From: Cyanobacteriota bacterium
Lineage (GTDB): Bacteria > Cyanobacteriota > Cyanobacteriia > PCC-6307 > Cyanobiaceae
Direction: 5' to 3'
Assembly (NCBI GenBank): GCA_026389335.1
Contig: JAPLIB010000097.1
Coordinates: forward strand, 1 to 63,740
Length of the DNA: 63,740 nucleotides
The notes under the pieces are model-generated. The model saw nothing but the letters and a program-made list of their open reading frames with translations, was not told the DNA's origin and ran no database searches. This document shows positions 1 through 63,740 of the stretch, in pieces. Numbering within the stretch: position 1 is the first letter of the stretch; the number at the start of each line of letters is the position of its first letter. Position numbers and translations under genes: made by a program.

Positions 1-288
1 CAAGCCCACGAACCAGCGGAACAACAGGTTGTAGTGGAGCTGCTCCAGCAGCAGCCTCTGGGAGCGGATCCCGTAGAACGCCTGCAGTAGCGAGGCCAGC
101 AGCAGCTGCTCCGGTGGAACCGATGGGCGCCCTTCCAGGGCGTACAGCCTGCAGAAGGTGGGATTGAGTCGATCAAGGGACTGATCCGCCAACCTGCGAA
201 ACCGCCGGAGCGGATGGCTGGCCGGGATCAGCTCCTCGATCGAGACGTAGGAGAACAAAGAGCCGCTGCGCTCCTGTTTGGCCTCGCC
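1..288 (-). pseudogene. Transposase N-terminal part (DUF772-type), no start codon visible
   Basis: The minus-strand frame encodes about 96 residues containing SLFSYVSIEELIPASHPLR, LEGRPSVPPEQLLLASLLQA and LHYNLLFRWFVGL. These are the hallmarks of the N-terminal DUF772 domain of IS5/IS1182-group transposases. The frame runs off the left edge. At its 5' side there is an in-frame TGA at 289-291, and no ATG or GTG lies between that stop and the conserved block; the first possible initiator is a TTG inside SLF. The copy is therefore either 5'-degraded or uses a non-standard start. Family assignment is firm; functional status is unknown because the catalytic DDE region is not in the window. Confidence 0.65.
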
Positions 289-346
289 TCAACGAATGGG
301 CCGCTGCCCAAATCTGGCAGAGGTGGCTGGGTTTTTCAGCGAACTC
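1..346 (-). mobile_element. IS5/IS1182-like insertion sequence, one end only
   Basis: One end of an insertion sequence whose remainder lies left of the window. Read on the minus strand, the presumed end starts directly after the stop codon of the neighbouring cyclophilin gene (347-349) with GAGTTCGCTGAAAAACCC, which has the look of an IS terminal inverted repeat. About 58 bp later the transposase reading frame opens. The other terminal repeat and any target-site duplication are outside the window, so the element boundary is inferred from this layout and from the cyclophilin stop. Confidence 0.6.
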
Positions 347-787
347 CTAAGCCGCGATTGTCACCTTGTTGATGCGGCTGCCGTTTTGCAGCTTCAGCAC
401 CACCTCAAGGTCGCCGGTGTGACCGAACACGGTGTGCACGCCATCAAGGTGGGGCGTGGCGCCATGGCACAGGAAGAACTGACTGCCACCGGTGTTCTTG
501 CCCGCATGGGCCATCGACAGGCTGCCGGCCTGATGCTTGTTCTTGTTGATCTCGCACGGAATCATGTAGCCCGGTCCACCGGTTCCGGCCTGGCCCCGGG
601 CTCCTTCGCGGGAGTTGGGGCAGCCGCCCTGGGCCATGAAGCCCGGGATCACCCGGTGAAACGCCAGGCCGTCATAGAAGCCCTCGTTGGCGAGTTTCAC
701 GAAGTTGGCCACGGTGCCGGGGGCATCGGCCTCAAACAGTTCAATCGTGATGCTGCCGGCATCGGTATCCATCAGGGCCTTGGTCAC
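347..787 (-). CDS. Peptidyl-prolyl cis-trans isomerase, cyclophilin type
   Basis: A 146-residue single-domain cyclophilin, the size of cytosolic bacterial PpiB. It shows [13 protein letters not shown], followed by [15 protein letters not shown] and [10 protein letters not shown], which contain the catalytic Arg, the Gln of the GSQFF motif and the His near the active site. No signal peptide is seen, so it should act in the cytoplasm, catalysing proline cis/trans isomerisation during protein folding. It begins at ATG ([11 protein letters not shown]). The gene lies divergently from mtnP, 194 bp apart, and its stop codon abuts the end of an IS element, so transcription downstream of it now runs into the IS. 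Confidence 0.93.
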
Positions 788-981
788 GGTCGCTCGCTTG
801 AGGAGGGATCAATCCTGCCAGGCCAGGCACGGCGCCAGCGGGGGGAGGGCCGAACCAGTCAACAAGTCCGGAGCCCTGCAGCCGGTTCGAGCCGCCACTG
901 GGGCCTGGCCTGGCCCTCGGTTGGCTTCCAGGCCGTTGCCGGGCCTGCAGTAAAACGAGTCGAGATCCATCCCTCCCAGCC

Positions 982-1941
982 ATGAACGCTTCCCGCGGTT
1001 CCGCCAGCACCCAGCTGGATCTGCCGCAGGCGCGGCTCGGCGTGCTCGGCGGCAGTGGCCTCTACGCCATGGAAGGGCTCGAGGATCTGCGCGAACTCAC
1101 GCTCGATACCCCCTACGGCCAACCCTCCGACAGCCTGCGGCTCGGTCGCATCGGCGATCTTGAGGTGGTGTTCCTGGCCCGGCATGGCCGCCAGCACACC
1201 TACACCCCCACCGAAGTGCCCTACCGGGCCAATCTCTGGGCCCTGCGGTCGCTCGGCGTGCGCTGGATTCTGTCGGTGTCCGCCGTCGGCTCCCTGCAGG
1301 AGGAACTGCGCCCGCTCGACATGCTGGTGCCCGATCAGTTCATCGATCGCACCCACCAGCGGCCGCTGAGCTTTTTCGGCGAGGGGGCCGTGGCCCACGT
1401 CACCGTCGCCGATCCCTATTGCGCCGTGCTCAGCCGCATCCTCGCCGATGTCGGCGACAGCTTGATGCCCGAGGGTAGTCGCCTGCACCGCGGCGGCACC
1501 TATCTCTGCATGGAGGGGCCCGCCTTCTCCACCCGCGCCGAATCCGAGCTTTACCGCTCCTGGGGCTGTGATGTGATCGGCATGACCAACCACACCGAAG
1601 CCAGACTGGCCCGCGAGGCGGAGATGGCCTACGCGACCCTCGCCATGGTCACCGACTACGACTGCTGGCACCAGGAGCACGCCTCTGTCAGCGTCGAGAT
1701 GGTGCTCGCCAATCTCAAGGCCAACGCCAGCCTGGCCCAGCAGATCGTGCGCCTGGCCGCTGAACGGGTGGCGGCCCTGCGCCCCCCCAGCAGCGCCCAC
1801 CACGCCCTGCGCCATGCCCTGATGACCCCGATGGAGGCCGTACCCGCCGCCACCCGCCAGCGCACCGATCTGTTCACAGCCCCCTACTGGGGCCCTTACG
1901 GAGCTGCCGACTCCGCAGGCACCGGCGACGCCGGCAACTGA
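982..1941 (+). CDS. mtnP: S-methyl-5'-thioadenosine phosphorylase
   Basis: A 319-residue member of the PNP/MTAP phosphorylase family, which cleaves methylthioadenosine with phosphate to adenine and methylthioribose-1-phosphate in methionine salvage. Visible motifs are LGVLGGSGLYAMEG (phosphate-binding Gly-rich N-terminus), the phosphate-contacting LARHGRQHTYTP, NLWALRSLGV, and the purine/ribose-site region MEGPAFSTRAES plus DVIGMTNHTEARLARE. The last block is characteristic of MTAP, although other 6-oxopurine phosphorylases share parts of it. The C-terminus extends somewhat beyond the catalytic fold. The 3' end overlaps the converging murQ gene by 46 bp. Confidence 0.9.
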   Translation: MNASRGSASTQLDLPQARLGVLGGSGLYAMEGLEDLRELTLDTPYGQPSDSLRLGRIGDLEVVFLARHGRQHTYTPTEVPYRANLWALRSLGVRWILSVSAVGSLQEELRPLDMLVPDQFIDRTHQRPLSFFGEGAVAHVTVADPYCAVLSRILADVGDSLMPEGSRLHRGGTYLCMEGPAFSTRAESELYRSWGCDVIGMTNHTEARLAREAEMAYATLAMVTDYDCWHQEHASVSVEMVLANLKANASLAQQIVRLAAERVAALRPPSSAHHALRHALMTPMEAVPAATRQRTDLFTAPYWGPYGAADSAGTGDAGN

Positions 1942-3227
1942 GCCCCCAGGGCCGCCAAAGCCGAGCGCAGGCCGGGGCCGTGCTCGGCCATCGCCCCTTG
2001 GGCGGCCTCCAGTTCGATGTCAGCGGCGGCCATCAACAGGGCCAGCCGCACCGAGCCTTCGGCCTGCTGCAGCAGCTCCCTGCCGCGCTGGCGGCTCAGG
2101 TCGGCCAGATCGGCGAGGATGCGCAGGGCCCGGTCCTCCAGCTTGGCGTTGGTGACGGCCACATCCACCATGCGGTTGCCATACACCTTGCCCAGCTTCA
2201 CCATCACGCCGGTGGAGAGGATGTTGAGGGCCATCTTGGTGGCGGTGCCGGCCTTGAGCCGCGTGGAGCCGGTGAGCAGTTCGGGGCCGGTGAGCAGGCG
2301 GATGTCGATGTCGCAGGGCATCGCCACCTGGTCGGTGGGCACACAGGCGATCGCGATCGCCAGCGCGCCGATCGCCTTGGCCATGCTGAGGGCACCGAGC
2401 ACATAGGGGGTGGTGCCACCGGCGGCGATCCCCACCAGGCAGTCGCCAGGGCCGAAGCCCCGCTGCTCAAGATCGGCCACACCGGCCCCGAACAGATCTT
2501 CCAGGCCTTCGGAGCTGCGCAGCAGGGCGGCGGCTCCGCCGGCCAGCACCCCCTGCACCAGCTCCGGCGCCGAGCAGAAGGTGGGCGGGCATTCGGCCGC
2601 ATCCAGCACCCCCAGCCGCCCCGAAGTGCCGGCCCCCAGATAGAACAAGCGGCCGCCACGCTGCAGGCGAGCGGCGATGCCATCCACCGCTTCAGCCAGG
2701 GGCTGGGCAGCGGCGGCCACCGCCTCCTGCGGGCGGCGATCGTTCTCGCAGAACAGCTCCACTAGGGCTGCCGTGTCGAGCTGGTCGAGGTTTTCGCTCA
2801 GGGCATTGGCCTGCTCGGTGAGCAGATGGCCCCGGCTCCACAGCTGGCTGCCGCTGAGGCTGGCGAGCGGCTCCGCCAACGTGCCGCCCGGGCCTGGCCC
2901 GGCCGCCCTCAGGCCAGCCGGGCCAGGTTCCTGTGGCTGCGGTACTGCGGGGTCCGTTTCCACGGGATTCGTTTCTGCTCGGCCGGTTTCAGCCTGCCCC
3001 GTTGCCGGGCGGGCAGTCTCAACTTGGACAGGTTGGGCTTGTCCTGCCTGGGCTTGCCCAATTGCAGTTGGCCCAATTGCAGTTAGCCCAGTTGCAGTCG
3101 GTCCGATAGCAGTCGGTCCAATAGCAGTCGGCCCGATTTCAGCCTGAACGCTGTCAGCCTGAGCCATATCGCCCTGGCCCATTCCAACCTGGCTCGTGCT
3201 GTCGCACCGTGCACCGGCGTCACTCAC
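1896..3227 (-). CDS. murQ: N-acetylmuramic acid 6-phosphate etherase with long N-terminal extension
   Basis: The core from about residue 134 matches MurQ: LLTEQANALSENLDQL, the SIS-type sugar-phosphate motif YLGAGTSGRLGVLDAAECPP, and LKAGTATKMALNILSTG. MurQ removes the lactyl ether of MurNAc-6-phosphate in cell-wall recycling. The usual length is about 300 residues; this frame gives 443 because of a roughly 130-residue low-complexity leader. That leader includes several GPTAI pentapeptides (about residues 31-57) encoded by a 15-bp tandem repeat. The start chosen is GTG at 3225-3227, which overlaps the DUF3110 stop as GTGA and suggests translational coupling. Internal ATGs at residues 16 and 21 would shorten but not remove the leader. 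The last member of the dnaK1-dnaJ-DUF3110-murQ run. Confidence 0.88.
   Translation of the reverse strand: MSDAGARCDSTSQVGMGQGDMAQADSVQAEIGPTAIGPTAIGPTATGLTAIGPTAIGQAQAGQAQPVQVETARPATGQAETGRAETNPVETDPAVPQPQEPGPAGLRAAGPGPGGTLAEPLASLSGSQLWSRGHLLTEQANALSENLDQLDTAALVELFCENDRRPQEAVAAAAQPLAEAVDGIAARLQRGGRLFYLGAGTSGRLGVLDAAECPPTFCSAPELVQGVLAGGAAALLRSSEGLEDLFGAGVADLEQRGFGPGDCLVGIAAGGTTPYVLGALSMAKAIGALAIAIACVPTDQVAMPCDIDIRLLTGPELLTGSTRLKAGTATKMALNILSTGVMVKLGKVYGNRMVDVAVTNAKLEDRALRILADLADLSRQRGRELLQQAEGSVRLALLMAAADIELEAAQGAMAEHGPGLRSALAALGAQLPASPVPAESAAP
3057..3146 (-). repeat. 15-bp tandem repeat inside murQ leader, six units
   Basis: Six consecutive 15-bp units on the plus strand (first: CCCAATTGCAGTTGG; fifth: TCCAATAGCAGTCGG), at 3057-3071, 3072-3086, 3087-3101, 3102-3116, 3117-3131 and 3132-3146. 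The unit length is five codons, so on the minus strand they encode repeated GPTAI-type pentapeptides without disturbing the murQ frame. Conservation falls at both edges, as expected of an ageing tandem duplication. Confidence 0.85.
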
Positions 3228-3697
3228 AGCAGGCCCTCCAGCCGGCGGCGGAAGGCTTCCAGTTCGGGATCGCCGCTGCCGGCGCCAGCACCACTGGAAC
3301 CAGCATCGCTGGAACGAGCACGGTTGGATCCAGCCGGGGGCTCGTCGGCCACAAGCTGCTCCTTCCAGGTGCTCACATCCATGTTGCGCTCCGGTGGCGC
3401 AATCAGCAGCCGCTCCTCATCGCTGTTGGGCAGGAAGCCAGCCGGCACGAATCGCCCCTCATAGCCCGCATCACGGCAGAACTGTTCCAGCTCCTCGCGA
3501 TCGATCAGCTCAACGCTGGGAACCGGGAAATCCTGCGCTTCCAGCAGCCCCGCATAGCGCTCGGCATCATCGGGATCCTCAAACATCAACACCACGGTGC
3601 GGCCATTCAGCTCCAGGGAGTGGATGCCCTCCTGGTCGCTGCCGGCGTCAAACAGGAGCACATGCACCGGCCCGAAGGCGGACTCTCTCGGGGGCAC
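3224..3697 (-). CDS. DUF3110 family protein
   Basis: A 157-residue protein recognised as the cyanobacterial DUF3110 family by the N-terminal domain with VHVLLFDAG, GIHSLEL, TVVLMFEDPDDAERYAGLLEAQ and the acidic stretch around VELIDREELEQFC. Its function is unknown. The domain occupies about residues 8-95. A tail of Ser/Gly/Ala (about 130-145) precedes a short helix ELEAFRRRLEGLL. The stop codon overlaps the GTG of murQ. It lies 225 bp downstream of the dnaJ-like gene, a gap containing stop-codon repeats rather than a gene. Cytoplasmic: no signal or membrane segment. Confidence 0.85.
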   Translation of the reverse strand: MPPRESAFGPVHVLLFDAGSDQEGIHSLELNGRTVVLMFEDPDDAERYAGLLEAQDFPVPSVELIDREELEQFCRDAGYEGRFVPAGFLPNSDEERLLIAPPERNMDVSTWKEQLVADEPPAGSNRARSSDAGSSGAGAGSGDPELEAFRRRLEGLL

Positions 3698-3879
3698 GAT
3701 CAGCGAGGCTGCAATGGGGTCAGTGTCTCATCCGGGGTCGAGCTGGCAAACCTGGCCCAGGCCGCAGATGGGACCCAGGTCGAAATCCTGTAGCCAGAGC
3801 CCAATGGGGCCCAGGCCCCAACCGAGGGCCCAGGTGGCATCTGCGTCCAAGGCTGCAACCGTGCCAGGGTTCATCTGCA

Positions 3880-3931
3880 GCCCGGCACTCAACGGGGCTC
3901 AGACTCAACCGAGGCCCAGAACTCAACCGAG
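3880..3931 (-). repeat. 17-18 bp tandem repeat carrying the dnaJ stop codon
   Basis: Three units on the plus strand: GCCCAGAACTCAACCGAG (3914-3931), GCTCAGACTCAACCGAG (3897-3913) and GCCCGGCACTCAACGGG (3880-3896). The first unit contains the stop codon of the dnaJ-like gene (3923-3925), and each further copy repeats a TTGA in the minus-strand sense. Because 17 is not a multiple of three, the copied stops fall in different frames. Confidence 0.75.
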
Positions 3932-4975
3932 GTCGGGGTCTGCTCCAGCGGCAGCCTGCCGCCGCTCCCCCTCCAGCTGGCGCAGACGCCCGTAGAGCGC
4001 CAGCTCATCGTCCCCCAGGCCGTCGTCGATCACAATCCTGATCTCTACCAATTGGTCGCCGCGTCGTTCCGCCAGGCTCTGGCCCCGGCCCCGCAGCCGC
4101 AGCATCCGTCCACTGGAGGAGCCCGCCGGCACCCGCAACCGCACCGGCCCTTCCAGGGTGGGCACCACCACCTGGGCTCCGAGGGCCGCTTCCGCCGGCG
4201 ACAGTTCCAGTTTGTACAGCACCCGCAGACCATCAATGCGCAGCCCCTCGGCGGTGCGCACCCGCAGCTGCAGGAAATGATCGCCACCGCCGGTGGCCAG
4301 GCCGTGGAGGCACAACCGCCAGCCATCGCCGGCCAGCGGTGGGGTCCACACCTCCACCACGGTGCCGTCGCGCAGTTCCAGTTCCAGCCGTTCGCCCGTG
4401 AGCGCCTGCTCCGGCGAGAGCTCCACCAGGGTTTCCTCATCGCTGCTGGCCGGCACCGGCGGTGGCGAAGGCGGCGCGGTCGCCACGCGACCCGGCCCGG
4501 CGGCGTCGGGCTGCTGCTGATCCAGCGGCTGGGCGGCAACGCCGCTGTCCCCATCCGCTTCGCTTTGGGGCGCCGCGCCACTTCTTACATCGCCACGGCC
4601 CCGATCACCATTGCCTGCCGCCTCTGTCCGTGGCCGGCCGCCGAAGAGATCAGCCAGATAGTCCTCGAAGTCGGGGAACCCGGTGCTGTAGGGATCGCGA
4701 TCGCCGGGATCGGCTGCGGACCCGTAAGCGTCCGCGCCGCTCTCCCAGGCCCGGCGGCGGCTTGGATCCGAGAGCACCGCATAGGCCTCATTCAGCCGTT
4801 TGAAGCGCTCCTCGGCGCTCGGATCGTTGTCATTGAGGTCCGGATGCCAGCGGCGGGCCTGCTGCCGGAAGGCCCGCTTGAGCTCTTCCGCTTCGGCGCC
4901 GGGTTGCACGCCCAGCACCTGCCAGTGGTCGGCGCCAGCCAGGGTTGAGGGGTCAGAACGGGGACGAGGGCTCAC
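3923..4975 (-). CDS. DnaJ-type co-chaperone (J domain plus DnaJ C-terminal domain)
   Basis: A 350-residue J protein. The J domain (about residues 17-80) has WQVLGVQPGAEAEELKRAFR and the diagnostic HPD at residues 44-46, which stimulates Hsp70 ATPase. A low-complexity linker (about 85-185) follows, then the substrate-binding C-terminal domain with GERLELELRDGTVVEVWTPP and GRGQSLAERRGDQLVEIRI. There is no Cys-rich zinc region and no G/F region, so it is a CbpA/type-II-like J protein rather than canonical DnaJ. The start is GTG at 4975, 5 bp after the dnaK1 stop, so the two are one transcription unit and DnaK1 is its likely partner. Confidence 0.9.
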   Translation of the reverse strand: MSPRPRSDPSTLAGADHWQVLGVQPGAEAEELKRAFRQQARRWHPDLNDNDPSAEERFKRLNEAYAVLSDPSRRRAWESGADAYGSAADPGDRDPYSTGFPDFEDYLADLFGGRPRTEAAGNGDRGRGDVRSGAAPQSEADGDSGVAAQPLDQQQPDAAGPGRVATAPPSPPPVPASSDEETLVELSPEQALTGERLELELRDGTVVEVWTPPLAGDGWRLCLHGLATGGGDHFLQLRVRTAEGLRIDGLRVLYKLELSPAEAALGAQVVVPTLEGPVRLRVPAGSSSGRMLRLRGRGQSLAERRGDQLVEIRIVIDDGLGDDELALYGRLRQLEGERRQAAAGADPDLG

Positions 4976-4980
4976 GGAGA

Positions 4981-7818
4981 TCAGCCGTCGGACCAGGGAT
5001 CATCCTGCAGCTCCTGCGGCCGCGGGCGGGACCATTCGCCCTGATCGGCCCGCTGCCGACCCTCCGACCGGGAAGGGGCGTCAGCCTCCCGCTCCTCCGG
5101 TAGCGATCGCGGCCGGCGCGCCGCCTCGGCTGGCTGGCGATCGAAACCAGGCTCGCCGCCGGCGTCCCGGTCGCGATCACCGCTGCGACTATTGATGCGA
5201 TCACTGCTGCGACCACCCTTGCGATCGTCAATGCGATCGTCGCTGCGATCGCGGTCCCCCGCGTTGCTGCGGCCGCTGTCCCGGTCGCCGTTGAAGGCAC
5301 GCTCCCGCTCGCTGAAGCGCTCCCGCTCGCTGTCCCGGTCCCAGCCACCGTTGCTGGCGCTGTTACCCAAGCCGCTGGCGCCAGCAGCCAAATCGGCGGT
5401 GCTGCCACCCAGGAGGCTGCCGCCCAGCGAGCTGCTGCGGCCACGGTCCCGCTCGTTGTCGCGCCAATCAGGGTTCGACTCACCCCGCTCACGATCCAGC
5501 CGATCGCGCTCACTCCGACCGCGCTCACCCCAGTCGCGTTCGGGGCGTTCCCGTTCCCCAAGCCTGCGATCGTCGGCTCCCCGGGACGTCCCCTGCCCGT
5601 CGTCGCTCCCGCGGTAGGCCCCGCCAGCACTGCCGCCGCCAGTCCTCCCACCCCCGGATCCCCCGCCCCCATAGCTCGTGGCTTCGTAGCGGGTACCCCC
5701 GGAGCCATAGCCAGTGGCGTCAAAACTGCCGGAGCCGAAAAAGCCCGAACCAAAGGCGCTGCGGCCAGAAGCAGCGCCGCCACTGCCTACGCCGACACTG
5801 CCCACGCCGCCATTACCCACGCCGCCACCGCCACTCCAACTGCCACTGCCACTGCCACCGATGCCACCGGATCGGGAGCTGCTGGCCCAGGGATCGCCCC
5901 GGCCGCCCCGATCCCAGTCATCCCAGTCGTCGTCGGCGAACAATTCGTCCTTGAGCGAGCCGAGCGTGTTCTTGAGGCCCTGCAGCGGCCCGGTTTCAGC
6001 ACGCCGCTCACTCATCAGCCGCCGGTTGAGACCAAACAGGGCCTCCTGCAACTGGCTCACCGCCAGCTCCAGTTCGGCCGCATCTTCCGCGCTCAGCAGA
6101 TCCTGCACGTCCCGCACCGCCATCTCCACCGAGCGCTGCTGGCGTTCGGCGCCGTAGGGGCCCAGTTCGAGGGCGGCATCCCGCAACCGGCGTTCGGCCT
6201 GGGCCACCAGCGTCTGAGCCTTGTTGCGGCGGTCGATCTCCGTCCGCTTGCGGCGATCCTCCACCGCCTTCAGCTCCGCCTCCGCCAGCAAGGCCGCAAT
6301 CTCCTGCTCGCTGAGGTTGGAGCCGCCCTGAATCGTCACGCTCTGCTGGCGTCCGGTGGTGCGATCGGTGGCCGACACCTGCAACAGACCGTTGGCATCG
6401 ATGTCAAAGGACACCTGCACCTGGGGCACCCCCCGCGGCGCCGGCGGGATGCCGGAAAGCCGGAAGCGCCCGAGCGACTTGTTATCCGGCGCCATCTGGC
6501 GCTCCCCTTGCAGCACGTGGATTTCCACCGAGTTCTGATTCGCTTCCGAGGTGCTGAACAGATCAGATTTGCGCACCGGAATCGGCGTGTTGCGCGGGAT
6601 CAGCACCTTCACCACACCGCCGATCGTCTCCAGCCCCAGCGAGAGCGGGGTGACGTCGTTAAGCATCAGATCCCGCAGTTCGCCGGTGAGGATGCCGGCC
6701 TGCACCGCCGCGCCGATGGCCACCACCTCATCGGGGTTCACCGACTGACAGGGTTCGCGCGGAATCAGGGTGCGCACCATTTCCTGCACCATCGGCATCC
6801 GGGTGGAGCCCCCCACCAGCACCACGTCATCGATGTCTTCGGCAGCGAGGCCGGAATCGCGCAGGGCCCGCTGCACCGGCCGCAGCAGCCGATCGAGCAG
6901 ATCAGGACAGAGCGCTTCGAAGCCGCGGCGCTCGAGACTGGTTTCGATGTGCAGCGGCCCCTCGGGCCCGGTGGCGATGAAGGGCAGCGACAGGGGGGTG
7001 CTCTGCACGCCGGAGAGCTCGATCTTGGCCTTCTCGGCGGCTTCGGTGAGGCGTTGCAATGCCTGACGATCGCGGCGCAGATCGAGGCCATGCTCCTTGA
7101 AGAAGCCATTCGCCACCCAGTCGACGATGCGCCGATCCCAGTCATTGCCCCCCAACTGGGTGTCACCGCTGGTGGCCTTCACATCAAAGACGCCATTGGC
7201 GATGCGGAGCACTGACACATCAAAGGTGCCGCCCCCAAGGTCGAACACCAGCACCTGCTTCACCGCACTGCGATCGAAGCCGTAGGCCAGGGCCGCCGCC
7301 GTCGGTTCATTGAGGATGCGCTCCACTGTGATCCCCGCCAGCCGGCCGGCATCGCGGGTGGCCTGGCGCTGAGCATCGTCGAAATAGGCCGGCACGGTGA
7401 TCACCGCCGCCTCCACCGCCTCGCCCAGGTAGGTAGCGGCGTCATCCACCAGCTTGCGCAGGATGCTGGCCACCAGCTCCTCCGGCGCGTATTCCCGTTC
7501 GGTGACGGGGCAGACCACGCGCACATTGCCCTGGTCGTTTGCCCGCACCGTGTAGGGCACACCGAGGCTGCTCTCCTCCAGCTCGTCCCAGCGGCGGCCG
7601 ACGAAGCGCTTGAGATTGGCGAAGGTGTTGCGGGGGTTCAGCACCAGCTGGCGGCGGGCCAGCTGGCCCACCAGCAGTTCCTGATCCCGACTGAAGCCCA
7701 CCACCGAGGGCGTGGTACGCCCACCCTCGGCATTGGCAATGACCTGAGGTCTGCCGCCTTCGAGCACGGCCACCACCGAGTTGGTGGTGCCCAGGTCGAT
7801 GCCAACGATCCGCCCCAT
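4981..7818 (-). CDS. dnaK1: Hsp70 chaperone DnaK1 with 300-residue disordered tail
   Basis: A 945-residue Hsp70. The nucleotide-binding domain has GIDLGTTNSVVAVLE, VFDLGGGTFDVSVL and VVLVGGSTRMPMVQEM. The substrate-binding domain has DVTPLSLGLETIGG and FDIDANGLLQVSATDRTTGR. The helical lid ends near residue 625 with LKDELFADDDWDDWDRGG. This resembles the DnaK1 paralogue of cyanobacteria, which usually ends soon after this acidic stretch at about 660-700 residues. Here another roughly 300 residues follow: a Gly/Ser-rich part (about 643-740), then a highly charged Arg/Asp/Glu/Ser part (about 740-939), ending DDPWSDG. The frame is intact through the whole tail and its codon use stays GC-rich. 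ATG start; the first gene of the minus-strand run and divergent from pstC. Confidence 0.93.
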   Translation of the reverse strand: MGRIVGIDLGTTNSVVAVLEGGRPQVIANAEGGRTTPSVVGFSRDQELLVGQLARRQLVLNPRNTFANLKRFVGRRWDELEESSLGVPYTVRANDQGNVRVVCPVTEREYAPEELVASILRKLVDDAATYLGEAVEAAVITVPAYFDDAQRQATRDAGRLAGITVERILNEPTAAALAYGFDRSAVKQVLVFDLGGGTFDVSVLRIANGVFDVKATSGDTQLGGNDWDRRIVDWVANGFFKEHGLDLRRDRQALQRLTEAAEKAKIELSGVQSTPLSLPFIATGPEGPLHIETSLERRGFEALCPDLLDRLLRPVQRALRDSGLAAEDIDDVVLVGGSTRMPMVQEMVRTLIPREPCQSVNPDEVVAIGAAVQAGILTGELRDLMLNDVTPLSLGLETIGGVVKVLIPRNTPIPVRKSDLFSTSEANQNSVEIHVLQGERQMAPDNKSLGRFRLSGIPPAPRGVPQVQVSFDIDANGLLQVSATDRTTGRQQSVTIQGGSNLSEQEIAALLAEAELKAVEDRRKRTEIDRRNKAQTLVAQAERRLRDAALELGPYGAERQQRSVEMAVRDVQDLLSAEDAAELELAVSQLQEALFGLNRRLMSERRAETGPLQGLKNTLGSLKDELFADDDWDDWDRGGRGDPWASSSRSGGIGGSGSGSWSGGGGVGNGGVGSVGVGSGGAASGRSAFGSGFFGSGSFDATGYGSGGTRYEATSYGGGGSGGGRTGGGSAGGAYRGSDDGQGTSRGADDRRLGERERPERDWGERGRSERDRLDRERGESNPDWRDNERDRGRSSSLGGSLLGGSTADLAAGASGLGNSASNGGWDRDSERERFSERERAFNGDRDSGRSNAGDRDRSDDRIDDRKGGRSSDRINSRSGDRDRDAGGEPGFDRQPAEAARRPRSLPEEREADAPSRSEGRQRADQGEWSRPRPQELQDDPWSDG
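5173..5256 (-). repeat. 12-bp tandem repeat in the dnaK1 tail, seven units
   Basis: Seven consecutive 12-bp units beginning GCGA on the plus strand, at 5173, 5185, 5197, 5209, 5221, 5233 and 5245 (for example GCGATCGTCAAT and GCGATCGTCGCT). Each is four codons, giving a periodic xxDR/xxSR tetrapeptide in the DnaK1 tail. Several units resemble the HIP1 octamer GCGATCGC, and the last contains it exactly at 5245-5252. Confidence 0.75.
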
Positions 7819-7878
7819 GAAACCCTGCTTTCAACTCCAAGCTACCGGCACTGGTCAGATCCCAAGCCTGATCCAGAC

Positions 7879-7897
7879 GTTAATCCGAGCTTAATCG
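7879..7897 (+). promoter_or_regulatory. Candidate Pho box upstream of pstC
   Basis: GTTAATCC (7879-7886) and CTTAATCG (7890-7897) are two 8-bp direct repeats separated by 3 bp. This matches the cyanobacterial Pho-box pattern of PyTTAAPy-type octamers with 3-bp spacers bound by the PhoB/SphR response regulator. It lies about 140 bp upstream of pstC in the dnaK1-pstC intergenic region. A third repeat is not clear. The phosphate-transport genes downstream support the call. Confidence 0.55.
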
Positions 7898-8037
7898 GTG
7901 AACACCGATGCCCTTCGTAGATTCCAGCAGGATGAATCCAGCCCCATCACGGCTGGCCTGCCACTGCCGCCCGCGGCCCGGAACCCACCCTGTAGCGCCT
8001 TGCCCTCTTCCCCTGACCCGTGCCGGCCCATCACCCC

Positions 8038-9000
8038 ATGACCAGCGATCAAGGGCTTAGCGCTGACGCTCTGTTCACCCTGAGGCGGCGACCCACCAGC
8101 GAAAAACTCCTGGATCTGGGCTTCCGCCAGCTCACCCTCGCCCTGGCTTCCCTGGTGGCGATCGTGCTGCTGGCGATCCTGATCACCGTGTTCCAGGGGT
8201 CGCGCGAGGCGATGGCCAGCTTCGGCCTGCGTTTCCTCGTCACCTCAGCCTGGGACCCGGTCAACGAGCAGTACGGGGCCTTCGTCGCCATCTACGGCAC
8301 CCTGGTGAGCTCGCTCCTGTCGCTGGCGATTGCCGTGCCCCTGGGGGTGGGGACGGCCATCTTCATCACCGAAGATCTGATTCCGAGGCGCCTGCGCGAA
8401 CTGATCGGTCTGATGGTGGAACTGCTGGCGGCGATTCCGTCCGTGGTGCTGGGCCTGTGGGCGATCTTTGTGATGGAGCCGGCAATCCGGCCCGCCCTCG
8501 AATTGCTGCATCAGCTGCTGGGCTGGACCCCGTTCTTCGCCTCCACGCCGCAGGGCCCGGGCATGGCGCCAGCGATTCTGATCCTGGTGGTGATGGTGCT
8601 GCCGATCATCACCGCCATCTCCCGCGATGCCCTCAATCAGGTGCCGATCGAGCTGCGCCAGGGGGCCTACGGCGTCGGTACCACGCGCTGGGGGGCGATT
8701 TTCGCCGTGATTCTGCCGGCGGCGATCTCCTCGATCATCGGTGGCGTGATGCTGGCCCTGGGCCGGGCGATGGGAGAAACCATGGCCGTCACGATGATCA
8801 TTGGAAATTCGCTCAACTTTGATCTGTCTTTGCTGGCACCCGGCAACACGATTGCCTCGATGCTCGCCAACCAATTCGGTGAGGCCGACGGCATTCAGGT
8901 CTCAGCGTTGATGTACGCGGCCCTGATTTTGATGCTGCTCACTTTCACGGTGAATGTGCTCGCCCAGTGGGTTGTCCGCCGGCTCAGCCTTAAATACTGA
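8038..9000 (+). CDS. pstC: Phosphate ABC transporter permease PstC
   Basis: A 320-residue inner-membrane permease of the high-affinity phosphate importer. It has about six hydrophobic segments: near residues 33-55, 84-110, 120-145, 180-200, 225-250 and 285-310. The permease/ATPase coupling loop is DALNQVPIELRQGAYGVGTT, followed by GGVMLALGRAMGETMAVTMI, typical of PstC. The start is ATG at 8038; a GTG 18 bp upstream is in frame but lacks support. pstA follows after 8 bp. No pstS binding-protein gene is present in the window, so it must be encoded elsewhere. Probably induced by phosphate limitation through the upstream Pho-box-like repeats. Confidence 0.94.
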   Translation: MTSDQGLSADALFTLRRRPTSEKLLDLGFRQLTLALASLVAIVLLAILITVFQGSREAMASFGLRFLVTSAWDPVNEQYGAFVAIYGTLVSSLLSLAIAVPLGVGTAIFITEDLIPRRLRELIGLMVELLAAIPSVVLGLWAIFVMEPAIRPALELLHQLLGWTPFFASTPQGPGMAPAILILVVMVLPIITAISRDALNQVPIELRQGAYGVGTTRWGAIFAVILPAAISSIIGGVMLALGRAMGETMAVTMIIGNSLNFDLSLLAPGNTIASMLANQFGEADGIQVSALMYAALILMLLTFTVNVLAQWVVRRLSLKY

Positions 9001-9008
9001 TTGCCACC

Positions 9009-9935
9009 ATGACACGTTCCACCACCCAGCCCGCCAACAACGCCAGCACGGACACCACCCTGTTCGACCGCCGGCCCCTGAGTTTTGATCCCAGCCTGCG
9101 GCGCAACCGGCTCAATGGGCTGTTTACCTTCATTTCCGGTGTGTTCGCCACCCTGGCGGTGCTGCCGCTGGTGTTGGTGCTGGTGTATGTGCTGGTGCAG
9201 GGAGGCCGGTTGATCAGCCTGCGCCTGTTCACCGAACTGCCCCCGGCGCCTGGTCTTGAAGGCGGCGGCTTCGGCAATGCCATGATCGGCACCGTGCTGG
9301 TGACGTTGATCGCCGCCTTGATCGCCATTCCCGTCGGCGTGGCCGGCGGTGTCTACCTCTCCGAATATGCGGGTAAAAGCTGGTTTGGTCAGCTGGTGAG
9401 TTTCGGCAACGACGTGCTCGCCGGCGTGCCTTCGATCATCAGTGGCGTGTTTGTCTACGGCCTGATCGTCGCCAGTCGGGTCTTTTTCGGCCAGAGCTAC
9501 AGCGCCATGGCCGGTGGTATTGCACTCTCGGTGCTGATGCTGCCCACCGTGATTAAAACCACCAATGAGGGCCTGAAGTTGGTGCCCAACGAACTGCGGC
9601 TGGGGGCCTATGGCGTCGGTGCGTCCCGCTACGTGACGATCACCCAGGTGGTGTTGCCGGCCGCCCTCACGCCGATTTCCACCGGGGCGGTGCTGGCGAT
9701 CGCCCGGGCTGCCGGTGAAACGGCCCCCTTGATCTTCACGGCCCTGTTTTCCGCCTTCTGGCCCGAAGGCATCTTTAACCCGATCGCCACGATGTCGGTG
9801 TTGATCTTCAACTTCGCGATCATGCCTTATCCAGCCCAGAACGAATTGGCCTGGGCCGCTTCCTTTGTGCTGGTGATGATGATTCTGGCTGCCAACCTGC
9901 TGGCCCGCTGGCTCAGTCGGTTGTCAAAAACCTAG
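9009..9935 (+). CDS. pstA: Phosphate ABC transporter permease PstA
   Basis: A 308-residue permease partner of PstC. It shows a cytoplasmic N-terminus of about 35 residues, a first membrane helix around [20 protein letters not shown], then [17 protein letters not shown], and the coupling region [20 protein letters not shown] followed by [17 protein letters not shown]. These are standard PstA signatures. The start codon is ATG 8 bp after the pstC stop, so the two are co-transcribed. pstB follows after a 103-bp spacer. Confidence 0.94.
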
Positions 9936-10038
9936 CCACGGCTTCCAGGCACTAAACCCGAGTCCCGGCACCAGCTGTATCAGCCAAGCCAAACCCGCCA
10001 CTCGTCCGACAACCATCCGCCTCCTCTCCTCCTCCGCC

Positions 10039-10869
10039 ATGACCAGCAGTCTCAGCCAGCAGCGCAGCGGCAGAAGTACTAAGGGCAGCAGTGATATCTG
10101 CATGTCACTGCAGAACGTCTCGATTTCGTATGGGAACTTTGAGGCAGTCAGAAATGTGTTTCTCGATATTCCCGATGGACGGGTCACCGCCTTCATCGGC
10201 CCTTCCGGTTGCGGCAAGTCCACCGTGCTGCGGGCCTTGAACCGCATGAATGACCTGATTCCTGGCTGTCATCTCAAGGGTCAGGTGTTATTCGATGGCC
10301 AGGATCTTTACCACCCCCGCATCGACCCGGTGGAGGTGCGGCGCCGCATAGGCATGGTGTTCCAGAAGCCCAACCCCTTCCCGAAGACAATCTACGAAAA
10401 CATCGCCTTCGGCGCCCGCATCAATGGCTATCGCGGCGACATGGATGAGCTGGTGGAGCGCTCCCTGCGCAAGGCGGCTGTGTGGGATGAATGCAAAGAC
10501 AAGCTGCAACACAGCGGCCTGGCCCTCTCCGGCGGCCAGCAGCAACGGCTCTGCATCGCCCGGGCCATCGCCACCGAACCGGAGGTGATTCTGATGGATG
10601 AGCCTTGCTCGGCCCTCGATCCCATCTCCACGTTGAAGATCGAGGAAACGATGCATGAACTCAAACGCAACTACACGATCATCATCGTCACCCACAACAT
10701 GCAGCAGGCCGTGCGTGTCGCCGACATGACCGCCTTTTTCAATGCCGAGGCTGTCGAAGGTGGTTCGGGCAAGGTGGGCTACCTGGTGGAGTACAGCGAA
10801 ACCGAGGAAATCTTCAATGCGCCAGCCCAGCAGTCCACCCAGGATTACGTGAGCGGCCGTTTCGGCTGA
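10039..10869 (+). CDS. pstB: Phosphate ABC transporter ATP-binding protein PstB
   Basis: A 276-residue ABC ATPase that drives phosphate import through PstC/PstA. Walker A is GPSGCGKST, the Q-loop lies in [21 protein letters not shown], the signature is LSGGQQQRL, Walker B is [16 protein letters not shown], and the switch His is in [24 protein letters not shown] and the CSALDPI block are specific to PstB within ABC ATPases. About 20 extra residues precede the fold. It is the last gene of the pst run. A weak stem-loop lies downstream, but no T-rich terminator is obvious on this strand. Confidence 0.95.
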
Positions 10870-11034
10870 GGCCGCAACTGGTTCGACTCCAACCCCCTGC
10901 GCCTGAGGTGAGGCCGCCCTGGCCCCAGGCACCTCTGGCATGCCGACTGCAAAATCTGCTGGCGTATGCCAAAACGGGGCGATGGATTCGCCTCTGCCCC
11001 CGGATTCCTCGCTTTCGCGACTTTCCTGAGCCAC

Positions 11035-11060
11035 AAAAAAGCCGGTCATGACGACCGGCT
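11035..11060 (-). terminator. Rho-independent terminator for tRNA-Ser
   Basis: On the minus strand the 7-bp stem GCCGGTC/GACCGGC with a 5-nt loop (11041-11059) is followed by a run of six T residues (11035-11040 as A on the plus strand). It sits 8 bp past the 3' end of the minus-strand tRNA-Ser gene. Confidence 0.85.
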
Positions 11061-11067
11061 CAATGAA

Positions 11068-11154
11068 CGGAGAGGGAGGGATTCGAACCCTCGATAAAGT
11101 TGCCCCTATACAGCATTTCCAGTGCTGCGCCTTCGACCGCTCGGCCACCTCTCC
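11068..11154 (-). tRNA. tRNA-Ser, anticodon GGA
   Basis: An 87-nt gene. The acceptor stem GGAGAGG (5' end at 11154) pairs with CCTCTCC, followed by discriminator G, the serine identity base. The D arm is GGCCGAGCGG-like. The anticodon arm GCAGCACTGGAAATGCTGT presents GGA, reading UCC/UCU. A long class-II variable arm precedes the T arm GGTTCGAATCC. CCA is not encoded. The plus-strand ferredoxin gene begins 79 bp beyond its 5' end. Confidence 0.95.
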
Positions 11155-11232
11155 GGGGGCAAACGGGGCAGATGCGAATGTAGCAGGGAGACCTGCACTG
11201 GTTTTTGCTTGCCGTCCCAGGTCCGCCATCCC

Positions 11233-11601
11233 ATGCCCCGCAGCCATCCGATCACGATCCACTGGCGCCAGCAGAACCGGGTGATCCGGCTGGAGGTGCC
11301 CGAAGGCGAGTACATCCTGCGCAGCTTTGAGCAGCAAGGCGAACCGCTGCCCTTCAGTTGCCGTAATGGCTGCTGCACGGCCTGCGCCGTGCGGGTGCTG
11401 GCCGGAGACATCGATCAGCGCGAAGCCCTGGGGCTGTCCCAGGAGGTGCGCCGCCGCGGCTACGGCCTGCTCTGCGTCGCCCGCGCCACCGGCCCACTGG
11501 AGGTGGAAACCCAGGATGAGGATGAGGTCTACGACCTCCAGTTCGGCCGTCATTTCGGTCGCGGCAAGGTGCGTCCCGGTCTGCCCTTGGACGACGAATG
11601 A
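11233..11601 (+). CDS. 2Fe-2S plant-type ferredoxin
   Basis: A 122-residue protein with the plant-type 2Fe-2S binding pattern: CRNGCCTACAVRVLAGDI supplies the C-x4-C-x2-C ligands (about residues 42-50), and GLLCVARA supplies the fourth Cys. It is longer than PetF, with an acidic C-terminal part containing ETQDEDEVYDLQFG. It probably transfers electrons in the cytoplasm; the partner is unknown. The ATG at 11233 is chosen because upstream sequence in the frame reads into the antisense of tRNA-Ser. The stop overlaps the next ATG (ATGA), so it is coupled to the inositol-phosphatase-like gene. Confidence 0.87.
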   Translation: MPRSHPITIHWRQQNRVIRLEVPEGEYILRSFEQQGEPLPFSCRNGCCTACAVRVLAGDIDQREALGLSQEVRRRGYGLLCVARATGPLEVETQDEDEVYDLQFGRHFGRGKVRPGLPLDDE

Positions 11602-12506
11602 AGCCGTTCAGCCTCTCCGGCGCCGCCCTGCGGGGCAGCGGCCTCAGCCCCGCGGAACTGACGGAACTGACGGCCGTCGCCCGTCGCGCGGCCAACGCCG
11701 GCGGTGCCGTCCTGCGGCACCATGTCGGGCGCCTCGAACAGATCCGCGACAAGGGCCGAGCCGGCGATCTGGTCACCGAGGCGGATGAGGCCGCCGAAGT
11801 GGCCGTACTGGCGGTGCTGGAGGCGGAGACGCCAGGCCTGGCGATCCTGGCGGAGGAAAGTGGACGCCGCCCCGGCAGCGGCGATCTCGAGTGGTGTGTC
11901 GATCCCCTCGATGGCACCACCAACTACGCCCATGGCTTCCCCTTCTATGCCACCTCGGTGGGGCTCACCTGGCAGGGCCTGCCCCTGCTCGGCGCCCTGG
12001 CGGCGCCGGCCCTGGAGCAGGCCTTCTGGGCCGCCGCAGGTCAGGGGGCCTGGTGCAACGAGATGCGCCTGGCGGTGAGCGGTTGTGACCAGCTGGCGAA
12101 GTCGCTCCTGTCCACCGGCTTCTTTTACGACCGCACCACCCGCCTCGACAACAACTACGCCGAGTTCGCCTGGTTCAGCCACCGAACCCGGGGGGTGCGG
12201 CGAGCCGGCTCCGCTGCCGTCGATCTGGCCTACGTCGCTGCCGGTCGGCTCGATGCCCACTGGGAGCGGGGCCTGGCCCCCTGGGATCTGGCTGCCGGCA
12301 TCGTGCTGGTGGAGGAGGCGGGCGGCGTTGTCAGCGACTACACCGGCCAGCGCCTCAACCTGGCTGACGCTCGCCTGCTCGCCTGCGCCCCGGGCCTGCA
12401 GCTGGCGTTGATCAGCGGACTGGCGGCCTGCAGGCCCCTGCGCGGTGCCAGCTACGGCGCCCCGGAACTGGATGACGGTGCCGGCCCCCTGAACGGCGCT
12501 CCATAG
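11598..12506 (+). CDS. Inositol monophosphatase family protein
   Basis: A 302-residue Mg-dependent sugar-phosphatase. Motifs: AEESG, the metal-binding WCVDPLDGTTNYAHG (the DPxDGTxN signature), and a C-terminal APWDLAAGIVLVEEAGG matching the WDxAAG box. It belongs to the IMPase/SuhB/CysQ/HisN superfamily. The natural substrate (inositol-1-phosphate, histidinol phosphate or another phosphate ester) cannot be told from sequence; the next gene is hisZ, so a histidinol-phosphatase role is possible but only inferred. The start ATG overlaps the ferredoxin stop by 4 bp. Confidence 0.88.
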   Translation: MKPFSLSGAALRGSGLSPAELTELTAVARRAANAGGAVLRHHVGRLEQIRDKGRAGDLVTEADEAAEVAVLAVLEAETPGLAILAEESGRRPGSGDLEWCVDPLDGTTNYAHGFPFYATSVGLTWQGLPLLGALAAPALEQAFWAAAGQGAWCNEMRLAVSGCDQLAKSLLSTGFFYDRTTRLDNNYAEFAWFSHRTRGVRRAGSAAVDLAYVAAGRLDAHWERGLAPWDLAAGIVLVEEAGGVVSDYTGQRLNLADARLLACAPGLQLALISGLAACRPLRGASYGAPELDDGAGPLNGAP

Positions 12507-12547
12507 GATCACCGCTCCCCACCTCCCTCTCCGGACAGCCCTGGCCC

Positions 12548-13723
12548 ATGGCTCTGCAACCCGCCGCTGGCGTGCGCGATCTCAATCCCGGCGAGGTCGC
12601 CCGCAATCGCCGCCTCTGCGAGCTGCTGGCCCAGGTGTATCGCCTCTGGGGGTATCAGGAGGTGGATCCACCAGTGATCGAACGCCAGGACACCCTGGCG
12701 GCCGGCGGTGCCATCGCGGCCCGCGATGTGGTGCGCCTGGCCTCGGATGAACCGCTGGGGCTGCGTCCCGAACTCACCGCCTCCATCGCCCGGGCCGCCT
12801 GCACCCGCCTGGCCGATCAACCGCGGCCCCTGCGGCTCTGGGCCTGTGGCGCCACTTTCCGCACCAACCTGGGCGACACCGGGCAACGGATCAGCGAGGC
12901 CCTGCAGAGCGGCGTGGAGTTGCTGGGTGATGCCAGCGCCGCCGCCGACAGCGAACTGCTGCACCTGCTGCTCAGCGCCGCCGCCACCCTCGGCTTGCAG
13001 CCCCAGCATCGGCCCACCCTGTTGATCGGTCACCACGGCCTGCTCGATGCCCTGCTGCTCGATCTGCCCGGCGCCCAGCGCCTGGCGGTGCGTCAGGCGC
13101 TCACCGGCTTCGACCCCCTCGCCCTCGAGGCCCTGGACCTGCCGGCGGAGCAACACCGCCAGCTCGCCGACCTGATGGGGCTGCGGGGGGAGCCCGAAGC
13201 GGTGCTGCTCACCCTGCAGCAATGGCTGGGTCCCGTGCCCCTGCTGCAGAACCTGGCCACCATGCTCAAGAGCGTGGCGCCCTCGGCCGCCCGCCAGGGG
13301 GTGCGTTTGCAGGTGGATCCCACCTTCCAGCCCCACTTCGATCTCTATGACGGCCTGGTGCTGCGGCTGGTCTGCCAGGGCAGCGATGCGCCGGTGGCGA
13401 TTGCCAGCGGCGGCCGCTACGACGGCCTGGTGGCGCGCTTCAGCGCCGAGCCCCAGCAGGCGGCCGGCACGGGCTTCGGCTTCGACATCGGGGCAATCCG
13501 TGAGCTGCTGGCTGGCGTCGACACTCCGGACGCGGCAGCCGCCCCCTGGCTGGTGGCGGCTGCCAGCAGCCAGGGCATCGGCGCCGCCCTGGCCCGCATG
13601 GCCGACCTGCACCAGCAGGGCACGGCGGCGGAGCTCTGCAGCCAGCCCTGTGCCTCCGAGGCGGCCGCCATTGCCCTGGCCGCTGAGCGCGGCTGCCGCG
13701 GGGCCATCTGGCTGGCTGGCTAG
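12548..13723 (+). CDS. hisZ: ATP phosphoribosyltransferase regulatory subunit HisZ
   Basis: A 391-residue paralogue of histidyl-tRNA synthetase. It has the class-II synthetase fold elements GVRDLNPGEVARNRRL, LRPELTASIARAACT and GVELLGDASAAADSELLHLL, and the C-terminal IASGGRYDGLVARFS. It lacks the full tRNA-synthetase C-terminal anticodon-binding region expected of HisS. HisZ pairs with the short HisG to form the first enzyme of histidine biosynthesis and confers feedback control. Length and motif set favour HisZ over HisS. It begins 41 bp after the IMPase-family gene. Confidence 0.88.
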   Translation: MALQPAAGVRDLNPGEVARNRRLCELLAQVYRLWGYQEVDPPVIERQDTLAAGGAIAARDVVRLASDEPLGLRPELTASIARAACTRLADQPRPLRLWACGATFRTNLGDTGQRISEALQSGVELLGDASAAADSELLHLLLSAAATLGLQPQHRPTLLIGHHGLLDALLLDLPGAQRLAVRQALTGFDPLALEALDLPAEQHRQLADLMGLRGEPEAVLLTLQQWLGPVPLLQNLATMLKSVAPSAARQGVRLQVDPTFQPHFDLYDGLVLRLVCQGSDAPVAIASGGRYDGLVARFSAEPQQAAGTGFGFDIGAIRELLAGVDTPDAAAAPWLVAAASSQGIGAALARMADLHQQGTAAELCSQPCASEAAAIALAAERGCRGAIWLAG

Positions 13724-13751
13724 GCTCCGTGCCAGAGCGCTTGCTGCATCG

Positions 13752-13976
13752 ATGGCCCACACGATCGTCACCGACATCTGCGAAGGGGTGGCCGATTGCG
13801 TCGATGCCTGTCCGGTCGCCTGCATCCATCCCGGCAAGGGGGCCAACAGCAAGGGCACGGGCTTTTACTGGATCGACTTCGACACCTGCATCGACTGCGG
13901 CATCTGCCTGCAGGTCTGCCCGGTGGCTGGAGCGATCTTGCCGGAAGAAAAGCCGCAGCTGCAGCGCCAGCCCTGA
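13752..13976 (+). CDS. Small 4Fe-4S ferredoxin
   Basis: A 74-residue ferredoxin with two Cys clusters. The first half is ICEGVADCVDACPVACIHPG (C-x5-C-x3-C-x3-C) and the second is DTCIDCGICLQVCPVAGAI (C-x2-C-x2-C-x3-CP). This is the ligand spacing of a bacterial seven/eight-iron-type ferredoxin. The ATG at 13752 gives MAHTIVTDICEG, the usual start of this family. It lies between hisZ and htpG. Electron-transfer partner unknown. Confidence 0.9.
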   Translation: MAHTIVTDICEGVADCVDACPVACIHPGKGANSKGTGFYWIDFDTCIDCGICLQVCPVAGAILPEEKPQLQRQP

Positions 13977-14078
13977 GGCGGCTGCGGCAGCTGGCTGGAA
14001 GTTCGGAGACCCCTCCCTGTCACCCCTTGAGCTGGAAGGCGCCGATCCCTAGGGTCGCCTGCAGTGACACAAGCTGCC

Positions 14079-16052
14079 ATGCCGGTACAGGAAGAACAGG
14101 GTCAGATTCAGATCCATACCGAAAACATCTTCCCGATCATCAAGAAGGCCGTTTACAGCGGCCATGAGGTGTTCCTGCGGGAACTGGTGAGCAACGGCGT
14201 CGACGCGATCAGCAAGCGCCGCATGGCCGCCATGGGCGGCGATTGCAGTGAGGGCGAGGAGGGTCGGATCTCGATCCGCATCAACCGCGAAGCCAACACG
14301 CTCACCATCTCCGACAACGGCATCGGCATGACCGCCGATGAGGTGAAGCGCTACATCAATCAGGTGGCCTTCTCCAGCGCAGAAGACTTCCTCGAGAAGT
14401 ACAAGCAGGAAAGCGATGCCATCATCGGCCACTTCGGCCTCGGCTTCTATTCCAGCTTCATGGTGGCCAAGCAGGTGGAGCTGGTCACGCTCTCGGCCCG
14501 CGAAGGCAGCGAGGCGGTGCGCTGGAGTTGCGATGGCTCCCCCAACTTCAGCCTCGAGGGCACGGAGCGCAGCGAGCCCGGCACCGATGTGATCCTGCAT
14601 CTGATGGAGGAGGAGCTCGAATACATCGAGCCCAGCCGCATCCGCAATCTGATCACCACCTACTGCGACTTCCTGCCGGTGGAAGTGCAGCTGGAGGGCG
14701 AAACGGTCAACAAGCGTCAGGCTCCCTGGCGTTCCTCACCCCGCGATCTCACCGACAACGACTACATCGAGCTCTATCGCTATCTCTATCCCTTCCAGGG
14801 CGACCCACTGCTGTGGGTGCACCTGAGCACCGATTATCCCTACAACCTGCAGGGAATCCTGTTCTTCCCGAAAATCACCGGTCGCGCCGATTGGGAGAAA
14901 GGTGAGATCCGGCTGTACTGCAACCAGGTGTTCGTCAGTGATTCGATCAAGGAGGTGGTGCCCCGCTACCTGCTGCCCCTGCGCGGCGTGATCGATTCGC
15001 CCGACATCCCGCTCAACGTCAGCCGCAGCGCCTTGCAGACCGATCGCCGGGTGCGTTCGATTGGCGGCTTTGTCGCCAAAAAAGTGGGCGATCGCCTCAA
15101 GGAGCTGCATCGCGATGATCCCACTCGCTATGCCGAAATCTGGGAATCGCTGGCACCGTTCATCAAGATCGGCGCCATGGAAGATGAAAAGTTTGCCGAG
15201 CAGGTGGCCGATCTGGTGCTGTATGCCACCACAGCGAGCGCCAGCCCGGTAGCGGCCAAAGCCGCATCTGAATCTGAATCCGAAACTGCAGCCGAAGCCG
15301 AGGCCGAGACGGACCAGAGCACCAGCAGCGATCCAATTCAGGTCGGCGAACGTCATTTCACCACCCTGGCCCACTACCGCCAGCGGCTCAGCGATGACCA
15401 CAACAAGCGCATCCTCTATTGCACCGATGAAGCCGGCCAGGCCGGTGCCCTGGCCCTGTGGAAAGGCCAGGGAGCCGAAGTGCTGCTGGCCGACACCCTG
15501 ATCGATTCCCAGTTCATCCCCTGGCTGGAGATGCGCCACGGCGATCTCACTTTCCAGCGGGTGGATTCCGAGCTCGACGACAGCCTCAAGGAGCAGGACA
15601 GCGAACTCAGCGACAGCGAGGGCAAGGATGCCAGCGAAAAGCTGCGCGACCTGTTCCGTCAGGCCCTGGACAACGACAAGGTGACGATCCAGGTGCAGCA
15701 GTTGAAAGGCGACCAGGCTCCCGCCGCCCTGATCCTGCTGCCCGAACAGATGCGCCGCATCAACGACATGGGCGCCCTGATGGATCAGCGGCTGCCCGGC
15801 CTGCCTGATCACCATGTGCTGCTGGTGAATCGGCGCCATCCCCTGGTGGAGGGCCTGCTCAAGCTCTCCAGCGGCGCCGTGCTCACCACCGGTGCGGCCG
15901 AATCCCCCAGCCGCAGCCTCGCCCTTGAGCTCGGGCGCCATCTCTACGAGACGGCCCGCCTCGCCGTCGGTGGTCTGGAGCCGAACCAGCTGGCCGGCTT
16001 CCAGCAGCGCAGCAGCGATCTGATGGGCCGCCTGATGCAGCGCTCGCTCTGA
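14079..16052 (+). CDS. htpG: Hsp90 chaperone HtpG
   Basis: A 657-residue bacterial Hsp90. The ATPase domain has NIFPIIKKAVYSGHEVFLRE, ISDNGIGMTADEVKRYINQV and IGHFGLGFYSSFMVAKQVEL. The middle domain has NLQGILFFPKITGR and the NVSRSALQTDRRVRSIGGFV block, and the C-terminal dimerisation domain completes the protein. An acidic, low-complexity stretch (15236-15336) rich in Ala/Ser/Glu and containing SESESETAAEAEAETD interrupts the middle domain; it is unusual for HtpG. The ATG at 14079 (MPVQEEQGQIQIHTEN) is preferred over an in-frame GTG at 14064. A strong terminator follows. Confidence 0.95.
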   Translation: MPVQEEQGQIQIHTENIFPIIKKAVYSGHEVFLRELVSNGVDAISKRRMAAMGGDCSEGEEGRISIRINREANTLTISDNGIGMTADEVKRYINQVAFSSAEDFLEKYKQESDAIIGHFGLGFYSSFMVAKQVELVTLSAREGSEAVRWSCDGSPNFSLEGTERSEPGTDVILHLMEEELEYIEPSRIRNLITTYCDFLPVEVQLEGETVNKRQAPWRSSPRDLTDNDYIELYRYLYPFQGDPLLWVHLSTDYPYNLQGILFFPKITGRADWEKGEIRLYCNQVFVSDSIKEVVPRYLLPLRGVIDSPDIPLNVSRSALQTDRRVRSIGGFVAKKVGDRLKELHRDDPTRYAEIWESLAPFIKIGAMEDEKFAEQVADLVLYATTASASPVAAKAASESESETAAEAEAETDQSTSSDPIQVGERHFTTLAHYRQRLSDDHNKRILYCTDEAGQAGALALWKGQGAEVLLADTLIDSQFIPWLEMRHGDLTFQRVDSELDDSLKEQDSELSDSEGKDASEKLRDLFRQALDNDKVTIQVQQLKGDQAPAALILLPEQMRRINDMGALMDQRLPGLPDHHVLLVNRRHPLVEGLLKLSSGAVLTTGAAESPSRSLALELGRHLYETARLAVGGLEPNQLAGFQQRSSDLMGRLMQRSL

Positions 16053-16097
16053 GCCTGGCGCCCCTGGCCTGCCTGGCCACTCCCCTGGCTCGTCACG

Positions 16098-16130
16098 GGC
16101 CTACCTCGCAGCTGTGAGGTAGGCCTTTTT
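16098..16130 (+). terminator. Rho-independent terminator downstream of htpG
   Basis: A perfect 10-bp stem GGCCTACCTC/GAGGTAGGCC (16098-16107 with 16116-16125) with an 8-nt loop, followed by five T residues (16126-16130). It lies 45 bp after the htpG stop and isolates htpG from the ABC-transporter genes. Confidence 0.93.
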
Positions 16131-16183
16131 CTTGCCGCGACGGCGGCCGCTGATTAGGGTCCAGGCACTGACCCGTCGACTCC

Positions 16184-17500
16184 ATGGCCGGATCCGGAGC
16201 TCGACGGCGGCTGACGCCTGGATCAGTCCTGGCTGGCCTGCTGTTGGGCCTGGCCTTGATCTTGGTTCCGGCAGCGCTTCTAGCCAGGCCGGTGGCGGCG
16301 GCCACCACGGTGCGGGTGCTGATGCCCTCCCCGTTTGTGGATGCCACCGCCGCGCTGGTGGCCGGCTTCAACCGCGATCACCCCAAGCTCAAGGTCGAGG
16401 TGGCCCGTGGCCCCCTCGACACCGAGGCGATGTCCGATCTGGCCATCGGCGGCCTGCTGCTCGGCGACAGCGGCTACGACCTGTTGTTGATGGATGTCAG
16501 CTGGACAGCCAAGTACGTGGCTGCCGGCTGGTTGCTGCCGCTGGAAGGCCTGCTCGGCGACGACGCCCTCGAGGCGATGGTGCCCGGCGCCAGGGTGGGC
16601 AACGCCTTCGGCGGCCATCTCTGGCGGATGCCGCTCACTGGCGATACAGGCCTGCTCTACTGGCGCACCGATCTGATGGCGGCGCCACCCCGCAGCACCC
16701 AAGAGCTGGAGGCTGTGGCGCGGCGGCTGCAGGCTGAGGGCAAGGTGCGCTGGGGCTACGTCTGGCAGGGCCGCCAGTACGAGGGCCTCAGCTGCGTGAT
16801 GCTCGAGATGATCCACGCCTTCGGCGGCCAGTGGTGGCAGGCCGGTTCTGGCCGGGCTGGTGGCCACACCGAGCTCGATTCACCTGGGGCGATCGCGGCC
16901 GCCGACTGGCTGCTGCATCTGGTGCGAACCGGTGTCAGCCCCGAGGCCGTCGCCGACTTCGCCGAAAACGAAGCGCTGCAGCTGTTCGCCGCCGGCGATG
17001 CGGCCTTCCTGCGCAACTGGCCTTACGCCTGGCGCGAAATCGAGAAGGGGGGCGGACCGGTGGTTGGCAAGGTGGGCGTCAGCACCGTTGTTTCCGCCGC
17101 TGGGATCTCCAGTGGCGGCACCCTCGGCACCTGGGGGCTGTCGCTGCTGGCCGGCAGCCCCCATCCGCAAGCTGCCGCCGAGGTGATCCGCTGGTTCACC
17201 GGCCCCGAAACCCAGAAAGCGCTGGTGCTGGATCAGGGTTACGCCCCCACCTGGGCCGCTCTCTACGCAGACCCGGAGCTGCAGCAGAAGCATCCGCTGC
17301 TTGCGGTACAGCGCCAGGCCCTGGAGCAGGGGCCCCTGGTGCGGCCGCTCACCCCCCTTTATGCCCAGCTCAGCGATCTGCTGCAACGCCAGGTGAATGG
17401 ACTGATCACTTCCGAGGGCTCTGCCGCCGCCGCCATGGGCAGGGCCCAGACCCAGAGTGCGGTGCTGCTGGAATCCGCCGCCGGCCAGGAGCACCCATGA
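16184..17500 (+). CDS. Sugar-type ABC transporter substrate-binding protein (GgtB-like)
   Basis: A 438-residue family-1 (MalE/UgpB-type) solute-binding protein. The N-terminus is a Sec signal: basic GARRRLTPG, a hydrophobic run to about residue 35, and ARPVAAATT as a likely cleavage site; no lipobox is evident. The mature part has LMPSPFVDATAALVAGFNRD, YDLLLMDVSWTAKYVAAG, and the late ETQKALVLDQGYAPTWAALY, typical of sugar or glucosyl-polyol binders. Cyanobacterial glucosylglycerol/sucrose/trehalose transporters (GgtB) have this organisation, but the ligand cannot be fixed by reading. It opens a four-gene operon, each gene overlapping the next by ATGA. Confidence 0.85.
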   Translation: MAGSGARRRLTPGSVLAGLLLGLALILVPAALLARPVAAATTVRVLMPSPFVDATAALVAGFNRDHPKLKVEVARGPLDTEAMSDLAIGGLLLGDSGYDLLLMDVSWTAKYVAAGWLLPLEGLLGDDALEAMVPGARVGNAFGGHLWRMPLTGDTGLLYWRTDLMAAPPRSTQELEAVARRLQAEGKVRWGYVWQGRQYEGLSCVMLEMIHAFGGQWWQAGSGRAGGHTELDSPGAIAAADWLLHLVRTGVSPEAVADFAENEALQLFAAGDAAFLRNWPYAWREIEKGGGPVVGKVGVSTVVSAAGISSGGTLGTWGLSLLAGSPHPQAAAEVIRWFTGPETQKALVLDQGYAPTWAALYADPELQQKHPLLAVQRQALEQGPLVRPLTPLYAQLSDLLQRQVNGLITSEGSAAAAMGRAQTQSAVLLESAAGQEHP

Positions 17501-18387
17501 AGGAGCAGCGCCTGAATTCGAGTTGGGTCAACAGCCTGTTGATGCTGCCGGCGCTGGTGCTGCTGGCGATCGTGTTCGCCTGGCCGCTGCTCGATTCGGC
17601 CTGGTTGAGCACCCAGGCCAGTTCGGTGCTCACCGGTCTCACCCCGCTCGCCAATGGCGGCGCCAACTGGCAGCGCTTGCTGGGCGATGCCCGCTTCTGG
17701 CAGGACGCCGCCGTCACCCTGCGCTTTGCCGGGGTGTCGGTGGCCCTGGAATTGGTGCTCGGCCTGGCGATGGCCCTGCTGCTGCATCAACCGAGCCGCG
17801 GTCGGGGCTGGCTGCGGGCCCTGACCCTGTTGCCCTGGGCCCTGCCCACCACCGTGCTCGCCCTCGGCTGGCGCTGGATCTACAACGATCCCTATGGCCC
17901 GCTCAATGCCATCCTGCGGGCCTGCGGCGCCGCTCCCTTCGGCTTTCTCACCACCCCCGCCAGCACCTGGCTGTTCACGGTGCTGGCCGATGTCTGGAAA
18001 ACAACGCCATTTGTGGCGCTGCTGTTGCTGGCCGGGCTGCAATCGATCCCTGCCGAACTGGAGGAAAGTCTGGTGCTGGAGGGAGCGAGCCCCGGCCAGA
18101 TCCTGCGACGGCTCACCCTGCCGCTGCTGAAACCCTGGATCAGCCTGGCCCTGCTGTTCCGGCTGGCCCAGGCCCTGGGCGTGTTCGATCTGGTGCAGGT
18201 GCTCACCCGCGGCGGACCGGCCGGCAGCACCGAGAGTCTGGCCCTCTATGCCTATCTCAACGCCATGCGTTTCCTCGATTTCGGCTATAGCGCCACCTTG
18301 GTGATCGCCACCTTCCTGTTGCTGGTGCTGCTCACGGCCTTGGGCTGGCTACTGCTGCGCCGTCGTGCTCTGGAGCCCTCACGATGA
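17497..18387 (+). CDS. Sugar ABC transporter permease, MalF type (GgtC-like)
   Basis: A 296-residue inner-membrane permease with six predicted helices: near residues 13-33, 75-98, 108-128, 160-180, 205-225 and 262-285. The MalF-type ATPase-contact loop EESLVLEGASPGQILRRLTL is present, as is the conserved VFDLVQVLTRGGPAGSTESL near the C-terminus, which is typical of the first permease of carbohydrate importers. ATG at 17497 overlaps the binding-protein stop. It would pair with the MalG-type permease downstream to form the channel. Confidence 0.9.
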   Translation: MKEQRLNSSWVNSLLMLPALVLLAIVFAWPLLDSAWLSTQASSVLTGLTPLANGGANWQRLLGDARFWQDAAVTLRFAGVSVALELVLGLAMALLLHQPSRGRGWLRALTLLPWALPTTVLALGWRWIYNDPYGPLNAILRACGAAPFGFLTTPASTWLFTVLADVWKTTPFVALLLLAGLQSIPAELEESLVLEGASPGQILRRLTLPLLKPWISLALLFRLAQALGVFDLVQVLTRGGPAGSTESLALYAYLNAMRFLDFGYSATLVIATFLLLVLLTALGWLLLRRRALEPSR

Positions 18388-19184
18388 AGGGCCTCCTGCT
18401 GCTCTGGAGCCTGGCGCCCCTGGCCTGGCAGCTCTACACCTCCCTGGTCACGCCGGAGGCGCTGGTCAGTGGCAGCGTCGGCACCAGCGGCAGCTTCTGG
18501 ACCCTGGAGAACTACCGCCAGGTGTGGCTGGCCGACCCGCCGATCTGGCGTTATCTGCTCAACAGTGCCGTCGTCGGGGCCGCCACCACGGCCCTCACCC
18601 TCACCCTGGCGGTGCCCTGCGCCTACGGCCTGCAGCGTCAAGGCGGGCGTCTGCGCTGGCTGGTGACCCTGGCCCTCCTGGCCACGGCCATCTTCCCCAC
18701 CGTGCTGCTGTTTCTGGCCCTGCTGCAGCTGGCCCGCGCCCTGGGGCTGGCCAACAACCTGCTGGCCCTGAGCCTGCCCTACACCGCCCTCTGCCTGCCG
18801 CTGGCGGTGCTGCTGCTGCGGGCCGCCTTCGCCGATCTGCCGCCGGATCTCGAAGATGCCGCCAGGCTGGAGGGTATGAACCTGCCGCGGCGGCTGCGCC
18901 ACGTGCTGCTGCCGCTGCTCGCCCCCAGCCTGGCCAGCACCGCCATCCTCGTTTTCCTGTTCAGCTGGAACGAATATCCGATTGCCCTCACCTGGATCAG
19001 CCGCCCCGAACTGCTCACCCTGCCGCCGGCGATCGCCCGCATTGCCGGTTCGTCGCTGTTCACTGTGCCCTACGGCGCCTTTGCCGCCGCCACCGTGCTC
19101 GGTAGCCTGCCGCTGCTGCTGCTCGTGCTGATCTTCCAGCGTTCGATTGTCAGTGGCCTCACCCAGGGGGCGATCAAGGGATGA
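18384..19184 (+). CDS. Sugar ABC transporter permease, MalG type (GgtD-like)
   Basis: A 266-residue MalG-type permease. Evidence is a short N-terminal helix (LLLLWSLAPLAWQLYTSL), VTLALLATAIFPTVLLFLAL, the coupling motif DLEDAARLEGMNLPRRLRHV (the EAA loop), and FLFSWNEYPIALTWISRP, which is strongly conserved in this family. ATGA overlap with the upstream permease and with the downstream ATPase gene. The two permeases differ as expected for a heterodimeric channel. Confidence 0.9.
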   Translation: MKGLLLLWSLAPLAWQLYTSLVTPEALVSGSVGTSGSFWTLENYRQVWLADPPIWRYLLNSAVVGAATTALTLTLAVPCAYGLQRQGGRLRWLVTLALLATAIFPTVLLFLALLQLARALGLANNLLALSLPYTALCLPLAVLLLRAAFADLPPDLEDAARLEGMNLPRRLRHVLLPLLAPSLASTAILVFLFSWNEYPIALTWISRPELLTLPPAIARIAGSSLFTVPYGAFAAATVLGSLPLLLLVLIFQRSIVSGLTQGAIKG

Positions 19185-20197
19185 TCGAATCCATGCCTAC
19201 AGCGCCAAGCCCAGGGACCGGACTGCGGATCGAAGGCCTCAGCCGCCGGCTGGGCCAGCGCACCCTGCTGGCGGAGCTGAATCTGCAGGTGGGACCAGGC
19301 GAATGCCTGGCCCTGCTGGGGCCGAGCGGTTGCGGCAAAACCACCACCCTGCGCTTGTTGGCCGGCCTCGATGCCGCCAGCGCCGGCCGCATCCTGCTGG
19401 ATGGCCGCGACATCACCCAACAAAGCGCCGGCGAGCGTCGCGTGGCGATGGTGTTCCAGAGCTATGCGCTCTATCCGCACCTGAGCGTGGCCGACAACCT
19501 GGCCCTGGGCCTGCGCATCCGCGGGATGCCCAGCAAAGAGCGGGAGGGGCGCATCGCCGCGGTGCTGGAGCTGCTGCAACTCACCGAGCTGCGCCAGCGC
19601 CGGCCGGCCCAGCTCTCCGGCGGCCAGCGTCAACGGGTCGCCTTGGCCCGGGCCCTGCTGCGCCAGCCGCGGCTGGTGCTGCTCGATGAACCGATGAGCA
19701 ACCTCGACGGCCAATTGCGCGAAGAGCTGCGGCCGGAGCTGCGCCGCTTGCTCTGCGGCGGTGAGCAGCCAGTCGTCTATGTCACCCATGATCAGCAGGA
19801 GGCCATGGGCATGGCCGATCGCATTGCCGTGCTGCGTGATGGGGCGCTGCAACAGGTCGGCAGCGCCCGCGAGCTCTATGAGCGGCCGGCCAATCGCTTC
19901 GTGGCCGCCTTCCTCGGCCGGCCGGCGATCAACTTGCTGCCGGCTTCCGGCCCGCGCCAGCTCGGCCTGAGGCCGGAACATCTGCAGCCGGTACGGCAAG
20001 GCGGCATCGCCGCTCGCCTACAACGGCGGGAATGGTGGGGCAACCAGCAGCTGCTCTGGCTGGAAACCGCCCAGGGTGATCTACGCATGCTGGTGGCAGC
20101 CGATCAGTCCCTGCCCGAGCAGCTGCAGCTGGGCTGGCGGCCCGAGCATGAACTGTGGTTCGACAGCCACAGCGGCGAACGGCTGGCGGCGCTGTGA
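19181..20197 (+). CDS. Sugar ABC transporter ATPase, MalK/UgpC type (GgtA-like)
   Basis: A 338-residue ABC ATPase with Walker A GPSGCGKTT, Q-loop MVFQSYALYPHLSV, signature LSGGQRQRVALARALL, Walker B LVLLDEPMSNLDGQLRE and switch His in VVYVTHDQQEAMGMADRIAV. A C-terminal TOBE/OB-like regulatory domain starts around residue 245 with LGLRPEHLQPV; this tail marks MalK/UgpC-family ATPases of carbohydrate importers. The YALYPHLSV motif is also typical of them. Fourth gene of the operon. Having the ATPase in the same operon makes this a self-sufficient importer. Confidence 0.92.
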   Translation: MIESMPTAPSPGTGLRIEGLSRRLGQRTLLAELNLQVGPGECLALLGPSGCGKTTTLRLLAGLDAASAGRILLDGRDITQQSAGERRVAMVFQSYALYPHLSVADNLALGLRIRGMPSKEREGRIAAVLELLQLTELRQRRPAQLSGGQRQRVALARALLRQPRLVLLDEPMSNLDGQLREELRPELRRLLCGGEQPVVYVTHDQQEAMGMADRIAVLRDGALQQVGSARELYERPANRFVAAFLGRPAINLLPASGPRQLGLRPEHLQPVRQGGIAARLQRREWWGNQQLLWLETAQGDLRMLVAADQSLPEQLQLGWRPEHELWFDSHSGERLAAL

Positions 20198-20402
20198 ATC
20201 CGGGCCAGCCCAATCGGCTTGGCGGCACTGGCAGCCCGTGCACCTCTGCCGCCCGTCGCTGGAACGTGCCTCAGCTTCTGCAGATTGAAGGCCCCCAGCA
20301 TTCGCCCGCCCTCGCGACCATCACCGTGAGGCTCCGAATGGCAAAGACAAGGTGCCGCAGCTGAGCAAGAAGGCCGTCAGGCACCTGCTGGCGGACTGAG
20401 CC

Positions 20403-22343
20403 TCAGCCGAACATCAGCAGAGGATCAGGGGCTGCCAGCCGGAACCCCGCATCGCTCGATTCGCGGTCGGGAGTGGCCGTATTGAAGGTGGATGACATCG
20501 AAGATTGTCCGGCACTGAACCAATAGCCGCCGCGCAGACCTCGCTCGAGCGAGCGCTCGGCATTGAGGTCATTCCACTGGTACACAAGACCGGTCTGATC
20601 ATAGGTGCCGTAGTAGCTGCGGCTGTTGGCAAAGAAGCCAACATCAGTCAAGTAGTTGGTGATAGGGTCGTAAACATTAGACTGCGTGTTGTAAAAAAGA
20701 AAGTTGTTGGCGAGGTTTGCTTCGTTCTGGCCTCCCACCGATGGAGTGCTGACGGGGACACTGTTGCTCTGCGTTGCGTAGACGTAATAACCGCCCTTAT
20801 TATCATTGAGGGCTGAACTGAAGTAGGCCGCCTTGTACCACTCGTTTTCAGAAGGAACGTAAAAACTGGGCGATGCACCGGTATTGGGATTGATCGTATT
20901 TTTTGCAGGAGCCCCTTTCCATGCAGCATGCAGTGCATAGGCGCCGTCTTCAGTGGTAGCGCGGCTCTGCTTGCCGATTCGCTGGCCGTTGCTCATCCAG
21001 TTGGCAAAGCGAGCGGCGTCAAACCAGCTCACATAAGTGATCGGCCTGTCTGCGCTGCTGCCGGTGTTATCAATCACGCTGTAGTGATACCGGCCGCTGC
21101 GGCCGGTACGCTTGATGCCTGCGATGTTGAGATCGCTCTGCATCGATGGATTGAATAGATGATGGGGGTCCTTTCTCGCAACAGCATTCAGAAATCTTGT
21201 ATATTGACCGATGGTGATCGCCTTGGTGCTGATCTGATACTTGTGGTCCACGGCACCAAAGCCCGTCAGTGGATCTGTGCTGTTGTTGGCATCGCCCACC
21301 GTGACCAGATCCAGTCTGATGGGCTGCAACGCGCGTTGGGAGTGATCCGATGCATCCGATCGCCCAGCCTTATTGTTGTCCTGGGAGGCCTGGGTGTGCA
21401 GCCGCAGCAGCTGAGGCGACAGCCTGGGCGTCGACTGCGGCTGGCTGGGCGGATTGACGACGCGAAAGCCGGCATTCACGGCTTCAGAGTTTGTGCCGAC
21501 ACCAAGCCTGTAGCCCGATTGCAGCAGTGAGGCCAACGATGTCCAGCCACCACCGCGAAGGGGAACGAACAACTTATTTTGGCCTTGGTCTGAAAGAATT
21601 TCCCAGACACTGCCATTCTGATCAAAGGTGCCGTAGTAGCCTTTTGAGCCCGTGAAGGAACCGATGGAACTGAGATAGTTCTGGCTGTAATCAACGCCGG
21701 CCTTCTGTGTCACGGAGTACTTACCGCTGGCATCCAGGATATAATTCACCTGATTGCGCGCGCCACCGATCAAATTACCAGGTGCTGTATTGCTCTTGGT
21801 GGCATACTTATAGTAGCCGCCGCGGCCGTGGTTCAGCTTTGGGCTGTAGTAGGCGGCTTTATACCATTCATTTTCCGTGGGAAGCGCAAAGGCCGGGACG
21901 ACGCCCGTGTTTGGATTGATTTTGTTACGGGAGACTGAAAGGCCACCAATCGCTCCGCTCAGATTATAAGCTCCATCCTCAGTGGTTGCCGAGGTACAGG
22001 GGCCGGAGGGCTGTCCGTTGGCGAGCCAGTTCGAAAAGCGAGCGGCGTCAAACCAGCTGACGCCAGTGATCGGGAAGTTCTCGGTTCCGCTGACTGGGCT
22101 GTAGCCATAGCTGCCATCAGCACCTGAGCGCGTGATGCCGCCGTTCAGGGCACCGGTCATCAGCCCTTTATTGTAGAGGCTATAAGGGTCACTGGCAGCA
22201 ACCGCGTTGAGAAACGCGCTGTATTGCCCAACAGTGACTTCATATTTACCGATGGAGTAATTGGCATCAACGCGGCCATAGCCGGTGCTGTCAGACCGGT
22301 TGCCCTTATCTTTGATACTGACTGTTTCGATCTTGACACTCAT
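20403..22343 (-). CDS. Protein with two tandem FGE/SUMF1-like domains
   Basis: A 646-residue protein built of two related formylglycine-generating-enzyme-sulfatase domains (about residues 10-295 and 340-640). Both carry matching blocks: VSWFDAARFSNWLANGQ versus VSWFDAARFANWMSNGQ, INPNTGVVPAFALPTENEWY versus INPNTGASPSFYVPSENEWY, and a YYGTFDQNGSVWE-like block near each end. Almost no cysteines are present, so the copper-binding Cys pair of true FGE is missing and it is probably a carbohydrate- or ligand-binding relative. There is no PEP-CTERM anchor or clear signal peptide. The ATG at 22343 (MSVKIETVS) is preferred; an ATG at 22364 is in frame. Base composition is clearly less GC-rich than its neighbours, consistent with transfer. 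Confidence 0.8.
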   Translation of the reverse strand: MSVKIETVSIKDKGNRSDSTGYGRVDANYSIGKYEVTVGQYSAFLNAVAASDPYSLYNKGLMTGALNGGITRSGADGSYGYSPVSGTENFPITGVSWFDAARFSNWLANGQPSGPCTSATTEDGAYNLSGAIGGLSVSRNKINPNTGVVPAFALPTENEWYKAAYYSPKLNHGRGGYYKYATKSNTAPGNLIGGARNQVNYILDASGKYSVTQKAGVDYSQNYLSSIGSFTGSKGYYGTFDQNGSVWEILSDQGQNKLFVPLRGGGWTSLASLLQSGYRLGVGTNSEAVNAGFRVVNPPSQPQSTPRLSPQLLRLHTQASQDNNKAGRSDASDHSQRALQPIRLDLVTVGDANNSTDPLTGFGAVDHKYQISTKAITIGQYTRFLNAVARKDPHHLFNPSMQSDLNIAGIKRTGRSGRYHYSVIDNTGSSADRPITYVSWFDAARFANWMSNGQRIGKQSRATTEDGAYALHAAWKGAPAKNTINPNTGASPSFYVPSENEWYKAAYFSSALNDNKGGYYVYATQSNSVPVSTPSVGGQNEANLANNFLFYNTQSNVYDPITNYLTDVGFFANSRSYYGTYDQTGLVYQWNDLNAERSLERGLRGGYWFSAGQSSMSSTFNTATPDRESSDAGFRLAAPDPLLMFG

Positions 22344-22363
22344 TCCTGATGCCGCAAAGACCA

Positions 22364-22644
22364 TTAGTTTAGCAACCTGCCGATCGTGGCCTCACACCTC
22401 TGCTGTGTCAGACGAAATCGAATCTCCACTGTTTCTCCATACAGCGCCGCGTGTCGAAGGCTGACAAGAAAGCTTCTGCTCCGGGCAGATTGAAACGGCA
22501 GAGTGCCATCGCTGCTGACGGCGGGCAAGCCAGCGGGGCAGGGCACGGGCGTCCGTGGCTAACACGGCAAACCCCAGGACTGATTCAAAGTGTGTCTCAG
22601 CAGTTCTGGCCAAGCCTGCGAGCATGAGTTGAGGTTGGTTGCAT
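22364..22644 (-). pseudogene. Possible decayed small gene upstream of the FGE-like gene
   Basis: A start with a strong ribosome-binding site (AAGGAGGAG before ATG at 22642-22644) opens a frame that stops after 15 codons. Coding-looking sequence then continues in two other frames (ESVLGFAVLATDARALPRWL, then FLVSLRHAALYGETVEIRFR) and ends in a stop that overlaps an in-frame ATG of the FGE-like gene as TAATG. This pattern suits a small gene broken by frameshifts, but I do not recognise the family, and chance open frames in GC-rich DNA are possible. Confidence 0.25.
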
Positions 22645-23049
22645 GGTCTCCTCCTTGTGCCTGATCCCGCCGTTTCAGCCGACCTCGACCTCGACCTGAT
22701 CAGTTTTCTGCGGACGATCCCGGATCCCCCGCATGCGACGGGGCGCTGATCCATTGTGGGCTGATGGCGGCCGTGCTCCTGGCCCGATCGATCGGTCGGC
22801 TTCCGAGCCCCTGGGCAAGCCGCCTATCTGGGCCACCTCGCCTGGTGGGCATGGCTGGCTGAGCTTCCGAGCCGCTGGTGGACCGCCTGCTACATCGCGG
22901 TGGACACCGTGAGTGGACGCCCTGAAAGGTTGACGGCAGCTGGCAGGCCCGCTGCCCCTCCATGCCGAGCCACCACCCGACCCAGGGGGCTGTTTGATAA
23001 GGTGCCTCAGTGGTGATTAACCACGTTCCAAAGTCTTCAGCTGATTCCC
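22645..23049. other. Intergenic region with no supported gene
   Basis: About 400 bp between the FGE-like gene's upstream debris and rpmB. Several short frames exist on both strands but none has family features, a credible start or neighbour support. It presumably holds the rpmB promoter near its right end, where the sequence turns AT-richer (around 22990-23040). I see no convincing repeat or IS end. Confidence 0.5.
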
Positions 23050-23286
23050 ATGTCCCGCGTCTGCCAACTCACCGGAAAGCGCGCCAACAACGGCATGGCG
23101 GTCAGCCATTCCCACGTGCGCACCAAGAAGCTGCAGCAGGTGAACCTGCAGGAGCGCCGCCTGTGGTGGGCTGAAGGAAAGCGCTTCGTCAAGCTGCGTG
23201 TCTGCACCCGCGCCCTCAAGACCATCCAGAAGAAAGGCCTCGGCAACTACGCCAAAGAGCTCGGCGTCAACCTCGCCCGCCTCTGA
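23050..23286 (+). CDS. rpmB: 50S ribosomal protein L28
   Basis: A 78-residue basic protein matching L28: [20 protein letters not shown] at the N-terminus, [18 protein letters not shown] in the middle and [20 protein letters not shown] towards the end. It is a structural component of the large ribosomal subunit. Full family length, ATG start. Its TGA stop is the first base triplet of a three-copy 20-bp tandem repeat, and a strong terminator follows 90 bp later, so it is transcribed alone. Confidence 0.97.
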
Positions 23287-23344
23287 AGCCGCCAGGCTCA
23301 CTTTGAAGCCGCCAGGCTCACTCTGAAAGCCGCCAGGCTCACGC
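23284..23344 (+). repeat. 20-bp tandem repeat beginning with the rpmB stop codon
   Basis: Three units: TGAAGCCGCCAGGCTCACTT (23284-23303), TGAAGCCGCCAGGCTCACTC (23304-23323) and a 21-bp TGAAAGCCGCCAGGCTCACGC starting at 23324. Each unit begins with TGA, and the first TGA is the rpmB stop. Because the unit is not a multiple of three, the copied stops occupy different frames relative to rpmB. Confidence 0.93.
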
Positions 23345-23374
23345 AGAGTCCCGACTCTGATCCTTCTTCCCATC

Positions 23375-23428
23375 GGGGTGGATTCGCGTTGAAGGCCCAG
23401 GGCCTTGCCGGATCCACCCCCTTTTTTT
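23375..23428 (+). terminator. Rho-independent terminator downstream of rpmB
   Basis: GGGGTGGAT (23375-23383) pairs with ATCCACCCC (23412-23420). An inner stem AAGGCCC/GGGCCTT lies within the loop, and seven T residues follow at 23422-23428. It lies 90 bp after the rpmB stop and just before the peroxiredoxin gene. Confidence 0.88.
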
Positions 23429-23460
23429 GGTCCTGAACAAACGAGCGAGGAGCCTTGCCG

Positions 23461-24048
23461 ATGAAGCGTCGTTCTCTGCTCGCTGGACTGGCTCTGGTGC
23501 CCCTGGTGCTGGGTCTGGCCCCGAGGCGGGCCTGGGCCATCGGCGGACTGCTGCCCGAACTGGAGCAGCCGGCGCCTGATTTCGAGCTGGACGGCGTGGC
23601 CCCCGGCGGCAACCTGCTGACCAGCAAGGCCGGTAGCGAGGCCCTGCCGATCCACATCGGCCTCAACCAGTTGGCCGGTCGCTGGTTGGTGCTCTATTTC
23701 TACCCCAAGGATTTCACCAGCGGCTGCACCCTCGAGGCGCGCGGCTTCCAGCAGGATCTGGCGGCCTTTCAGGCTGAATCTGCCAGTGTGATCGGCGTCA
23801 GTGCCGATGACCTGGAGGCCCATGCCTCCTTCTGCGGCAGTGAAGGACTGGTGTTCCCGCTGCTCTCCGATCCCGGTGGCGTGGTGAGCCGCCGCTATGG
23901 CTCCTGGATCGCGCCCTATTCCCAGCGGCACACCTTCCTGATCGACCCCCGGGGAATCCTGCGCCAGCGCTGGACTGCCGTGCGTCCCTCCGGCCATAGC
24001 CAGGAAGTGCTGGCAGAACTGCAACGGCAGAAGAGCTCGATAGCCTGA
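23461..24048 (+). CDS. Peroxiredoxin (PrxQ/BCP family), exported
   Basis: A 195-residue thiol peroxidase of the AhpC/TSA superfamily that reduces peroxides. The N-terminus MKRRSLLAGLALVPLVLGL ending PRRAWAIG is a signal peptide, so it acts in the thylakoid lumen or periplasm. The active-site block is LYFYPKDFTSGCTLEARGF with the peroxidatic Cys in SGCT (usually TPGCT). The resolving Cys usually found five residues later in PrxQ is absent, so it may work as a 1-Cys type; a Cys in SFCGSEG is another candidate. ATG at 23461 is preferred over an upstream TTG at 23455. Confidence 0.88.
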   Translation: MKRRSLLAGLALVPLVLGLAPRRAWAIGGLLPELEQPAPDFELDGVAPGGNLLTSKAGSEALPIHIGLNQLAGRWLVLYFYPKDFTSGCTLEARGFQQDLAAFQAESASVIGVSADDLEAHASFCGSEGLVFPLLSDPGGVVSRRYGSWIAPYSQRHTFLIDPRGILRQRWTAVRPSGHSQEVLAELQRQKSSIA

Positions 24049-24068
24049 AAGCCCTGATCAGACCATCC

Positions 24069-25046
24069 GTGAGCCAGAGCTGTCCAGGGGTCGTCGACGC
24101 CCCAGCCCCTGCTGGTCGATCCTGGCGATCAGGGCGGCGCCGTTTGCTCGCCACCGGTGCCCTGCTGGCCTGCGGCCTGGTGGCAGCGGCCGCCACGGCC
24201 CTGGCGCCGCGAGCCGGAGCTGGCACAGCGGCGGTCGGTGGCGCCTTGCCCACCAGGGCCTCCAGCAACGCAACTTTGCGGGTGCTGGCGGTGGCCGACG
24301 CCGGTGGCGGCAATGCCCCCCAGCGGGCGGTGGGCGACCAGATGGCCGCCGTGCATCGCCAGCGCCCAGTGGATCTGGTGATCATGGGCGGCGACAACAT
24401 CTACGACAACGGCAATCTCGACCGGATCGAGGCCACCTTCCTGCGTCCGTATCGGGAGCTGCTGCAGGCCAAGGTGCCCTTTCACGCGGTGCTGGGCAAC
24501 CACGACATCCGCACCGAGAACGGCGATCCCCAGGTGCGCTATCCGCTCTTCGGCATGAAGGGACGCTGGTACACGCTGCGGCGCGGCCCGGTGGAGTTCT
24601 TCATGTTGGACACCAATGTCAACGCCGCCTGGCAGCACCAGCTGCCCTGGTTGAAGCAGGCCCTCGCCAGCAGCACGGCTCCCTGGAAGGTGGTGGTGGG
24701 CCATCACCCGATCTACTCCTCCGGCCTCTACGGCGATGATCCCGTCGCCAAGGCGCGACTGGTGCCCTGGATGCAACGCCACGGCGTCCAGCTCTACATC
24801 AATGGCCACGATCACAACTACGAGCGCTCCAAGCCGATCGATGGCATCACCTATCTCACCGTCGGTGGTGGTGGAGCCAGCTTGCGGCCCGTGCTGCCTG
24901 GGCCCAACAGTTCCCGGGCGGTGAGCGCTTACAGCTTCGCCGAACTCAGTTTCACCCCCAGCGATCTCACGATCGAAGCCTGGAACAGCCAGGGGCAACG
25001 GATTGATCAGGCCAGGTTGGCGAGGGGCACCAGCAGCTCCCGGTGA
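24069..25046 (+). CDS. Secreted calcineurin-like metallophosphoesterase (purple acid phosphatase-like)
   Basis: A 325-residue phosphatase with the dinuclear-metal motifs in order: AVADAGGGN (atypical first block), IMGGDNIYDNG, LGNHDIRTENG, VVVGHHPIYSSG and INGHDHNYERS. The GDNIYDNG and GHDHNYERS blocks are typical of purple-acid-phosphatase-like enzymes. The N-terminal SWRSGRRRLLATGALLACGL looks like a signal (Tat-like RR followed by a hydrophobic run), so it probably scavenges phosphate outside the cytoplasm. The start is GTG at 24069, 20 bp after the peroxiredoxin gene. Its 3' end overlaps the converging csaB by 40 bp. Confidence 0.87.
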   Translation: MSQSCPGVVDAPAPAGRSWRSGRRRLLATGALLACGLVAAAATALAPRAGAGTAAVGGALPTRASSNATLRVLAVADAGGGNAPQRAVGDQMAAVHRQRPVDLVIMGGDNIYDNGNLDRIEATFLRPYRELLQAKVPFHAVLGNHDIRTENGDPQVRYPLFGMKGRWYTLRRGPVEFFMLDTNVNAAWQHQLPWLKQALASSTAPWKVVVGHHPIYSSGLYGDDPVAKARLVPWMQRHGVQLYINGHDHNYERSKPIDGITYLTVGGGGASLRPVLPGPNSSRAVSAYSFAELSFTPSDLTIEAWNSQGQRIDQARLARGTSSSR

Positions 25047-26065
25047 ATGGCGGCGCTATGGCGCAACTGTTCCAGGCGCCTGGGATCGGGGGGGAGATCC
25101 AGGCTGGCCTGCCAGCTCTGCAGCAGCGTGGCGGAGGCCGGCAGGGCCAGGTCCTGGCAAGGACAGCCGATGCCGTCAGCGGCCGCTGCCACCTTGGGGT
25201 CGTAGCTGAGGGCGGCGCAGGGGCTGCCCGCCAGGGCGGCCAGGATCAGCCCGTGCAATCGCATGGCAATCACCAGCCCCGCCGCCTGGAACTCGGCCAT
25301 GGCGGCCTGGGGATCGGCCACCGTCAGCAGCACGCTGGCCTGCTTCAACCTTGCCGGCAGCAGCCCCTGCTGCTCAAGCCAGGCCAGCAGCTCCCGGTCC
25401 TGGGCCTGATGGAACGGCAACCAGTGCACGGGCCTGCCACTGGCGGCCGCAAGCTGATCGAGGGCCTCCAGGTAGGGCCGCCAGCTCTGCCGATCCAGCT
25501 GGCTGGCGGGACGCCAGCAGAGCACGATCGGTCCGCCCGCCCCTTGCCAGGGCTGGGGTGCCAGACCCCAGACCGGATCACTGCCCTCCAGGCAGCGCAC
25601 ACCCCAATACCGGGCCAACTGCGTGGAAGCAGGATCGCGCCAGCTGATCGCCGTGGCCAGGCTGAGCAGCCAGCGCACCAGTATCCGGCTGCGCCGCCGC
25701 CTCAGCGGTCCCAGACCCTGGCCCCAGAGGATCACGTCCTTGCCCTGGCTGCGGGCCGCCACGATCAGGGCCCCGTAGTACAGCAGGCTGCGGAAGCTGG
25801 TGGAATCCTGCAGCAGGCTGCCACCGCCCAGCACCAGGGCCCGGCAGCGGCCCAGGGCCGCCAGCACACCCAGCAGGCGCCGTCGGTCGGTGGTTTCCAC
25901 CCCGTAGAGGCGCCGCACCAGCTGCTGATCCCAGGCCGTCACCACGGGAGTGATCACGGCAGGGAGCTGCTGCAACAGCACCTGGAGCAGGGCGTCATCG
26001 CCGAGGTTGTGCTCGCCGTAATAGCCGCAGACCAGCACAGAGGGACGGTTCGGCGCTGGCTGCAC
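25007..26065 (-). CDS. csaB: Polysaccharide pyruvyl transferase CsaB
   Basis: A 352-residue member of the polysaccharide pyruvyl transferase family, which adds ketal-linked pyruvate from PEP to cell-wall or secreted glycans. Signatures are VLVCGYYGEHNLGDDALLQ at the N-terminus, LVLGGGSLLQDSTSFRSLLY, VILWGQGLGPLRRRRSRI, and the C-terminal AGLVIAMRLHGLILAALAG with the conserved RLH. CsaB-type proteins anchor SLH-domain surface proteins via pyruvylated wall polymers. Convergent overlap with the phosphoesterase gene; 50 bp from the divergent DUF2499 gene. Confidence 0.9.
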   Translation of the reverse strand: MQPAPNRPSVLVCGYYGEHNLGDDALLQVLLQQLPAVITPVVTAWDQQLVRRLYGVETTDRRRLLGVLAALGRCRALVLGGGSLLQDSTSFRSLLYYGALIVAARSQGKDVILWGQGLGPLRRRRSRILVRWLLSLATAISWRDPASTQLARYWGVRCLEGSDPVWGLAPQPWQGAGGPIVLCWRPASQLDRQSWRPYLEALDQLAAASGRPVHWLPFHQAQDRELLAWLEQQGLLPARLKQASVLLTVADPQAAMAEFQAAGLVIAMRLHGLILAALAGSPCAALSYDPKVAAAADGIGCPCQDLALPASATLLQSWQASLDLPPDPRRLEQLRHSAAIHRELLVPLANLA

Positions 26066-26115
26066 GGGGAGTCCGGGACGACGTCCTTAGATTATCGGGA
26101 ACATTGCTGTGTCCC

Positions 26116-26427
26116 ATGCACGCCCTGTCTCTGGGCACCTGGTGGATCCACGTCACCTCCGTGCTCGAGTGGCTGGTGGCGATGCTGGCGGTGCAGCGGT
26201 TTGGTGCCGCTCGACGGGAAGGGGGCTGGCGTTGGTTGGCCCTGGCGATGGTTCCGGCCCTGATCAGTGCCATGGCTGCCTGCACCTGGCATCTGTTCGA
26301 TAACAGCCCCGCGCTCAAAGGGCTGGTGATCTTCCAGGCGGCGCTCACCGCCATCGGCAACACCACGATGGCGATCGCCTGCTGGAATCTGCTGCGCCAG
26401 CAGCGCACGGGTCAGCCGCAACCATGA
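26116..26427 (+). CDS. DUF2499 (Ycf49-like) membrane protein
   Basis: A 103-residue small membrane protein of the DUF2499 family, found across cyanobacteria and plastids. It opens with MHALSLGTWWIHVTSVLEWL, followed by RWLALAMVPALISAMAACTW and a last hydrophobic segment around ALTAIGNTTMAIACWNLL, so three helices. Function is unknown; the partner gene DUF3593 follows with a 4-bp overlap (ATGA). ATG at 26116 is preferred over an upstream TTG. The position immediately upstream of psaK suggests a link to photosynthetic membranes, by context only. Confidence 0.88.
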   Translation: MHALSLGTWWIHVTSVLEWLVAMLAVQRFGAARREGGWRWLALAMVPALISAMAACTWHLFDNSPALKGLVIFQAALTAIGNTTMAIACWNLLRQQRTGQPQP

Positions 26428-26750
26428 CGGCCAACTGGTCTGTGCCGCTGGAACGGTTTGCGGCCATCGATCCAGCGCCGTTCTTTGTGCTTTCGCTCCT
26501 GCCCTATCTGGCCTTCCTCTGGTGGGCCAGCAAGGTGGAGGCCTTCCCCAGGCTGGCCCTGCGCGGCTTCCAGCTCACGCTGCTGTTTGTGGCAGTGACG
26601 ATCGTCGCCGCCATAGTGGCGCAAGTGCGTTTCGGCGCCCTGCTGGCCGACGTGGATCCCCTGCACGGTGGCGCTGAAGCCTTCCTCACCCTCAGCAACC
26701 TGCTGGTGATGTGGGGCTTCGCCACCGCCGCCAGCCAACGCCAGAGGTGA
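26424..26750 (+). CDS. DUF3593 membrane protein
   Basis: A 108-residue protein of the DUF3593 family with three hydrophobic segments: FFVLSLLPYLAFLWWASKV, LTLLFVAVTIVAAIVAQVRF and FLTLSNLLVMWGFATAA. The conserved LHGGAEAFLTLSNLLV is the family signature. Function unknown. It overlaps the DUF2499 stop by ATGA, and the two encode neighbouring membrane proteins that probably act together. psaK begins 68 bp downstream. Confidence 0.88.
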   Translation: MTANWSVPLERFAAIDPAPFFVLSLLPYLAFLWWASKVEAFPRLALRGFQLTLLFVAVTIVAAIVAQVRFGALLADVDPLHGGAEAFLTLSNLLVMWGFATAASQRQR

Positions 26751-26818
26751 ACAAGTCTTACGGGGAGCCTGCAGGTGGTCCACTACCCCCGGAAGATGGG
26801 GCCGTTGCCAAGTGTTCG

Positions 26819-27076
26819 ATGATCGCTCCTCTCCTGGCCCTTGCCCCTGCCACCATGTCCTGGTCACCGAAGGTGGGCCTGGTGATGATCGTCTGCAACA
26901 TCATTGCCATCGGCATCGGCAAAGCCACCATCAAGCATCCCAACGTCGGCCTGAAGCTGCCCAGCTCCAGCCTGTTCGGTGGCCTCAGCCACGGCGCCAT
27001 GCTCGGCACCATCAGCTTCGGTCACATCCTCGGCATCGGTGCCATTCAGGGCCTGGCCTCCCGCGGCGTGCTCTGA
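26819..27076 (+). CDS. psaK: Photosystem I reaction centre subunit X (PsaK)
   Basis: An 85-residue PSI subunit with two transmembrane helices. It begins MIAPLLALAPATMSWSPKVG, and the body includes GLVMIVCNIIAIGIGKATIK and the second segment LSHGAMLGTISFGHILGIGA ending at the C-terminus GLASRGVL. PsaK sits at the outer edge of PSI and influences energy transfer and trimer contacts. ATG at 26819 is chosen from the family N-terminus. It is the clearest photosynthetic marker in the window. Confidence 0.95.
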   Translation: MIAPLLALAPATMSWSPKVGLVMIVCNIIAIGIGKATIKHPNVGLKLPSSSLFGGLSHGAMLGTISFGHILGIGAIQGLASRGVL

Positions 27077-27185
27077 AGCCTCGCTGCCTGCAACCCCTTG
27101 TCCGTTGGCGGGGTTGGTGACTGTCCCCGCTGATCTGGCTGACCCGAGCTGAAGCCCTCCCTGGCTCGTTGCTCTGGGCACCAGG

Positions 27186-28397
27186 TCAGCGCATCCCGAC
27201 CAGGTAGGGCAGGCTCTTGAGCCCATAGCGCTCAAAGCGGTAGTCGAACAGCAGGGCCGCCAGGTCTTCGGCGCTTCGTGGCTCCAGGCCCACCAGCAGA
27301 CGGCTGAGCCGCTGATCCGCCTTGGGGCCGGTCAGGCCCAGCCAGGTGCGCCGCGCCAGCCGACCGCTGAGGCTCCAGCGCCAGCCCAGCCGCTGGCTCA
27401 GTTGCTGTTCGTACTGCCGCAACGGCAAGGGTTCCCCGGACTGAATCGCCTCCAGCAGCAATGGCGCCAGAACGCGGCTGCTGCTCAGGGCATGGCGTAT
27501 GCCTTCACCACCGAGCAGGTTGGCGGTGCTCACGGCGTCGCCGATCGCCAGCAAGCGGCCCTGGCCATGGCAATCGCGGCGCCGGATTGAGCTGGAAATC
27601 AGGCCCCCGTGGCGGTCGAGCACCGCACTGGCCTGGCGTTCTTCCGGGCTGAACAGCCGCGCCAGCAGCTGTTCCAGCACCCTGCCCAGGGGTGGCAGCT
27701 GGCGATCGGGCCTGAGCCGGCAGACCCCCACCTTCAGCTGGCCGGGAGCCATGGGGAAAATCCAGCCATAGCCCTGGGCCACCCAGTCGCTGCCGAGGCA
27801 GAAACTGAGCTGATCAGACCAGCTTTGCCAGCAGCCCAGGGGCACCTGCAGCAGCCACTCCACCCCTACGCCCTGCACCCGATCCCGCCCCGCCTCGCCG
27901 GCCCGGGGCGGCGGCGTGAACGGTCCGATCAGCGCTCTCCCCTGGCCGCTGGCATCCACCACCCAGTCGCTGATCACCTCCCGTACCGCCCCCTGACGAT
28001 CGCGCAGCAGGGTGCGCCAGCCAGCGCCCTGGGGCTGGCAGTCGAAGGCGCGTAAACCCAGCTGCACCTGGCCGCCGAAGCGGCGGCACTGGTCTGCAAG
28101 CCACTGGCGCAGGGCGCCGAAATCGAGCACCACCCCGATCGGCGCTGAGGCCCGCCAGCAGCGCCGCTGCTCGGCGGGGCCAAGCAACTGCCAGCCGCGC
28201 CAGCGGCTGGCTACCACCTGGGCGGGTAATCCGAAGCGCTCCAGGCTGGCAAAGGGCATGGCAGCACTGCTGAAGGCAGCCTGGCTGAGATCAGCGAGCT
28301 GATCCACCAGCAGCACCGCCACACCGGCGGCCGCCAGCTGGCGGGCCAGCTCCGCACCGGCCGGCCCGGCTCCCACCACCAGCACCTGGGCTCGCAT
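27186..28397 (-). CDS. Geranylgeranyl-reductase-family FAD oxidoreductase
   Basis: A 403-residue flavoprotein with an N-terminal FAD-binding Rossmann motif VLVVGAGPAGAELARQLAAA and a second FAD block RLLAIGDAVSTANLLGGEGI. This is the GGR/ChlP/halogenase-like architecture seen in picocyanobacterial homologues. It may reduce isoprenoid chains or act as another flavin mono-oxygenase; the substrate is unknown. ATG at 28397 is preferred over a GTG 6 bp upstream. It lies 26 bp downstream of dxs on the same strand, so both are probably co-transcribed, which favours an isoprenoid or pigment role (inference). Confidence 0.82.
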   Translation of the reverse strand: MRAQVLVVGAGPAGAELARQLAAAGVAVLLVDQLADLSQAAFSSAAMPFASLERFGLPAQVVASRWRGWQLLGPAEQRRCWRASAPIGVVLDFGALRQWLADQCRRFGGQVQLGLRAFDCQPQGAGWRTLLRDRQGAVREVISDWVVDASGQGRALIGPFTPPPRAGEAGRDRVQGVGVEWLLQVPLGCWQSWSDQLSFCLGSDWVAQGYGWIFPMAPGQLKVGVCRLRPDRQLPPLGRVLEQLLARLFSPEERQASAVLDRHGGLISSSIRRRDCHGQGRLLAIGDAVSTANLLGGEGIRHALSSSRVLAPLLLEAIQSGEPLPLRQYEQQLSQRLGWRWSLSGRLARRTWLGLTGPKADQRLSRLLVGLEPRSAEDLAALLFDYRFERYGLKSLPYLVGMR

Positions 28398-28423
28398 GGT
28401 CACAACCGCGTCAGCAGGGGACC

Positions 28424-30343
28424 TCAGGCCGCCACGACCTGGCGGGTGTCAGGGCGGAAGGCGGCGGCGAAGCGGGTCAAAATCGTGGCCGCCATCTGGG
28501 GAGGGGTGAGTCCCAGATGTTCCTTGCTCTGTTCGGGACTGGCATGGTCCACCAGCACATCGCCGATGCCCAGGCGCAGTACCGGCACCAGCACCTCGTG
28601 ATCGTTGAGGCTCTCCACCACGGCGGCGCCAAAGCCACCAGCCAGGGCCCCTTCCTCCATGGTCACCACCCGACCGATGCGGCGGGCCATCGGCAGGATC
28701 AGCAGCTCATCGAGGGGCCGCAGGAAGCGGGCATTGATCACGGCGGCCCGCACCCCCTGCTCCTGCAACAAGCCAGCCGTGGCCATGGCGGGATACACCA
28801 TCGAGCCGTAGGCGACGATCAGCACGTCGTCGCCATCGGCCAGCAGCTCACCGCGACCGATGTCCAGGGGTTGCCAGCCCTCCTCCATCAGCGGCACCCC
28901 CTCGCCTTCCCCGCGGGGAATGCGAATGGCTGTGGGGCCGTCATGGGCGATGGAGGTGACGAGCATGCGCTGCAACTCCGCCTCATCTTTGGGGGCCATC
29001 ACCGTGAAATTGGGCACGGCCCGCAGATAGCTGATGTCGTACTGGCCCTGGTGGGTGGGGCCATCAGCACCGACGATGCCGGCGCGGTCCAGCACGAAGG
29101 TGACAGGGAGCTTCTGAATGCCGACGTCGTGAATCAGCTGGTCGTAGGCGCGCTGCAGAAAGGTGCTGTAGATCGCCACCACGGGCCGCAGCCCATCACA
29201 GGCCATGCCGGCGGCCATGGTGACAGCGTGCTGCTCGGCGATACCGACGTCGAAATACTGCCCAGGCAGGGCTTTCTCCAGCAGATCGAGGCCGGTGCCG
29301 GTGGCCATCGCCGCCGTGATCCCCACCACCCGGGGATCCTGTTCACAGATGCGCACCAGGGTCTGGCCGAACACTTTGCTCCAGCTGGGCGGCTTCGGCT
29401 TGCTGGAGGGATAGGCCTTGCCACTGGCCAGGTCAAAGGCGGACTGGGCGTGGTATCCCACCTGGTCGGCCTCGGCAAAGGCATAGCCCTTGCCCTTGGT
29501 GGTGGCCACATGCACCAGCACCGGACCCTCCTCTTGATGGGCGGCCTGGAAGGTGCGGATCATCTCGGCCATGTCATGGCCATCGATCGGCCCCATGTAG
29601 GTGAAGCCGAGCTCTTCAAACACCGCACCCACCTTGGGCACGGCCAGGCGGCGCATGCTCTCTTTGAGGTTCTTGAGTTCCGGCGGCAGCTCCCCATGCA
29701 TGAACGGCAGATGCTTGATCGCCTCTTCAGCGTTGCCGGAGAAGAACTTCACCGGCTTGCTCAGGCGCATCCGGTTGAGGTGGGTGGAGAGCGCTCCCAC
29801 CGGCGGTGAGATCGACATGTCGTTGTCGTTGAGCACCACCAGCAATCGGGTCTTGGGCAGGTGGCCGGCGTGGTTGATCGCTTCCAGCGCCATGCCGCCG
29901 GTGAGGGCCCCGTCGCCGATCACGGCGACGCACTTGAAGTCTTCGCCGCGCTGATCGCGGGCCAGGGCCATGCCCAGGGCCGCCGAGATCGAGGTGGAGG
30001 CGTGGCCGGCACCGAAGTGGTCGAAGCGGCTTTCGCTGCGCTTGAGGTAGCCAGCCACACCCCCCTTCTGGCGCAGGGTGTGGAAGCCCTGCCAGCGACC
30101 GGTGAGCAGCTTGTGGGGATAGGCCTGGTGACCGACGTCCCAAACCACCCTGTCTCGGTCCAGATCCAGGGTCTGGTAGAGGGCCAGGGTGAGTTCCACC
30201 ACCCCGAGGCCCGGACCCAGATGGCCGCCGCTGGTGGAGACCACTTCCAGATGCTTGTGCCGGATCTGGCGGGCGATCGCTTCCAGTTCAGCGATGCTGA
30301 GGCCATGCAGCTGGTTGGGATGGCTCAGCTCACTTGGATGCAT
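28424..30343 (-). CDS. dxs: 1-deoxy-D-xylulose-5-phosphate synthase
   Basis: A 639-residue thiamine-diphosphate transketolase-like enzyme that condenses pyruvate and glyceraldehyde-3-phosphate, the first step of the MEP pathway for isoprenoids (carotenoids, phytol, quinones). Motifs: [37 protein letters not shown], the TPP/metal block [20 protein letters not shown], and the later [20 protein letters not shown] and [20 protein letters not shown]. Full length. The ATG at 30343 is used; a GTG 6 bp upstream is also in frame. Divergent from ilvA with 96 bp between starts. Confidence 0.97.
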
Positions 30344-30439
30344 ACCCACTCGACGACCGTGAAGGGCAATCTACGGCTTGCCCTCTGTCAACCGGCGACA
30401 GCGAGGTCCGTGGGGCTTGCTGATTGCCAGACTCACTGA

Positions 30440-32062
30440 ATGAAGGAATCGATCGCCAATCCGTTTGGCCCGGCGGGATACCCGCTGGCCAGCCCCTATC
30501 TGCAACGGATCCTGCGCGCCCGCGTCTACGACGTGGCGATCGAGTCCCCCCTGGATCCGGCCCCGAACCTCTCGCGGCGCCTGGGCAATCAGGTGCTGCT
30601 CAAGCGCGAGGACCTGCAACCGGTGTTCAGCTTCAAGCTGCGCGGCGCCTACAACCGCATGGTGGGCCTGTCTGCCGAGGAACTGGCGCGCGGCGTGATT
30701 GCCGCCAGCGCCGGCAATCACGCCCAGGGGGTGGCTCTGGCCGCCCAGCGGCTGGGATGCAGGGCCTTGATCGTGATGCCCGTCACCACCCCGCAGATGA
30801 AGGTGCGATCGGTGGCGGCCCGGGGGGCGGAGGTGCTGCTGCACGGTGACACCTACGACGAGGCCTACGGGCGGGCCCGGGAGCTGGAACTGGAACGGAG
30901 GCTTACCTTCATCCATCCCTTCGACGACCCGGACGTGATTGCCGGTCAGGGCACCATCGCCCTGGAAATCCTGCGCCAGTGCTCCCAGCCGCCGGATGCG
31001 ATCTATGTGGCCGTCGGTGGCGGTGGCCTGATCGCCGGCATCGCCGCCTACGTCAAGAGCCTCTGGCCGCTGGTGGAGGTGATCGGTGTCGAGCCGATCG
31101 ATGCCGATGCCATGACCCGCTCCCTGGCCAGTGGCCAGCGGGTGAAGCTGGAGCAGGTGGGGCTGTTCGCCGATGGGGTGGCCGTGCGCCAGGTGGGGGA
31201 ACTCACCTTCGCCCTGGCCCAGCAGTACGTCGATTCCATGGTCACGGTCGACACCGACGAGATCTGCGCCGCGATCAAGGACGTGTTCGAGGACACCCGT
31301 TCGATCCTGGAGCCGGCCGGGGCCCTGGCGATCGCCGGCATGAAAAAGGATGTGCAGCAGCGCCAGCTCCAGGGCCGCACCCTGGTGGCTGTGGCCTGCG
31401 GCGCCAACATGAACTTCGACCGGCTGCTGTTTGTAGCGGAGCGGGCCGAACTGGGCGAACAGCGCGAAGCTTTGCTGGCTGTGGAGATCCCGGAGCAACC
31501 CGGCAGCCTGCGCCGCTTCTGTGGTCTGCTGGGCCAGCGCAGCCTCACCGAGTTCAGCTACCGGCTGGCGGATCCGAAGCTGGCCCACCTCTTCGTGGGC
31601 GTGCAGGTGAGCGGACCCACCGATACGGCGGAGCTGCGCCGTGATCTGGAGGCCCAGGGCTTCCCCTGCCTTGATCTCTCCGGCAATGAACTGGCCAAGC
31701 TGCACCTGTGCCACATGGTGGGCGGCCGGCTGCCGGCCAGCGCCGGCTGTGCCAGGGAGCAGGGGGAGGAGTTGCTGTATCGCTTTGAGTTTCCAGAGCG
31801 CCCCGGCGCGTTGATGGCCTTCGTCAGCTCGCTCCATCCCAACTGGAACATCAGCATTTTTCACTACCGCAACCACGGCGCCGATGTGGGCCGGATCGTG
31901 GTGGGTGTGCAGGTGCCGCCGCCGGAGCTGGCGGCGTGGCAGGCCTTCCTGGCGGAGCTGCCCTATCAGCACTGGGAGGAGACCAATAACCCCGCTTACC
32001 GCCTGTTCCTGGGAGAGGGGCGCCAGCCCCTGCCGAGCCTCACCAACCTGGTGAGTCCCTGA
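30440..32062 (+). CDS. ilvA: Threonine ammonia-lyase (biosynthetic threonine deaminase)
   Basis: A 540-residue PLP enzyme making 2-oxobutanoate for isoleucine synthesis. The PLP lysine lies in QPVFSFKLRGAYNRM; IAASAGNHAQGVALAAQRLG and VAVGGGGLIAGIAAYVKSL are the other signature blocks. The C-terminal part (about 330-520) contains two ACT-like regulatory subdomains (FCGLLGQRSLTEFSYRLA and ALMAFVSSLHPNWNISIFHY), which mediate isoleucine inhibition/valine activation in the long biosynthetic form. ATG start; last residues NLVSP are followed by scpB 18 bp later. Confidence 0.96.
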   Translation: MKESIANPFGPAGYPLASPYLQRILRARVYDVAIESPLDPAPNLSRRLGNQVLLKREDLQPVFSFKLRGAYNRMVGLSAEELARGVIAASAGNHAQGVALAAQRLGCRALIVMPVTTPQMKVRSVAARGAEVLLHGDTYDEAYGRARELELERRLTFIHPFDDPDVIAGQGTIALEILRQCSQPPDAIYVAVGGGGLIAGIAAYVKSLWPLVEVIGVEPIDADAMTRSLASGQRVKLEQVGLFADGVAVRQVGELTFALAQQYVDSMVTVDTDEICAAIKDVFEDTRSILEPAGALAIAGMKKDVQQRQLQGRTLVAVACGANMNFDRLLFVAERAELGEQREALLAVEIPEQPGSLRRFCGLLGQRSLTEFSYRLADPKLAHLFVGVQVSGPTDTAELRRDLEAQGFPCLDLSGNELAKLHLCHMVGGRLPASAGCAREQGEELLYRFEFPERPGALMAFVSSLHPNWNISIFHYRNHGADVGRIVVGVQVPPPELAAWQAFLAELPYQHWEETNNPAYRLFLGEGRQPLPSLTNLVSP

Positions 32063-32080
32063 GGGGCGCGATACCGTGCC

Positions 32081-33244
32081 ATGAGCGCGTGCAGGAGCCC
32101 AGCCATGCCCAGCACCCCGGAACCGAACAATCCCAAGGGCCGCGAAACGGCCATTCCTGAAGTACAAACTGAGCCGTCCCTGGCGCCGAACGGCCAGCCC
32201 ATCGACAGCCCCAGCCCGACCGCCGGGCAACGGATCCAATTCTTCGGTGATCGCACTGTTCAGGATCGGAATCTGAGCGTGAACGACCCGGCTGTCGCTG
32301 GGGAGTCCAGCGACGCTTGTACCGCCGCGACCGCTGCCACACCAGGCCAGGAACCAGCCGCCAAGGCTCAGGCGCTGCAGGTTCCAGCTCCAGCCCAGAA
32401 GCAGCCCCCGAAGCAGCCCCCGAAGCACCGGGCCCGCCAGCCACGCGATCGCGCACCTGGCGTGGATATGGCCCCGCTGACCCAGGCCCCAGCGGCGGCG
32501 GTCAGCCTGGACAGCTTTCACCCAGATCCAGATCGAGGATCGGCGCCGTCAGCCCGGGCCGCTTTGGACCCGGCCCTACCGGATCGGGCTCAGCCGCTCC
32601 AGGGCTTGCCGGTTCCGGTTTTGCCGGTTCCGGTCTTGCCGGTTTCGGGCCAGCCGATACCGACCGAGCCGGTGCCGACCGCCACAGTTCAGACCACAAC
32701 GGTGACGGCAGCGGCGGCCCAGGCCTCCCGGGCCTCAACGGCCGCCCTCAGCAGCCTTTCACTGCCCTCCCGACTGGAGGCGATCCTCTATCTCAAGGGC
32801 CGGCCCCTGGGACTGGCCGAGCTGGCCGAGATCGCCGGCATCAACCGTGACCAGACGGAACTGGCCCTGATCACCCTGATGACTGATTACGCCCATCGCG
32901 ATACGGCGCTGGAAATCCGCCAGGAGGGCCAGCGTTACAGCCTGCAATTGCGTGAGAGCCTCGGCGATCTGGTGCAGAGCCTGTTGCCGGTGGATCTCTC
33001 CACCGCCACCCTGCGCACCCTGGCCACGATTGCCCTGAAGAAACGCATCCTGCAGTCGGAGCTGGTGGATCTGCGCGGCTCCGGTGCCTACGACCACATC
33101 AAGGAATTGCTGGCCCAGGAGTTCATCGAACGCCGTCGCCAGAGCGAGGGCCGCTCCTACTGGCTGAGTCTCAGCGAGAAATTCCACCGCACCTTTGCCG
33201 TCAGCGCCGACGATCTCGGCCAGCCCCGGCGCCAGGCGGCCTGA
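32081..33244 (+). CDS. scpB: Segregation and condensation protein ScpB with long N-terminal extension
   Basis: The C-terminal 160 residues (from about 226) match ScpB, a winged-helix kleisin partner of SMC in chromosome organisation: LPSRLEAILYLKGRPLGLAE, TLATIALKKRILQSELVDLR and GSGAYDHIKELLAQEFIERR. ScpB is usually 170-200 residues; this frame gives 387 because of a Pro/Ala/Gln-rich, probably disordered leader. That leader contains the tandem motif LPVPVLPVPV and QPPKQPPK. Start at 32081 (ATG) or 32105 (ATG) is plausible; an internal ATG near residue 130 could give a shorter form. Codon use is uniform through leader and core. Confidence 0.85.
   Translation: MSACRSPAMPSTPEPNNPKGRETAIPEVQTEPSLAPNGQPIDSPSPTAGQRIQFFGDRTVQDRNLSVNDPAVAGESSDACTAATAATPGQEPAAKAQALQVPAPAQKQPPKQPPKHRARQPRDRAPGVDMAPLTQAPAAAVSLDSFHPDPDRGSAPSARAALDPALPDRAQPLQGLPVPVLPVPVLPVSGQPIPTEPVPTATVQTTTVTAAAAQASRASTAALSSLSLPSRLEAILYLKGRPLGLAELAEIAGINRDQTELALITLMTDYAHRDTALEIRQEGQRYSLQLRESLGDLVQSLLPVDLSTATLRTLATIALKKRILQSELVDLRGSGAYDHIKELLAQEFIERRRQSEGRSYWLSLSEKFHRTFAVSADDLGQPRRQAA
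32606..32650 (+). repeat. 15-bp tandem repeat in the scpB leader, three units
   Basis: TTGCCGGTTCCGGTT (32606-32620), TTGCCGGTTCCGGTC (32621-32635) and TTGCCGGTTTCGGGC (32636-32650). Each is five codons and adds an LPVPV-type pentapeptide to the disordered leader just before the conserved ScpB core. Confidence 0.85.
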
Positions 33245-33327
33245 ACAGCGCGGCCAGGACTGCATAGAGTCAGCGGGTGTTCTTTGGCTTCCCTCCACCC
33301 AGGAGGCTCCCCACCTGCAGCCCGCCC

Positions 33328-33615
33328 ATGAGTGTTCTGATCTTTCTGCTCAAGGTGCTTGCCCAGACCCTGAGCATCTATCTGCTGGTCCTGCTGGTGC
33401 GGGTGCTGCTGAGCTGGTTCCCCAATCTGGATTGGAGCAATCCGCTGCTGGCCGGCGTCAGCGCCATCACTGACCCCTACCTCAACGCCTTCCGCGGCCT
33501 GATCCCGCCGATCGGTGGCATCGACCTCTCGGCGCTGCTGGCCTTCCTGGCCCTGCAACTGGCCCAGAGCTTGCTCAATGGCGCCACCATGACCCTGGCC
33601 AGCTCGGCGTACTGA
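33328..33615 (+). CDS. ycf19: YggT family membrane protein (Ycf19)
   Basis: A 95-residue two-helix membrane protein: VLIFLLKVLAQTLSIYLLVL at the N-terminus, the conserved LLSWFPNLDWSNP and ITDPYLNAFRGLIPPIGGID, then a second hydrophobic segment LSALLAFLALQLAQSLLNGA. This is the YggT/Ycf19 family of cyanobacteria and plastids. The RxLLSWFP..N..L......TDPYL..FR..IPP signature is complete. The ATG at 33328 is chosen because the upstream in-frame extension is not conserved in type. Lies 83 bp downstream of scpB. Confidence 0.9.
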   Translation: MSVLIFLLKVLAQTLSIYLLVLLVRVLLSWFPNLDWSNPLLAGVSAITDPYLNAFRGLIPPIGGIDLSALLAFLALQLAQSLLNGATMTLASSAY

Positions 33616-33676
33616 TCAGCCCAAGCGGCACACCGGCTCAGCCGATTGGCCTGGATTATCGATCCGCCTGGTCTGA

Positions 33677-34306
33677 TTACTGCAGAGCGAGCTGCTGCTC
33701 CAGTGGCAGCCGCTCCTCACCCTCGGCCACCCGGGTGCGAACCGGTGCGGAAAAGCCGCGTGCCTTGGCGTTGCGAACGCTGAACGGCCCGGGTGTGCCC
33801 GCCGGCACCGCCAGCCGCAGAGCGAAGTCGGAACGGCCCGGCGGTACATCACCGATCGAGCCAACCCGGGTGCGGTTCGGCAGCACCGGTTCACCGCTGG
33901 CATCGAGAATCTGGGCAAAGACATCGGTATCAATCACCGCCCGCTTGCCAGCGTTGAGCACCACGCCGCGCAGGGCATAGCAACTGGCGCCAGCGGGACG
34001 ATCCAGGTCCGGCTGGCGGCCCACATCGTCGGCCGGACAGCGCTCCAAACGCACCTCGCTCACCTGGAGGTCGGCCGCCAGGGCCGGTGCCGCATGCAGC
34101 AGCAGCAAGCAGCCCAGGGCGAGGCTCAGCAGCACATGGCGAAAACCAGCTCCGTTCAGGCGTGCAGCTCTCTCGGCGTTAGCGGTGAGCACCAGGAAGG
34201 GAAGCCGAAGCAGCTGGCGCCACCGGCACTCGTGCCAGAGGCGCAGACGCCGACGCTGTGGGTTCTGGCCCAGAACTGAACCGCTGGACTGAGCGCACTT
34301 GAGCAT
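33677..34306 (-). CDS. Conserved hypothetical exported protein
   Basis: A 209-residue protein with no family I recognise. Its N-terminal 55 residues are basic and non-conserved in type; a hydrophobic stretch HVLLSLALGCLLLLHAAPAL followed by AADLQ looks like a signal peptide or uncleaved anchor. The mature part contains two cysteines (ERCPADD, ASCYALRG) that could pair, and a motif resembling an immunoglobulin/FxLYD-type fold (SCYALRGVVLNAGKRAV, GRSDFALRLAV), suggesting an extracytoplasmic beta-sandwich (inference). Its ATG overlaps the mazG-like stop as TGATG, so the two are coupled. Confidence 0.6.
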   Translation of the reverse strand: MLKCAQSSGSVLGQNPQRRRLRLWHECRWRQLLRLPFLVLTANAERAARLNGAGFRHVLLSLALGCLLLLHAAPALAADLQVSEVRLERCPADDVGRQPDLDRPAGASCYALRGVVLNAGKRAVIDTDVFAQILDASGEPVLPNRTRVGSIGDVPPGRSDFALRLAVPAGTPGPFSVRNAKARGFSAPVRTRVAEGEERLPLEQQLALQ

Positions 34307-34635
34307 CAACGGCGATCTCCACTGCCTCCAATGACGTTACGGTCCATCCTGCTGGCCAGCTTGGCCAGGTTGGCGGCGGCGATGTCCTCCAGATCCAGAT
34401 CCAGCTCACTGGCGAGCTGGGCCAAGTACCAGAGCACATCACCGAGCTCGAGCCGCAGATCGTCGCGGATCTGGGCATCGAAGACGCCGCCGCGATCGCG
34501 CAGCACCTTCTTGACCTTGTCGGCCACTTCGCCGGCTTCACCGCACAGGCCAAGAGTGGGATAAATCGGATTGTTACCCACCTGTGGGTAGAGGGCTGTT
34601 TGACGGGATCGCTCCTGATAGGTGCGGAGGTCCAT
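34306..34635 (-). CDS. MazG-like nucleotide pyrophosphohydrolase
   Basis: A 109-residue protein of the MazG/NTP-PPase fold: YQERSRQTALYPQVGNNPIY, then LCGEAGEVADKVKKVLRDRG with the metal-binding ExxE pair, and DDLRLELGDVLWYLAQLASE with the second ExxD. It removes pyrophosphate from nucleotides, probably housekeeping NTP sanitation. It is a single-domain MazG-like form, not the tandem E. coli MazG. Start ATG at 34635 (MDLRTYQERS); a longer in-frame start exists but lacks conserved sequence. Divergent from pyk, 51 bp apart. Confidence 0.87.
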   Translation of the reverse strand: MDLRTYQERSRQTALYPQVGNNPIYPTLGLCGEAGEVADKVKKVLRDRGGVFDAQIRDDLRLELGDVLWYLAQLASELDLDLEDIAAANLAKLASRMDRNVIGGSGDRR

Positions 34636-34686
34636 GAAAAGCCGGGTCTGGTCGTGGCCGGATGGTAGTTTCCCGCTTGCGTCTCC

Positions 34687-36477
34687 ATGCCTGAGGGCCG
34701 ACACGATCCCATGCGTCGCACCAAGATCGTGGCCACTATCGGCCCTGCCACCGAATCACCTGAAGTGCTGCGTCGCCTGATCGAGGCCGGTGCCACCACA
34801 TTTCGGCTCAATTTTTCCCACGGCGACCACAGCGAGCACGCCGCCCGGATTGTCACCATTCGCCAGGTGGCCAGCGAGCTGGGGGTGAACATCGGCATCC
34901 TCCAGGATCTGCAGGGTCCGAAAATCAGGCTGGGTCGCTTTGCCGGCGGCCCGATCACCCTGGCCAACGGCGACAGCTTCACCCTCACCTCGCGGGACGT
35001 GAGCTGCAACCAGGAGATCGCCAGGGTCACCTATGACGGCCTGGCCGATGAGGTCACCGCCGGCAGTCGGATTCTGCTCGACGACGGACGGGTCGAGATG
35101 GTGGTCAAGCAGGTGGATCGCCCCCAACAGACGCTGCACTGTGAAGTGACCGTCGGCGGCGTTCTCTCCAACAACAAGGGGGTCAACTTCCCCGATGTCC
35201 AGCTCTCGATCCGCGCCCTCACCGACAAGGACCGCATCGATCTGGAGTTCGGTCTGGCCCAGGGGGTCGACTGGGTGGCCCTGAGCTTCGTGCGCAATCC
35301 CTCCGACATGCAGGAGATTCGTGAGCTGATCCGCTCCCACGGCCACACGACTCCGGTGGTGGCCAAGATTGAAAAGTTTGAAGCGATAGATTCGATTGAT
35401 GCCATCCTCCCGCTCTGCGATGGCGTGATGGTGGCCCGCGGCGACCTGGGCGTGGAGATGCCGGCGGAAGAGGTGCCGCTGCTGCAGAAGGAGTTGATCC
35501 GCAAGGCCAACAGCCTCGGCATTCCGATCATCACCGCCACCCAGATGCTCGACTCGATGGCCTCCTGCCCCAGGCCCACCCGAGCCGAAGTGAGCGACGT
35601 GGCCAACGCCATCCTCGATGGCACCGACGCCGTGATGCTCTCGAACGAAACAGCCGTCGGCGATTTCCCGGTGGAGGCGGTTGCCACCATGGCCCAGATC
35701 GCCCGGCGCATCGAGCGTGATTACCCCCAACGGGTGCTCGACAGCCACATGGCCACCACCATCCCCAATGCCATCTGCCAGGCGGTGAGCAGCATTGCGC
35801 GCCAACTCGATGCGGCGGCGATTCTGCCGCTCACCAAGAGCGGCTCCACCGCCCGCAATGTCAGCAAGTTCAGGCCCAGCACCCCGATCCTGGCCATCAC
35901 CAGCGACGTCAGCGTCGCTCGTCAGCTGCAACTGGTCTGGGGCGTCACCCCCCTGTTGATTGCCGAGCAGATCAACTCCGGCAGCACCTTCAACGTGGCC
36001 ATGGGTGTGGCCCAGGAGAAGGGGTGGCTGCTGGAGGGAGATCTGGTAGTGCAGACCCAGGGCACCCTCGAGGGTGTCAGTGGCTCCACCGATCTGGTGC
36101 GCGTCGGCCTGGTGACGGCGGTGCTGGGTCGGGGCGTCGGCGTCGGTCAGGGCTCGATCAACGGTCGTGTGCGGATCGCTGCCAGCCCGGAGGAGGCCAA
36201 CGCCCTGCAGGCGGGTGAGATACTGGTGGTGCGCGAAACCAGTGACGCCTATCAGGACGCGATCAGCCGCAGCAGCGGCGTGATCAGCGAACTGGGCGGC
36301 AGCGAAAGTCATGCGGCCGTGCTGGCCCTGGCTCTGGGGATCCCGGCGATTGTGGGCGTGGCCAATGCCACCTCAACCCTGCGCCAGGGGGAGATCATCA
36401 CCTTGGCTGTGCAGGACGGCGTGGTGCATCGTGGCGCTCTCAGCCCGATGGAGATGGGGACGACTCCAGCGTTCTAG
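34687..36477 (+). CDS. pyk: Pyruvate kinase
   Basis: A 596-residue pyruvate kinase converting PEP and ADP to pyruvate and ATP. N-terminal RRTKIVATIGPATESPEVLR, then FRLNFSHGDHSEHAARI, VVAKIEKFEAIDSIDAI, MVARGDLGVEMPAEEVP and the DGTDAVMLSNETAVGDFPVE block give the complete catalytic domain. It is longer than the 470-residue E. coli type because of an extra C-terminal PEP-utilising mobile domain (about 480-590, SRSSGVISELGGSESHAAVL), as in many cyanobacteria and Gram-positives. ATG at 34687 or 34711 both fit. Confidence 0.97.
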   Translation: MPEGRHDPMRRTKIVATIGPATESPEVLRRLIEAGATTFRLNFSHGDHSEHAARIVTIRQVASELGVNIGILQDLQGPKIRLGRFAGGPITLANGDSFTLTSRDVSCNQEIARVTYDGLADEVTAGSRILLDDGRVEMVVKQVDRPQQTLHCEVTVGGVLSNNKGVNFPDVQLSIRALTDKDRIDLEFGLAQGVDWVALSFVRNPSDMQEIRELIRSHGHTTPVVAKIEKFEAIDSIDAILPLCDGVMVARGDLGVEMPAEEVPLLQKELIRKANSLGIPIITATQMLDSMASCPRPTRAEVSDVANAILDGTDAVMLSNETAVGDFPVEAVATMAQIARRIERDYPQRVLDSHMATTIPNAICQAVSSIARQLDAAAILPLTKSGSTARNVSKFRPSTPILAITSDVSVARQLQLVWGVTPLLIAEQINSGSTFNVAMGVAQEKGWLLEGDLVVQTQGTLEGVSGSTDLVRVGLVTAVLGRGVGVGQGSINGRVRIAASPEEANALQAGEILVVRETSDAYQDAISRSSGVISELGGSESHAAVLALALGIPAIVGVANATSTLRQGEIITLAVQDGVVHRGALSPMEMGTTPAF

Positions 36478-36593
36478 CCGCCCAGCCCATCCACCAACCC
36501 AGCCAACTCAAGCGGCGAGCCCACCAGGTTGGCCGCCTGCCTGCTTGCCTCACCAGCACGCCAGACTTCCCATCCGTCCAGGCAGCCCCTTCG

Positions 36594-37823
36594 ATGGCCC
36601 ACAAATTGCCGCTGCGGGAAACCGTGGGCATGGCCCTCAGCACCCTCCAGGCCAATCGGTTGCGCAGCCTGCTCACCATGCTGGGCATCGTGATCGGCAA
36701 TGCCTCGGTGATCACCCTGGTGGGGGTGGGCCAGGGCGCCCAGAACCTGGCTGCTGGTCAGCTCAGCACCCTGGGCGCCAACGTGCTGTTCATAGTGCCG
36801 GGCCGCAACGACACCCGCCGCCAAGGGATCGACACACCGAAAACCCTGGTGCTCGAAGATGCCGAGGCCATCGCCGAACAGGTGCCCAGCGTCAACCGCG
36901 TCGTGCCCCAGATCACCCTCAGTGATGTGGTGCAGGCAGGCTCCCTGGCCGCCACGGCGACGATCTCCGGCGTCACCCCCGACTTTTTGCCGGTGCGCAA
37001 TTTCGAGGTGGCCCAGGGCCGTTTTCTCAGCGATGCCGATGTCAAAGGGGCGCGCAGTGTGGCGGTGATCGGCCCCGATCTGCGCGACAAGCTGATGCCG
37101 ACCGGCGATGCGATCGGCCGCCAGCTGCGCATCCGCGACCAGGCGTTCGAAGTGATCGGTGTGCTGGCGCCCAAGGGGGCGGTGTTCGGCGCCAACCAGG
37201 ATGAAGTGGCCTACATCCCGCTGAGCACGATGGTGAGCCGGCTCAGTGGTCGCGATCCCACCTATGGCATCACCCTCAGCTTCATCAGTGTTGAGGCCAG
37301 GAACGAAGAGAGCACCGGCGCCGCCAGCTTCCAGATCAGCAATCTGCTGCGCCAGCGCCATCGCATCCTGCGCGATGACGACTTTTCCGTGCGCTCTCAG
37401 AAAGATGCCCAGACGATCGTCGGCACCATCACCGGTGGCCTGACGCTGATGCTGGGCGCGATCGGCACCATCTCCCTGTTGGTGGGAGGGATCGGCATCA
37501 TGAACATCATGCTGGTGTCCGTGAGTGAGCGGACCGAGGAAATCGGGCTGCGCAAAGCCCTGGGGGCACGCAGCAGCGATGTGTTGCTGCAGTTCCTGGT
37601 GGAATCCCTGGTGCTCGCCAGTCTGGGGGGGGTGATCGGCAGCAGCGTGGGCATCGGCGCCGTCGGCCTGGTGGCCGCCTTCACGCCCCTGCCGGCCAGC
37701 ATCGCTGCCGGCACCGTGCTCGGCACGGTGCTGCTCTCCGGCTCCATTGGCCTGTTCTTCGGCGTGGTGCCGGCCCGTAGGGCTTCCAGGCTCGATCCGA
37801 TCGTGGCTCTGCGCAGCCTCTGA
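36594..37823 (+). CDS. MacB-type ABC transporter permease
   Basis: A 409-residue FtsX/MacB-family permease. It opens with LSTLQANRLRSLLTMLGIVI and a periplasmic MacB-PCD domain (about residues 60-260, including the GVTPDFLPVRNFEVAQGRFL block). Three C-terminal helices contain SLLVGGIGIMNIMLVSVSER, TEEIGLRKALGARSSDVLLQ and the last motif GVVPARRASRLDPIVALRSL. Such permeases work in tripartite efflux or envelope-lipid/peptide export with a separate ATPase. No ATPase or membrane-fusion gene is adjacent, so the partners are elsewhere. 116 bp after pyk. Confidence 0.9.
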   Translation: MAHKLPLRETVGMALSTLQANRLRSLLTMLGIVIGNASVITLVGVGQGAQNLAAGQLSTLGANVLFIVPGRNDTRRQGIDTPKTLVLEDAEAIAEQVPSVNRVVPQITLSDVVQAGSLAATATISGVTPDFLPVRNFEVAQGRFLSDADVKGARSVAVIGPDLRDKLMPTGDAIGRQLRIRDQAFEVIGVLAPKGAVFGANQDEVAYIPLSTMVSRLSGRDPTYGITLSFISVEARNEESTGAASFQISNLLRQRHRILRDDDFSVRSQKDAQTIVGTITGGLTLMLGAIGTISLLVGGIGIMNIMLVSVSERTEEIGLRKALGARSSDVLLQFLVESLVLASLGGVIGSSVGIGAVGLVAAFTPLPASIAAGTVLGTVLLSGSIGLFFGVVPARRASRLDPIVALRSL

Positions 37824-38054
37824 GTCTCCTCCCCGAAACCGGCGACGGGGCATGCGTGAGCGGGCCCCCTGACGCCCCAGCACCCGAAGACCTGGAAGCG
37901 GGTGAACCGTCGCCTGGACTGGAAAGTGCGGCGGCCAGGCCACCGACAACACCGCAGCCAAGACATGCACAGCAATAGGGAGAAATCCTTAAGACCGGCA
38001 AACCGTGGCGATCGTCACCTTCGCTCCAGCGTGGTAAGTGGGTAAATCAAGGGT

Positions 38055-38384
38055 GTGTTGTCTTCGTATCGAAACTTGGAGCTCCAGGCCCTTTTGGATT
38101 GTGGATACCGCAACGCCAGCGATCGGATGGTGATCCTGCGGTGTTGCGGGCCCAATGCTTTTTATCTGGAGCGTGTCGTCTTCCCGTTTGAGCTGCTCAG
38201 CTTCCAGTGCCCCCTCCAGAGCGAAATCGAGATCTGGACCCACGGTCTCGGCGGCGCCGAGCTGGTGGAAACCCTGCCCGCTGGCGAGTTGCTTGTTGAA
38301 GCGCCCTTGCCCCTGGCCGCCTCCCCCCTGACAGAGTCCCAGCTTGAGGGGGCAGAGCTCAGCCCCTGGCTGCAGGCGAGCTGA
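38055..38384 (+). CDS. DUF1830 family protein
   Basis: A 109-residue protein with a domain of the cyanobacterial DUF1830 type: [38 protein letters not shown] and a following EIWTH. DUF1830 function is unknown; the domain looks like a small beta-rich module. The C-terminal 35 residues are a non-conserved acidic tail. The start taken is GTG at 38055, because no ATG occurs before the conserved region. It lies 91 bp upstream of ftsH and may share its promoter region. Confidence 0.7.
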
Positions 38385-38475
38385 ATCGAACGGTGCTGGG
38401 GCAGATTGGGTACGTTCGGGGCGTCACGATCCCAAGACCCACCCCGTTACGATTGTTCAACAATTTCCTCCCATC

Positions 38476-40425
38476 ATGAATCAGCGCTGGCGACTCCTGG
38501 CTCTCTGGCTGCTGCCGATCGGAGTGGCGCTCTTCCTGGGCTGGCAACTCCTGGGTAGCGGTCCCAACAAGCTCACCGCCAACGGCCCCACCGTGGCGCC
38601 CAGCAATGCCGCCGTCGCCCGCATGAGCTACGGCCGCTTCCTCGACTACGTCGAGGCCGGCCGTGTCACCGCCGTTGACATCTACGACGGTGGCCGCACC
38701 GCGGTGATTGAAGCGGTGGATCCCGATCTCGACAACCGCGTCCAGAAGCTGCGGGTAGACCTGCCTGGCCTGGCACCGGAACTGATAAACAAACTCAAGG
38801 ATCAGGGCATCAGCTTTGACATCCATCCGCCTCGCACCACCCCACCGGCGATCGGGCTGCTTGGCAACCTGCTGTTCCCGCTGCTGCTGATTGGATCCCT
38901 GGTGCTGCTGGCTCGCCGTTCCAATGGCATGCCCGGAGGGCCTGGTCAGGCGATGCAGTTCGGCAAGACCAAGGCTCGTTTTGCCATGGAAGCCGAAACC
39001 GGCGTCAAGTTTGACGATGTGGCCGGTGTGGAAGAAGCCAAGCAGGACCTTCAGGAGGTGGTCACCTTCCTTAAGACGCCGGAGCGCTTCACCTCGGTCG
39101 GCGCCCGCATTCCCAAGGGTGTGCTGCTCGTGGGCCCTCCTGGCACCGGCAAAACCCTGCTGGCCAAGGCGATTGCCGGTGAGGCCGGCGTGCCTTTTTT
39201 CTCGCTCTCCGGTTCGGAGTTTGTCGAGATGTTCGTGGGGGTAGGCGCCAGCCGGGTGAGGGATCTGTTCAAGCGGGCCAAGGAAAACAGCCCCTGTCTG
39301 ATCTTCATCGATGAAATCGATGCGGTGGGCCGTCAGCGTGGTGCCGGCATCGGCGGCGGCAACGACGAACGGGAGCAGACCCTCAACCAGCTGCTCACCG
39401 AAATGGACGGCTTCGAAGGCAACAGCGGCATCATCATCATTGCCGCCACCAACCGTCCCGATGTGTTGGATTCAGCCCTGATGCGCCCGGGTCGCTTCGA
39501 TCGTCAGGTTCAGGTGGATGCCCCGGACATCAAGGGCCGTCTTTCGATTCTCGAAGTTCATTCCCGCAACAAGAAACTGGCTGAGGGTGTTTCCCTCGAA
39601 GCCATTGCCCGCCGCACCCCCGGTTTCACCGGTGCTGACCTGGCCAATCTGCTGAATGAGGCAGCCATCCTCACGGCCCGGCGCCGCAAGGAGGCCATCA
39701 GTTTGGCTGAAATCGATGATGCTGTGGATCGGGTGATCGCCGGCATGGAGGGCAAACCGCTCACCGATGGCCGCAGCAAGCGTCTGATCGCCTATCACGA
39801 AGTCGGCCACGCGATCGTCGGCACCCTGATCAAGGATCACGATCCTGTCCAGAAGGTCACCCTGATTCCCAGGGGGCAGGCCCAGGGACTCACCTGGTTC
39901 GCTCCCGATGAGGAGCAGATGCTGGTGAGCCGTGCCCAGCTGCGGGCTCGCATCATGGGTGCCCTGGGCGGTCGGGCCGCGGAAGACGTGGTCTTCGGCC
40001 ATTCGGAAGTCACGACCGGTGCCGGTGGCGACATCCAGCAGGTGGCCTCCATTTCCCGCCAGATGGTCACCCGTTTCGGCATGAGCGACCTGGGCCAGTT
40101 CTCGCTGGAAGCCGGCAATCAGGAGGTGTTCCTCGGCCGCGATCTGATGACCCGCAACGATGGCTCTGACGCCTTAGCCAGTCGCATTGATGATGCGGTT
40201 CGTCAGATTGTGCAGAGCTGTTATGTCGATACGGTCAAACTTGTCGCAGCGAATCGGGTGTGTATCGATCGTTTGGTGGAACTGCTGATTGAAAAGGAAA
40301 CGCTCGATGGCGAGGAGTTCCGCTCCGTTGTCGCTGAGTTCACCCATGTGCCCGAAAAGGAACGCTTCAGCCCAATCTTGAGTGCCGTTGCCAGCGATCG
40401 GGAAACGGTCAGCCAAAACGTCTGA
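38476..40425 (+). CDS. ftsH: ATP-dependent zinc metalloprotease FtsH
   Basis: A 649-residue membrane AAA+ protease. Two N-terminal helices (about residues 7-25 and 128-148) flank a small lumenal/periplasmic domain. The AAA domain has Walker A GPPGTGKT, the pore motif [20 protein letters not shown], Walker [17 protein letters not shown] and the [23 protein letters not shown]. The Zn site is HEVGH with a later Asp ligand. It is of the thylakoid type that degrades damaged D1 in photosystem II repair in cyanobacteria. ATG at 38476 ([12 protein letters not shown]) is chosen because upstream in-frame sequence is the DUF1830 region. Followed by a 475-bp gap before clpP. Confidence 0.96.
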
Positions 40426-40484
40426 AGTAACTTCGGAACAGGCTATGGCAGGGCTGCAGACCTTGCCATAATGCTCTTATACTT

Positions 40485-40594
40485 TCTTTTTGGCTCCAAC
40501 AGGCAACTGAATCAAGCCAACAGTCTCAGACATAAATCGCCAGAAAGATGCTAACTCCAGCATCTCCACCTGCCCACCCTGCGGTGGGCTTTTT
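40485..40594 (+). ncRNA. Candidate small RNA or ftsH 3' UTR element
   Basis: Downstream of a promoter-like AT-rich stretch (CCATAATGCTCTTATACT around 40466-40483) lies about 110 bp with two hairpins: AGATGCT/AGCATCT (40546-40552 with 40559-40565, 6-nt loop) and a final terminator at 40572-40594. No reading frame is conserved. Start and independence from ftsH transcription are inferred, not seen. Confidence 0.3.
40572..40594 (+). terminator. Rho-independent terminator downstream of ftsH
   Basis: GCCCACC (40572-40578) pairs with GGTGGGC (40583-40589) across a 4-nt loop and is followed by five T residues (40590-40594). It ends transcription from ftsH or from the candidate small RNA. Confidence 0.88.
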
Positions 40595-40901
40595 GATGCA
40601 GGCCCGTCAACAGGCCCCGAGCAAATCTCAAAGTATCAGGCGGCTGGTTTACTTGGACCCGGCTGGGCATCAGGGGCGAGCCCTAGCCAGCTCAGCTGAC
40701 TCCCAGGGGCCTGAGCAAACCAGGCACGCCGCATCCTTGCCCCGTGATCTGTGTAGCCCCTGGTCGGTAAGCGCAGGGGCCCAGACGCAGCATCGGCGCA
40801 AGACAACCGGACAAATCAAGAGCTCACCCACCTCAGCAATCAAGGGCACCCACGGTCGTGGAGTGCCCTTGTGGGTTCTGCGAGCTGAACGATCAGCCGA
40901 T

Positions 40902-41492
40902 TCAGACCGGCCGCACAGTGCGCTTATCGATCACCTTGTCGATCAGTCCGTAGGCCATGGCCTCAGCCGGTGACATAAAGAAGTCCCGATCGGTGTCGGA
41001 TTGCATCCGCTCCAGGGGTTGACCGGTGCGCTCAGCCAGCTCACGGTTGAGCTTGTCTTTGAGGTAGAGAATCTCATCCGCCTGGATGCGGATATCGCTG
41101 GCCTGGCCCCTGGCGCCGCCGAGGGGTTGGTGAATCATGATCCGGGAATGGGTGAGGCTGCTGCGCTTGCCCTTGGCTCCTGCACACAACAGAAATGCCC
41201 CCATGCTGGCGGCCAGGCCAACACAGACGGTCTGCACATCGGGTTTGATGTGCTGCATGGTGTCGAAGATGCCGAGGCCGTCATACACCGAACCACCAGG
41301 GGAGTTGATGTAGAGGAAGATGTCCTTGTCCGGATCCTCCGCTTCCAGGAACAGCAGCTGGGCCACCACCCGATTGGCTGATTCGGCTGTCACCGGCTCG
41401 CCAAGGAAAATGATTCTCTCCCGCAACAGGCGGGAGTAGATGTCGAAAGCCCTCTCGCCGCGACCCGACTCCTCAATCACAATCGGGATCAT
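40902..41492 (-). CDS. clpP: ATP-dependent Clp protease proteolytic subunit
   Basis: A 196-residue ClpP serine protease: [40 protein letters not shown], the catalytic Ser in [20 protein letters not shown], the His in [11 protein letters not shown] and the Asp in [20 protein letters not shown]. This is the complete catalytic triad, unlike ClpR-type paralogues of cyanobacteria. It forms heptameric rings with Clp ATPases. ATG at 41492 ([14 protein letters not shown]) is used; a longer frame exists. Converges on the ftsH side and diverges from thf1. Confidence 0.95.
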
Positions 41493-41590
41493 GGACCGCT
41501 GCAGCACAACTTGCCCGATCCTACTGAAGCTGCCGGTGCATTGGCTCGGGCTGCAGCGCTAAGGTCGCTGCACCTTGATGGCCGACCTGC

Positions 41591-42286
41591 GTGAGCGACG
41601 CCCAGACCGTTGCCGACAGCAAGCGTGCGTTCCACAGCGCCTTCCCCCATGTCATCAGCCCGATGTACCGGCGGATGGTGGATGAACTGTTGGTAGAACT
41701 GCACCTGCTGAGCCATCAGAGCGGCTTTGAGGCCGATCCCCTCTTCGCCACCGGCCTCGTGCAGGTGTTTGACGGGTTCAGCCGTGGCTATCGCCCTGAG
41801 CAACAGCGGCTGCCCCTGTTCCAGGCGCTGTGCAGCTCCTCCGGCTTCGACGCCGCCAAGCTGCGCCAGCAGCGGGATGGGGCGATGGCCTCCATGGGGC
41901 AGCACTCCGTGGACGCAGTGAAGCAATGGATCGAGCAGCAGGGGGAAGGGGCGCCGGCCCCGGTGGCCCAGGCCCTGGCCAGCATCCGCCGCAATGATTT
42001 CCACTACTCGCGGCTGATGGCCGTCGGTCTGTTGTCCCTGCTGGAACAGGCCCAGGGCGCCGACGCGCTCGATCCCCAGGCTCTGCGGGCCGCTGCCCAC
42101 GAGGTGGGCGAGTCCATGGGCCTGCTGCGTGATCGCCTCGACAAGGATCTCAGTCTCTATGCCGCCAACCTGGAGAAGTTGGCCCAGGCGGTGGTGATGC
42201 TGGAAGAAACCGTGGCCGCCGACCGCCGCCGCCGCGAACGCCAGCAACTCAACGAGTCACCAGAAGGCGTCCCGTCAGCTGGCTGA
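41591..42286 (+). CDS. thf1: Thf1/Psb29 photosystem II biogenesis protein
   Basis: A 231-residue protein of the Psb29/THF1 family: VADSKRAFHSAFPHVISPMY near the N-terminus, MVDELLVELHLLSHQSGFEA, then FDGFSRGYRPEQQRLPLFQA and RRNDFHYSRLMAVGLLSLLE. Thf1 interacts with FtsH and helps PSII assembly/repair and thylakoid formation, so its nearness to ftsH and clpP is functionally coherent. The C-terminal third is helical/coiled-coil with a basic end. GTG start at 41591. Its 3' end overlaps the converging 42249-43817 gene by 38 bp. Confidence 0.94.
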   Translation: MSDAQTVADSKRAFHSAFPHVISPMYRRMVDELLVELHLLSHQSGFEADPLFATGLVQVFDGFSRGYRPEQQRLPLFQALCSSSGFDAAKLRQQRDGAMASMGQHSVDAVKQWIEQQGEGAPAPVAQALASIRRNDFHYSRLMAVGLLSLLEQAQGADALDPQALRAAAHEVGESMGLLRDRLDKDLSLYAANLEKLAQAVVMLEETVAADRRRRERQQLNESPEGVPSAG

Positions 42287-43817
42287 TCGGTAGGGATTGA
42301 TCTCCCGCCTGGCGAGCCTCGATCTCCAGTTGACTGGCACGGCGCACCAGATCCGGTACCTCGGCGGGCAACATCTCAAGCGCCGCCAGAGCGGCGGGCC
42401 GGCTGCGCAACAGCAGCCCCCCGGCGGCAGGCAAGGGGTTGGCTGAGCCGCCTATGCGGGCTAGGGGCCCTCTGGGTACGGGACCAAGGAACAGCAGCAG
42501 CTGGGATTCACCGCTGCCAGTGGGCAGCCAGCGCCAGCCCCCCACGATCACGCCGTCGCCTCGGGTCCAGGTGGCGGCGGCCAGGGAAATCCCGGCTGAA
42601 GCGGCCGTCGTGGTGACGGTGGGCAGCATCCCGGGAACTGTCGGGACGGGCTGGGTGGGGTCTGGGACGCTTGGCGTGGCACCGGCGGGTCCAGGCGTGC
42701 TGGCCGCTGGGGTAGAGGCGGCAGCACCTGGGGCCGGCCCTGAAGATGCAGTTTGGACGGCTGGCTTGAGGCCCTGCTCCTGCAGGGAACGGCCGAGGCG
42801 ATCCAGCAATCTCTGCCAGGCGGCCCGCTCCTTGCCCGCCACCAACTGCAGCTCCAGGGAGGCCTGGAACGGACCCTGGGGCAGGGGACGCAGCCGCAGC
42901 TGGAACGGGGCCTTGCGCAACAGCGCCAGCCGGTCGGTGTCGATGCCGTAGCGGCTGGCCAGTGGATCGCGGATCATCTGGCGCGAGAGCAGACCCTGAA
43001 TCAACAGATCCAGCGACGCCCCCTCGATCTGCAGCAATTGATCGGGAGGCAGCGGCCCATGGCGCGGCGGCTCGATCCAGGTGGGATTGGCGGCATCGCG
43101 GGTCAGCACCCCATCGACGGCCGCCGCCTCCCCAGACCAGACCACACCCGTGGCATCGAGGCCGATGCTGAGGCAACCATCCTGGAAGCGCTGCAACAGG
43201 GGCGCCATTGGACCGGCAATCACACCGATGGCGGTGGAATTCCAGAACACCGCCTGGGTGCTGCGCAGGCGATCGAGGCAGCGCCGCTGCAGGCCACGGC
43301 TTCGCCGTTGCTGGGGCCGCAAGCCATCCCGCAGCATCTGCAACGCCAGCGGATCGGGCGCCACCACCACCAGATCACCGAGGCGCATCGCCTGGGCGGG
43401 CAGTGAGGCAACCGTGCTCGGCGGCAGGCTCGAAGCGGGCAGGGCCAGAATCGGCGCCCCATCCACATGCTCACCCCAGAGCTGCCACCAGAAACCTCGC
43501 TGCTGGCGCCAGGCCCGCTCGGCCAGGGGGCCGCCGAGGCGCTGGCGCCAGAGATCGGGAACGGCCCGCTGCGGTGCAGCGGGAAAGCTCTGCAGCAGTG
43601 TGACGCCATCGAGCAACTGCTCCAGTCCCTGGGCCCGGGGCCTGGGCAGCCGCTGCAGCGCCGCCAGGGGCAGCGCCACCAGCAACAGGATGGTCGTGGC
43701 CGTGATCGGCAGCGGCAAGGAGCGCCGGGGCACTCTCCCCGCCAGTCCCCCGGCAGCAGCCAAGGAAAGGGCGGGGATCTGCAAACGCCGCAAGAGCAAC
43801 GGTCTGAACAGCCTCAT
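42249..43817 (-). CDS. Conserved hypothetical membrane-anchored protein (DUF3352-like organisation)
   Basis: A 522-residue protein that I cannot assign firmly. There is an N-terminal basic segment followed by one helix LPITATTILLLVALPLAALQ, then a large extracytoplasmic part with repeated hydrophobic/Gly motifs (FWNSTAIGVIAGPMAPLLQR, FQLRLRPLPQGPFQASLELQ). A Pro/Ser/Ala/Thr-rich linker (about residues 360-405) separates it from a last globular part (SQLLLFLGPVPRGP, LLLRSRPAALAALEMLPAEV). Size and layout resemble cyanobacterial DUF3352 proteins, but this is a guess. ATG at 43817 is preferred over an upstream TTG. Confidence 0.6.
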   Translation of the reverse strand: MRLFRPLLLRRLQIPALSLAAAGGLAGRVPRRSLPLPITATTILLLVALPLAALQRLPRPRAQGLEQLLDGVTLLQSFPAAPQRAVPDLWRQRLGGPLAERAWRQQRGFWWQLWGEHVDGAPILALPASSLPPSTVASLPAQAMRLGDLVVVAPDPLALQMLRDGLRPQQRRSRGLQRRCLDRLRSTQAVFWNSTAIGVIAGPMAPLLQRFQDGCLSIGLDATGVVWSGEAAAVDGVLTRDAANPTWIEPPRHGPLPPDQLLQIEGASLDLLIQGLLSRQMIRDPLASRYGIDTDRLALLRKAPFQLRLRPLPQGPFQASLELQLVAGKERAAWQRLLDRLGRSLQEQGLKPAVQTASSGPAPGAAASTPAASTPGPAGATPSVPDPTQPVPTVPGMLPTVTTTAASAGISLAAATWTRGDGVIVGGWRWLPTGSGESQLLLFLGPVPRGPLARIGGSANPLPAAGGLLLRSRPAALAALEMLPAEVPDLVRRASQLEIEARQAGDQSLPISQLTGRLLVTR

Positions 43818-43897
43818 GGCGCCACGGATAAAAGGGTGGCGCAACTTGCACCGATCGGCACCATTGGGCTGGAAGTGGACATCGCGCCGCGACAGTC

Positions 43898-43924
43898 AAA
43901 AACAGGCCCCCTGCCCGGAGGGGG
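43898..43924 (-). terminator. Rho-independent terminator downstream of the petN region
   Basis: On the minus strand CCCCCT and AGGGGG form a stem with a 6-nt loop (43907-43912 with 43919-43924), followed by a T-rich run read from A residues at 43898-43902. It closes the petN transcription unit 33 bp after the small 55-residue gene. Confidence 0.75.
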
Positions 43925-43956
43925 TGAAAAGCGCCGTCCCGTCCTGCCGCAAGCGC

Positions 43957-44124
43957 TCAGGCCCGGGGGCGGGATTCGAGCGCTTTGCGGCGCGCACGAT
44001 CCCGCCACTCCATGGCGGAGAGGTAGATCACCCCGGCGCTGACGAATAACAGCAACAGCGAGGCGATGGCGGCCAGGACGGTGCCGCTGCTGAGGGACAG
44101 CTCAGAAATCGAGGGAGTTGTCAC
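43957..44124 (-). CDS. Small single-helix membrane protein overlapping petN
   Basis: A 55-residue frame that starts inside petN: GTG at 44122-44124, overlapping the petN 3' end by 23 bp in another frame, and ends at TGA 43957-43959. The product begins [14 protein letters not shown], has one hydrophobic helix ([20 protein letters not shown]) and a strongly basic C-terminus ([17 protein letters not shown]). This is the typical layout of small thylakoid proteins, with a positive-inside tail. A terminator follows. I do not know the family; translational coupling to petN and the helix support a real gene. It is below usual gene-finder thresholds. Confidence 0.6.
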
Positions 44125-44203
44125 CGTTCCGGCCCCACACCACCATGGCGATCGAAAAGCTGAACATGGCCGCCAGGGAGGCCCAGCCGAGGGTGATCAA
44201 CAT
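44102..44203 (-). CDS. petN: Cytochrome b6f complex subunit 8 (PetN)
   Basis: A 33-residue gene at ATG 44201-44203 encoding [14 protein letters not shown], then [13 protein letters not shown] and ending DNSLDF. The WxS...[14 protein letters not shown] core is the PetN signature; PetN is one of the small single-helix subunits needed for assembly and stability of the cytochrome b6f complex in thylakoids. It is only 102 bp and is easily missed. Divergent from clpS (69 bp). Confidence 0.93.
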
Positions 44204-44272
44204 CGGTGACTTGCGCCAGGTACAACTCGTGCATGATACCTAGGCTTCAAGCCGGAACCCGTCCGGGATGCG

Positions 44273-44596
44273 ATGGTTGTCACCCATGCCACCAGTTCGG
44301 GGGAAACTCCTGCTGGTTCGCCCACCGCCGTTCAGGAGCGTCAGCTGCAACGCCAGCCCTATCCGAACTACCGGGTGATCGTGCTGGACGACGACGTCAA
44401 CACCTTTCAGCATGTCGTGGATTGTCTGGTGCGGCATATCCCGGCGATGCTGCCTGACCTGGCCTGGACGCTCGCCCACCGAATCGATTCGGAGGGAGCG
44501 GCCACGGTCTGGCGTGGACCCCAGGAGCAGGCGGAGCTGTATCACCAGCTGCTGGGAGCGGAGGGGCTGACCATGGCTCCGCTGGAACGCGATTGA
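44273..44596 (+). CDS. clpS: ATP-dependent Clp protease adaptor ClpS
   Basis: A 107-residue adaptor that delivers N-degron substrates to Clp ATPases. After a non-conserved N-terminal 30 residues comes YPNYRVIVLDDDVNTFQHVV (ClpS loop with DDxxN), then the helical part AWTLAHRIDSEGAATVWRGP and QEQAELYHQLLGAEGLTMAP. The acidic N-degron pocket and the Clp-binding helix are present. ATG start at 44273. It lies in front of DUF2103 and opposite petN; clpP is about 3 kb away. Confidence 0.92.
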   Translation: MVVTHATSSGETPAGSPTAVQERQLQRQPYPNYRVIVLDDDVNTFQHVVDCLVRHIPAMLPDLAWTLAHRIDSEGAATVWRGPQEQAELYHQLLGAEGLTMAPLERD

Positions 44597-44621
44597 ATCC
44601 CTCGTTAGCGGAGCCGGAACC

Positions 44622-44903
44622 ATGGGCCGGGTGGTGATCACCCACAGCACCTACATCGAGGGCTTGATTCCCTTGCTCAGGCAACTGGCCCAGGAGAGCG
44701 GCATCGAAACGGTGACCCCCGCGGTGATCAGTCGGGTGCGGGGTCGCAGCACCAGCCTGCGGCTGCGGATTTCAACCCCGATCACCGGGGGCTTCAAGCT
44801 GGTGGCGCGCCGGGGCACGAGTGTCCAGGAGGTGTTCGTCGTCACGGCCCGGGAACGGGAAGATCTGCAGGCCCTTGTCGATCAGCTCCTCCAAGAGCGC
44901 TGA
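44622..44903 (+). CDS. DUF2103 family protein
   Basis: A 93-residue protein of the DUF2103 family found in cyanobacteria and archaea: MGRVVITHSTYIEGLIPLLR, TVTPAVISRVRGRSTSLRLR, and the C-terminal ITGGFKLVARRGTSVQEVFV. It is annotated in databases as a predicted metal-binding protein; the function is unknown. Begins 25 bp after clpS, so probably one transcript. No membrane segment. Confidence 0.85.
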   Translation: MGRVVITHSTYIEGLIPLLRQLAQESGIETVTPAVISRVRGRSTSLRLRISTPITGGFKLVARRGTSVQEVFVVTAREREDLQALVDQLLQER

Positions 44904-44987
44904 AGCCCCAGGAGGGTCTGCCGCCAGCAGGCTCGAGCTGGCTCAGACTGCAGCCAACCTGGGGCAGGGGGCACCATCTGCGGCGGC

Positions 44988-45380
44988 TCAGGAGCTCACC
45001 AAGCTGGTGGGAGCAGCCCGCTCGTAGACCGCCGCCGCCGTGAAGTGGCACCAGGCCCCCCCCTGGCGAAACCAGGGTTCGCCGGTTTCCAGGATGAGGT
45101 CGGCGGGCTGCAACTGCCAGCGCTCCTGCAGGTAGGCCAGGTAGTCGTGCGCTTCGAGCTGGGGTCCCTGCCAGTGGACGAGGGCAAAGCTCAGGGCCCG
45201 CACCCGTAGGGCGCCGGCGACCGTCTCCTGAATCTCCTCCTGCAGCAGGAAAGTGCGGAAGCGCTCTGCTGCCGTGGCCTCGAGGCAGTACTTGCGGCGG
45301 TAGAGCTCCCTGGCCTTGGGAAACACCGGCCCGGGGGCGCGGCTGAGCAGCTGTTCGAAGGCCTGCTGAAAGGTGGGCAT
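44988..45380 (-). CDS. Conserved hypothetical protein
   Basis: A 130-residue soluble protein: MPTFQQAFEQLLSRAPG, VFPKARELYRRKYCLEATAA, QLQPADLILETGEPWFRQGG and the C-terminal HFTAAAVYERAAP. I do not recognise a named domain. The sequence reads like a compact globular alpha/beta protein with balanced composition, and the ATG at 45378-45380 is clear. A GTG 3 bp upstream is also possible. It lies between DUF2103 (convergent) and the structured region before purK. The cyanobacterial setting suggests a lineage-conserved gene, not verified. Confidence 0.6.
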   Translation of the reverse strand: MPTFQQAFEQLLSRAPGPVFPKARELYRRKYCLEATAAERFRTFLLQEEIQETVAGALRVRALSFALVHWQGPQLEAHDYLAYLQERWQLQPADLILETGEPWFRQGGAWCHFTAAAVYERAAPTSLVSS

Positions 45381-45681
45381 CACGGCAACAGAACGGCTAA
45401 CACAAGTGCGCCGCCCCTGGAAACCAAAAAGCCAGAGGGTGGCAGCAGCAGAAAGGCAGCCGCTGAGGGGGTGCCCGAAAGGGGTGGACCGCCGTGCCGT
45501 CTTGCCCCAGTGTTCGACCTGGATGAACCAGAAGGGGAGTCAGGAGCGGGGCTTCGTTTCCGACTACGAGGCCGGTTTACGTTGCCGTCGCTGAAGACTC
45601 CCCATGTCGAAAGGGAGTCAGATCAGAAAACTGTGAAAGGCAGTCACCAACACAGCAGTCCGCAGAAACCTTAGACCATTT
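45381..45681. other. Structured intergenic region downstream of purK
   Basis: About 300 bp without a supported gene. It contains GGGGAGTC (45535-45542), GACTCCCC (45596-45603) and GGGAGTC (45614-45620). The middle segment can pair with either flank, giving two mutually exclusive hairpins. On the minus strand a weak GCCA/TGGC stem followed by TTTTT near 45423-45439 could end a transcript. A 6S RNA gene is associated with purK in some cyanobacteria, but the expected long rod with a central bubble was not evident here. Confidence 0.4.
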
Positions 45682-47028
45682 TCAGCGGATCTGGAACTCC
45701 TGCAGCGGCCAGATCGCCCGCACCTCGGCCAGCCTTCGCTCCAGCTCCTCAGCCCGCTCCACCCTGGTGCGGGACTCCAGCACCAGGGTGAGATGGCCCA
45801 GCTTGCGCCCCGGATGGGCCTGGCGCTTGCCGTACCAGTGCAACTTGGCGCCGGCCAGGGCGGCCAGGCGCCGACGCAACTCGGTGTAGTCACTGCTGGA
45901 TTCTTCAAAGCCCAGCAGATTGACCATCACCGCCCCCGCCACCTGGGGTTCAACCGAGGCCAGGGGCAAGCCGGCCACAATCCGCACCTGCTGCTCGAAC
46001 TGACTGGAGCGACAGGCCTCAATGGTGAAATGGCCGGAGTTGTGGGTGCGTGGAGCCAGCTCATTCACCTGCAGACCACCGGGGCCATAAAAGAACTCGA
46101 TCGAGAGCACCCCGACGTAATCGAGGGCTGTCAGCAGCGAGACGGCCACGTTGCGGGCAAAGGCCTCAACGCTGTGGTCCACCGGCGCCGGGAACAGCAC
46201 CCAGTCGCAGATCTGGCGATGCTGGTGGGTCTGAACCAGGGGGAAACAGGCGACGCTGCCACAGCGATCGCGGCAGGCCACCAGGGCCAGTTCCTGCTGG
46301 AACGCCACCATCTCCTCCAGGATCCAACCATCGAGCTCCACCTCGGCCAACAACAGCTCCAGCTCGCTCTGATCCCGGAGCGGACGCGTGCCCTTGCCGT
46401 CGTAGCCACCGAGGCAGGCCTTGGCCATCACCGGGAAATGGAACCCCTCGGGCAAACAGGGCGGCGGGCTGGCGGGCTGGCCAGGGGCACTGACGGCAGC
46501 CCGGGCTCCCTGCTCTCCATACGGCTCCAACGGGCCCGAGGCGAGGGGATCCGGCAGCGGGGGCGGATAGACCGCCGCCAGCGGGCACCAACGGGGAGCC
46601 GGCAGATAGAGCTGGTTCAGCAGTTCTCGCTGCGAACGCTTGCTCACCAGGGGATGGAGGGCATGGAGGCCCGGGATGAACTGCACCCCTTCCTCCGCCA
46701 GCACCTCCAGGGCCTCGATCGGGATCCACTCGTTCTCAAAACTGATGGCCCCGCAGCGCCCGGCCAGCTGGCGGGTGGCAGCCACGTCGTCCACCGCAGC
46801 CAGCACCAGGCTCGCCGCCCGTTCGGCCGCAGGGTCGTCGGCGGCCGGGGTCTGCACGTGCAGGGCCACACCCAGGCGCGAGGCCGCCGCCGCCAGCATC
46901 CAGGCCAGCTGCCCCCCACCGACGATGCCGATTGAGGCCTGCGCCCCAGGCGATGGGGGGTCAGGGCTGGCCAGGGGCTCGGTGGCGGTGGGGTCCATGG
47001 CCATGAGGCCCTTGGCCGTGGAGTCCAT
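45682..47028 (-). CDS. purK: N5-carboxyaminoimidazole ribonucleotide synthase
   Basis: An ATP-grasp enzyme of de novo purine synthesis, converting AIR, bicarbonate and ATP to N5-CAIR. The core has IGIVGGGQLAWMLAAAASRL, FENEWIPIEALEVL, MAKACLGGYDGKGTRPLRDQ and LAPRTHNSGHFTIEACRSSQ. A Pro-rich insertion of about 38 residues (near 181-218 when counted from a TTG at 47106) lies in the ATP-grasp region and is unusual. The start is ambiguous: the TTG at 47106 gives 474 residues; ATGs at 47028, 47004 and 46998 all lie in a 15-bp repeat. 47028 (448 residues) is used. Confidence 0.88.
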   Translation of the reverse strand: MDSTAKGLMAMDPTATEPLASPDPPSPGAQASIGIVGGGQLAWMLAAAASRLGVALHVQTPAADDPAAERAASLVLAAVDDVAATRQLAGRCGAISFENEWIPIEALEVLAEEGVQFIPGLHALHPLVSKRSQRELLNQLYLPAPRWCPLAAVYPPPLPDPLASGPLEPYGEQGARAAVSAPGQPASPPPCLPEGFHFPVMAKACLGGYDGKGTRPLRDQSELELLLAEVELDGWILEEMVAFQQELALVACRDRCGSVACFPLVQTHQHRQICDWVLFPAPVDHSVEAFARNVAVSLLTALDYVGVLSIEFFYGPGGLQVNELAPRTHNSGHFTIEACRSSQFEQQVRIVAGLPLASVEPQVAGAVMVNLLGFEESSSDYTELRRRLAALAGAKLHWYGKRQAHPGRKLGHLTLVLESRTRVERAEELERRLAEVRAIWPLQEFQIR

Positions 47029-47064
47029 GGGAGTGGGGTCCTTGGCAGTTGGGTCCTTGGCAGT
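46990..47064 (-). repeat. 15-bp tandem repeat around the purK start, five units
   Basis: Units at 46990, 47005, 47020, 47035 and 47050, each 15 bp (for example GGGGTCCTTGGCAGT and TGGGTCCTTGGCAGT). They encode TAKDP/MDSTA-type pentapeptides at the extreme N-terminus of PurK. Two of the units contain CCATGG or CCAT, which supply ATG start candidates on the minus strand. Confidence 0.85.
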
Positions 47065-47214
47065 GGCGGCAGCGGTGTCCAAGCCCTGAGCGCCCGTGGG
47101 GGCCAAAGATCCAGTTTCCCATCCCCACCGATCGCTTCAAAGCATTCGGATCCGATCAGCACAGTTGCCGAACCGATTCCAGCCCCCAGGCTGCTTGCCG
47201 ACAGGCCCGCATGC

Positions 47215-48126
47215 TCAGCTGAGGCCCCGATCAGCGGCGAAGGCGAAGCGGATCAGGCTGAGCAGCAGCACGATCAGGAACAAGGCCAGGCCGACGGTGC
47301 AGGCGTAGCTGATCTCCAGCTCGGAGAAGGCCTGGTCGTAGACGTAATAGACGATGGTGCGGGTGGAATCGGCTGGACCTCCCTGGGTCATCAGATACAC
47401 CTCCTCGAACACCTTGGTGGCCCCGATCGCCGAGATCACCGCCACCAAGGTGATGTAGGGCCGCAGCAGCGGCAGGGTGATGTCGAGATGGCGCCGCCAG
47501 CCCTCGCTGCCATCGAGGGCCGCCGCCTCATACAGATCAGGGGAGATGCCCTGCAGCCCCGCCAGAAAAATCACCATGTAGTAGCCGAGACCCTTCCAGA
47601 GGGTGACCAGCATCACGGCAGGCAGGGCCAGGGCCGGACTGGTGAGAAAGCCAATCGGGCTGAAACGCTCGCCGAGCAGGGCGCTCAGCCAGCCGTTCAG
47701 CAAGCCGTTTTCGGCATAAAGCCAGCGGAAGGCGATCGCCGCCACCACCAACGACACCAGCACCGGCGTGTAAAGAGCACCTCGGAACCAGTGGATTGCA
47801 GGCAGTTGGCGGTTCACGAGCACCGCCAGGGCCAGGGCGCCCAGCACGATCGGCGGCACCACCCCAACCAGATAGACAAACGTGGTACCCATCACCTTGA
47901 ACAGCATCGGATCGGCCAGCAGACGCCGGAAGTTGGCCAGGCCGATGAAGTGCAGCGGCTCGCTCACATCGAGGCCGCTGCGGGTGAAGCTGATCAGCAG
48001 GGCCATCGCCCCGGGGATCAGCACCGAAATCGCCAGCAGCAGCAGCGCCGGCGCCAGAAAGCCCCAGGCCGTCGCCGTGCTGGCAGCGGAGTGGGAGCTG
48101 GGGTTGGCCTTGGGCATGGGAGTCAT
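47215..48126 (-). CDS. Orphan sugar-type ABC transporter permease (MalF/UgpA type)
   Basis: A 303-residue permease with a helix near residue 20-40 (LAPALLLLAISVLIPGAMAL), several further helices, the coupling loop DLYEAAALDGSEGWRRHLDI, and VFEEVYLMTQGGPADSTRTI as the C-terminal motif. These are typical of the UgpA/MalF permease of carbohydrate or glycerol-phosphate importers. No binding protein, second permease or ATPase gene is adjacent, so partners must be encoded elsewhere. ATG at 48126 is used; the longer frame upstream is antisense to recQ and has no family features. Confidence 0.88.
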   Translation of the reverse strand: MTPMPKANPSSHSAASTATAWGFLAPALLLLAISVLIPGAMALLISFTRSGLDVSEPLHFIGLANFRRLLADPMLFKVMGTTFVYLVGVVPPIVLGALALAVLVNRQLPAIHWFRGALYTPVLVSLVVAAIAFRWLYAENGLLNGWLSALLGERFSPIGFLTSPALALPAVMLVTLWKGLGYYMVIFLAGLQGISPDLYEAAALDGSEGWRRHLDITLPLLRPYITLVAVISAIGATKVFEEVYLMTQGGPADSTRTIVYYVYDQAFSELEISYACTVGLALFLIVLLLSLIRFAFAADRGLS

Positions 48127-48304
48127 TGTGAAGCAGGCCGCAGGCGTCCGGCCCCTGCTGATTGCTGGGGCTGGTTGCTGGGGCTGGTGGACCAACCCGG
48201 TGAGCGCTCGAACCGGTGGACAGGAGCAAACCGGTGGAGCGTCAGGTGGGAGCGTCAAACCCGGCTGAGCCTCGAAGTGGTCAGCGGGTGGAACCATGGG
48301 GTAG

Positions 48305-50263
48305 GTGCACAGAAATTCCCGGAGGCTCGCCATCAACCCCCCTGATCCAGGCCCGGCGCTGGGCTGCACGCCGCTGACGAATCCAGGGTCTGACCCAGCT
48401 GCTGGGGCCCATGGGCCACTGGCCGGCACCGGTTCGGGCCAACCTGGGCACCGCGATCCAGCCCGGGTGCTGCAGGAGGTGTTCGGCTATGGCGCCTTCC
48501 GCGGCCCCCAGGCTGAAATCGTTGAGCACGTGGTGGGCGGTGGCTCGGCCCTGGTGCTGATGCCCACCGGCGGCGGGAAATCGCTCTGTTATCAGATCCC
48601 GGCCCTCTGCCGAGCTGGTGTTGGCGTGGTGGTGTCGCCCCTGATCGCCCTGATGCAGGACCAGGTGGAGGGGCTGCGGCAGGCGGGCGTAAGGGCCGCT
48701 GCCCTCAACTCCTCCCTGGAGGCCGGTGAAGCCGTCGCCATCTGGCGTGCCCTGGAGCAGGGTGAATTGGATCTGTTGTATGTGTCGCCGGAGCGGTTGC
48801 TCAGCCCCGGCTTCCTCGATCGCCTGGCGGCACTGCCCCTGGCCCTGTTCGCCATCGATGAGGCCCATTGCGTGTCCCAGTGGGGCCACGATTTCCGGCC
48901 TGAATATCTGCAACTGGCGGTGCTGGCCGAGCGCTTTGCCGCCATTCCCCGCGTGGCCCTCACCGCCACCGCTGATCCCCGCACCCGCGAGGAGATCCGC
49001 GAGCGGCTGCAGCTGCAGCAGGGCCGGGTGTTCCTGGCCAGCTTTGATCGACCCAACATCCGCTATCTGCTGCGCGACAAGGACGAAGCCCGCAGCCAGC
49101 TGCTGGCCTTCCTGGCGGAACGGCGCGGTGAGGCGGGGATTGTCTACGCCCGCTCCCGCAGCCGGGTGGATCGCTTCGCCGCCGACCTGCGCGCTGCCGG
49201 CTTTGATGCGGTGGCCTATCACGCCGGCCTCAGCGCTGAAGCGCGCAGTTCGGCCCTGAACCGCTTCCGCCGCGAGAGTGGCGTGATGGTGGTGGCCACG
49301 ATCGCCTTCGGCATGGGCATCGACAAACCCGATGTGCGTTTCGTCGCCCACGTGGATCTGCCCAAGAGCCTGGAGGCCTACTACCAGGAGACCGGCCGGG
49401 CCGGCCGCGACGGCCTGCCGGCGGTGGCCTGGATGGTGCATGGGGCCGGCGATGTACCCCAGCTGCGCCGCTTCATCGACGATTCCGACGCCCCGGAAGC
49501 CCAGAAGCGGGTCGAGCACGGCAAGCTCGACGCCCTGATCGCCTTCAGCGAAGCGAGTGACTGTCGCCGCCAGGTGCTGTTGCGCCACTTCGGCGAAGCC
49601 CTGCTTGAGCCCTGCGGCAACTGTGATCTCTGCCTGGAGCCTGACACCAGCACGGATGTGACCGAAGCGGCCCGCAAGGCGCTCTCGGCGGTGTACCGCA
49701 CCGGCCAGCGCTTCGGCGCCGCCCACCTGGTGGATGTGCTGCTGGGCGGTGACACCGCCCGCATCCGGGAGCTGGGTCACGGCAGCTTGAGCGTGTATGG
49801 CATCGGCAAGGAGCTGGACCGGGGCCAGTGGCGCTCGCTGATCCGCCAGTTGCTGGCCAAGGGCTACCTGCTCAGCGATACCGAATCCCGCGGTGGATTG
49901 CGCTTCGGGCCGGACAGCCTGGTGAAACCCTTGCTCAAAGGCGAGGCGAGCCTGGCCCTGCGCCTGCCACCAGCGGCAAAAGAACGGCGCCAATCCGGCA
50001 GCGGTGAACGGGGTGCGCCGGCACCCAGCCTGGAGCTGGCGGGGGAGGGACGCGACCGCTTTGAAGTACTCAGGAGCTGGCGGCTGGAGCAGGCCCGCAC
50101 TCAAGGAGTGCCGCCCTATGTGGTGTTCCACGACCGCACCCTGATCGAGATCGCCTCCCGCCAGCCAACGACGCTGGCCGAACTGGCCACGGTGGCGGGG
50201 GTGGGGCAAGCCAAGCTCGATCGCTACGGCGACGCCGTGTTGCAGGTGCTGGGCGGCGGCTGA
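48305..50263 (+). CDS. recQ: ATP-dependent DNA helicase RecQ
   Basis: A 652-residue superfamily-2 3'-5' DNA helicase. Walker A MPTGGGKSLCYQIPAL, DEAH box AIDEAHCVSQWGHDFRPEYL, helicase-C motifs YAGIVYARSRSR-type and GRAGRDGLPAVAWMVH, and the zinc-binding RQC region with EPCGNCDLCLE. The winged-helix RQC follows, and an HRDC domain ends the protein (PPYVVFHDRTLIEIASRQPT, then TVAGVGQAKLDRYG). It acts in recombination repair. GTG start at 48305; the N-terminal 55 residues are non-conserved. Confidence 0.96.
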   Translation: MHRNSRRLAINPPDPGPALGCTPLTNPGSDPAAGAHGPLAGTGSGQPGHRDPARVLQEVFGYGAFRGPQAEIVEHVVGGGSALVLMPTGGGKSLCYQIPALCRAGVGVVVSPLIALMQDQVEGLRQAGVRAAALNSSLEAGEAVAIWRALEQGELDLLYVSPERLLSPGFLDRLAALPLALFAIDEAHCVSQWGHDFRPEYLQLAVLAERFAAIPRVALTATADPRTREEIRERLQLQQGRVFLASFDRPNIRYLLRDKDEARSQLLAFLAERRGEAGIVYARSRSRVDRFAADLRAAGFDAVAYHAGLSAEARSSALNRFRRESGVMVVATIAFGMGIDKPDVRFVAHVDLPKSLEAYYQETGRAGRDGLPAVAWMVHGAGDVPQLRRFIDDSDAPEAQKRVEHGKLDALIAFSEASDCRRQVLLRHFGEALLEPCGNCDLCLEPDTSTDVTEAARKALSAVYRTGQRFGAAHLVDVLLGGDTARIRELGHGSLSVYGIGKELDRGQWRSLIRQLLAKGYLLSDTESRGGLRFGPDSLVKPLLKGEASLALRLPPAAKERRQSGSGERGAPAPSLELAGEGRDRFEVLRSWRLEQARTQGVPPYVVFHDRTLIEIASRQPTTLAELATVAGVGQAKLDRYGDAVLQVLGGG

Positions 50264-50352
50264 GCCGGGCAGCGGAGCAGACCCCGGGGCGGCAACGATG
50301 GATTCAAGCCAATCCGCACGCCCCCCAAGACGTCAAAGTCTAAAGGCGTAAA

Positions 50353-50368
50353 GTTAATTAACTATAAT
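50353..50368 (+). promoter_or_regulatory. Palindrome and -10-like box before the PEP-CTERM-type pseudogene
   Basis: GTTAATTAAC (50353-50362) is a perfect 10-bp palindrome placed directly before TATAAT (50363-50368) in an AT-rich island, strikingly different from the surrounding GC-rich DNA. It looks like an operator/promoter core for the gene at 50391-51135. A good -35 box is not seen. Confidence 0.4.
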
Positions 50369-50390
50369 TTCTCTCTTTTGGGTAAAAGTT

Positions 50391-51135
50391 TATGGAGCAA
50401 AAGGTTTTGTTTCCAGAGGCAGGGAAGCGCTCGGCTCGGCTGCCCCGGTCGTGGCGATCGCAGTCCTGGGATTGCTGACCGTGACCCAGTCCAATGCCGC
50501 CCAGGCGGCCATGTCGCTGCAGTCCTTCAGCCTCACCGACACGTTCACCAACTTCCCGGCGGCCAGTCCCTCGTCCGCCACTTACGACTCCACATCCCCT
50601 CGGCTCACGGCTCAGGCCTTTGAAGCGAACCTCGGCACTTTGACCAGTAAGACCGTCGTCTGGGCAACAACAGCTACCTTCACTGCACCCCAGGCACTGC
50701 GGGTTCGTCTGGCTTTGCGGGATTCTCAGCGGGTGGAAATACGTATATCGACACCATCAGCTACGGCAGCGGGTATGGCGGCAGCGGCAGCAGCAGTAGT
50801 TACTTGACTTTTTCTGTGAATCTGGCGTCGATTAGAGTAAACGATCAGCTCCTCAGCTCCAACGCCGACATTACTTATGATTCCAGTATTCTGGCGGCTT
50901 TCATTGGCCCGAGTTCCTACACAATCAGCTACAAAAATTCTGGCCAACCCGGCAATTCCCCACCGCTTTCAATTACGGCAACATCCTCTCCGGCAGCGCC
51001 TCCTTAACCACCACGGCCGCGGTCACCTACGACTATGTCGCCAACGTTCCTGGGCCCTTGCCCCTGCTGGGCGCTGGTGCGGCCTGGAACTGGAGCCGCC
51101 GTCTGCGCCGCCGCTGCGCTCAGCGCCGGGATTGA
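50391..51135 (+). pseudogene. PEP-CTERM-type exported protein gene, broken by frameshifts
   Basis: Coding sequence continues through three frames. The first frame gives a signal peptide (VVAIAVLGLLTVTQSNAAQA) and then SLTDTFTNFPAASPSSATYD up to TLTSKTVVW. The second frame continues with GSSGFAGFSAGGNTYIDTIS, GYGGSGSSSSYLTFSVNLAS and IGPSSYTISYKNSGQP. The third supplies GNILSGSASLTTTAAVTYDY and the anchor VPGPLPLLGAGAAWNWSRRL with a basic end, which is the PEP-CTERM-like variant sorted by exosortase in cyanobacteria. The missing start codon in frame and at least two shifts make a functional product unlikely, although sequencing error cannot be excluded. The gene is less GC-rich than its neighbours. 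Confidence 0.7.
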
Positions 51136-51183
51136 GCGTGGGCCCCGGGTCGCCCTAGCCTCTGCACCGACCCTGGTTCGCCC

Positions 51184-52320
51184 ATGACCGCCACGCCAAC
51201 CGCGATCTGCACCATCCGGGTGGAGCTGAGCGCCAACCCGTATCCGATCGTGATCGGAGAGGGGAGTCTCGCCCGGCTGGGCGGCCAGATCCGCGCCCAG
51301 GGCTTCAAGGCCGGCACAAAGGTGCTGGTGGTGACCAATCCGGTGGTGCAGGAGCACTACGGCGCCGCAGTCTTGGCCAGCCTGGTGGCGGCCGGTCTGG
51401 AGGCCAGCACCCTGGTGATTGAGGCCGGCGAAGACCAGAAAAACCCGGCCACCGTCGCCCTGATTCACGATGCCGCCTTGGCGCGCCAGCTGGAGCGGGG
51501 CTCGCTGATCGTGGCCCTCGGCGGCGGTGTGGTGGGCGACATGGCCGGCTTCGCCGCCGCCACCTGGCTGCGGGGCGTTGCTGTGGTGCAGGTGCCCACC
51601 ACCCTGCTGGCGATGGTGGATGCCGCCATCGGTGGCAAGACGGGCGTGAACCACCCCGGTGGCAAGAACCTGATCGGCGCTTTCCACCAGCCACGGCTGG
51701 TGCTGATCGATCCGACCGTGCTCACGACCCTGCCGGAGCGGGAGTTCCGGGCTGGCATGGCCGAAGTGATCAAGTACGGCGTGATCGGTGACCCTGAGCT
51801 GTTCGCTGAGTTGGAGCTGGCGGCCCAGCGGGATCCCCAGGCCGGCCTGGCGAGCCTGAATGCGGTGGGACCCGACCTGCTGGAGCGGCTGCTGGAGCGC
51901 TCGGCGGCAGCCAAGGCCACGGTGGTGGCGGCCGATGAGCACGAGGCCGGACTGCGGGCGATTCTCAACTACGGCCACACGCTTGGCCACGTGGTGGAAA
52001 CCCTGAGCGGCTATGGCACCTGGCTGCACGGCGAAGCCGTGGCCATCGGCATGGTGGCGGCCGGCGAGCTGAGCCTGGCGTTGGGGCTCTGGAGTGAGCA
52101 AGATCAGGCACGACAAAAGCGGTTGATTCAGGCCGCTGGTCTGCCTATCAGATTTCCGCCGCTCGACCGCGAGGCCCTGGTGCAATGCCTGCAGGGAGAT
52201 AAGAAGGTGAAAGAAGGTAAGATTCGCTTTGTATTGCCATCAGCGATTGGCGTTGTGGCCATTCATGATGACGTGAGGCTGGAATCGATCTTCGCCATTA
52301 CCGCCATCCAGCCAGACTAA
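51184..52320 (+). CDS. aroB: 3-dehydroquinate synthase
   Basis: A 378-residue NAD- and metal-dependent enzyme of the shikimate pathway. Signatures: [17 protein letters not shown] at the N-terminus, [60 protein letters not shown] and the metal-site helix [20 protein letters not shown]. Complete length. ATG at 51184. Its stop overlaps the stop region of the converging membrane-protein gene by 4 bp. Confidence 0.97.
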
Positions 52321-53129
52321 GGCTCACCAAAGCGTTCGAAGTGCTTCGCCACGATGCGATCAATACGATTCTGGGTGGTGACAAGAACGTCAAGGGAAAC
52401 ATCTTCAATCGAATCGGAATCTCCGTAGCCAAAAGGGTTGTCGAGATCGGCGATCAAGTGCAAAAGAAAGATGAGTAAAAATGAAATCACCATGAGGAAG
52501 AAGGCAGCTTCCACCACCGCATCAGTTTTTGTCAAAACCAGACCCCCACAAAGGAGGAAGGTGGCTGTGTAGGCAAGGTAATAAACCATTTTGACAAAAT
52601 CAGTTTCTCTGATGACATCGATCCGATTGATTGCTCGGAGGATTGAGCCCATCTCAATCATCAATCTGCCCTTGAGTGATGAATGACTGAGCCAAAGGCT
52701 GGAGAGAACGACATGATCATGGGTTTTGTCGTAGACAGCCATCATCCGCTCCGTGGACAGATCCCCCCGAATCCAGGCGAGGATGGCGCGGCCCAGGTCG
52801 CCAACGGAGGCCAGATCAGCGGCCACATCCGCCCCTTGATGATGAAGGGGGATGGCATTCACTTCCCTGGCGATTAATTCCAGGGCCGAAGCGACTTCCG
52901 CCGGCAGCTTTTCGCTCTCTTTGTAGTCTGCCAAGACGCCATTGAGAAGAAAGCCGAACAGAAAAACACTTGAGGCAACGAGGGCCGAAAATAAAGGGTT
53001 GAATGAAATTATTTCCAGCCCAAAATAGTGAAACAGCACTTTTATCGCCGCCATGCCCATGACCAAAGCGCAAACTCTTGCCATCACGGCAAAGCGTCTT
53101 GTTGCGGCCAATCTTTTCAGAAGGGTCAT
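52317..53129 (-). CDS. Membrane protein, bestrophin/DUF4239-like topology
   Basis: A 270-residue protein with two N-terminal helices (about 17-38 and 43-66, including [20 protein letters not shown]), a cytoplasmic helical domain of about 100 residues ([20 protein letters not shown] and following), and two C-terminal helices (around 190-230) followed by [18 protein letters not shown]. The DYKxxxxLP and DxDNPF motifs after helices recall bestrophin/DUF4239-type proteins; this is a resemblance only. Its GC content is lower than that of neighbouring core genes, suggesting transfer. ATG at 53129. Confidence 0.6.
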
Positions 53130-53733
53130 GGCTTTAAGTGTTAAGAGTAAAGGCTATCAAGTCGCCAAGCCCAATCAAGGTGTTCTCCGACACGGGGTCG
53201 ATCCAGTATTGTTGCTGTCTCCGGCTATTTTGCTTGCGCAGCAGCCCGCATACAAAAGCAATCGCCGGCACTCCGGCTCGAAGCAGGAAAGTTGCATCAG
53301 CTGCCGAAGACACCACCGCTGAGAGAACCCCAACTGTCAGGGGTCGGAAGCCCAGGCTGACAGCCCTTGCTTGCCCAACAACGGCTCCGGTGAGATCCGG
53401 GCACGGCGGCTTCAACCCTGAGCGCAAAAGCGGCAGCCGCAATGATGTCAACCAGTCCTTCAGCCAACTGGATGACAGGCGTCTGGATCAGCGCGGTTGA
53501 TTCGGCCCCTACCCCTCGCTGGCCGGGTCGTGGCCCCCTGCTCCTGGGGTGTGCGTTCGGCGTGCTGCCGCAGTCCGCTGGGACCGGATCCAGAGATTGG
53601 CAGCCCAGCGCTATTGGGGTTCAGCTGCTGTGAGGCTCAGCTGCTGTGAGGCTCAGTGGCTGTGAGGCTCAGTGGCCTTGAGGCTCAATAGCTTTGACGG
53701 TCAATGGGTTTTGACGATCAGCGGCTTTGACGG
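53130..53733. other. Intergenic region with possible gene fragment and stop-codon repeats
   Basis: About 600 bp. The part next to the membrane gene (53134-53450, minus) holds a 105-residue frame with hydrophobic stretches LGFRPLTVGVLSAVVSS and AGVPAIAFVCGLL that might be a decayed membrane-protein fragment (faintly UPF0126/TRIC-like), but start and neighbours do not support a gene. 53450-53620 shows nothing I can name. The right end is the 16-bp repeat array. Confidence 0.35.
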
Positions 53734-53749
53734 TCAGGTGTTTTGAGGT
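53621..53749 (-). repeat. 16-bp tandem repeat carrying the midA stop codon, eight units
   Basis: Units at 53621, 53637, 53653, 53669, 53685, 53701 (17 bp), 53718 and 53734. Examples are TCAGCTGCTGTGAGGC, TCAGTGGCTGTGAGGC and TCAGCGGCTTTGACGG. Each starts with TCA, i.e. TGA on the minus strand. The unit at 53734 holds the stop codon of the MidA-type gene, and the remaining units extend downstream of it. Divergence increases away from one part of the array. Confidence 0.9.
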
Positions 53750-54900
53750 TCGCGGGCGAACAGGGGCGGAAGGGCGTTGTCGGCCTCCAGACCTCTGGCA
53801 AAAGCCAGCCAGCGAAAATCACCGAGCGCCGCCGGATCCACTAAGCGCAGCAGGGCCTCTCGCCGCTGCAACAGCTGCTCCAGCCCCAACTCTGGCTGCT
53901 GCTGCAGCCGATGTAGCCGTTCGGCCAGGCCCAGCGCCAGCAACGCCTGCCCCTGCCGGCATTGGCCCAGGGGGCGCCATCCGGAGTCTGCGGCCGCCAG
54001 CTGCAGACTCTCCAGGCAAAGATGGGCGGTGAGATCCCAGGCACCGGGCTCCTGCAGGGGATCGGCGCTCGCCTGTTGGGCCCGATAGGCCAGCAGCGTG
54101 CCGTTTGAGCGCTGGGGCGCGTAGTAGCGCCAGGCTTCCTGGGCGTAATCAATCACCAGCAGCTGGCCGCAACGCAGCGCGCCACCGCAATCCCGCAGCC
54201 AGGGCTCCAGGCCCGGATGCCATTCACTGCACCAGCCGGACGGGCGCTGCGGCCCCGGCTCAGCCAGTCCCAGGGGTACGAGTTGGGCGAGCTGTGACGG
54301 CTCCAGGGGTTCGCCCGGTTCCAGCCGCAGGCTGTCCCCGTGGAGCGTCACCCGCTGGCGGCGCCAGAGCGCCCCGTCTGCCACGATCCGTTCCACCGCC
54401 AGGGCATCGAGCACCTCGTGGGCCAGCACCACACCCGTGACGGGTGCTGCGGCAAGGTCGGCAAAGGAGGACCAGCGCGTTGGCAGTGGGCAGGTCTGCA
54501 ACTGCAACCGCTGGCGCTCGGCCATGCCCGGATTGGGCTCCACCAGCACCAGCTCCAGCCGCTGGGCCAGCTCGGGCCTTTCGGCGGCGATCCACTCCGC
54601 CAGATCGAGGGCCAACTGCCCTTCGCCGGGACCCGTTTCCACCAGGCTGAGACGCTCAGGACTGGACGGCGGCAGCGCCTCGAGCCAGGCCACCAGCTGC
54701 AGCGCCACCAGGGCGGCGAAGTCGGCGCCGAGGCTGGGGGCGGTGACGAAGTCGCCGCGGGGACCGATCTGCAGGCGACCGCTGCCATAGGCGCCGTGCT
54801 GCGGATCATGCAGCACCCACCCCATGTAGGTGACAAAGGGCACGCTGCCGCCAGCGGCGAGCAGTCGTTGCCGCAGCCAGGCCGGCAGCTCAGAGCTCAC
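53734..54900 (-). CDS. SAM-dependent methyltransferase, MidA/NDUFAF7 family
   Basis: A 388-residue protein of the DUF185/MidA family, whose eukaryotic member methylates a complex I subunit; bacterial roles are not well defined. Signature blocks: PFVTYMGWVLHDPQHGAYGS, GPRGDFVTAPSLGADFAALV, the SAM-binding LSLVETGPGEGQLALDLAEW, and VTGVVLAHEVLDALAVERIV. In cyanobacteria it could act on NDH-1 (inference). Start GTG at 54900; it overlaps the upstream hypothetical gene by 11 bp. Its TGA lies in the first unit of a 16-bp tandem repeat. Confidence 0.88.
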   Translation of the reverse strand: MSSELPAWLRQRLLAAGGSVPFVTYMGWVLHDPQHGAYGSGRLQIGPRGDFVTAPSLGADFAALVALQLVAWLEALPPSSPERLSLVETGPGEGQLALDLAEWIAAERPELAQRLELVLVEPNPGMAERQRLQLQTCPLPTRWSSFADLAAAPVTGVVLAHEVLDALAVERIVADGALWRRQRVTLHGDSLRLEPGEPLEPSQLAQLVPLGLAEPGPQRPSGWCSEWHPGLEPWLRDCGGALRCGQLLVIDYAQEAWRYYAPQRSNGTLLAYRAQQASADPLQEPGAWDLTAHLCLESLQLAAADSGWRPLGQCRQGQALLALGLAERLHRLQQQPELGLEQLLQRREALLRLVDPAALGDFRWLAFARGLEADNALPPLFAREPQNT

Positions 54901-55279
54901 CGATCACCAGCACCGAGATCTCGCGGATGCCCTCCTGGCGCAGGTAGATCGTCGATCCCTCGTGGATGCGGTGGTTGATATCCCAGGACACCCGCAGATG
55001 GGTGGGGGCATCCGAGCCGGCAGGCTCAAACTCGTGGTCGAGATTGAGATCCACATCGTTGAAGGCGCCGCCGCTGACATCGGCGACCGAAATGGTGAAG
55101 CGCCGCAGAGCCACACTGACGCAGGGCAGGCCGCGGAAAGGCCCGCTGCCGATCACCCGTCCCTGCAGCAAATCCACCGGATCGGTGGCCTCAGCGCTGA
55201 GATCCGCCAACGACAACCGCACACTGCCGCGCAGCCGGGCCGGCTGATGGGGATGGATGCAGACGGACAGGATCTTCAT
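54890..55279 (-). CDS. Conserved hypothetical protein
   Basis: A 129-residue soluble protein, ATG 55279, of no family I recognise: MKILSVCIHPHQPARLRGSV, DPVDLLQGRVIGSGPFRGLP, RRFTISVADVSGGAFNDVDL and HEGSTIYLRQEGIREISVLV. The many short hydrophobic beta-type segments suggest a compact beta-rich fold. It overlaps the methyltransferase gene by 11 bp in another frame, so the two are translated together. Divergent from the TPM-domain gene (105 bp). Confidence 0.6.
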   Translation of the reverse strand: MKILSVCIHPHQPARLRGSVRLSLADLSAEATDPVDLLQGRVIGSGPFRGLPCVSVALRRFTISVADVSGGAFNDVDLNLDHEFEPAGSDAPTHLRVSWDINHRIHEGSTIYLRQEGIREISVLVIGEL

Positions 55280-55384
55280 GCAGGGGACGCCAGCGGCGGA
55301 GCAGCCTTGCAGGCTAGGTGGAGCGGCTCACGGCTCCTGGCCTGCGGGAGGGAGAATGCAGGCCCAAATGCCTGCGGCCCCGCC

Positions 55385-56266
55385 ATGCCGAACCCCATGT
55401 CCGCTCTGGGAAGCGCCGGGCGCCGCCAATTGAGGCTGGGCAGGGCCATGGCCGGGCTGCGGCGGGGGATGGTGCAGCTCTGCAGCCTGGCCTTGCTGTT
55501 GCTGCTGCTGCTGGTCCCCGGCATCAGCCAGCCGGCCTGGGCCTTCGACAACCCCGATCTGCTGCCGGCCCAACCCACACCGGTGATCGATCTGGCCAAA
55601 CTGCTCACCGATGGTCAGCGCACGGCCCTGGAGCAGGAGCTGGAGGACTTTGAGGCCAGCAGCGGCTGGAAGTTGCGCGTGCTCACCCAGTACGACCGCA
55701 CTCCGGGGCTGGCGATCAAGGAGTTCTGGGGGCTCGATGAACGCAGCCTGCTGCTGGTGGCCGATGAACGGGGTGGCAATCTGCTCAATTTCAACGTTGG
55801 CGATGCCCTCTTCGCCCTGATGCCCCGCACCTTCTGGGTGGAACTGCAGACCCGCTATGGCAATCAGTACTACGTGCGTGACAACGGCCAGGATGCGGCC
55901 GTCCTTGATTCGCTGCATGCGGTGAAAGGTTGCCTGGCGATCGGCGGCTGCCAGGTGGTGCCGGGGCTGCCCCAGGAACAATGGCTGCTCACCCTGGCCA
56001 CCTCAATCCTGGGCGGCCTGATTGTGGGCTTTGCCGCCTTTCCGCGCAAAGCGGGGCGCCGCTTTGAATGGGCCTGGGTGCTGCTGCTTTCGCCGCTGTG
56101 GCTGATTCTGTTCGGCGTGTTCGGCGTGGCCCCGATCATCACCCGCACCAACGACCTGCTGCCGCTGCTGCGTAACGCCCTGGGTTTCCTCGGTGGCGCC
56201 ATTGCGGCCTACCTGATCGCCCAGCGCACCCTGGGGCGCTACCTCAAGGGCAGCGGCGAAACCTGA
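55385..56266 (+). CDS. TPM-domain membrane protein (Psb32-like)
   Basis: A 293-residue protein. An N-terminal signal (CSLALLLLLLLVPGISQPAW, cleavage near AWAFDN) leads to a lumenal/periplasmic TPM domain of about 140 residues: VIDLAKLLTDGQRTALEQEL, EDFEASSGWKLRVLTQYDRT and LLLVADERGGNLLNFNVGDA. Two or three C-terminal helices follow (TSILGGLIVGFAAFP, WAWVLLLSPLWLILFGVFGV, LLRNALGFLGGAIAAYLIAQ). Cyanobacterial members include Psb32, which protects PSII, so a thylakoid role is likely but not shown. ATG at 55385. Confidence 0.82.
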   Translation: MPNPMSALGSAGRRQLRLGRAMAGLRRGMVQLCSLALLLLLLLVPGISQPAWAFDNPDLLPAQPTPVIDLAKLLTDGQRTALEQELEDFEASSGWKLRVLTQYDRTPGLAIKEFWGLDERSLLLVADERGGNLLNFNVGDALFALMPRTFWVELQTRYGNQYYVRDNGQDAAVLDSLHAVKGCLAIGGCQVVPGLPQEQWLLTLATSILGGLIVGFAAFPRKAGRRFEWAWVLLLSPLWLILFGVFGVAPIITRTNDLLPLLRNALGFLGGAIAAYLIAQRTLGRYLKGSGET

Positions 56267-56326
56267 CTGACTCTGGATATACGAGACCCGAACGGAAATG
56301 AAAGCATCAGCTCAGCGATCATGGCG

Positions 56327-57235
56327 CTAGTTGGTGCTATCCGGGGGATATTGCGATGTCAGCGCGGCTCCGCCTCGGTTCCGAGAGTCTGGCCCCACCG
56401 TTGACGCCGTCTTTACATCCGTCGCCGAACTTCTGTAAGCACGCACTTCAGGCTGGCTGACGGGCTTGCCGCGATAGCCGATTGATTCCAGCCGACAGCT
56501 GAGGCTGTTGTCGTTGCAGCGGGGCACCTGGCGGATCGCCACGGTTTCCCATGGCTCCACGCCGTTCTGGCGAAGCTGGGAGAGGTTGTCCTCGTAGAAA
56601 CGACGCAATTCCTCGTAGCGCTTCACCGGCTGGCCGTAATAGCTGTTGCCCGCCAGGGTGGGAAACGAAGCCCATTCCGGCGCCAGTTTGGCCGCCAGCT
56701 CCGGCGACAGTTCACCGCGATCGGCCAGGGACAGGCCACCACGGCGCTGGATCAGGAACAGAGCGCCCTGATCCTGGGAGGGGGGCTGGAAGTCGCTCAG
56801 ACCCAGTTTCTGAACCACCAGGTTCCAGGTGAAGGGCATGAACTGGTAGGCCCCGGCAGCGGCACTGGCATAGCCGGGGGTGTAGTTGACCCGATTCGGA
56901 TGGCGATCGAGGGAGGGCATGTAGCTCCCGCCGAACATCACCCGATAGCCCACGGCATGGCCTTGCTTCCAGGTGCCTTCGGCGTAACGGATGGTGTTGA
57001 GCAGCGCCTTGCGCTCGGGCGTGATTGCAAAAAAGCGCGGAGCATCCGGCAGGGGCGGCAGCACCGCCACCTGGGGCAACGGCGGCGGCACAGGGGACAG
57101 GGACCAGGGATCGGCTTGCTCGGAGGCGCCCACAGGCGCAGCGACGGCCAGGGCAGCTCCGAAGAGGAGGAGAGCCAGGTGGGAGCGCTGAAGGAACAAC
57201 AAGACGGTTCGAGCGGAGGACAGGCCTGCAAGCAA
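56327..57235 (-). CDS. Exported phage-lambda-lysozyme-like muramidase
   Basis: A 302-residue protein with an N-terminal signal (HLALLLFGAALAVAAPVGAS) and a catalytic domain (about residues 70-205) like phage lambda endolysin: LLNTIRYAEGTWKQGHAVGY with a probable catalytic Glu, YRVMFGGSYMPSLDRHPNRV, SAAAGAYQFMPFTWNLVVQK and LSDFQPPSQDQGALFLIQRR. Such enzymes cleave peptidoglycan; a cellular role in wall remodelling is likely as no phage genes surround it. The C-terminal 70 residues hold two cysteines and low-complexity sequence. No ATG fits the signal peptide; TTG at 57235 is the best start. Confidence 0.8.
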   Translation of the reverse strand: MLAGLSSARTVLLFLQRSHLALLLFGAALAVAAPVGASEQADPWSLSPVPPPLPQVAVLPPLPDAPRFFAITPERKALLNTIRYAEGTWKQGHAVGYRVMFGGSYMPSLDRHPNRVNYTPGYASAAAGAYQFMPFTWNLVVQKLGLSDFQPPSQDQGALFLIQRRGGLSLADRGELSPELAAKLAPEWASFPTLAGNSYYGQPVKRYEELRRFYEDNLSQLRQNGVEPWETVAIRQVPRCNDNSLSCRLESIGYRGKPVSQPEVRAYRSSATDVKTASTVGPDSRNRGGAALTSQYPPDSTN

Positions 57236-57580
57236 TGGACTTGAAACCCGATGAAACTACGCCGCTTGATGACGTGGCTAATCAGGCAAAAATCCAGTCG
57301 CAAAGGCGAATCTCAGGTGGTCATTTGAGTTTCAAGGCAAGACAGCATTGCTAGCTGAACCTTGAAACTCGCACCGAGATCGAAACAGGAGAAAAAATGA
57401 AGTTCGCGCTACTTTGCCCATCAGCCACCTGAGAGGCGACCCTTTTTGTGACGATCATGCAACTGTCCACAGGTAGCCAAAAGCACCTGTTCAGTTCAGA
57501 TCACTGTGACCAAGAAGGTTGGGCGCATTTTGATGTACAGAAGATCCAACCTGGCTTGGATCACTGATCGGAACTCCTGA
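57236..57580. other. Intergenic region with a long inverted repeat
   Basis: About 345 bp between the lysozyme-like gene's 5' end and the glycosyltransferase 3' end. A perfect 11-bp inverted repeat GAGTTTCAAGG/CCTTGAAACTC (57327-57337 and 57360-57370) encloses 22 bp. Just beyond it on the plus strand, AGGAG precedes an ATG (57397-57399) opening an 11-residue frame before a stop and a T-rich stretch. Nothing else is recognisable. Confidence 0.45.
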
Positions 57581-58645
57581 TCAGCTGGACAGAAGTGTCA
57601 GCAGCGCCGCCGCTGCCGCCTCGGCGCCGGCACCGGGCAGCGGCCCCTGGCGCGCCGCCAGCAGCGGTTGATCCAGCTGCCACTCACCCTGGTCCAGCTG
57701 GCTGCGGCTGAGCAGCCGATGGCGGCCGTGGTTCTGCAGCGCCTCCGCCAGCACAGGGGCTTCAGCGAAGCCCTGGCGTTCCACCAGATGGATTCCCACC
57801 CCCTGGCTGAAGGCCTCACAGAAACTGCTGTAGCCCGCCTTGGTGAGCAGCCGGCCCGCATGGGGCATCAGATCCAGTGGCCGCAGCCCCGCCGGGATCA
57901 GGCGACCGTTTTCGGCCTGGGCCAGAGCCGGGTCGCTGCCGATGAACACATGCTCGGGCCAGCGGGCCAGCAGCATCGGATCCAGGCTCAGCCCCAGGCC
58001 ACCGAAACTGATCAGCACACAGCGATCGCGCTCGGCAGGCAGGGCAAGCTCCGCCAATACAGCCGGGGCCAGCGGGCGGGGTTCGGAGTACGTGAGCCCG
58101 ATCGGCTGCACCGGCAGGCCCCAGTCCATCGGCAGGTTCAGGGGACAGCTCAGCAGCAGATCGCCCTGGCCGTAGAGCTGGCGGGCCGCTTCACCGCGGC
58201 GGGCCAGCTCCGGACCCATCGATGCATAGATGGCATCCCAGCCAAAACTCGCCAGCCAGACCAACGGCGCTCCCAGACGAGCGGCGAGCAGGGCCGCTGA
58301 AGGCGGCACATCGCCCAGCACCAGCACCGGCAGCCTCTGCTGCTCCAGCCAGGTCAGCTCCGCTTCGAGCTGGTCGGGCAGGCTGGCCTCCATGACCTCC
58401 AGCTGCCGCAAGGTGGCCTGGGGATCCACCCCGAGGGCATCGGCCTGCACCACGCCCACATCCCAGCGGCAGGGCCGGTGCTCAAACTCCCCATGGCCGA
58501 AGGCCAGTTTCAGAAAGGAATGGGGCAAGGCCGTGGATACCACCAGGCGCCAGGTGGGCCGCAGCCGGGCCAGCTGCTGCAGCACTGCCACGCTGCGGGA
58601 ACCATGGCCAAAGCCGTGGCTGCTGATGCAGGCATAGATCAGCAT
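57581..58645 (-). CDS. Glycosyltransferase-like protein related to the L-arabinokinase N-terminus
   Basis: A 354-residue GT-B-fold protein: [20 protein letters not shown] at the N-terminus, VVQADALGVDPQATLRQLEV, VLVLGDVPPSAALLAARLGA, LVWLASFGWDAIYASMGPEL and, near the end, LLTKAGYSSFCEAFSQGVGI (MurG/GT28-like acceptor region). HGFGH plus VQADAL and SWDxIYA also occur in the N-terminal domain of plant arabinokinase-type proteins. The sugar donor and acceptor are unknown. Overlaps the phosphoesterase gene downstream by 7 bp, so co-transcribed. ATG at 58645. Confidence 0.75.
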   Translation of the reverse strand: MLIYACISSHGFGHGSRSVAVLQQLARLRPTWRLVVSTALPHSFLKLAFGHGEFEHRPCRWDVGVVQADALGVDPQATLRQLEVMEASLPDQLEAELTWLEQQRLPVLVLGDVPPSAALLAARLGAPLVWLASFGWDAIYASMGPELARRGEAARQLYGQGDLLLSCPLNLPMDWGLPVQPIGLTYSEPRPLAPAVLAELALPAERDRCVLISFGGLGLSLDPMLLARWPEHVFIGSDPALAQAENGRLIPAGLRPLDLMPHAGRLLTKAGYSSFCEAFSQGVGIHLVERQGFAEAPVLAEALQNHGRHRLLSRSQLDQGEWQLDQPLLAARQGPLPGAGAEAAAAALLTLLSS

Positions 58646-59499
58646 CGGCTCAGGGCGGCGGCGCTCCAGAGGGTCTGCTCATAGAGCAGATCACCGGTGA
58701 GGCCGTACCAGCGATGGCTGATCTGGCTCAGCTCTCCATCCTGAAAGCGAATCCAGCTGAAGTGGCGCAGGGAGCGGCCGCGATCGTCGCTGCCATGGCG
58801 GGGCACGCAGGCGCAGTTGAGATAGGCGGTGCCTTCTTCATCGCGGTGGAAGCTCTGGCGTTCGCCCAGAAAGCGCCGCAAGGTGTGATGCATGTGGCCG
58901 AACACCACCAGGGGTACGGAGCGGTGGCGGCGGATTTGGGTAATCGCCAGAGCCAGATCGCGATCGCCCCAGTCGCAGGAGGGGCTTTTCCAATCTCGAC
59001 CGCAGAGCGAGCCGGCCTGGGTGCCCAGGCCCGTGGGCCCGGAATGGGCCAGCAGCACCAGGGGCAGCGCCGGATCGGCTGACAGGGCCGCCCGGCAGAT
59101 TCGCTCCGCCGACTCCTGCTGGGTCACCGGTCCGTAGACCGTCCGCACCGCCCGCGACAGGGTGAAACCACCGCCAGCGGTGAACGGCCGGCAGCCCACC
59201 ACGGCTAAACCGGGGGGGGTGAGCTGCCGCAGCGCCCAGCCGCAATGGAGCTCCCCCAGCAGCTCCAGCTGTTGGCGAAGACGCTGGCCACTGCCATCTT
59301 TGCCGGTGTCGTGGTTGCCGGCGATGCAGGCCACCGGTAGTTCCAGCTCGTTCAGCAGGGTGGGAATGCGGCTGTGGCCATCACTGAAATCGCCGACGAG
59401 CAGCAGGGCATCGGGCCGGATCAGGTCCAGCAGCAGATGGTCGGAGGCATCCCACTGGTCATGGAGGTCGCCGGCGATGGCGATGTTGAGGTCTGCCAA
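58639..59499 (-). CDS. Metallophosphoesterase (TIGR04168-type)
   Basis: A 286-residue calcineurin-like phosphoesterase conserved in cyanobacteria. Motifs: [68 protein letters not shown] and [17 protein letters not shown]. The pattern GDLH-D..GDF...GNHD...AH..GHMHH fits a dinuclear-metal phosphatase. The substrate is unknown. No ATG fits: the TTG at 59499 directly precedes the conserved start [13 protein letters not shown]. It is divergent from nadA and overlaps the glycosyltransferase gene downstream. Confidence 0.82.
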
Positions 59500-59553
59500 G
59501 CCGGTCGTCTTCCTAGTCTTTGGCCCATCCTGCCCGAGCCGAGGAAGCAGTTG

Positions 59554-60516
59554 GTGTTCTCCCAGGTGTCTACCCCGCCCTCCGCACCACCGGCCCCGCA
59601 GCTGCGGGCTGCGATCCGGGCTCTCTGCGAGGAACGCAAGGCCGTGATCCTGGCGCACTACTACCAGGACGACGCCATCCAGGATGTCGCCGACTTCATC
59701 GGCGATTCGCTCGAGCTGTCGCGCAAAGCCGCCAGCACCGAGGCCGAAGTGATCGTGTTCTGCGGCGTGCACTTCATGGCCGAAACCGCCAAAATCCTCA
59801 ATCCCGGTAAGACCGTGCTGGTGCCGGATCTGGAGGCCGGTTGCAGCCTGGCTGACGCCTGCCCTGCCGAGGCCTTCGCCGCCTTCCGCGCCCAGCATCC
59901 CGACCACTATGTGGTGAGCTACATCAATTGTTCAGCGGCGGTGAAGGCCCAGAGCGACCTGATCTGCACCAGTAGCAACGCTGTGCACCTGATCGAGCAA
60001 CTGCCCGTCGAGCGGCCGATCCTGTTCGCTCCGGATCAGAATCTGGGCCGCTGGGTGGCGCACCAGACGGGGCGCGAGCTCACCTTCTGGCCCGGCAGTT
60101 GCATCGTGCATGAAACCTTCAGTGAGCAGGCGCTGTTGCAGCTGCGCCTGCAGCATCCCGAGGCCGAGGTGATCGCCCATCCGGAATGCCAGCAGCATCT
60201 GCTCGATCTGGCCGATTTCATCGGCTCCACCAGCAAGCTGCTGGAGCGGGTGACCAGCAGCTCCGCTGAGAGCTTCATCGTGCTCACCGAACCCGGCATC
60301 CTGCATCAGATGCGGCGGCGGGCTCCGCAGAAAAGCTTCCACGACGTGCCCGGCGCTGACGGCTGCAGCTGCAACACCTGCCCCTACATGCGGCTCAACA
60401 CGATGGAGAAGTTGTGGCGCTGCCTGGAACAGCTGGAACCCGGCATCGAGCTGGAGGAAAGCCTGCGCCAGCGCGCCCTGGCGCCGATTGAGCGGATGCT
60501 GGCGATGAGCGCCTGA
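59554..60516 (+). CDS. nadA: Quinolinate synthase A
   Basis: A 320-residue iron-sulfur enzyme of NAD synthesis, condensing iminoaspartate with dihydroxyacetone phosphate. Blocks: [40 protein letters not shown] (first Fe-S Cys), [30 protein letters not shown]-type and [20 protein letters not shown] (last Cys). Start: GTG at 59554, just 3 bp after an in-frame TTG; a GAGGAAG ribosome site lies 4-7 bp upstream of these. The long in-frame upstream extension to 59374 overlaps the divergent phosphoesterase gene and is rejected. Confidence 0.95.
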
Positions 60517-60523
60517 GGCGCTG

Positions 60524-61762
60524 ATGCTGCCGCCCGACGGGCTGATCACCCTCACCCCCCAGGGTCTCTACTGCCGGGCCGCCGATGTCTGGATCGATCC
60601 CTGGCGGCCGGTGCCTCGCGCCCTGATCACCCATGGCCACGCCGATCACGCCCGGCCTGGCTGCGGCACCTACTGGGCGATCGGCGCCGGTGCCGGCATT
60701 CTGCGCAAGCGTCTTGGGCAGGGCATTGAACTGCACAGCCTCGACTACGGCGAGACGCTCCAAATCAAGGACGCCCAGGTGTCATTCCACAGTGCCGGCC
60801 ATGTGCTCGGCTCGGCCCAAATTCGCCTGGAAGCCGGCGGCGAAAGCTGGCTGATCACGGGTGATTTCAAGCGCGATGCCGATCCCAGTTGTGCCGCCTT
60901 TGAGCCGGTGCGCGCCGATGTCTTGATCAGCGAGGCCACCTTCGGCCTGCCGATCTACCGCTGGTCCCCCGGCGCCCAGGTAGCCGCTGAGATCCACACC
61001 TGGTGGCAAAGCTGCCCCCAGCGCCCCTCGGTGCTCTTTTGTTATGCCTTCGGCAAGGCCCAGCGGATCCTGGCCGAACTGCACGCCCTCGGCGTCGAAC
61101 AGGAGGTGTTGCTGCACGGGGCCGTAGCGGCCCTGATCGAGCCCTACCGGCAGCAGGGGATCGCCCTGGTGCCCACCAGGCCCCTCTCGGACCTTCCTCG
61201 CGATGAGCCGCTGGCGGGTCGGCTGGTGCTGGCGCCGCCCGCTGCCCAGGCTTCTGCCTGGATGAAGCGCCTGCGCGGCGCCCAGACCGCCTTTGCCAGC
61301 GGCTGGATGGCCGTGCGCGGCGCCCGGCGCCGGCGAGGCTGCGAGCGCGGTTTTGTGCTCAGCGACCACGCCGACTGGCCGGCCCTGGTGGCCACGGCCC
61401 GCCAATCCGGCGCCCGCCAGGTGTACGTCACCCACGGCCAGAGCGAGGTGCTGGCCCGCTATCTGCGCGAGGTGGAGGGGATCGCCGCCGAGCCCCTGCA
61501 GGGCGGCGGCCTGGCCGAACGGGGCAATCCCGATGGCGAAGCTGGGTGCGAAGCCACTGTTGGCGATACCGGCGAGACCGGCGCAGCCCCACCTGGTGGA
61601 GCCACTGCTGGTGTAACCACTCTTGGTGACACCACTCTTGCTGACACCACTGAACCGGGTTGTAAAACCACTGAACCTGCTGGCGAAGCCGGGCTGATCA
61701 ACGCCGAGCTGATCAACGCCGGACCGATCAATTGCGGCGAGCCCCGGGAGGCCCTCCCCTGA
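60524..61762 (+). CDS. Ligase-associated MBL-fold DNA exonuclease
   Basis: A 412-residue metallo-beta-lactamase/beta-CASP nuclease: ALITHGHADHARPGCGTYWA, FHSAGHVLGSAQIRLEAGGE, WLITGDFKRDADPSCAAFEP and the late VLSDHADWPALVATARQSGA, giving the HxHxDH, D and H metal ligands. It is the kind of exonuclease found fused or next to ATP-dependent DNA ligases in bacteria, acting in DNA end processing. The last 65 residues are low-complexity, encoded by two 15-bp tandem-repeat blocks. It follows nadA by 7 bp and overlaps the ligase gene (CTGA). Confidence 0.88.
   Translation: MLPPDGLITLTPQGLYCRAADVWIDPWRPVPRALITHGHADHARPGCGTYWAIGAGAGILRKRLGQGIELHSLDYGETLQIKDAQVSFHSAGHVLGSAQIRLEAGGESWLITGDFKRDADPSCAAFEPVRADVLISEATFGLPIYRWSPGAQVAAEIHTWWQSCPQRPSVLFCYAFGKAQRILAELHALGVEQEVLLHGAVAALIEPYRQQGIALVPTRPLSDLPRDEPLAGRLVLAPPAAQASAWMKRLRGAQTAFASGWMAVRGARRRRGCERGFVLSDHADWPALVATARQSGARQVYVTHGQSEVLARYLREVEGIAAEPLQGGGLAERGNPDGEAGCEATVGDTGETGAAPPGGATAGVTTLGDTTLADTTEPGCKTTEPAGEAGLINAELINAGPINCGEPREALP
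61611..61735 (+). repeat. Two 15-bp tandem-repeat blocks in the exonuclease tail
   Basis: Block 1: GTGTAACCACTCTTG, GTGACACCACTCTTG, CTGACACCACTGAAC (61611, 61626, 61641). Block 2: GGGCTGATCAACGCC, GAGCTGATCAACGCC, GGACCGATCAATTGC (61691, 61706, 61721). Each unit is five codons, so the exonuclease C-terminus gains VTTLGDTTLADTT-like and LINAELINAGPIN-like repeats. Confidence 0.85.
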
Positions 61763-63495
61763 AGCGCTTCTGCCGCCTGTTCGCCCTGCTCGATCGCAGC
61801 AAGGCCAGCAGCGCCCGGGTGCGGGCCCTGGTGGACTATTTCCGCGAGGTGCCGCCGGGCGATGGAGCCTGCGCGCTGCACGCCCTGCTGGGCCGCCAAC
61901 GCCGCCGCCTGCTCACCAGCCTGCGGCTACGGCAGATCTGCCTGGAGGGCTCAGGCCTGCCCGCCTGGTTGTTCGATGACTGCTACCGCCAGGTGGGCGA
62001 CAGCGCCGAGACGATCGCCCTGCTCTGGCGGCAGGCTGGTGGGGATAACGAAGCCAACGCCACCAGCTCCCCAGGCGCTGATGCCTCGTTGCAGCAGTGG
62101 ATGGAGGAGCTGCTGCCGCCGCTAGCGAAGCTGGAACCCGAACCGCAGGCCCGGGCGATGCGGGCGCTTTGGCAGGGCCTGGAGCCGATCGAGCTGCTGG
62201 TGGTCAACAAATTGCTCACCGGGGGCCTCCGGGTGGGGGTGGCCGAAGGGCTGGTGGTGCAGGCCCTGGCCCAGCTCTCGGGCCTGGAGCCGGCCCGGCT
62301 GCGCCACCGGCTGATGGGGGGCTTTGCGCCCTCGGCGAGCGGTTTGGCGGCCCTGCTTGATCCCACAGACGACGACGCCAGCCTCAGCAGCCGGCCCTAT
62401 CCGTTCCAGCTGGCCTGCCCGTTCGATGCCGAGCGCCTGGAGGCGACGGCGACGGCCCGCTGGCAGCTCGAATGGAAATGGGATGGCATCCGTGCCCAGC
62501 TGATCCGCCGCGGCGGCCAGTGCTGGCTGTGGAGCCGGGGCGAGGAGCTGATCAATCCGGCCTTTCCGGAGCTGATCCAGCTGGGCGAAGCGCTGCCGGA
62601 TGGGCTGGCGCTCGATGGCGAGGTGATCATCTGGGAGCCGGGGGCCTCCGAGCCCAGACCCTTCGCCGAGCTGCAGCGACGTCTGGGCCGCAAGGCTCCC
62701 GGCCGTTCGCTGCTGGCCGAGTTGCCGGCGGCTTTCGTCGCCTACGACCTGCTGGAACAGGGGGGCTGTGACATGCGCCACGAACCCCTTCGCCAACGCC
62801 GGGCCGCCCTGGTGGCGTTGCACCAACAGCTCATAGCGGCGCCCTCCCTCGCCCTCGCCGGGCTCATGCGCCTTTCGGGCAGCTTGCCTCTGCACGCCTG
62901 GCAGGAGCTGGAAGCCCAGCGCTCGGCAGCCCGAGACGTCGGTGCCGAGGGGCTGATGCTCAAGGATCTGGACTCCCCCTACCTGGTGGGCCGCCGCCGC
63001 GGACCCTGGTGGAAACACAAGCTGGAGCCCCTGCGGCTGGATGCGGTGCTGCTCTACGCCCAGGCCGGCAGCGGCCGCCGCGCCAACCTCTACACCGACT
63101 ACACCTTCGGCCTCTGGGACCGCCCCAGCGATGCAATCGCAGAAGCTAACGACGGGGAACCCAACCAACCGCCGGCGCTGGTCAGTTTTGCCAAGGCCTA
63201 TTCGGGCCTCAATGACGAGGAGATCGTGGCGCTGGATCGCTGGATCCGCAGCCACACGCTCGAGCGATTCGGCCCGGTGCGTGCCGTGCAGCCGTTGCAA
63301 GTGTTCGAGCTGGCCTTCGAGGGGATTGGGCCATCCAAGCGGCACAAAAGCGGCCTGGCCGTGCGCTTTCCGCGCATCAGCCGCTGGCGCCACGACAAGT
63401 CCGCCGGCGAAGCCGACACCCTGGCAACGGCCAAGGCGCTGATCGAAAAGGCTGGCCCGCCTCAGACGGCGGCGCTGAAGCCTCAAACCGGCTGA
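61759..63495 (+). CDS. ATP-dependent DNA ligase
   Basis: A 578-residue bacterial ATP-dependent ligase of the type paired with MBL exonucleases (sometimes called LigB/Lig B-like). N-terminal DNA-binding domain begins KRFCRLFALLDRSKASSARV. The nucleotidyltransferase motif I is EWKWDGIRAQL with the catalytic Lys; LALDGEVIIWEPGASEPRPF is motif III, and EGLMLKDLDSPYLVGRRRG is motif IV. An OB domain follows with WWKHKLEPLRLDAVLLYAQA. Start: CTG at 61759 overlaps the exonuclease stop as CTGA and gives the usual family start; TTG at 61732 is the alternative. No ATG/GTG exists nearby. Confidence 0.88.
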   Translation: MKRFCRLFALLDRSKASSARVRALVDYFREVPPGDGACALHALLGRQRRRLLTSLRLRQICLEGSGLPAWLFDDCYRQVGDSAETIALLWRQAGGDNEANATSSPGADASLQQWMEELLPPLAKLEPEPQARAMRALWQGLEPIELLVVNKLLTGGLRVGVAEGLVVQALAQLSGLEPARLRHRLMGGFAPSASGLAALLDPTDDDASLSSRPYPFQLACPFDAERLEATATARWQLEWKWDGIRAQLIRRGGQCWLWSRGEELINPAFPELIQLGEALPDGLALDGEVIIWEPGASEPRPFAELQRRLGRKAPGRSLLAELPAAFVAYDLLEQGGCDMRHEPLRQRRAALVALHQQLIAAPSLALAGLMRLSGSLPLHAWQELEAQRSAARDVGAEGLMLKDLDSPYLVGRRRGPWWKHKLEPLRLDAVLLYAQAGSGRRANLYTDYTFGLWDRPSDAIAEANDGEPNQPPALVSFAKAYSGLNDEEIVALDRWIRSHTLERFGPVRAVQPLQVFELAFEGIGPSKRHKSGLAVRFPRISRWRHDKSAGEADTLATAKALIEKAGPPQTAALKPQTG

Positions 63496-63740
63496 GGGCA
63501 TAACCGCAGCCTGACTTCGCCGCCAGGAGCCAAAGCGAGCGTGCAGCGGGACCCCATCACGGCGATCCAGCCGGCAAACTGCCAAGATCAGCAGGACTTC
63601 CGGTAGCGCCCCTTGGAGTGGTGTAACTCAAGAGGTCCTGTGACCCTTTCTGGAGGGTGAACAGGAGCAGTCAAGGGATGACTGCCTGGAAGCTGATTGC
63701 TCAGCTCCATTGATCCAGTATGAACCCTGATCGCTGAATG

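Follow-up and report, generated by a model that had tools for sequence, protein, structure and literature searches.

A species-specific 16-bp minisatellite at the stop codon of a cyanobacterial MidA-type gene, very probably made by replication slippage

The end of a MidA-type methyltransferase gene in a draft cyanobacterial genome forms the first of eight diverged copies of a word of about 16 bp that carries a stop codon. This locus raises the question of whether the repeated stops act as a translation barrier in several frames or were simply left behind by slippage at the gene end, both of which had been put forward in the original prediction. Analysis of the window, that is the whole stretch of 63,740 nucleotides under study, supported slippage and did not support the barrier. 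The features first needed are the following:

53734..54900, minus strand: MidA-type SAM-dependent methyltransferase, an ORF of 388 aa (Pfam PF02636, Methyltransf_28, E 2.6e-50)
53621..53749, minus strand (that of the MidA gene): eight-unit tandem array of period 16, from sequence, TRF and resampling
Unit starts within the array: 53621, 53637, 53653, 53669, 53685, 53701 (17 bp), 53718 and 53734
53734..53749, minus strand: gene-proximal unit, made up of the final MidA codons and the stop (TGA, 53734-53736)

The predicted coordinates of the array and its eight copies were confirmed by the sequence, by the TRF period of 16 and by lag identity. The 129 bp of the array (7 x 16 + 17) are made up of diverged units lying head-to-tail, for which TRF reported 7.9 copies at a score of 86 and a tighter core at 53627-53687 with 91% matches and a score of 94. 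Identity at lag 16 was 0.76, compared to a maximum of 0.50 at lags 8-39 in 5000 first-order resamples. The array is far more periodic than resampled sequence and is confirmed as real. Pairwise identity between units spans 9-16 of 16 positions and 8 of the 16 unit columns are invariant. With head-to-tail copies and a unit length within roughly 10-100 bp the array falls into the class of minisatellites. The source genome (G000) is a 4.05-Mb draft made up of 171 contigs and tandem repeats may be mis-assembled, but mis-assembly of a single repeat would not yield units as diverged as these, and there is next to no chance that the array is an assembly artefact. Its copy number could still be wrong in the assembly.

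Each unit was expected to open with TCA, a TGA in the sense of the gene, and this holds for 8/8 units. The same is true of the stop codon of the methyltransferase, which is the TCA at 53734-53736 at the end of the minus-strand ORF. TGA is also present on the plus strand in 8/8 units, and all six frames are closed within the array. Less regular than predicted is the way in which the stops step through the frames. One unit, at 53701-53717, has 17 bp, and the stops past the true stop fall in frames 1, 0, 1, 2, 0, 1 and 2 at 16, 33, 49, 65, 81, 97 and 113 nt. Three units accordingly do not block all frames, full closure being delayed to 65 nt on account of the one 17-bp unit. This is nevertheless earlier than in about 96% of 954 called genes, 3.6% of which reach closure by 65 nt when the stretches compared downstream are limited to 200 nt. 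Early closure is expected of any stop-bearing array with a period that is not divisible by three.

The array would thus work physically as a barrier, in that the frames are shut early. Repeated TGAs would then halt readthrough or frameshifted ribosomes past MidA and shield downstream RNA or avoid toxic tails, and the retention of TGA in every unit together with the early closure speaks for this. TGA conservation is however at the level of chance given 8/16 invariant columns (hand count, C(13,5)/C(16,8)=0.10), and TGA is just as well conserved on the opposite, plus strand, on which no gene ends at the array. The regular stepping of frames is broken by the 17-bp unit, and the MidA genes of relatives tolerate open frames, as in G026, where the next 600 nt hold no further in-frame stop.

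Whether arrays are associated with stops in general bears on the same reading. In a sample of 1.54 Mb from nine genomes of the genus, for which our own gene caller was used, 65 non-coding arrays were found at a TRF score of at least 50, and a subset of 46 remained when stretches chosen for a hit were left out. A stop was contained in 14 of the 65 arrays (null 10.4, p=0.14) and in 9 of the 46 (null 6.9, p 0.23). Stop enrichment had appeared likely at first, but in none of three versions of the comparison did it hold against arrays placed at random within non-coding DNA. One of these allowed placement also into runs of N with a tolerance of 3 bp; the two later ones were run without N and had the window array fixed by hand at 53621-53748, which made its stop count. 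Across the combined samples p was 0.14-0.41 (TRF score 50; G000 or pooled genus), while in G008 alone 3/6 arrays contained a stop (p 0.057), or 4/10 at a TRF score of 40 (p 0.040). TGA or TCA was found in the unit of 36/65 arrays, a slight excess (null 29.0, p 0.046), and of 25/46 in the subset (null 20.1, p 0.086). Arrays containing a start were few, 6/65 (null 12.0, p 0.03 for a count this low), a depletion that was weaker in the subset (4/46, null 7.9, p 0.08). Per kb of non-coding DNA the whole sample had 0.45 arrays between convergent genes, 0.30 between co-directional genes and 0.27 between divergent genes; for the subset the respective densities were 0.37, 0.25 and 0.30. The non-coding segments of G000 held 29 tandem arrays versus 0, 0 and 2 in resampled segments, and a search for over-represented words in non-coding DNA gave nothing striking. 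In other genera of the family, 12 stretches with about 30 kb of non-coding DNA yielded 9 non-coding arrays, and 4.5 kb of E. coli K-12 yielded 1, counts too small to show that this genus stands out. Arrays are thus scattered over non-coding DNA, perhaps with an avoidance of starts and with at most a mild preference for stops. With stop enrichment short of significance and TGA conservation at chance level, a function as a multi-frame barrier is not supported and is highly improbable.

The state of the locus in relatives was compared over 39 MidA matches in the genus, 30 loci of which were checked for tandem repeats in about 200 bp around the stop. The 16-bp array was missing at all 29 loci other than that of the window, which all belong to other species, meaning that copy number differs between related genomes. 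Unrelated arrays with periods of 10 to 19 were found near MidA in 5/29 of these loci, and in G030 an 11-bp array runs across the MidA stop. The last MidA codons and the stop align without gaps with the two nearest relatives, G035 and G033, which identifies the gene-proximal unit as the native MidA end; the other seven copies leave the end of the protein unaltered. Both relatives carry one TGA exactly 16 nt past the MidA stop. Compared to the distal unit, the 16-mer after the stop matches at 12/16 bases in G033 (p 0.02) and at 10/16 in G035, which is not significant (p 0.26; shuffles with TGA fixed in both cases). When the array was aligned globally to G035 and to G033, no solution with a single clean gap emerged. 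Past the array, the flank showed a weak match to G035 (p 0.039) and none to G033 (p 0.39).

The contigs with the nearest MidA relatives that bear names are assigned to Synechococcaceae, Cyanobium, Vulcanococcus, Synechococcus and uncultured cyanobacteria, and one to Bifidobacterium breve. The latter, CALPNT020000127.1 (L117), is labelled as a Bifidobacterium breve MAG and holds the nearest named MidA relative (84%); it is probably a mislabelled bin.

A second array over a stop codon is found in the window:

23281..23342, plus strand: three 20/21-bp units from the rpmB stop codon onward, from TRF and sequence

The gene upstream of it is, by its sequence, presumably rpmB, encoding ribosomal protein L28. 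With flanks aligned by eye, the window has three copies and G026 a single one, and in both genomes the repeat begins at the stop. An array over the rpmB stop was found in 0/7 relatives compared (11 loci, with 3 that gave no word-search match left out).

The MidA array is very probably a species-specific minisatellite made by replication slippage. Slippage at the gene end, as originally proposed, gains support from the 29/29 array-free MidA loci, from the identity of the distal units and from the parallel at rpmB. Slippage between similar words 16 bp apart would have given the first duplication, the seed words being the CTGA with the stop and another CTGA, still present 16 nt downstream in the nearest relatives. 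Later rounds of slippage may then have added further copies, the latest ones at the distal end. In fact, units 1 and 2, which lie farthest from MidA, are identical and unit identity drops toward the gene, which suggests that the newest copies are at the far end. In a duplication that spans the stop the first copy would still end the protein and leave the product unchanged, so that arrays would be tolerated at stops and disfavoured at gene starts. A scatter of arrays with avoidance of starts is what such tolerance predicts. No function beyond slippage and tolerance is needed. The locus illustrates clearly how a stop codon can give rise to a tandem repeat without damage to the gene, with relatives keeping the one-copy state, and if copy number varies the array could be used as a strain marker.

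Two further functional readings concern structure within the array. A transcription terminator or mRNA 3'-end structure might be built from the repeated short hairpins, and the minus-strand RNA does fold better than dinucleotide shuffles (z -2.17, 5/200 shuffles equal). Folding is however not above that of column-permuted arrays, 17.6% of which were equally good, and of six candidates from a scan for intrinsic terminators (GC-rich hairpin and T run) 0/6 fall inside the array. Such a role is very unlikely. The second reading rests on palindromic sequence at the ends of the units:

53631..53736, no strand assigned: six dyads of 9 bp at the junctions between units, TGAGGCTCA at 53631, 53647, 53663 and 53679 and TGACGGTCA at 53695 and 53728

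A dyad is found at 6/8 unit ends, in four cases TGAGGCTCA and in two TGACGGTCA. The array holds 8 palindromes of the form 4+1+4, including two further CAGCTGCTG-type palindromes, versus a mean of 0.5 in column-permuted arrays, 0/500 of which reach 8; the dyad pattern was picked out post hoc. These perfect dyads, one helical turn and a half apart at a spacing of 16 bp, could be putative sites for a DNA-binding protein. One change between them, GC to CG, is symmetric and would not be expected from plain slippage, but this double change may be a single event passed on to neighbouring units. In G009 the TGAGGCTCA 9-mer likewise opens an array of 16-bp units at the end of a different gene (L032, G009:C4:40056-40101), apparently between convergent genes; this is a selected case, having been found through its similarity to the MidA array. 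No related site is known elsewhere in G000, where the array unit gives weak short matches only. The double-dyad pattern occurs in 4/251 genomes of the family. In G000 it is confined to the MidA array, and the other three genomes each hold one occurrence away from the array. The reversed control pattern turned up once. A dispersed element was rejected on these counts. An array of binding sites is accordingly given a very low probability, and the dyads leave a small chance of a role as a protein-binding element.

The same features could be joined in a selected element, the unit of which would combine a two-strand stop (TGA...TCA dyad) with a putative protein-binding site and insulate the gene end against readthrough from both sides by a cheap, self-expanding repeat. 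This is improbable to much the same degree; were it true, the G009 TGAGGCTCA array between convergent genes would be a second, independent case. A 32-bp (2 x 16) GCCACTGAGCTGGACA-type array is also found between convergent genes in L108 at 4282-4358 (G033:C120).

Tandem repeats in intergenic DNA that have been shaped by slippage are well documented. Bacterial minisatellites or VNTR resemble the MidA array in their diverged head-to-tail copies, their non-coding position and their species-specific presence, and differ in that the unit of the MidA array includes the gene's own stop. The MIRU of mycobacteria, the REP/BIME elements and the cyanobacterial STRR heptamers are dispersed families of shared sequence that likewise form intergenic repeats near gene ends, some of them in tandem, whereas the unit of the MidA array is not dispersed. 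The array is an ordinary, species-specific minisatellite at a gene end, of a kind with slippage-shaped intergenic repeats that are already known. Searches of the literature gave no account of the MidA array, nor of minisatellites at stop codons in this genus, and the word 'repeat' is absent from the main text of PMC2441476. Intergenic tandem repeats in lake bacteria are, in PMC9426551, linked to deletions and attributed to slippage. MacGregor 2015 (PMC4679880) describes TAACTGA direct repeats with stops in all three frames in Beggiatoaceae and some cyanobacteria, which overlap the stop of the upstream gene in 13 cases and thus set a precedent for the idea of a multi-frame stop repeat. As described there (PMC4679880), TAACTGA is a fixed 7-bp word that recurs genome-wide, mostly before start codons. 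Both are short direct repeats with stop codons in three frames, but the MidA array unit is a different word of 16 bp at a single locus in its genome. The TAACTGA heptamer is absent from the array on either strand, and recurrence of the array word at many G000 loci was not observed.

The setting downstream of the array is made up of the following:

53130..53620, no strand assigned: remainder of the 604-bp gap between MidA and its neighbour, ~490 bp
52317..53129, minus strand: next gene on this strand, weakly Bestrophin-like (E 0.00023, below the Pfam cut-off)

An evident homologue of this neighbour lies 96 bp past MidA in G026, compared to the gap of 604 bp in the window. The 491 bp beyond the array gave two short matches of 65 bases outside their own place among 42 genomes of the genus, and the sequence at 53130-53620 is nearly absent from the genus. 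A 105-aa ORF within it gave no match in Pfam or NCBIfam. Elsewhere in the window a 6S RNA is found on the minus strand at 45482-45664 (Rfam RF00013, 89 bits), and a 15-bp tandem array of 5.8 copies lies at 3056-3142, within or beside a doubtful small ORF.
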